A stretch of 21,633 nucleotides of DNA, taken from positions 1 to 21,633 of IMG/VR virus record IMGVR_UViG_3300010392_001181. One strand, 5' to 3'. The DNA is from a virus. Position 1 is the stretch's first letter; the number at the start of each line of letters is the position of its first letter. The position numbers and the translations under genes were made by a program. Below are positions 1-21,633 of this stretch, piece after piece. Below the pieces are notes generated by a model that was not told the DNA's origin, did not search any database, and was given only the letters and a program-made list of their open reading frames with translations.

Positions 1-339
1 ATGCCAGCAGCCTTAACTACTGCTGGAGCAGCTTATCCTATTACAGTTTTAGATACAACTAATGCGGCTTACGATGTTATAACATTGGGAACTACATTAG
101 GAGTCGCTTTAACCGCTGGTGATATACTTGCTGAAGCTGACTCAACTCATGCAACTACAGCAGAATTACTTTACACTGCTAATGCTTTAACATATGCAGA
201 TGTATATGTTCAAGACGATGCAATTCAGTATTCTTGTGCTGGTGTTTACTTCGGTTCTATTTATAACCGTAGAATTCGCAAGATAGATGCAATCGAAAGA
301 GCTGCATTAACTCAAATTAATTTTTCTGAAAGTAAATAA
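1..339 (+). CDS. Head decoration-like protein (probably C-terminal part)
   Basis: A 112-codon reading frame runs from base 1 to a TAA just upstream of the major capsid gene. It is Ala/Thr rich with beta-strand-like repeats. It has a GDILAEAD segment (residues 40-47) followed by a GVYFGSIYNRR stretch near residue 80, and ends in a short helix-like tail. Head decoration or capsid-stabilising proteins usually sit directly before the capsid gene and have this kind of small, beta-rich composition, so position and composition support the call. No named family is recognised with certainty. The ATG at base 1 may be a true start, but it coincides with the window edge and the gene may well begin upstream. 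Related decoration proteins are often longer at the N-terminus. Confidence 0.5.
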   Translation: MPAALTTAGAAYPITVLDTTNAAYDVITLGTTLGVALTAGDILAEADSTHATTAELLYTANALTYADVYVQDDAIQYSCAGVYFGSIYNRRIRKIDAIERAALTQINFSESK

Positions 340-347
340 TAGTAGCT

Positions 348-1463
348 ATGAATCAAAACTTAAACAAATTTGACCTACTTGGTCAAATCATGGGCAAAAG
401 CCTACAGACATTTGTTGACGGAGTTTTAGCTACTCGTCAGAATCAAATTAAATGGACTCAATTTTTTGAATGGGGGCCAATGAGCTACAGCACTGTATTC
501 AGCGTTATGGAGGCTAATATTGAATTATACCCAATGGCATCTGTTATTGACGTAGATTCTCCAAAGCCAAAACGTGCGATACAAGGCGTTTCTTTGTGGA
601 ATGGTGAAGTTCCTAAAATCGGTCACGGTTATGATTTAACCGAAAAAGATTTGCGTCAATATTACATCATGATTGAGGCTGGAGGAACAGTTTCAACTCA
701 ACCTATATTTGATCTTTTTTACAATACTGTAAATAAAACTGAATTTGGTATCCATGCGAGATTGAATTCAATGGCAATGCAGATCGTATCAAAAGGCTCA
801 TTACTTATAGATGCAGCTAACAATCCTGATGGTACTGCATTGACTAAGATTGATATGAAAGTTCCTTCTACCCATAAGCTTTATGCCGGATTTGACAATG
901 GCGTGGGAGCAGCATGGACTGGAGCTACAGCAACTCCATTAACTGACATTCAAGATATGTTAGATGCGGCTGATGACGCAAGTGTACCTTACGATGTGCT
1001 TTATTTCTCTAAATCACTTTGGAGAACATTTATGCGTCATCCAAATGTAGTTAAAGAGGTTAATGCACGTAAGGCTAACACTATTACGACATCCCCTACT
1101 ACTGAGTCTGAAACCAGAGCTTATATGATCGATATGGGATTCCCTCCTGTAGTTGTTATAGATGAGCGTACCGGACTTCAAACTGATGGCGTTACAGCTA
1201 ATGTAACTTCATGGGACGAAAGCAATATAGTCCTTGCTCCATTCGGAACTTTAGGTGAGGTTAAAAACGCTAAACCAATTTCTGTACCGGGCACAACAAC
1301 TCGCACTGCTTTTACTGCTGATGGTCGTATTAAGATTGTCGAAAAAGCAGATGATTCTCGTGTAACGCAAGGATTCGAAGCTGAATGTAATGCAATGCCT
1401 GTTTTAACTAAGGCTAATTACATGTATATCATGGATACATCCACAACAACAGCGTGGACTTAG
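348..1463 (+). CDS. Major capsid protein (HK97-fold, gpE-like)
   Basis: A 371-aa protein that would form the capsid shell. The N-terminus (DLLGQIMGKSLQTFVDGVL) looks like an N-arm helix. The middle carries an E-loop-like and P-domain-like stretch with an invariant-looking IPK/VPKIGHGYDLTEKDL segment near residues 86-100. The C-terminal third (GEVKNAKPISVPGTTTR, then FEAECNAMPVL) matches the pattern of major capsid protein E members, where a polar sheet ends in a segment coping with 'E...P.l'. Length is typical for the family. It follows the decoration-like gene by 8 nt and precedes connector genes, the standard order in siphovirus head modules. A strong hairpin terminator lies 10 nt after its stop, fitting a highly expressed gene. 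The call rests on position, length and general sequence pattern rather than a diagnostic catalytic motif. Confidence 0.8.
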   Translation: MNQNLNKFDLLGQIMGKSLQTFVDGVLATRQNQIKWTQFFEWGPMSYSTVFSVMEANIELYPMASVIDVDSPKPKRAIQGVSLWNGEVPKIGHGYDLTEKDLRQYYIMIEAGGTVSTQPIFDLFYNTVNKTEFGIHARLNSMAMQIVSKGSLLIDAANNPDGTALTKIDMKVPSTHKLYAGFDNGVGAAWTGATATPLTDIQDMLDAADDASVPYDVLYFSKSLWRTFMRHPNVVKEVNARKANTITTSPTTESETRAYMIDMGFPPVVVIDERTGLQTDGVTANVTSWDESNIVLAPFGTLGEVKNAKPISVPGTTTRTAFTADGRIKIVEKADDSRVTQGFEAECNAMPVLTKANYMYIMDTSTTTAWT

Positions 1464-1473
1464 AATATTAACT

Positions 1474-1500
1474 AGAGGGAGCTTTTTAGTTCCCTCTTTT
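1474..1500 (+). terminator. Intrinsic terminator after the capsid gene
   Basis: Bases 1474-1483 (AGAGGGAGCT) pair with 1488-1497 (AGTTCCCTCT) in a 10-bp stem with one G-U pair and a TTTT loop. Several T residues follow. It lies 10 nt after the major capsid stop codon. No clear promoter is visible between it and the next gene at 1513, so it probably lets part of the transcription through. Confidence 0.75.
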
Positions 1501-1512
1501 AAAACATAAAAT

Positions 1513-1860
1513 ATGCTAGTTGAAGATTGGTTAAGAGGTGCTGTAGGTTTTGAGTTGACAGACAATAATGTGTCATTTGTGTTAGAAAACAGAGATGTTA
1601 CTGCTGGATCTGATTCTGGAGATATGACAGAAAAGCAAAAAGATTTAACCAGAGCAGATGCTTACACAATTTATTTAACATCATCAAACAAGGGGGCCAC
1701 TAAAATTCAGGACGGTAATTCTTCTCAATCGAAAGGAGGCGAAAGTTTTACCTATAGAAACGAAGCTCAAAGACTTGCTATATATTATTATGAAAAGTGG
1801 GGAGAAGTGGTGCCTGATACTGTAGGTAACGTAATAAACAATGCAACTAATCTTTGGTAA
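1513..1860 (+). CDS. Head-tail connector (adaptor), DUF6706-like
   Basis: A 115-aa soluble protein. The pattern is a short N-terminal helical part ending in 'GFELTDNNVSFVLENRDV' and then a 'LTRADAYTIYLTSS' helix near residues 45-58. A Gly/Ser-rich hairpin (QSKGGESFTY) and a final helix 'NEAQRLAIYYYEKWGE' follow. This order, with a La-ADaY helix, a gap, a 'sgGesft/sy' segment and an 'A..iY.ky.e' ending, is what I know from DUF6706 proteins located directly downstream of Bacteroidota phage capsid genes, where they are inferred to be neck adaptors. Its stop overlaps the next start by one base (TAATG), so the two are likely translationally coupled. The family assignment is from memory of the pattern. 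The adaptor role is inferred from position. Confidence 0.6.
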   Translation: MLVEDWLRGAVGFELTDNNVSFVLENRDVTAGSDSGDMTEKQKDLTRADAYTIYLTSSNKGATKIQDGNSSQSKGGESFTYRNEAQRLAIYYYEKWGEVVPDTVGNVINNATNLW

Positions 1861-2186
1861 TGGCTGATTTTACCATGAGGCCACACTCTTTTGTGGTAAG
1901 TAGTTTAACAGCAGGGGCAAATGAAGTTCCACCTACTTCAGCTCCGGTTGAGGTATTAAGCGGATCTTGCAATAATCAAACAGGAAATAGCGGAAGTATA
2001 AAAGGAGAAACTGACGTAATGCAGTACGATTACGTTTTATTTCATGATGAGGAAATAGTAGAAGAAATCAAGCCGGGTGACTTGATAGTTGTAAATCACC
2101 TTGGTAAAACAATAACCGGAGAGGTAAAAAAAATACTTCCCGGACAACTTAGTAATAGAATTTGGTATAACGAAACATCTAAATAA
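1860..2186 (+). CDS. Putative head closure (stopper) protein
   Basis: A 108-aa protein starting at the ATG that shares its A with the preceding TAA. An upstream in-frame TTG is less likely because the ATG forms a TAATG coupling. It is beta-rich. The C-terminal half has 'IKPGDLIVVNHLGKTITGEV' followed by 'KKILPGQLSNRIWYNE', that is, a strand, a Gly turn and a strand closing a small barrel, a layout seen in neck stopper proteins of siphoviruses. Position as second gene after the capsid protein supports a head closure role. No diagnostic motif is visible, so another connector subunit remains possible. Confidence 0.45.
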   Translation: MADFTMRPHSFVVSSLTAGANEVPPTSAPVEVLSGSCNNQTGNSGSIKGETDVMQYDYVLFHDEEIVEEIKPGDLIVVNHLGKTITGEVKKILPGQLSNRIWYNETSK

Positions 2187-2187
2187 A

Positions 2188-2430
2188 ATGGCACAGGTAA
2201 TAACAATTGTAGAAGGCGAGACTTTGACCTACGTGAAAGACGGAGGTAGCTCTATAATCTTATGTAAGTGGGTTTGCGATAAACATCAAGATAAGGTTTT
2301 TATTAAAGATGCTTTCGGATTTCCACCCATCGACTTAGGTAAAATAAGTGCAACAAATCCAGTAACAGTAGGATCAACAGAGTACACTGACCCAACCTTA
2401 GCTAGAGCAGCTATTGGTGCAAATTGGTAG
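2188..2430 (+). CDS. Small protein, stand-alone copy of the adhesin's N-terminal module
   Basis: An 80-aa protein of unknown function starting 1 nt after the previous stop. Its core, 'IILCKWVCDKHQDKVFIKDAFG' in pattern, is clearly related to the first 70 residues of the next gene, where 'IILARWICDSHKEKIIIRDAYG' occurs at the same position. Both end in an IGxNW/F motif (IGANW here, IGSNF there), so the whole of this protein aligns to the N-terminal module of its neighbour. Each has a Cys-Asp-x-His triplet in the core. It may be a virion-anchoring or adaptor module, either a minor neck protein or a partner of the 691-aa protein. No family name is recognised. Confidence 0.7.
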   Translation: MAQVITIVEGETLTYVKDGGSSIILCKWVCDKHQDKVFIKDAFGFPPIDLGKISATNPVTVGSTEYTDPTLARAAIGANW

Positions 2431-2433
2431 AAT

Positions 2434-4509
2434 ATGTTAAAATTAGTTAGAACCGCTTCGGATGAGCTTTACATCAACGATGGTGAGATTATTCTTGCTA
2501 GATGGATATGTGATTCTCATAAAGAAAAGATAATCATAAGAGATGCTTATGGGAAATTAGTGTCTGAGTCTAAATTACCTATCGAAACTGATCAGGGCCA
2601 AAGAGACGATGCTGCTGATGTTATTTCAGATATTGGATCTAACTTTAGGACTAGAGGATTTGGAGGGTATTACCAATGGGTATTTACTGGGAAATCTTCC
2701 GATATTATTACAGATGGTACTAATTGGTTTTACAACGATTTTGGTACAGGAGGTAATAATACACAAATTAAGAATACACCATATATTCGTACAAACGGAA
2801 CAGATAATTATGTAAATACTAATCATATAATTACATCTGAACAAAAGTGGCAGTTATACGCCCGTTTTTATCAAGCAGGATTAACAGCGTTTACAGGTAC
2901 AGGTGACAGTCAAGGCGAAATTATGATAGGTAAGACAAGTGCGGGAATTTGGTTTTGTGCGTGGAACAATGACGGAAGCACTAGAATGATAGGAGGCGTC
3001 GCAGATGAGGACTGGCATCTATTTGAAGTTTCCGCAGCGGGCTTTTATTTAGATGAAAATTTAATAAGCTCAAATACAAGCTCAGAGATAAAAATAACAG
3101 ATAGGAAGTTATTTCTTGGAGCGTTGCAAAAATCAGGGTTGCCTAATCCTGAAATTCCTTTAGATGTAGCATATCATAAAATAATTGGTACAAAATACCA
3201 ACTAAATAGCAATACTGATTTTAAGGTTGTTAATGATGAAGATGGAAGCGGAAATAAATTAGCAAATACTGGACTTGGTTATGATGAAGTTAACGATTAT
3301 TTAATTGTATCAGAGTACAATCAAGATATAACAAGCAGGTTATTAATTTATGACACAAATATAACCTTACAAAATACCATTGATATTACAACACTTATAG
3401 ATCATATACAGGGAAATGCTTATGATTCTATAAATGATGTGTATTATATTTGGGGTACGCAAAAAGGATTACCACTTGGTGACGGTAACGGAATTATAAT
3501 AAAAGTAAACGATTCGGGTACTTTGTTGGATTCTTGGATTCCTCCTGTTGCATTTGGGAGGGCAATAAGTTCAATACATTACTCAACCTCAGATGAATTA
3601 TTGTATTTAAAAATAGGAGTTAATTTAAGAAAAATAGATACCTCTGATTGGTCATATACTACCGAAACTATACCCGTTGAATTTAATGCAAATGGTGAAG
3701 GTTATTTCAGAAAAGATGGTAGACAATATCTAGGTAGAGATGATAAAGTAATAATTATTAATAACATAATGGGTTATTTAGGAGAATTTCCCAATCCTAC
3801 AAATTTCGGAATCAGTGAAGGCTTGATAGTAGACAACTCAGGAAATATATGGTGGAATGCTGACGAACATTATCATGGTTCATTAGTCGAGGGTAACAGA
3901 GTTTTTAAGCTTGATATAAGTTTAATTGAAAATCAAACGCTTCAAGAACTTAACTTCCAAGAACAGGGTGGTAATGTGCATTACGATAAAACAAGTAACC
4001 AAAGTGCAGATTCTATTAACACTTTAGCGGTACAATACAGTGATGTTTTAAAACCTGAATTATTAATTAATGGGTATGAAAGATATGAAAGCAACACAAC
4101 ACCGGGAGAATATAGATATGTAATATATGCAAATGGAATAGCGCAATCACCAACAATTACAGGTTATTCATTTAAAGATTCATTTGAACCTAATTCGGGA
4201 TTCAGCGACACAGGCAATACTTTGTGTCAACCTTCAGGAGATGCAGGGTTATTTGCTCTCTCAGAGGCTTATAGTTTAGGATGGTATGATGCTGATTTAG
4301 ATAGTCCTTTAGAAGTTGACTTTGATACATTATATGCGTATAAAGATTTAACTATACCAGAAGAAGATTTTCGCATAACAATAGATGAAGAAAATAGAAT
4401 TATTAAGGATATGGCATCACAACCATATGAACCATTATTGGATATTAATGGAGATCAGATTAAAGATATTAATGGGGAAGATATTTATGTAATTAAAGAT
4501 TTTAGTTAA
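2434..4509 (+). CDS. Large adhesin/fibre-like protein (anchor + LamG-like + beta-propeller-like)
   Basis: A 691-aa protein with four visible parts. Residues 1-71 repeat the preceding 80-aa protein (WICDSHKEKIIIRDAYG, ending IGSNF). Residues about 115-250 have the layout of a concanavalin A/LamG-type lectin domain: 'YIRTNGTDNYV', then 'WQLYARF', 'IMIGKTSAGIWF', 'DEDWHLFEV', 'FYLDENLIS' and 'KLFLGALQ'. Residues about 264-495 contain repeating units such as GLGYDEVNDYLIV, NAYDSINDVYYIW, SIHYSTSDELLYL and LIVDNSGNIWWN, typical of beta-propeller blades. The last 20 residues carry a DINGD...DINGED repeat. Such a composition is typical of carbohydrate-binding or receptor-binding proteins. Position between neck genes suggests a neck or head fibre, with the N-terminal module as anchor. 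Domain calls are from pattern and not from a profile search. Confidence 0.6.
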   Translation: MLKLVRTASDELYINDGEIILARWICDSHKEKIIIRDAYGKLVSESKLPIETDQGQRDDAADVISDIGSNFRTRGFGGYYQWVFTGKSSDIITDGTNWFYNDFGTGGNNTQIKNTPYIRTNGTDNYVNTNHIITSEQKWQLYARFYQAGLTAFTGTGDSQGEIMIGKTSAGIWFCAWNNDGSTRMIGGVADEDWHLFEVSAAGFYLDENLISSNTSSEIKITDRKLFLGALQKSGLPNPEIPLDVAYHKIIGTKYQLNSNTDFKVVNDEDGSGNKLANTGLGYDEVNDYLIVSEYNQDITSRLLIYDTNITLQNTIDITTLIDHIQGNAYDSINDVYYIWGTQKGLPLGDGNGIIIKVNDSGTLLDSWIPPVAFGRAISSIHYSTSDELLYLKIGVNLRKIDTSDWSYTTETIPVEFNANGEGYFRKDGRQYLGRDDKVIIINNIMGYLGEFPNPTNFGISEGLIVDNSGNIWWNADEHYHGSLVEGNRVFKLDISLIENQTLQELNFQEQGGNVHYDKTSNQSADSINTLAVQYSDVLKPELLINGYERYESNTTPGEYRYVIYANGIAQSPTITGYSFKDSFEPNSGFSDTGNTLCQPSGDAGLFALSEAYSLGWYDADLDSPLEVDFDTLYAYKDLTIPEEDFRITIDEENRIIKDMASQPYEPLLDINGDQIKDINGEDIYVIKDFS

Positions 4510-4510
4510 T

Positions 4511-4879
4511 ATGCCAACAATAAACTACATATATAAAGAAAAATATTTTTTCATAACCTCTGATGTTATGTTAGATGTTGAGCTGCCTGATTCTATCAAA
4601 GATAAATTAGGCTACTTTGAAATGATAGAGGGAGAGAAGATTTATTTTCCTATGACATTAGGTGATGCAGTACAGATTAAAAGAGAATTGGAAGACGGTA
4701 CATTTGCCTTATCTATACAATTAAGTCCTAATTCATTACTATCAATTAAGTGCGTTCTAAATTATATCACTGAGAAAGATTTTAATGAAGCCTTAGCTAA
4801 TTATTCAGTTTTTGGGATAGCAGAATTTTTAACTTTAGAAGAATTTAAACAATTAAAATTTAAGCAAGATGTCATATAA
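4511..4879 (+). CDS. Hypothetical protein, fibre-block
   Basis: A 122-aa acidic, soluble protein starting 1 nt after the adhesin stop. I recognise no family. The first half is beta-rich (INYIYKEKYFFITSDVMLDVELP). The middle has 'YFPMTLGDAVQIKRELEDG', and the end is helical (DFNEALANYSVFGIAEFLTLEEFKQLKF). No signal peptide or membrane segment is visible. Its end overlaps the next gene by 11 nt, so it is co-translated with the fibre-like genes. It could be a fibre chaperone, an adhesin partner or a small virion protein. Confidence 0.6.
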   Translation: MPTINYIYKEKYFFITSDVMLDVELPDSIKDKLGYFEMIEGEKIYFPMTLGDAVQIKRELEDGTFALSIQLSPNSLLSIKCVLNYITEKDFNEALANYSVFGIAEFLTLEEFKQLKFKQDVI

Positions 4880-5444
4880 TTTAGATAAAACAGGAGCAGA
4901 GGTTGACCGAGATATGAAGGAGGGTCTAGATAACCAACCTAAGGTAAATGTAGTATGGGATGATTTAAAAGCTCCAGCAACTGTACTTAGGCAGGGAGCA
5001 ACAACAAAACCAGATTTCGATGCTACTAATATGGGACTATTATTTCCACAGAATGACCCTGCTGAGATTGCATATAGTATATTACAATTTCCTCATGCAT
5101 ATAAAGAAGGTAGTAATATTAAACCCCACATTCATTTTACGCAATCTGTGGCTGATGAACCTGTATTTAAGATAGATTATAGATGGTATAATGTTGGAGA
5201 TGATGCAGGAGGTGTTTTTACAACGTTAACAAGTAATGGGTTTTCACAAACATGGACTAGCGGAGACTTAGCAAACATAGCTACGTTTCCAGAAATTGAA
5301 GGAACATCTATGAAATTATCTTCTATATTTGAAGTCCGTATTTATCGTGATGATAATGTTGTTAGTGGAGATGTTCTAGTTAAAGAATTTGATATACATT
5401 ACCAAATAGATAGTAATGGAAGTAGACAAGAATTTGTAAAATAA
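4869..5444 (+). CDS. Small fibre-like protein with PHIHF motif
   Basis: A 191-aa protein. The N-terminus 'YNLDKTGAEVDRDM' is a short anchor-like motif also found in the next protein (YLKYTGSETEKIL). Around residues 85-110 the string PHIHFTQS precedes DYRWYNVGD, a HxH-then-'Y.w.n.G' arrangement that I have seen in tail-fibre or head-fibre proteins of phages of Gram-negative hosts. The rest alternates strands and loops and reads like one beta-sandwich (FEVRIYRDDN, FDIHYQID). The chosen ATG overlaps the end of the preceding gene by 11 nt. Probably a virion surface protein that trimerises, but this is inferred. No catalytic residues are apparent. Confidence 0.5.
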   Translation: MSYNLDKTGAEVDRDMKEGLDNQPKVNVVWDDLKAPATVLRQGATTKPDFDATNMGLLFPQNDPAEIAYSILQFPHAYKEGSNIKPHIHFTQSVADEPVFKIDYRWYNVGDDAGGVFTTLTSNGFSQTWTSGDLANIATFPEIEGTSMKLSSIFEVRIYRDDNVVSGDVLVKEFDIHYQIDSNGSRQEFVK

Positions 5445-5450
5445 AATATT

Positions 5451-5978
5451 ATGGCATTCTATTTAAAATATACAGGAAGTGAAACTGAGAAAATATTAGA
5501 TTCAAGATTACATTCTTTTATTCAAGACGTTCACGATACTGAACATACATCTGGTAGTCCACAATCCATTACTGCTGATACTCCAGTTATGTTTACTAAT
5601 AATGGAGGATTACCAATCAGAGTAGTAGCACCAAGCCATATAACAAGTAGGTGGGATGCTACTAATAATAAAATAGCCTTCCCAGAAGAATTAAATACGC
5701 CTACATATGTAGCTGAAGTGGGGTTTACATTCGATCCTAGTATTGCCTCTGAGGGCTTAATTTTCTTGCGGATGTATATTGATGATGACACTCCAAAGTT
5801 AATTAAAACATACTCTGCTAAATACAAAAGTGTAGCACAACCGCAAACTATTATAGCTACTTGGTATTTAGGGGAAGATACGGGTTATGATGCGAAAAAC
5901 GATGGAATTTATTTTGAATTGGAGTTTCAGAGTAGTGGAGATTTATATGATAAAACATTAATAATTTATAGAACTTAA
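5451..5978 (+). CDS. Small fibre-like protein, jelly-roll-like
   Basis: A 175-aa protein with the same type of N-terminal motif as its upstream neighbour (Y-L-x-x-T-G-x-E). A short helix and a 'SITADTPVMFTNNGG' stretch follow, then alternating strands (AEVGFTFDPS, LIFLRMYIDDD, IIATWYLGED, IYFELEF, LIIYRT). This layout resembles TNF/C1q-like jelly-roll heads found at fibre tips. It starts 6 nt after the previous stop. The two genes may be paralogous in architecture: a common short anchor followed by different heads. A receptor-binding or capsid-surface role is inferred. Confidence 0.5.
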   Translation: MAFYLKYTGSETEKILDSRLHSFIQDVHDTEHTSGSPQSITADTPVMFTNNGGLPIRVVAPSHITSRWDATNNKIAFPEELNTPTYVAEVGFTFDPSIASEGLIFLRMYIDDDTPKLIKTYSAKYKSVAQPQTIIATWYLGEDTGYDAKNDGIYFELEFQSSGDLYDKTLIIYRT

Positions 5979-5982
5979 TATT

Positions 5983-6081
5983 ATGAAAAAAATAAAAAAA
6001 ACAGTTAATGAGGATGTTAAACCTAAAGAGTCAACTAAAGAGGAAGAAAAACCTCGTATTAAGCCAGATCCAAAGCGCTGA
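5983..6081 (+). CDS. Short charged reading frame, probable true N-terminus of the membrane protein
   Basis: A 32-codon frame from an ATG 4 nt after the previous stop, ending at TGA 6079-6081. The product (KKIKKTVNEDVKPKES..., ending KPRIKPDPKR) is Lys/Glu/Pro rich, a natural-looking cytoplasmic tail. The overlapping N-terminus of the next frame (6008 start: MRMLNLKSQLKRKK) looks like out-of-frame sequence. Right after the TGA, in the +1 frame, the sequence continues as DFWYKCSLFLYLL, the start of a membrane segment. It may be an independent micro-gene, or it may be the N-terminus of the membrane protein joined by a +1 shift at CGC-TGA-C, or one base may have been lost or gained. Confidence 0.45.
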   Translation: MKKIKKTVNEDVKPKESTKEEEKPRIKPDPKR

Positions 6082-6388
6082 CTTTTGGTATAAATGTTCT
6101 TTATTCTTATATTTGTTGTCAGTTCTTGTTTTCGTAGCGTTCGATAAGGGTGGGAATTTATGGGACTTTATCTACTATTTCAAGAATTATTTTTTTATAA
6201 CAACGGTTTGCGTTATCATGTGGCCAACACTGAAGCCAATTTCAGCCGCAGTAATAGCATACCAATTATTTGAAGTTGTTTATGACATTTTAGGGACATT
6301 TGATGTTGATATAAACAGAACGATATGGATAAACATAATATGTTTGGGGACGATAGCAATAACTCTCACAATATACAGAAAAAAATGA
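6008..6388 (+). CDS. Four-helix membrane protein, holin-like candidate
   Basis: A 126-aa frame with about four hydrophobic segments: residues 29-45, 58-73, 77-95 and 105-122 (for example LYLLSVLVFVAF, FITTVCVIMWP, IINIICLGTIAITLTIY in pattern). It would be an inner-membrane protein. The ATG at 6008 lies inside the preceding 32-codon frame, and the first 23 residues look like shadow translation, so the true N-terminus is doubtful. The membrane part begins at ADFWYKC. Its end overlaps the next start as ATGA. Neighbours are membrane-anchored and DUF5675 proteins, so a lysis-related role is plausible, but no holin family is recognised. Confidence 0.6.
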   Translation: MRMLNLKSQLKRKKNLVLSQIQSADFWYKCSLFLYLLSVLVFVAFDKGGNLWDFIYYFKNYFFITTVCVIMWPTLKPISAAVIAYQLFEVVYDILGTFDVDINRTIWINIICLGTIAITLTIYRKK

Positions 6389-6747
6389 AAGTAAAAGAAC
6401 AACTATTAGCTCTTATTGTAGGTTTGCTAAACACACTCATAGTAGGATTGGGTGGTTATATTTATCTATCGGATAAAGCGTCTGCAAGTAATTTGCTCGT
6501 TACTGAAACTTTGGAAAGAAAAGAATCTGATTCTAGATTAATGTTAGAATTAGAAAAAAAAGTAAGTAAGGATGCATTTAACGAATTTAAAGTAGGTCAA
6601 CAAACCATAATAGACTATATAAACGAGTCCAATAAAAGGGATAAGATATATCAGGATATTATAAAAGACCTGACATTTATTGACTTAGATACAATTAATG
6701 TTGATTACCCTCGAATAAACTTTGCTTACGATGGAAATATACAATAA
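6385..6747 (+). CDS. Membrane-anchored coiled-coil protein
   Basis: A 120-aa protein starting at the ATG that overlaps the upstream TGA (ATGA). An in-frame Met 20 codons earlier is inside the neighbour and is disfavoured. Residues 4-28 form one hydrophobic helix (LLALIVGLLNTLIVGLGGYIYL). A charged, helical, coiled-coil-like stretch follows (ETLERKESDSRLMLELEKKV) and extends to about residue 95. This single-span topology with a long helical tail is common in phage lysis cassettes (spanin-like or holin-accessory) and in minor membrane proteins. The next gene begins 17 nt before its stop. Function is not identifiable from sequence alone. Confidence 0.65.
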   Translation: MKVKEQLLALIVGLLNTLIVGLGGYIYLSDKASASNLLVTETLERKESDSRLMLELEKKVSKDAFNEFKVGQQTIIDYINESNKRDKIYQDIIKDLTFIDLDTINVDYPRINFAYDGNIQ

Positions 6748-7192
6748 ACGATTATCTCATACTAAAAATACAACTTTGGGTCAGATTAGTCTCTATGATT
6801 TTTCAACTCCGTTTGGTTTTATCATTGAGGATGAACCTAGAGTTGTTAAGGTGGGAAGTAAAACACGCATTCCGTCAGGCAGGTATAGACTAAAAATAAG
6901 AAAAGAAGATACTCCACTTACGGTTAAGCACAGGGAATCTAAGTGGTATAAAGGTTGGTTTGAATATCACATAGAGGTTTGTGGAATTCCAGATTTTACT
7001 GGAATATATTTTCACATGGTAAATACTCATGAACACACTTCAGGATGTCAAGGTGGAGCTAAGACTGTTAAAATACAAAACGGAGAATATGTTGCAGTTA
7101 ATTCTACGGAAATGATAAAAGAGTTTTATAACATAGTTTATCCTAAATTATTAAATGGAGAAGAAGTATTCTACACTATCATCGATGAATAA
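6731..7192 (+). CDS. DUF5675 family protein, candidate cell-wall enzyme
   Basis: A 153-aa protein starting at the ATG within the end of the upstream gene. The upstream TTG start is less likely because the ATG gives the family-like beginning MEIYNKRLSHTKNTTLGQIS. The N-terminal half has 'FIIEDEPR', then 'IPSGRYRLKIR', a segment shared by DUF5675 members, and the middle has 'IYFHMVNTHEHTSGCQGG'. In that family this is a His-containing strand followed by a Thr/Ser-Gly-Cys, an arrangement reminiscent of the His...Gly-Cys active site of L,D-transpeptidases. Whether it is catalytic is not established. Lying among membrane proteins, it could act on peptidoglycan in lysis or entry. Its last 8 nt overlap the next small frame. 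Confidence 0.7.
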   Translation: MEIYNKRLSHTKNTTLGQISLYDFSTPFGFIIEDEPRVVKVGSKTRIPSGRYRLKIRKEDTPLTVKHRESKWYKGWFEYHIEVCGIPDFTGIYFHMVNTHEHTSGCQGGAKTVKIQNGEYVAVNSTEMIKEFYNIVYPKLLNGEEVFYTIIDE

Positions 7193-7274
7193 TCCAAAAT
7201 CTAAAAATAAAAATTTACAGTTACTAATTGATAAATTTGATTTAATTTTGGAAAAGAAAGGAAAAATGAAATGA
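7185..7274 (+). CDS. Micro-protein, 29 aa
   Basis: A 29-codon frame from an ATG overlapping the end of the DUF5675 gene by 8 nt to a TGA that overlaps the next start as ATGA. The product (NNPKSKNKNLQLLIDKFDLI...) is a Lys-rich amphipathic helix, LLIDKFDLILEKKGK. Overlap with both neighbours and the absence of any other use for the 80-nt gap suggest it is translated. Function unknown. Confidence 0.45.
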   Translation: MNNPKSKNKNLQLLIDKFDLILEKKGKMK

Positions 7275-7465
7275 ATGTATTATGGTTTGCGTTAGGATGT
7301 TTTTTAGGCGCTTTTTTAGTTTACAAATTCAATCCTAAAGATGTTACCGTAACTGGTCGCAATAAAGCCAAAAAAGGTGGAGTTGTTGATTTTGGAGTTG
7401 ATTTTGGAAAACCGAAGAGAGAAGGGATTTTTCGTAAACTTAAAAATAGGAGAAATAAAACATGA
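7271..7465 (+). CDS. Small single-span membrane protein
   Basis: A 64-aa protein with one N-terminal hydrophobic segment (VLWFALGCFLGAFLVYKF, residues 2-20). A Gly-rich linker (KKGGVVDFGVDFGKPK) and a very basic C-terminus (REGIFRKLKNRRNKT) follow. The topology is that of a small membrane-anchored protein with a positively charged cytoplasmic tail. It starts inside the TGA of the upstream micro-gene and its own stop overlaps the next start (ATGA), so the block is translated in a chain. No family is recognised. A role next to a holin is possible. Confidence 0.55.
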   Translation: MNVLWFALGCFLGAFLVYKFNPKDVTVTGRNKAKKGGVVDFGVDFGKPKREGIFRKLKNRRNKT

Positions 7466-7644
7466 AAGAATTTTTAATTGCAAATTGGGGAGTAATTTTA
7501 TTCTCAGTAGTAATTCCTTTAGCTTGGAGTATCGTGAGATTAACACCAACAGAAAAGGATGACAAAATTTTAAAAACAATTGTTGGGATAATTAATTTCG
7601 TATTGCCTGACAGAAAAAAAGGTGGAGGAAAGCATAATGGCTAA
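7462..7644 (+). CDS. Small phage membrane protein, holin-like candidate
   Basis: A 60-aa protein with one N-terminal hydrophobic helix (WGVILFSVVIPLAWSIV, residues 9-25) followed by 'RLTPTEKDDKILKTIVGIINFVLPDRKK'. The 'LTPTxKDDxIL' motif after a single membrane helix recurs in small membrane proteins of many tailed phages, often next to lysis genes, though their function is usually unproven. An AGGAGA about 8 nt upstream of the ATG is an unusually good ribosome binding site for this window. Its end overlaps the next gene by 8 nt. Confidence 0.55.
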   Translation: MKEFLIANWGVILFSVVIPLAWSIVRLTPTEKDDKILKTIVGIINFVLPDRKKGGGKHNG

Positions 7645-7846
7645 GAAGATAACAATAACATCTGACGCTCGCAAAAAGTGTGACATAAAAATCACTAAAA
7701 ATGGAGCAATTGTATTTAATAAGGATTATATTGTAATCAATGACGAAACGGAGCCTAACGAAAAAGGCAAAAATCCTAAATCTAGGGATATGTTAATGAT
7801 GCAAGTTAAGATTGGCAATCCTGATGCTGAAATAACAGAAGATTAG
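7637..7846 (+). CDS. Small hypothetical protein
   Basis: A 69-aa basic-then-acidic soluble protein, MAKKITITSDARKKCDIKIT..., rich in short beta-strand stretches (IVFNKDYIVIND) and ending GNPDAEITED. I chose the ATG at 7637 because a GGAGGA-like site lies about 8 nt upstream; the in-frame GTG at 7622 is the alternative. It ends in TAG, whose last base begins the next gene's GTG start. Position before the tail-completion gene is typical of small connector accessories, but no family is recognised. Confidence 0.5.
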   Translation: MAKKITITSDARKKCDIKITKNGAIVFNKDYIVINDETEPNEKGKNPKSRDMLMMQVKIGNPDAEITED

Positions 7847-8295
7847 TGGCGACAAAAAGGACTAGCGGAAAACTTCCTCTACTTGGTAATCAGAAAATAA
7901 TGGATATCAAGTTAGAGGAAATTATGAACGAGATTGGACGTATCGGAGTTTCTTGGGCTATACAAAACCACGAATTCAATAACCGAACCAACAATCTTGA
8001 AGATTCGTATGGGTATGCTATTTATAAGAACGGATCAATTCAAGGCCAACCTTTCGTTACAACTCCTAAAGCATCTAAGTCTGTTAGGGGTAAGAGTGGG
8101 CATGATGAGGCTGTTAAGTTCTTGCAAGCTTATGACTCGTTTCCTACTGGATGGTCGGTTGTGGTCGTGGCTGGAATGGAATACGCATCTTTTGTCGAAT
8201 TTTACTATGGATTAGATGTTTTACAAGGAAGCGAAATGATTGCAAAAGAAGCTGCCGATAAATTATTAAGAAATATACAATGGACACAGCGCTAA
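7846..8295 (+). CDS. Tail completion / minor capsid protein, HK97 gp10-like
   Basis: A 149-aa protein that starts at a GTG overlapping the previous TAG by one base. Its pattern, an N-terminal helix 'IMNEIGRIGVSWAIQNHEF', then 'NNLEDSYGYAIYKNG', a Pro/Lys loop, a long 'LQAYDSFPTGWSVVVVAGMEYASFVE' strand pair, and a C-terminal helix with LDVLQGSEMIA, is the common form of gp10-like tail completion proteins in Bacteroidota phages. It would sit in the neck between head and tail tube. It is separated from the capsid-side connectors by the fibre and membrane genes, which is unusual spacing. The next gene begins 16 nt before its stop. Confidence 0.65.
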   Translation: MATKRTSGKLPLLGNQKIMDIKLEEIMNEIGRIGVSWAIQNHEFNNRTNNLEDSYGYAIYKNGSIQGQPFVTTPKASKSVRGKSGHDEAVKFLQAYDSFPTGWSVVVVAGMEYASFVEFYYGLDVLQGSEMIAKEAADKLLRNIQWTQR

Positions 8296-8678
8296 AAGCA
8301 GACAGTAGTAAAATTGAAATGGCTGTTTATAATTTAATACAGCCAGCTTTAGTTGGGATATGCGATTTTGTTAAAGTGGGATCAAGAAATCCAAAAGAAA
8401 ATCCTACAAAGTCTGTATATTGTAACGCTCCAGTTCCTATTGTAGACTTATCTGCAATAGAACGAACAACCATGAGAATAGAAATTTACGTAGCTCAGAT
8501 TGCTGGATTTAAAGATACAACCACACTTTCTACCATTAGAGATGTGATCGTGCCGTTGATTGGAAGTGGGATTACGTTAGATGATTCCTACATTATTAAC
8601 CGAGGAACCGAGCTAAGTCGAGCTGATGGTAACGGATTTGATTTTATCTTTTTGAATTTGAATGTTACTGTTATTTAG
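8280..8678 (+). CDS. Tail terminator-like protein
   Basis: A 132-aa protein that starts at an ATG overlapping the end of the gp10-like gene by 16 nt. It opens with a helix (KIEMAVYNLIQPALVGI), followed by a strand-loop region (VKVGSRNPKENP). A 'AIERTTMRIEIYVAQIAG' strand comes next, then a helix 'TLSTIRDVIVPLIGSGITL' and closing strands (FDFIFLNLNVTVI). A helix followed by a strand and a helix packed on a sheet is the layout of siphovirus tail terminators (HK97 gp9/lambda gpU type). Its position between gp10-like and tail tube genes is the standard place. Family assignment is by layout, not motif. It is the last gene before a stretch on the other strand. Confidence 0.5.
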   Translation: MDTALKADSSKIEMAVYNLIQPALVGICDFVKVGSRNPKENPTKSVYCNAPVPIVDLSAIERTTMRIEIYVAQIAGFKDTTTLSTIRDVIVPLIGSGITLDDSYIINRGTELSRADGNGFDFIFLNLNVTVI

Positions 8679-8689
8679 ATACAAAAAAA

Positions 8690-8965
8690 TCACCTTCCTG
8701 TTTCTTTATAAGAATAATAACTGACCCCTTCTTTTAGCTCACCACTCCATCCTTCTTTATATGGTTCAGCAAGCAGTAACATGGCATCCCAAAGGTCATT
8801 TCCACTATTCCATTCATGAAAAATCATAATAGGCGTTTCTCCATTTTCGTCAAAATATTCAAAATAATCCGCAGAAAAATTATGAAAGCATTATAGTGTC
8901 TTAACTTCAGTACTCCCGTAATCACCCTCTGTTTCATACGTATTTTTAACTCTAATTTTTGACAT
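8690..8965 (-). pseudogene. Interrupted accessory (moron-like) gene, minus strand
   Basis: Read on the minus strand, an ATG at 8965 opens a frame giving SKIRVKNTYETEGDYGSTEV-KTL, then an in-frame TAA at 8893-8891. In the same frame it continues as CFHNFSADYFEYFDENG..., including FHEWNSGNDLWDAMLLL and EPYKEGWSGELKEGV, to a TGA at 8690. Both halves look like coding sequence, with an acidic, aromatic-rich C-terminal part, and together make about 90 codons. So either one point mutation broke the gene, or the TAA is read through, or a second start (ATG near residue 47) makes the 45-aa C-terminal piece. A TATATTTG promoter box lies 4 nt before the ATG. No family is recognised. Apart from this gene and the promoter and stem-loop at 9028-9083, I see nothing else in 8679-9100. 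Confidence 0.55.
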
Positions 8966-8969
8966 AATG

Positions 8970-8977
8970 CAAATATA
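8970..8977 (-). promoter_or_regulatory. TAnnTTTG promoter box for the minus-strand gene
   Basis: On the minus strand the sequence TATATTTG matches the Bacteroidota -7 consensus TAnnTTTG exactly. It lies 4 nt before the ATG, so transcription would start at or within a few bases of the start codon. No convincing -33 TTTG is visible at the usual distance. Confidence 0.5.
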
Positions 8978-9027
8978 AACAAAAATACAAAACCATAATA
9001 TAACATTTTCCTATAACAATTAGTTTC

Positions 9028-9051
9028 ATATAGATTTTCTTTATAACTTTA
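9028..9051 (+). promoter_or_regulatory. Promoter upstream of the major tail gene
   Basis: Bases 9044-9051 (TAACTTTA) match TAnnTTTG at 7 of 8 positions. An ATATAGATTTT element at 9028-9038, 5 nt upstream, recurs exactly before the promoter at 10109. Transcription would begin near 9057, about 45 nt before the ATG. The shared upstream element suggests a phage-specific promoter or activator site. Confidence 0.5.
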
Positions 9052-9055
9052 CATT

Positions 9056-9083
9056 TTATTATCCGTCGCACAACGAGTAATAA
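9056..9083 (+). promoter_or_regulatory. 5' leader stem-loop of the major tail mRNA
   Basis: Bases 9056-9066 (TTATTATCCGT) pair with 9073-9083 (ACGAGTAATAA), with one mismatch and one G-U pair, around a 6-nt loop. It begins where the mRNA would start if the promoter at 9044-9051 is used, and ends 17 nt before the start codon. It could protect the mRNA end from decay. Confidence 0.4.
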
Positions 9084-9100
9084 TCTTAAAATTAAAGAAA

Positions 9101-9982
9101 ATGGCACACACTAAAAAAGTGGTAGCTGGTTTGAGTGGTTTATACTACTCTCCGATTGTTGGTACTGGATTGATTTCTAGTGCTGATTGGGAGGCTTTGG
9201 CTTTCAATTTGGAGGGAAGTTTCACGTTAACACAAGACGATACAGAGGTAACGGAAATTTACGTTGAAGAATCCGATGCTCCTATTCTTCAGGTGTTAAA
9301 AGCTGGAAAGAAAAGTTTCACCACATCTATACCTGACTTAGCATTTGAAGTTGCTGAAAGGCTTTTTGGAGCTACCAAGTCTACCGTCACCGTTGAAGGA
9401 ACATCTTTAACTAGAGTTTCTTTACCTGATAGCGCTGAGTACCTTTACGGCATGTTTAAAATGGTTCCAACACAAGGTGTTGAACAGTTTTATATAGCTA
9501 AAGGTCAGATTGACGCTAAAATAAATGGAACTTTAAGTAAAACAGAAACTCTGAATATCGACTTGACTGTTACAGCATTAGTTCCTGATTCTGGAGAAAA
9601 AGCATTTAGTTACGATATCGCAGACGGAACTAATCCGGGATATCTATTAGGTGATACTTTAGCTGCTACATGGTTAACTACATTAGCTGCTGCTGGTAAT
9701 ACTTGTGGATTGACTCTAACCGTTGACGGAGGTGCTGCTCAAGATGTAAATACTCTTGACTTTACTGCTGCTACCGAGGAGTCTGATGTTGTGGACGTGT
9801 TGAATGCTGCATTTACTGGAGCTACATGGAGTTTGGATGTTGACGAGTATAGAATTAGAGTAACTTCTGATACTACTGGTTCTGGAAGTACTATTGTACT
9901 TGCGGATGGATCAACAGGAACGGCAATACGTGGAGCAACCATGCTGAACACTTCTGCATCTACACCAGTTGCAGGATCGTAA
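9101..9982 (+). CDS. Major tail tube protein with C-terminal beta domain
   Basis: A 293-aa protein that would assemble the tail tube. The N-terminal 180 residues read like a tube domain: a short N-arm with GLSGLYYSPI, then 'FTLTQDDTEVTEIYVEESDAPIL', 'SFTTSIPD', and a strand pair 'GQIDAKINGTLSKTETLNIDLTV'. From about residue 190, 'CGLTLTVDGGAAQDVNTLDFTAAT' is followed by 'VVDVLNAAF', 'YRIRVTSDTTGSGSTIVLAD' and a Gly-Thr-rich end. This resembles a beta domain also seen in DUF3383-type tail proteins of contractile phages, where it decorates the tube or sheath. Length is normal for a tube protein plus such an extra domain. It has its own promoter and a strong terminator behind it, in keeping with high expression. 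No sheath gene is visible, so a non-contractile tail is likely. Confidence 0.75.
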   Translation: MAHTKKVVAGLSGLYYSPIVGTGLISSADWEALAFNLEGSFTLTQDDTEVTEIYVEESDAPILQVLKAGKKSFTTSIPDLAFEVAERLFGATKSTVTVEGTSLTRVSLPDSAEYLYGMFKMVPTQGVEQFYIAKGQIDAKINGTLSKTETLNIDLTVTALVPDSGEKAFSYDIADGTNPGYLLGDTLAATWLTTLAAAGNTCGLTLTVDGGAAQDVNTLDFTAATEESDVVDVLNAAFTGATWSLDVDEYRIRVTSDTTGSGSTIVLADGSTGTAIRGATMLNTSASTPVAGS

Positions 9983-10032
9983 AAACATAAAGAGTAAAGA
10001 TTTTTTTTCTATTTCCAACTTCACTCTGATTT

Positions 10033-10066
10033 AAACCTCTTGCAGAAATGTAAGAGGTTTTTGTTT
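10033..10066 (+). terminator. Intrinsic terminator after the major tail gene
   Basis: Bases 10033-10044 (AAACCTCTTGCA) pair with 10049-10060 (TGTAAGAGGTTT). This gives a 12-bp stem with one G-U pair and a GAAA tetraloop, followed by a T-rich run (TTTTGTTTT). It is the strongest hairpin in the window and lies about 50 nt after the tail tube stop. Confidence 0.85.
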
Positions 10067-10094
10067 TATAATCTTTTACTATAAAATACAATTT

Positions 10095-10116
10095 ATATAG
10101 ATTTTAACTATCTTTG
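10095..10116 (+). promoter_or_regulatory. Promoter for the chaperone and tape measure genes
   Basis: Bases 10109-10116 (TATCTTTG) match TAnnTTTG exactly. ATATAGATTTT at 10095-10105 repeats the element before the 9044 promoter. The box ends 5 nt before the ATG at 10122, so the transcript would be leaderless or nearly so. It follows the terminator at 10033-10066 and restarts transcription. Confidence 0.6.
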
Positions 10117-10121
10117 TACTC

Positions 10122-10667
10122 ATGAGTAAGGAAAAAGAAAAAAATAACGAACCTTCACCATCTGCTCAATTAGAGCAACTTAGGATAAGTCAAAGCGGAG
10201 TATCCGTGGTTGATTTGGGCGATAGGAAAGTAAAATTAAGACCTATCACGAGTGCTGTTAGCGATAGGATGAGTGGATATCTAGTTAGACAGGTTGATCT
10301 ATCTACTTCTGAAACTCCAGAGCTTATAGCTAAACAAAAACCTAACTTAAAGCTTCAATGTAAGGCTGTTGCATTAGCTATTCTAAACGACAATAGAATG
10401 CGTGGTTTTTTTGGATGGTTTAAGGTTAATTTTTTACATTGGATATATTGGAGAAAAATATTTTGGACGTACACCTCTGGCGATATATTTAAAGTATTAA
10501 CGAGCTTGGTGGAAAAACTGAATCTGGTTTTTTTTTATCAGAATATCGCCTTGACAAAAGGGATGAACAGTCTGGAGAGGAAGAAGACGAAGGAGGAAGT
10601 AAGGTTATCTCAAGCAGAACAGGAATTGGTGAAAAAGCCGGATTCCTTAAGGAACACGGATGGATAA
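10122..10667 (+). CDS. Tail assembly chaperone, unshifted form (gpG-like)
   Basis: A 181-aa protein read without a frameshift. The N-terminal tail (MSKEKEKNNEPSPSAQLEQL) is charged. The core (residues about 30-125) has 'VVDLGDRKVKLRPITSAVSDRMSGYL', a Lys/Leu helical part, and a 'KVLTSLVEKLNLVFFYQNIALTKGMNSL' helix, much like the N-domain of siphovirus tail chaperones, which bind tape measure protein before tube polymerisation. It lies between tube and tape measure genes, the invariant place for these chaperones. The frame stays open to 10667, but a second frame continues the protein after a slippery T9A at 10528-10536, so this is the short, abundant form. A promoter box ends 5 nt before its ATG. 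Confidence 0.7.
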   Translation: MSKEKEKNNEPSPSAQLEQLRISQSGVSVVDLGDRKVKLRPITSAVSDRMSGYLVRQVDLSTSETPELIAKQKPNLKLQCKAVALAILNDNRMRGFFGWFKVNFLHWIYWRKIFWTYTSGDIFKVLTSLVEKLNLVFFYQNIALTKGMNSLERKKTKEEVRLSQAEQELVKKPDSLRNTDG

Positions 10668-10840
10668 GTGAGTTTGAATACGATTGGCACCTATCTGTAG
10701 AGAAGAAAATGATAATGCTTATGGATGCTCCTAGAGTAGAATATGATAAAAAAAGAAAAAACAATGACAGTTCTAGTAAAATTGACGAAGAAGTTATAGA
10801 GGTTCCAGAAGGAGGAAAGCTGTCTGACTTTTTAATGTAA
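10122..10840 (+). CDS. Tail assembly chaperone, -1 frameshift form (gpGT-like)
   Basis: Reading to TTT 10533-10535 and slipping back one base gives LSEYRLDKRDEQSGEEEDEGG... in the -1 frame. It runs through 'GEKAGFLKEHGWISEFEYDW' and ends in EVPEGGKLSDFLM at TAA 10838-10840, 11 nt before the tape measure gene. The fused product is 239 aa: 138 from frame 0 and 101 after the shift. Without the frameshift the stretch 10668-10851 would be a non-coding gap, although it encodes a sensible acidic-then-helical extension like the T domain of gpGT chaperones, which recruits tube subunits. Slippery sequence and stem-loop are described separately. The mechanism, ribosomal or a 9-T polymerase slip, cannot be settled from sequence. 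Confidence 0.75.
10528..10564 (+). promoter_or_regulatory. -1 frameshift signal (T9 slippery run and stem-loop)
   Basis: Nine T residues at 10528-10536 include T-TTT-TTT in frame (10529-10535), allowing tandem -1 slippage with full re-pairing. After a 9-nt spacer, bases 10545-10552 pair with 10558-10564 (7 pairs, one bulged G, GACAA loop), the spacing expected for a frameshift stimulator. The frame after the slip continues for 101 codons. Confidence 0.7.
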
Positions 10841-10851
10841 AATAAATAATC

Positions 10852-13800
10852 ATGCCTGAAGTAAAATATGAATTCATAGCTGTAGATAAAAATTTACAAA
10901 AGACTATTGAGAATATTGATAAGAGTCTTATCAGTATGGATCAAAACATTATGGATGTTGGTGCTAATTTGAATAAATCATTCAAAAAGGGAGCTTCTGG
11001 ACAGCAGCAATTCCAAAATAATACAGTAAAAACAAATCAGGTACTGTCTCAACAATTAGGAATAGTTTCTCAATTATCAAACCAACTAGGAACCCTCTTT
11101 TCCATCTACGCTGCCGAAAGATTTGTACGTCAAATGATAAAAGTTCGAGGAGAGTTTGAGCTTCAGTCTGTAGCTTTGTCTGCTATGGTTCAAGATACCA
11201 AACTAGCCGAACAACTTTTCACTCAGGTTCAATCTTTAGCGCTAAAATCTCCATTTAAAATATTAGAACTAAACTCTTACCTTAAACAGCTAAAAGCTTT
11301 TAGGATTGAGAATGAAGATTTAATACCTACACTAAAACAGCTTGGTGATGTTTCTGCTGGCTTGGGCGTAGATATGAGTAGGCTTATTTTAGCTTACGGT
11401 CAAGTTAGAGCTGCTTCGGTTTTACGTGGACAAGAGCTTAGGCAATTTACTGAGGCTGGAATTCCGCTAGTAGATGCTCTTGCTGAAAAATTTACAGAAC
11501 TAAAAGGTAGAGTTGTGGATACTGCCGAAGTTTTTGATTTGATATCTAAAAGACAGGTTTCTTTTGAGCTTATTCGAGATATTTTTGGAGAAATGACAGA
11601 AGAGGGGGGGATATTTTTTGATCAACAAAGAAAACAAGCTGAAACTCTTTCTGGACAGGTTTCTATACTTGCTGACGCTTGGGATAAGATGCTAAATCAG
11701 TTAGGAAAATCGAATGAAGGTGGAATTAAAGGAGCCATAGGTATAGCTAGAGATCTTATCGATAATTACGAAGAAGTTTTGAGGATAATTAAGGTTTTAA
11801 TAACTACCTATGGAGCTTACAAAGCTGCTGTAATAGCTGTAAATATATCAGAACAAGTAAGACTTTATGGGTCGTTAACCAAAGTTATAAGGGGAGCCGC
11901 ATCCGCTCAGAGACTATTAAATACAGCTATGGTTAAAAATCCAATCACAGCAGTAATAGCAGGATTGACAGCTTTAGTTGCTCTTTATGTAAGTAGTGCT
12001 AGAAAACAAAAAGAAGAAGCTCAAGCTACAAGAGATAGTATAGCTCCGTTGGTTGATAAATCAAATGCAATTAGATCTCTTAAAAACGAATACGCAGACG
12101 TAAATACCAGCACGGAAAGAAGAGTTGAGTTGTTGGCTGAAATAAATAATATCACTCCTATAACTGTAAAAGGATACGAAAGTGAGGAGGATGCTATAAG
12201 AGGGGTTACTGAAGCTTTGGAGGGTCAGGAACAGGTTTTAAGAAAACTAGCCCTACTTAAGTTAAGACCAGTTTCTCAATCTTTTGAAGACGCTAGAACT
12301 AATTATGACGATATACTTTCCGACTTTAATGCATTTAAAGATAAGTACGAATCTATTTATGCTAGTGTTGTCAGTAATATAGAATCTCAATCAGAAAATT
12401 TAGAACAAGCTGATAAGGATTTTTTTCAAAATATAATAGACTCAAATAGATCTGATACTGAAAAATTAGTAGAACTAAATAGATTTATTGTTAGAAAATG
12501 GGCAGAAGTGGATGATGACGTAAACACTATTCTTCCTGAATTTAGTAGAAATTACTTAAAAGCGTTTGAAATATTAAAACAACCATTTGATGAATTGGGA
12601 GGTCTTTTTAAGGGAACATCCCTAGCTCAATATGTAAAAAATAACGCTGGATTTGATGAAGCTATAGATTTAGTTAAAAAAGCAGAATCAGATTTAAGAA
12701 AGGAAATATTAAAATTCGCAGAAACTCTTCCAGAAGGTGAGATTAGATTTGATTTTATTTTAGCTGCTTTAGATCAGTATGGATTATTAGAAGAAAAGAC
12801 AAAAGAAGTGGCTGATATTATTCCTAAAGAATGGAAGGCTATGACTTTAGCTATAAAAGGAATAGATTTTAAACTACCCGGCATTTCTGAGTTTGCGCCA
12901 AAAGAGTCAAGTGAGTATATATCATACATAAAAGAAATTCAAGATCAGTGGAAATCAGCAAAAGATGATTTAGAACTTTTTAAAAGTGTTAATGTAGATA
13001 TTACAGATAAACTCATAGAGACAGGCGATTTAAGAACCGAAGAAGAGGAGAAAGTTTATCAATCCCTGCTGGATCAAAAGAAAGAATTACAAGCTCAAGA
13101 GACGGCTTTAAGGAAAATTTTAGTATTCTGGAAAGCTCTGCCAAAAACCGTTGGAGCAGGGGCTAAAGATTTAGTAAAACCCCTAAAAAACCAACTTAAA
13201 ATAATAAAAGATATTAGAAACACGTATCTCCAATTGGAAGATATAACTAAAGGGACTTCTCTTTCTGAGGTTGGTTTTGAAGAATTCAGAGATGAATTGC
13301 AGGGTGTTTTTGGCGATATTGGTTTAGATGAAAAACTACTAAAAGAGGCTTTTGAGTCATACACAGATAAAGATTTTAGAAAATATCTTGAAAAACTAAA
13401 AAAAGCTGCGGAGGATTTGGGAACTAAATCTGGAGATGCTTTTGCTGAATCTTTAGCCTTACAGATAGCCAATATAGGAAAAAAAGACCTTTTAGACGAC
13501 ACTAAACTTAAAGCAGAAATAGAAAAACTGCGCAATGAGCTTTTAGGAACATTCGCCCCATTTGGAGAAGGAGTGGTGTTTGATATATCCCTAGTAACTA
13601 CAAAAGCTGAGTCTGATGTTCAGGAGGTTATAGATAAATATGAAAAAGCACTACAAGGAGCCAATGAAGAGCAAGCTAAAGCTTTAGATGAGCTTAAAGA
13701 AAGAGAGATCAGGGGAATACGAGAGGCTTCAAAAGAGAGGGTAAAAAACTTGGTTTCGAAATCTATAGAAGAGGATTTGGGGCCATTGGATCAGTTTTAT

Positions 13801-15489
13801 AAAAACGTAAACGAAGCTACTCTAAGGCAGCTTAAGGAAGTTGACAAAGAAATCGATAAAATTACCAGTAAAAAAATAAAACCTATAGAGTTGGTTTCTC
13901 CTGAACTTCCTGAAGACTTAGGTTTAGTTGGAGAGCAGATTGAGGATGTATTGACATTATTGGAAGATGGAAACTTTAGTGATGAATTTCTAAAAACAAC
14001 ATATGGTCTTACTGAAGATCAGCTTGCTGTTCTTAAAGAAATAGTATCTAAAACGGATAGTTGGAATTCTGAGCTAGAAAAAGTAAAATTTACTTGGAAA
14101 GAATTATTCTCTGATGAGCAAATTCAAAGAACATTAAAGGGTGTATCTGAAATTTCAGACTCTGTAGGAAATTTGGGTGGCTCTTTGTCTGAGATGGCGA
14201 AAGATTTAGATATGCCAGAATTAGAAAAGTTCGCAGAGAGGTTGATTTTTGCTTCAGAGCAGATAAGCGAATTAGCTAAAGGTGCCGCAAGCTTGGCTAC
14301 TGAAGATATTGGAGGAGCCATTGCTAGTGGAGTTAATCTAATATCTAACGAAATAAAGGATATCTCTTCTCAAATAGCAGCCAATAGGCAAGCTTCCGAA
14401 GATTGGAATGATATAATAAAAGAGGTTGCTCAAAGTTATTCTGTTATTAGTATAGAGTCTAAATTAGCGGCAGAACAAAATAAGGATATTTTTGACCTAG
14501 ACGATCCTTTAAAATCGGCAAATAAAGCTTTTGATGCTTATAAAGAAGCTCAGAACAGACTAAGAGAGTTGGGCAAAGAGCTTAATAGTGGTCAAATACA
14601 AACCGGAGTTAAGGAGGTTAGAAACCTTGAGTTTTCTATATTCGGAGGCATAGCCAGTGTCGCTAAAACAGTATTAACTCCAGAGTTGGAGCCTGTTTTT
14701 TCTAGCCTTGCAGATAAATTTGGACAAATATTCGACCCAGAAACTTTTGAAATAAATCCAGCAATATTAGCAGAATACAGTAAGCTCGATGACGAAACGA
14801 AAAAGCTTGTAGATAATTGGCAAGAGATTGCCGTCTTGATGGAGGAGTCTGAAGAACAGATATTAGAGGTTCTTGAAAACTTAACAGGAACATTAGGAAC
14901 CAGCTTGTCTGACTCCATAGTGGATGCTTTTATCAACGGAACAGATGCTGCCGAAGCTTGGGGAGAAAGCGTAGAAGAGGTTATAGAAAGCATTCTGGAA
15001 AAATCACTTCAGGCTCAGTTTTTAAAGCCAGTATTTGACAAGTTGGTTGAAGATTTTGAGAGTCAGGTTAAAAAAGGCGCTACGGCTGAAGATATAGCTA
15101 CAGATGTGGCTAAAGTTTTTGATAGTGGAGAGATAGAGGATGCGATTTCAATATATACAGATGGATTGTCGGCTTTTCAGGATGAATTTAAAAAATTTGG
15201 TTTAAATTTGTGGGAGGAAACAATAGAAGATGCTAAAGGATTGAGTCGTGGTATTCAAGGAATAACTGAAGATACCGCAAATATAATAGCAGCTTACTTA
15301 AATACAATAAGATACCAAGTAATTCTAAATACTGGATATATGGAGCAAATATTAGCATCAATGAGAACTTCGCAAACCATGGCATCTCAGCAGTTAGCTA
15401 GATTAGCCTCTATAGACTCGAATACACTTAGGGTTGCTGATTTATTGGATTCGGTTGCTAATGGAACAAAATCATTAAAGGTTGCTTAA
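10852..15489 (+). CDS. Tape measure protein
   Basis: A 1545-aa protein, the largest in the window, that would set tail length and help DNA delivery. Residues about 95-215 match the N-terminal tape measure domain, with FELQSVALSAMVQDTKLAEQL, 'LALKSPFKILELNSYLKQLKAF', 'LKQLGDVSAGLGVDMSRLIL' and 'VRAASVLRGQELRQFTEAGI' in pattern. Two hydrophobic stretches follow at about 313-330 (KVLITTYGAYKAAVIAV) and 365-380 (ITAVIAGLTALVALYV). The rest is a long Lys/Glu/Leu-rich helical, coiled-coil region, with a more mixed C-terminal end. No lysozyme or peptidase domain is visible. With about 1.5 A per residue known for such proteins, it would fit a tail of up to roughly 230 nm, an upper bound. It follows the chaperone genes by 11 nt. 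Confidence 0.9.
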   Translation: MPEVKYEFIAVDKNLQKTIENIDKSLISMDQNIMDVGANLNKSFKKGASGQQQFQNNTVKTNQVLSQQLGIVSQLSNQLGTLFSIYAAERFVRQMIKVRGEFELQSVALSAMVQDTKLAEQLFTQVQSLALKSPFKILELNSYLKQLKAFRIENEDLIPTLKQLGDVSAGLGVDMSRLILAYGQVRAASVLRGQELRQFTEAGIPLVDALAEKFTELKGRVVDTAEVFDLISKRQVSFELIRDIFGEMTEEGGIFFDQQRKQAETLSGQVSILADAWDKMLNQLGKSNEGGIKGAIGIARDLIDNYEEVLRIIKVLITTYGAYKAAVIAVNISEQVRLYGSLTKVIRGAASAQRLLNTAMVKNPITAVIAGLTALVALYVSSARKQKEEAQATRDSIAPLVDKSNAIRSLKNEYADVNTSTERRVELLAEINNITPITVKGYESEEDAIRGVTEALEGQEQVLRKLALLKLRPVSQSFEDARTNYDDILSDFNAFKDKYESIYASVVSNIESQSENLEQADKDFFQNIIDSNRSDTEKLVELNRFIVRKWAEVDDDVNTILPEFSRNYLKAFEILKQPFDELGGLFKGTSLAQYVKNNAGFDEAIDLVKKAESDLRKEILKFAETLPEGEIRFDFILAALDQYGLLEEKTKEVADIIPKEWKAMTLAIKGIDFKLPGISEFAPKESSEYISYIKEIQDQWKSAKDDLELFKSVNVDITDKLIETGDLRTEEEEKVYQSLLDQKKELQAQETALRKILVFWKALPKTVGAGAKDLVKPLKNQLKIIKDIRNTYLQLEDITKGTSLSEVGFEEFRDELQGVFGDIGLDEKLLKEAFESYTDKDFRKYLEKLKKAAEDLGTKSGDAFAESLALQIANIGKKDLLDDTKLKAEIEKLRNELLGTFAPFGEGVVFDISLVTTKAESDVQEVIDKYEKALQGANEEQAKALDELKEREIRGIREASKERVKNLVSKSIEEDLGPLDQFYKNVNEATLRQLKEVDKEIDKITSKKIKPIELVSPELPEDLGLVGEQIEDVLTLLEDGNFSDEFLKTTYGLTEDQLAVLKEIVSKTDSWNSELEKVKFTWKELFSDEQIQRTLKGVSEISDSVGNLGGSLSEMAKDLDMPELEKFAERLIFASEQISELAKGAASLATEDIGGAIASGVNLISNEIKDISSQIAANRQASEDWNDIIKEVAQSYSVISIESKLAAEQNKDIFDLDDPLKSANKAFDAYKEAQNRLRELGKELNSGQIQTGVKEVRNLEFSIFGGIASVAKTVLTPELEPVFSSLADKFGQIFDPETFEINPAILAEYSKLDDETKKLVDNWQEIAVLMEESEEQILEVLENLTGTLGTSLSDSIVDAFINGTDAAEAWGESVEEVIESILEKSLQAQFLKPVFDKLVEDFESQVKKGATAEDIATDVAKVFDSGEIEDAISIYTDGLSAFQDEFKKFGLNLWEETIEDAKGLSRGIQGITEDTANIIAAYLNTIRYQVILNTGYMEQILASMRTSQTMASQQLARLASIDSNTLRVADLLDSVANGTKSLKVA

Positions 15490-16191
15490 ATGGTAAAAAA
15501 TTATTATATACAAAAAGGAACTGATGTAGCTAAGGATTTGTTTTCTGAGTATGGAATATCAGTAAAAGAGGTTTCTGGAATGTCAGAAACGCCAGATACT
15601 AAATCTTTTTTTTCTAGATCTTGGCCAGACGAACAGGGGGAGGATGTTTATATTCCCTCAAATCTGTTTTTTAAATCAAAGGAAATAAAAATAACATTCG
15701 TTTTGCAAAAAAATACAGTTTCCGATGTAAACACAATCATGAAATCTTTTTTAGAGTATATTATACCTAATGGTTTTGTAAACTATTTTGATACTTATAG
15801 ACAAAATGGATTTAGGGGGCATTATAATAAAAGCGATATTGATTCTGAGTCATATAGAGACTTAGGTTCTTATATACAGTGGAGTATGACATTTACCGCT
15901 TATAATGGAATTTGCTATGGCTTTGACAACTCAGGAAGTTCTAGTATATTTGCAGAAGTGACTAGCGGAACGGCTGATATATATTTCTCTGACGGAACCT
16001 CAATTTTAGAAGTTTCTGGTCAACACATAAAAGGACTAGATGGTGGTTTTGCTATAGTATGTCCATCTATTTATGGTGGAGTTTCACTAGAAAAAAGAAC
16101 ATCAAAACTTATAGGAACTTATGTTTCTAGCAATGGTAAAATATATGGAATAGGAGGATTTCCTAATCCAGCATACTTATTTGGAATTTAA
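15490..16191 (+). CDS. Distal tail (Dit)-like protein
   Basis: A 233-aa protein starting directly after the tape measure TAA (TAAATG). The N-terminal half has 'SFFSRSWPDEQGEDVYIPSNLFFKS', then a strand 'EIKITFVLQ', a helix 'DVNTIMKSFLEYI' and 'NYFDTYRQNGFRGHYNKSDI', then the strand 'YIQWSMTFTAYNG'. This is close in order to distal tail protein N-domains, in which short loops lead to ring formation at the tube end. The C-terminal 80 residues are a Gly-rich beta part (AEVTSGTADIYF, YVSSNGKIYGIGG), perhaps a small carbohydrate-binding or galectin-like domain. Its position right after the tape measure gene is the classical one for Dit. Confidence 0.65.
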   Translation: MVKNYYIQKGTDVAKDLFSEYGISVKEVSGMSETPDTKSFFSRSWPDEQGEDVYIPSNLFFKSKEIKITFVLQKNTVSDVNTIMKSFLEYIIPNGFVNYFDTYRQNGFRGHYNKSDIDSESYRDLGSYIQWSMTFTAYNGICYGFDNSGSSSIFAEVTSGTADIYFSDGTSILEVSGQHIKGLDGGFAIVCPSIYGGVSLEKRTSKLIGTYVSSNGKIYGIGGFPNPAYLFGI

Positions 16192-16208
16192 TTTTAAAAA
16201 TATAGAAT

Positions 16209-17150
16209 ATGGGCACTTTTGGAACACCAACTATAGTTTACACGCCTGATGATGCTGCTATAAGTCAAGCGGAAAGGGATGCTTTTATGGATGCATTAGG
16301 TTGCGCTAAAGACGACGAGGTTTTACATAAAGCTGGAGAGGAAACAATAACGGATATTAAGACATTCTCTGTAAGGCCGATGATTACCGGGACTGTTGAT
16401 GACTCTGAAAATGCAGCTAATTATCAAGACGTTCTTACGGAAAGGTGGAGGATAGATGTCCATGATACTGAAATATCAGCACTAGAGACTAATGTTTTAC
16501 TAAAAGTAGATAAAGCCTCCAATATCCAAACATTAACGGGGCAGTCAGGAAGCGTAAGTGCAAATTTCTCTAGCTATACTGAAATAAGGATAGCTTGCAC
16601 TGGTAATGTAACTATAACTCCATCGAACGTGCCTACTGGTCAGGTTTGCAAATTAGTTGTAAGCAGATCAGACCCGGATACGCAAACTGTTTCTTTTTAT
16701 GGAATAAGCGGAACTGTAGATGGGGCTAAATTAGGTATAACTACTCTGTACTACGATGTGTGGAGGGCTAATGACTCTATTTTCTTGATACAAAAAAATA
16801 GACAGGGTGGTGGCCCTATGGATAGTTCCAAAATAGCTGGAATTGGCACTACCAATATAGATTCTTTAGATTTCCTAGAGGCTCAAAATAATGACAATAT
16901 ATACGTAGTAGAATGCACTGTCACTGTAAATAATACAGTTTCTCAAGCATATTCAAATTTTACTATAGATTTCGGAGCTTCAGTAGCTATGAAAAATAAC
17001 GGAAAACCAGCATTAACTTACGAGGCTGGTAGTTATTGTTTTGTAAATAACAGTACAACTCCGGGTAGGTTAGATTTTACATATAGCCACCCATCGGCGC
17101 TCTTAGGCCCAAAAAAAATATATTTTACATTGTTCTTTATTGTTGCTTAA
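16209..17150 (+). CDS. Tail tip / baseplate fibre-like protein
   Basis: A 313-aa protein. Residues about 36-52 hold 'VLHKAGEETITDIKTFSV', a version of the phage fibre motif 'vhl.GdETItG.KTF', which recurs in stalks of tail fibres and baseplate proteins. A 'DTEISALETNVLLKVDKAS' helix is followed by a beta-helix-like stretch 'NIQTLTGQSGSVSANFSSYTEI'. The C-terminal half (GIGTTNIDSLDFLEAQNNDNI, then the strands YVVECTVTVNN, FTIDFGASV and IYFTLFFIV) looks like a globular jelly-roll or C1q-like head. It lies between Dit and the tail hub gene, where upper-baseplate proteins are often found. Its stop overlaps the next start (TAATG). It may be a side fibre or part of the baseplate ring. Confidence 0.55.
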   Translation: MGTFGTPTIVYTPDDAAISQAERDAFMDALGCAKDDEVLHKAGEETITDIKTFSVRPMITGTVDDSENAANYQDVLTERWRIDVHDTEISALETNVLLKVDKASNIQTLTGQSGSVSANFSSYTEIRIACTGNVTITPSNVPTGQVCKLVVSRSDPDTQTVSFYGISGTVDGAKLGITTLYYDVWRANDSIFLIQKNRQGGGPMDSSKIAGIGTTNIDSLDFLEAQNNDNIYVVECTVTVNNTVSQAYSNFTIDFGASVAMKNNGKPALTYEAGSYCFVNNSTTPGRLDFTYSHPSALLGPKKIYFTLFFIVA

Positions 17151-18769
17151 TGTTAGATGTCTACCACAAAGATAACACAGAGTTCTTCACTATAAAAGAA
17201 TTCAAATTCAACTCTACTCATATGGGTGAAAAGAAAATAAACGCAACAGTTTATTCTCCCGATAACCTAGATTTTGAGATTGGAGCTTATGTTATGTACC
17301 GTGGAGAAAAGTTTTCTATATGGAATAAAACACCAAAATTAAAATCCGCAAGAACTGGTGAAAATATAGGAAATGCTATAAAATATGATTTAGAATTTTT
17401 TGCTCCTTATAAAATAATGGAGGCTATAAACTTTGAAGACTACGTAACTTCTGATGACACTAATCAATATTACACTGGGACTCCGGTATTTGCTTTTTTT
17501 AATAACGTAAACGAGTTGGCCGCAAGAATACAGGCTAATTTAGATCGATTTTTAGGTGCAGGAGTTTGGAGTGTAAATGTCAATTCTTCTGTAATATTAG
17601 AAGAAAAGCAGGTTTCAGTAAATAACAACAATCTAATAGATGGACTTAGGTTTTGTAATGATATTTTTGGGTTGGATTATTTCATAAATGGAACTTCAAT
17701 CACTATAGGTGGTTCTGGTTTAAATATAGACACCACTTTTTACTACGGTAAAAATAAGGGATTGTATGAATTGGAAAGGGTTTTTGAAACCGAAGAAAAG
17801 GTTATAACGAGGCTTAAGGCTTATGGTTCTGGAAGAAACCTACCACAATACTATCTTAGAGATGAAAATGCAAAAGGTAGGTATTTTACCCAACTAATGC
17901 TTCCTAACTTCGCTACAACTGGAATAGATTACGTTGATGCTCCTGCTGAAATTATATCTGAATATGGGATAAGAGAGGGGTCTCAAACTTTTGATGATAT
18001 ATATCCATCTATAGAAGAGATTGATTTAGGATCGGGAAGGATCGATGAAATCGTATCTGTAGAGCCTATTGATTTAGAATCCGACTACTTTACAATAAAC
18101 GTTTTAGATTTAGGTTTCGATATAAATGAATACCTTACAGCAGAGACAGCTAGAGTATCTATAAAAGGATCAAACGCAGACGCTAGTCCTACTTATTTGG
18201 GGGGTTATGAATTTGAGATTGTTGAAGTCTTAAATAATGGAAGCGGATACACCATAAGACTACTTAAAAATCAAGCCGACAATAATATATTACCGGATGA
18301 TGTAGCAACCGTAAGGGCTGGAGACAGGTTTGTTCTTCTTGGAATTAGAATGCCAGATAGCTATATAACCAACGCTGAAAACAAATTATCTTTAAGAGCT
18401 TCCGAAACTTTTACGGATGAGTGGTCTTCTAAAATATCATATATCCCCAAATTTGACGAGAAATTTATAGAAATAAACGATATTGGTGATGATTTTGATT
18501 CGGGTAAAAGAGTAAAAATAGAAGATGACGATTTAGGTGTTGCTAATTATTTCACAATACAAAACATGACCATAAGTTATGGGGATTTATTACCAAAATA
18601 TGAAGGTAAATTATCAAACATAAAGGCAAAGAGTTTAAAAGAAGAGTTTAGAAAAACAGAAACAAGTCAGGTTAATTTTAATTCAGTATCAAATAAATCG
18701 TCAATAAACACTAGGGTTAATAATAATATTACTGTTAGGGCAGTAGAAAACGATATTACATGGCAATAG
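17150..18769 (+). CDS. Tail hub / Tal-like protein (prophage endopeptidase tail family-like)
   Basis: A 539-aa protein that would form the tail hub at the tube tip. The first 100 residues 'EFFTIKEFKFNSTHMGEKKINATVY', 'LDFEIGAYVMYRGEKFSIWNKTPKL' and 'IKYDLEFFAPYKIMEAINF' resemble the gp27/Tal-type N-terminal hub domains, with 'l...~~~~~g.~~l~f~~y' strands and a first barrel. Residues 130-200 include a helical insert 'NELAARIQANLDRFLGAG' and a pair of strands with 'FCNDIFGLDYFINGTSITIGG'. The region 330-420 is a short beta-barrel (YFTINVLDLGFDINEYL, YEFEIVEVLNNGSGYTIRLL), and the C-terminus is helical. No catalytic peptidase motif is visible, so it may be structural only. Its start overlaps the previous stop and it is followed, with a 10-nt overlap, by the tail fibre. 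Confidence 0.6.
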   Translation: MLDVYHKDNTEFFTIKEFKFNSTHMGEKKINATVYSPDNLDFEIGAYVMYRGEKFSIWNKTPKLKSARTGENIGNAIKYDLEFFAPYKIMEAINFEDYVTSDDTNQYYTGTPVFAFFNNVNELAARIQANLDRFLGAGVWSVNVNSSVILEEKQVSVNNNNLIDGLRFCNDIFGLDYFINGTSITIGGSGLNIDTTFYYGKNKGLYELERVFETEEKVITRLKAYGSGRNLPQYYLRDENAKGRYFTQLMLPNFATTGIDYVDAPAEIISEYGIREGSQTFDDIYPSIEEIDLGSGRIDEIVSVEPIDLESDYFTINVLDLGFDINEYLTAETARVSIKGSNADASPTYLGGYEFEIVEVLNNGSGYTIRLLKNQADNNILPDDVATVRAGDRFVLLGIRMPDSYITNAENKLSLRASETFTDEWSSKISYIPKFDEKFIEINDIGDDFDSGKRVKIEDDDLGVANYFTIQNMTISYGDLLPKYEGKLSNIKAKSLKEEFRKTETSQVNFNSVSNKSSINTRVNNNITVRAVENDITWQ

Positions 18770-21633
18770 AGGGAAGTAGATTAAATGTAGTTATATCTAA
18801 AACTAAATCTCAAATAGAAGATTTAGAAAGTTCTGCCAGTGGTACTATATATTTCGCTTCAGACTCTCCAGATATATATGTAGGCAATGGAAGTAAGGCT
18901 GCTAAATATTCTGGAATATCTATAGTAGATTCCAGACCTTCTAGCCCCGTTGAAAATCAACTATACTTAATAGGATCTTCAGGAAGCTATTCAATAGAAT
19001 TTTACATTTCTGGAAATTGGGAAATATTAGTAAGTTCTCTAGAGCTTGGAGAAACATCATCTACAGCTTATAGGGGTGATAGGGGAAAAGAGGCTTATGA
19101 TCACTCTAATTTAATTTCAGGAAACCCTCATAATGTTTTGTATTCAGAGCTTTCTGACGCTCCTGTAGCTTTTGAGTTGACAGACGGTGAAGGTTCTACT
19201 GCTAATGGAACAGCAGTAGATATAGGGGGTGTTTTTTCTAAAGATGCAATTATAGATACTGATGGCATATATTTACTAAAATTAATAAGCTTACTTGATA
19301 ATGCAGAAACAAGCATTGGGGCTTTAAGTGTAAGAGTTAAAGATGCATCAACCGGAGATTACTCTCAATTAGGAAACAACAGTTTGCAATATCATGACGG
19401 AGGAACTTCATCTACAGTTAGTATAGCAAGATTGTCAACTTCAGTAGATAGAGTAACTGTTTCTGGTGCCGGATATGCTGCTTTTTTGGGGCTTCATTAT
19501 TTATCTGATCTAGCCAGCTTGAACGTATCAAATCCAAGATGGATACCAGACTGGCAGGCGGTTAAGGATTATACAGACACTTACGCTTGGCTAAAAAGCA
19601 CAAATAACCTTTACTACTCTTCTGGATTGGTTGGGATTGGAAGTCAATTCGCTGTAAATGACTTTTTAGAAGCATATCCACTTTTAGTAAAATCTAATGC
19701 AGGAAAGATAGTTAAATTTGAAGATACAGATGTATCTGGATATATATCAATAGAGACTGATTATTTAGGTAACGATATTTCTATATTAGGTAAGGCTTTT
19801 TTAATGGAAAGTCAAATAGCTATAATTTCTTTATTAAGGGTTTCCGCTAACAAATATAAAACAACACTACTTGAAGGTTCTGTTGATATTTTTTCAAATC
19901 CGGGAAGTCAAGATAACGCTATTGAGACTTATGGAAATGTATTTCTGCACAATTCTCCAAACAGCTTAATGTTAGGATACAATCAACTTGCAACGATTGA
20001 TTATGAGGGTTTGTTTTTAGATTCTGATCAAATAATAGCAGTATATTCAGATACCGACGGAAAATATTATTTTGGCAATGGAGTTGTAGTAATAAATCCT
20101 ACTGGAAGTTTGGTTGGTATAAACACCCAAACACCTTCAGCAAATTTAGACATAAATGGAACTTTCAAGGTTTCTGGAACCTTGACTTTAAATGGCGTTA
20201 CCTATACATTTCCCGGAGCTGATGGATCTAGTAATTATGTCCTTACAACAGATGGATTAGGTAATCTTTCATGGAGTTCAAAAACAGGGGGAGGAGTGCC
20301 GGGAACTGGTATAATATCCATAAATGGACTAAACCCAACAGCTCAAACCATAGCTGGAACATCGCCAATAAGTGTAGTTTCTAGCGGATCTACACATACC
20401 ATATCTCATAATAACTCTACGGTAAGTCCATCTACTTATAAGTCTGTTACCGTAGACTCTAAAGGACACATAACCGCTGGTACAAATCCTAGCACCATTT
20501 CTGGATATGGAATAACCGACGCTTACACAAAATCCGAAGTTGACTCATTAGCTGATATTGCGGCAAATATATACGCTGCTGCATATAAATCTAACGCTTT
20601 AGTCAATTTAGATTTATTTGGAATGGTTGATTCTGAGGATTCAAACTCGCTTAAAAAGATATCTTACGCTCTCCTTAAGTCAAACTTAAAATCATATTTT
20701 GATACACTGTACAACGACTATGTGTTAACTAAATCTGGAGTGGAGGCTGTGTTGACTGGACTTATTACCACTCACACTCATAATTATACCAATAATGACG
20801 GAACCGTAACAAGCGTTGGAATATCTGTTCCAACGGGTCTTACAGCTTCTGGTAGTCCAATAACCGGAAGTGGAGTTTTGGACATATCTTTCACTACGGG
20901 TTATTCCATACCTTTAAATAGTAAACAGACAAGTTGGGATTCAGCTTACTCCAATAGAATAACATCTTTGACAAATACAGGAAGTAGTGGTGCTGCAACT
21001 TTGATTTCAAATATTCTAAATATACCAGAATACACGCTAGAAGGATTAGGAGGAATATCAACAGCTACCGCCAATTCGAAATATGTAAGGAAAGACTCTT
21101 TAGGTAGTAATTCATTCGTATCAGATAAGCTTATATTTACAAGGATAAGCAATTTTCCAGCAGAAGATACTTATGACTTTATTAGATTCGATTCTGATAC
21201 TTATTACTTTAATAAGAATTCCTTATCTTCTGCCACAGTATCAAATGCAAAACTAAATGCCGTGTCTTTTATAAAAAATGGAGGAACTTCTTCTCAGTTT
21301 TTAAAAGCAGATGGATCTGTAGATTCTAATACATACAAAACTGCTAGTGATGCAAACTCAGATTACGTAAGTAAAATAACAAAAACTGATAACTCTTTTG
21401 TTTCTGATAAATTAATATTTAATTCAATATCAAATTTCCCTAGTGCAACCACATATGATTTTGTTAGATTTGATTCTGATACTTATTATTTTAATAAGAA
21501 TTCTTTAGATGGCACCACAACACCCAACGCTAAGTTAAAGGCATCTGAGTTTATAAAACAAGGTGGACAATCTACTGAAATATTAAAAGCAGATGGATCT
21601 TCTCAGTCCATGGCTTATTCAGCTTTAACTTCA
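18760..21633 (+). CDS. Large tail fibre protein (C-terminus beyond the window)
   Basis: The frame is open from ATG 18760 to the window end: 958 codons, no stop. The N-terminus is a beta-rich attachment part. Residues about 97-126 hold the fibre motif 'GETSSTAYRGDRGKEAYDHS' followed by 'GNPHNV', common in phage tail fibres. The middle (residues 450-470) has VGINTQTPSANLDING, the 'vGInT..P...LdinG' motif of fibre stalks. Residues 681-705 read 'GTVTSVGISVPTGLTASGSP', a segment that recurs in Bacteroidota phage fibres, and GYGITDAYTKSEV is of the 'GYGITDAYTK' type. The C-terminal end is a 94-aa tandem repeat. It would contact the host surface; the receptor-binding tip lies outside the window. It overlaps the hub gene by 10 nt. 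Confidence 0.8.
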   Translation, partial: MAIEGSRLNVVISKTKSQIEDLESSASGTIYFASDSPDIYVGNGSKAAKYSGISIVDSRPSSPVENQLYLIGSSGSYSIEFYISGNWEILVSSLELGETSSTAYRGDRGKEAYDHSNLISGNPHNVLYSELSDAPVAFELTDGEGSTANGTAVDIGGVFSKDAIIDTDGIYLLKLISLLDNAETSIGALSVRVKDASTGDYSQLGNNSLQYHDGGTSSTVSIARLSTSVDRVTVSGAGYAAFLGLHYLSDLASLNVSNPRWIPDWQAVKDYTDTYAWLKSTNNLYYSSGLVGIGSQFAVNDFLEAYPLLVKSNAGKIVKFEDTDVSGYISIETDYLGNDISILGKAFLMESQIAIISLLRVSANKYKTTLLEGSVDIFSNPGSQDNAIETYGNVFLHNSPNSLMLGYNQLATIDYEGLFLDSDQIIAVYSDTDGKYYFGNGVVVINPTGSLVGINTQTPSANLDINGTFKVSGTLTLNGVTYTFPGADGSSNYVLTTDGLGNLSWSSKTGGGVPGTGIISINGLNPTAQTIAGTSPISVVSSGSTHTISHNNSTVSPSTYKSVTVDSKGHITAGTNPSTISGYGITDAYTKSEVDSLADIAANIYAAAYKSNALVNLDLFGMVDSEDSNSLKKISYALLKSNLKSYFDTLYNDYVLTKSGVEAVLTGLITTHTHNYTNNDGTVTSVGISVPTGLTASGSPITGSGVLDISFTTGYSIPLNSKQTSWDSAYSNRITSLTNTGSSGAATLISNILNIPEYTLEGLGGISTATANSKYVRKDSLGSNSFVSDKLIFTRISNFPAEDTYDFIRFDSDTYYFNKNSLSSATVSNAKLNAVSFIKNGGTSSQFLKADGSVDSNTYKTASDANSDYVSKITKTDNSFVSDKLIFNSISNFPSATTYDFVRFDSDTYYFNKNSLDGTTTPNAKLKASEFIKQGGQSTEILKADGSSQSMAYSALTS
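21061..21633 (+). repeat. 94-residue tandem repeat in the tail fibre (second unit incomplete)
   Basis: Two units with a period of 282 nt (94 aa). FVSDKLIF at 21115 and 21397, the FDSDTYYFNKNSL blocks, and LKADGS at 21301 and 21583 are conserved, while the residues between differ (TRISNFPAED against NSISNFPSAT). Many changes are synonymous, so the copies are not recent. The second unit runs to the window end, and more may follow. Confidence 0.85.

Follow-up and report, generated by a model that had tools for sequence, protein, structure and literature searches.

How one gene can yield two proteins across a run of nine Ts, and which machine does the slipping, are the questions raised by a short reading frame directly upstream of the tape measure gene in IMG/VR record IMGVR_UViG_3300010392_001181, a record coextensive with the 21.6-kb stretch of DNA analyzed here (the window, 21,633 nucleotides). 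Recoding of tail assembly chaperones is well known, and all known cases have been described as ribosomal (PMC5009743). The G/GT pair is a textbook instance of a ribosomal frameshift serving phage assembly. The initial annotation read the locus as a programmed −1 ribosomal frameshift aided by a stem-loop.

Two overlapping reading frames and a T9 run

Rereading of the window bore out the claimed layout, with the frame-0 chaperone extending from an ATG at 10122 to a stop at 10665-10667, the −1 frame open over 10493-10840 with its stop at 10838-10840, and 101 codons added past the run (Table 1). The run comprises exactly nine Ts, a count that depends on contig assembly, and is the only A/T run of at least nine in the window. 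It contains the proposed in-frame heptamer T_TTT_TTT, of the X_XXY_YYZ form expected of a ribosomal frameshift site, with frame 0 reading G GTT TTT TTT TAT and the −1 frame past the run reading TTA TCA GAA TAT (LSEYRLDKRDEQ...). The long form would have 138 + 101 = 239 residues against 181 in the short form, the first 138 being common to both. A frame-0-only annotation does leave a gap before the tape-measure ATG at 10852, although it amounts to 184 nt and not the 180 nt first given.

Table 1. Coordinates of the chaperone locus and its neighbors in the window
Feature	Position	Strand	Evidence
Upstream gene, tail-tube-like by position	9101..9982	+	phrog_6767 (unknown function); weak, sub-threshold match to DUF3383
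Tail assembly chaperone gene in frame 0, encoding the short, G-like form (181 aa)	10122..10667	+	ORF; matched by the relatives' profile (E 3.2e-23); modeled fold resembling N15 GT
T9 run, slip site	10528..10536	+	Direct reading and run survey
In-frame heptamer T_TTT_TTT	10529..10535	+	Direct reading
Extension in the −1 frame (T-like domain; 101 codons plus stop)	10535..10840	+	Open frame; profile of relatives' extensions E 2.4e-29; conserved SRT..G motif
Predicted hairpin past the slip site, putative role	10546..10566	+	Folding energy of the region −9.4 kcal/mol (z −1.05)
Tape measure protein gene, immediately following	10852..15489	+	phrog_9959 E 1.4e-90; Pfam TMP_3 E 9e-18

The upstream tail-tube-like protein found no matches in phages by tblastn. 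Between its gene and the chaperone lies a terminator-like hairpin with a T tail (10033-10060), and TATCTTTG occurs at 10109-10116, 5 nt ahead of the chaperone ATG, which we take to fit the TAnnTTTG promoter element of Bacteroidota; the chaperone and tape measure genes possibly form a separate, nearly leaderless transcript. A DUF5675 protein is encoded at 6722-7192, between the head and the tail genes (Pfam E 1.6e-17).

A likely tail assembly chaperone by position and predicted fold

The structure predicted for residues 1-138, a confident model (pLDDT 88.9), consists of a helix, two strands and four helices. Among solved structures this fold had no match, and the chaperone part had no sequence match among Pfam families. 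In a comparison with predicted viral structures, the GT tail assembly protein of phage N15 came up as similar (probability 0.99, TM 0.53, but E 0.13); several annotated tail assembly chaperones match more weakly, and the best-scoring matches are unnamed phage proteins. From the modeled fold and the position before the tape measure gene, a gpG-like role for the first half is likely. In the extension, modeled with low confidence (pLDDT 67.6), an SRT..G motif and an aspartate are conserved, and 6 of 29 extensions match phrog_11996, a family of unknown function.

The −1 extension is conserved among relatives

Searching with the chaperone by tblastn matched only the Parabacteroides phages PF672P1 and PF672P2, at 25% identity; both also have T9, followed by a −1 extension that starts SEYGI where the window reads LSEYR. 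Scans of IMG/VR and bacterial genomes with the chaperone alone returned no matches, and a long blastn query nothing beyond one 79-nt match. Relatives were instead reached via the tape measure gene, giving some hundreds of loci from phage records, IMG/VR and bacterial genomes, the named ones mostly belonging to Bacteroidota phages or prophages (Bacteroides, Parabacteroides, Dysgonomonas, Prevotella, Paludibacter). Profiles of each chaperone half, built from 35 relatives with the window left out, matched the frame-0 and −1 ORFs of the window (E values in Table 1) and no other of its 367 six-frame segments. Of 215 unique loci, 180 had both halves recognized: 179 carry the second half in the −1 frame, L019 alone has it in frame with the first, and no locus has it in +1. 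The comparison of this junction in related phages, which had been proposed as a check, thus finds the −1 extension real and conserved rather than absent from relatives, and also favors the initial annotation on the count of the T run.

Together, the position before the tape measure and the conserved −1 extension that follows on the frame-0 gene, along with a modeled fold resembling N15 GT, strongly support the proposed gpG/gpGT-like identity; it is very likely that this is a recoded tail chaperone, of which a Bacteroidota phage would make two versions from one gene.

Three other explanations were weighed against recoding. That one frame is simply right, the other reflecting gene decay or a mistake in sequencing or assembly, might be suspected of a single virus record for which no close relatives were found, but the same arrangement recurs, with slip sites of several kinds, both in finished genomes of phages and in prophage contigs of bacteria, and we give this scarcely any credence. 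Long homopolymers are mutable, so a run whose length varies in the population could toggle the long form by DNA-level phase variation; against this, no run-bearing relative was found in the fused (on) state and the sole fusion lacks a run, which makes such toggling extremely improbable here. The mutability of long homopolymers has been discussed (PMC1088944). With all but one of the 180 loci in the −1 arrangement, error, decay and phase variation are ruled out as general explanations. Finally, the −1 ORF could be a separate protein with an internal start, as GenBank records of relatives imply by annotating it as a separate small gene. The conserved portion of the extension, however, begins as early as the slip site, ahead of the starts given in those records, and at the run it occupies the −1 frame; one relative also has both halves in one ORF. 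An independent protein is very unlikely. All three explanations were rejected on these grounds.

In L019 (MT835773.1, 1524-2348), both halves lie in a single ORF with no slip run, a natural fusion in which the long form may be sufficient. Riemerella phage RAP44 (L009) and CRP5 (L020) have opposite-strand genes annotated before the tape measure, and no adjoining chaperone was recognized there. OQ791282.1, a record named Shigella phage Henu10, gave a tape measure match with identity and score equal to those of Riemerella phages; its host label is possibly wrong. The annotated records that were inspected either split the long chaperone or lack it, and it deserves annotation.

Run length is conserved while register changes

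Pure homopolymers account for 79 of the 155 canonical heptamer sites (A9, 31; A10, 14; T9, 27; T8, 3; T7, 4), a count that includes six doubtful loci (L244, L248, L254, L279, L281 and L283) excluded from the later structure and tree tests. The other sites are mostly GGGTTTT with or without extension, AAATTTT or TTTTTTC, with CCCTTTT also present. The survey demands an in-frame heptamer, a rule that favors long runs; the control was drawn under it too. By lineage (clusters at 45% identity, which are not fully independent), 28 of 31 homopolymer lineages have a run of at least nine (9-10 nt), whereas of 86 homopolymer heptamers lying in frame at other places in these loci, 68 are in runs of seven, 18 in runs of eight and none in a longer run. 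Across 851 kb of other coding sequence there were 25 A8 and 2 T8, and no A/T run of at least nine. Six further A-type loci, found later by profile, have A9 or A10 as well.

The register, meanwhile, changes within lineages: one has A9 in all three codon registers, and another has T9 in two. Elsewhere, 0 of 160 KKK and 0 of 10 FFF tripeptides are built from AAA or TTT only. Because registers vary and such tripeptides are otherwise not encoded this way, run length is not set by one codon pattern. In many bacterial genomes, selection against A/T runs becomes evident once they reach nine (PMC1088944), and a run of nine kept across homologues is the sign given in the literature for purposeful transcriptional slippage (PMC1088944, PMC5009743).

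Six loci keep the −1 arrangement without a canonical heptamer (L005, 2540-2636; L008, 1247-1382; L018, 1030-1270; L204, 2567-2642; L235, 1313-1406; L247, 2478-2592). They share only T_TTT, as in GCG GAT TTT ATA, which suggests single-tRNA slippage.

Downstream RNA structure tends to accompany short sites

The stem-loop of the initial annotation can be recovered as a predicted 7-bp inner stem with one bulge at 10546-10566, 10 nt past the heptamer, accompanied by a 4-bp outer stem; any stimulatory role in the frameshift is putative. Tested against dinucleotide shuffles, the folding energy downstream of the window's slip site does not stand out clearly from chance (z −1.05 over 65 nt, and −1.8, −0.25 and −1.4 in 40-, 80- and 110-nt windows). 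In long-run lineages (n = 27) the mean z is −0.25, −0.13 and −0.07 in 60-, 80- and 110-nt windows, equal to that of random coding windows (−0.28), so a stem-loop as conserved stimulator is unsupported in this class. Short-site lineages (n = 11), in contrast, average −1.58, −1.14 and −1.16 in the same windows (p 0.023, 0.003, 0.002), with structure unevenly spread among them, from −3.95 in the extreme GGGTTTTT lineage to −0.4 in the G5T4 lineage; no difference between long and short sites appeared in 40-nt windows. Long-run lineages thus have no structure above control while their short-site relatives tend to have it; together with the conserved run length, this is the pattern to be expected of transcriptional slippage, other relatives using ribosomal frameshifting.

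Slip sites change over the tree

A tree of 38 fused proteins places every A9/A10 member in a single supported group (100/99). On this tree the A9/A10 class is of single origin, its run length kept through deep divergence. The slip site of these relatives (e.g., L010 at about 1684-1693, L035 and L259) lies some codons upstream of the T9 position relative to the conserved extension and has therefore moved during evolution. T9 and short sites, on the other hand, interchange with 7 to 9 changes. This interchange keeps a ribosomal reading alive for T9, as T_TTT_TTT can be viewed as a case of the form X_XXT_TTT.

Which machine slips

Recoding into the −1 frame, as initially proposed, stands; the ribosomal mechanism attached to it is not established, since the conserved run length fits RNA polymerase slippage at least as well. 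Purely ribosomal programmed frameshifting would have tandem tRNA-Phe slip on U_UUU_UUU, perhaps aided by the hairpin at 10546-10566. It draws on the in-frame heptamer, on clear X_XXY_YYZ sites at the same junction in relatives (GGGTTTT, AAATTTT, CCCTTTT), on the local hairpin in the 40-nt window and on the precedent of the known tail chaperones. Seven Ts are enough for a heptamer, yet T7 and T8 are rare and T9 is the rule, and long-run lineages lack downstream structure; we hold this alternative to be a serious one, of rather less than even probability.

RNA polymerase slippage is favored for T9 because the 9-10 nt length is conserved while register changes, whereas a heptamer needs only seven nucleotides. 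From these sequence patterns we lean, at slightly better than even odds, toward transcriptional slippage over purely ribosomal frameshifting. The caution reflects the valid ribosomal heptamer held by T9, the interchange of T9 with short ribosomal-type sites, a structure contrast that is missing in 40-nt windows and uneven across lineages, the one origin of the A9/A10 class, and the chance that ribosomal slippage might likewise gain from longer runs. We found no documented T9 slippage by a Bacteroidota RNA polymerase.

Under transcriptional slippage, RNA polymerase would insert one extra U (or omit two) at T9 in part of the mRNAs, and normal translation of these altered-length messages would account for most entry into the −1 frame, with ribosomal −1 slippage on the same U_UUU_UUU as a possible addition. 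In relatives with short sites (GGGTTTTT, AAATTTT, CCCTTTT, TTTTTTC, T7-T8), ribosomal frameshifting would lead into the same frame. If lambda G/GT is a guide, binding of the tape measure protein would fall to the common 138-residue part, and recruitment of tail tube subunits to the −1 domain. It is slightly more likely than not that T9 or A9/A10 chaperones arise by RNA polymerase slippage and those of sister phages by the ribosome, two machines interchangeable in making the same two proteins. If this is true for many Bacteroidota phages, the G/GT ratio would be fixed at the level of the mRNA pool, and a single gene family would offer a natural series of switches between slippage and ribosomal frameshifting. 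In the papers open to search, we came across no account of tail chaperone slippage, nor of any recoding of this gene in Bacteroidota phages.

Comparison with known systems

The lambda gpG/gpGT frameshift and its relatives were described by Xu, Hendrix and Duda in 2004, as cited in PMC8008677, and are reviewed in PMC5009743. The present locus shares with lambda a gene before the tape measure, short and −1 extended forms with a common N-terminal part, a possibly similar predicted fold (that of N15 GT) and, in several relatives, heptamers such as GGGTTTT. It differs in having T9 in place of GGGAAAG, in the conservation of a nine-nucleotide run, in the lack of a convincing stem-loop and of a Pfam sequence match, and possibly in the machine that slips.

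In dnaX and IS elements, either mechanism can operate within one gene family (PMC5009743, PMC1088944). Like Thermus dnaX (A9) and IS transposases (PMC1088944, PMC5009743), the chaperones have an A/T nine-run of conserved length in a coding region, followed by a conserved out-of-frame extension. Those are cellular or transposon genes, unlike the phage tail chaperone considered here, for which slippage is proposed from sequence; for dnaX the likeness goes further, as other bacteria use ribosomal frameshifting in the same gene.
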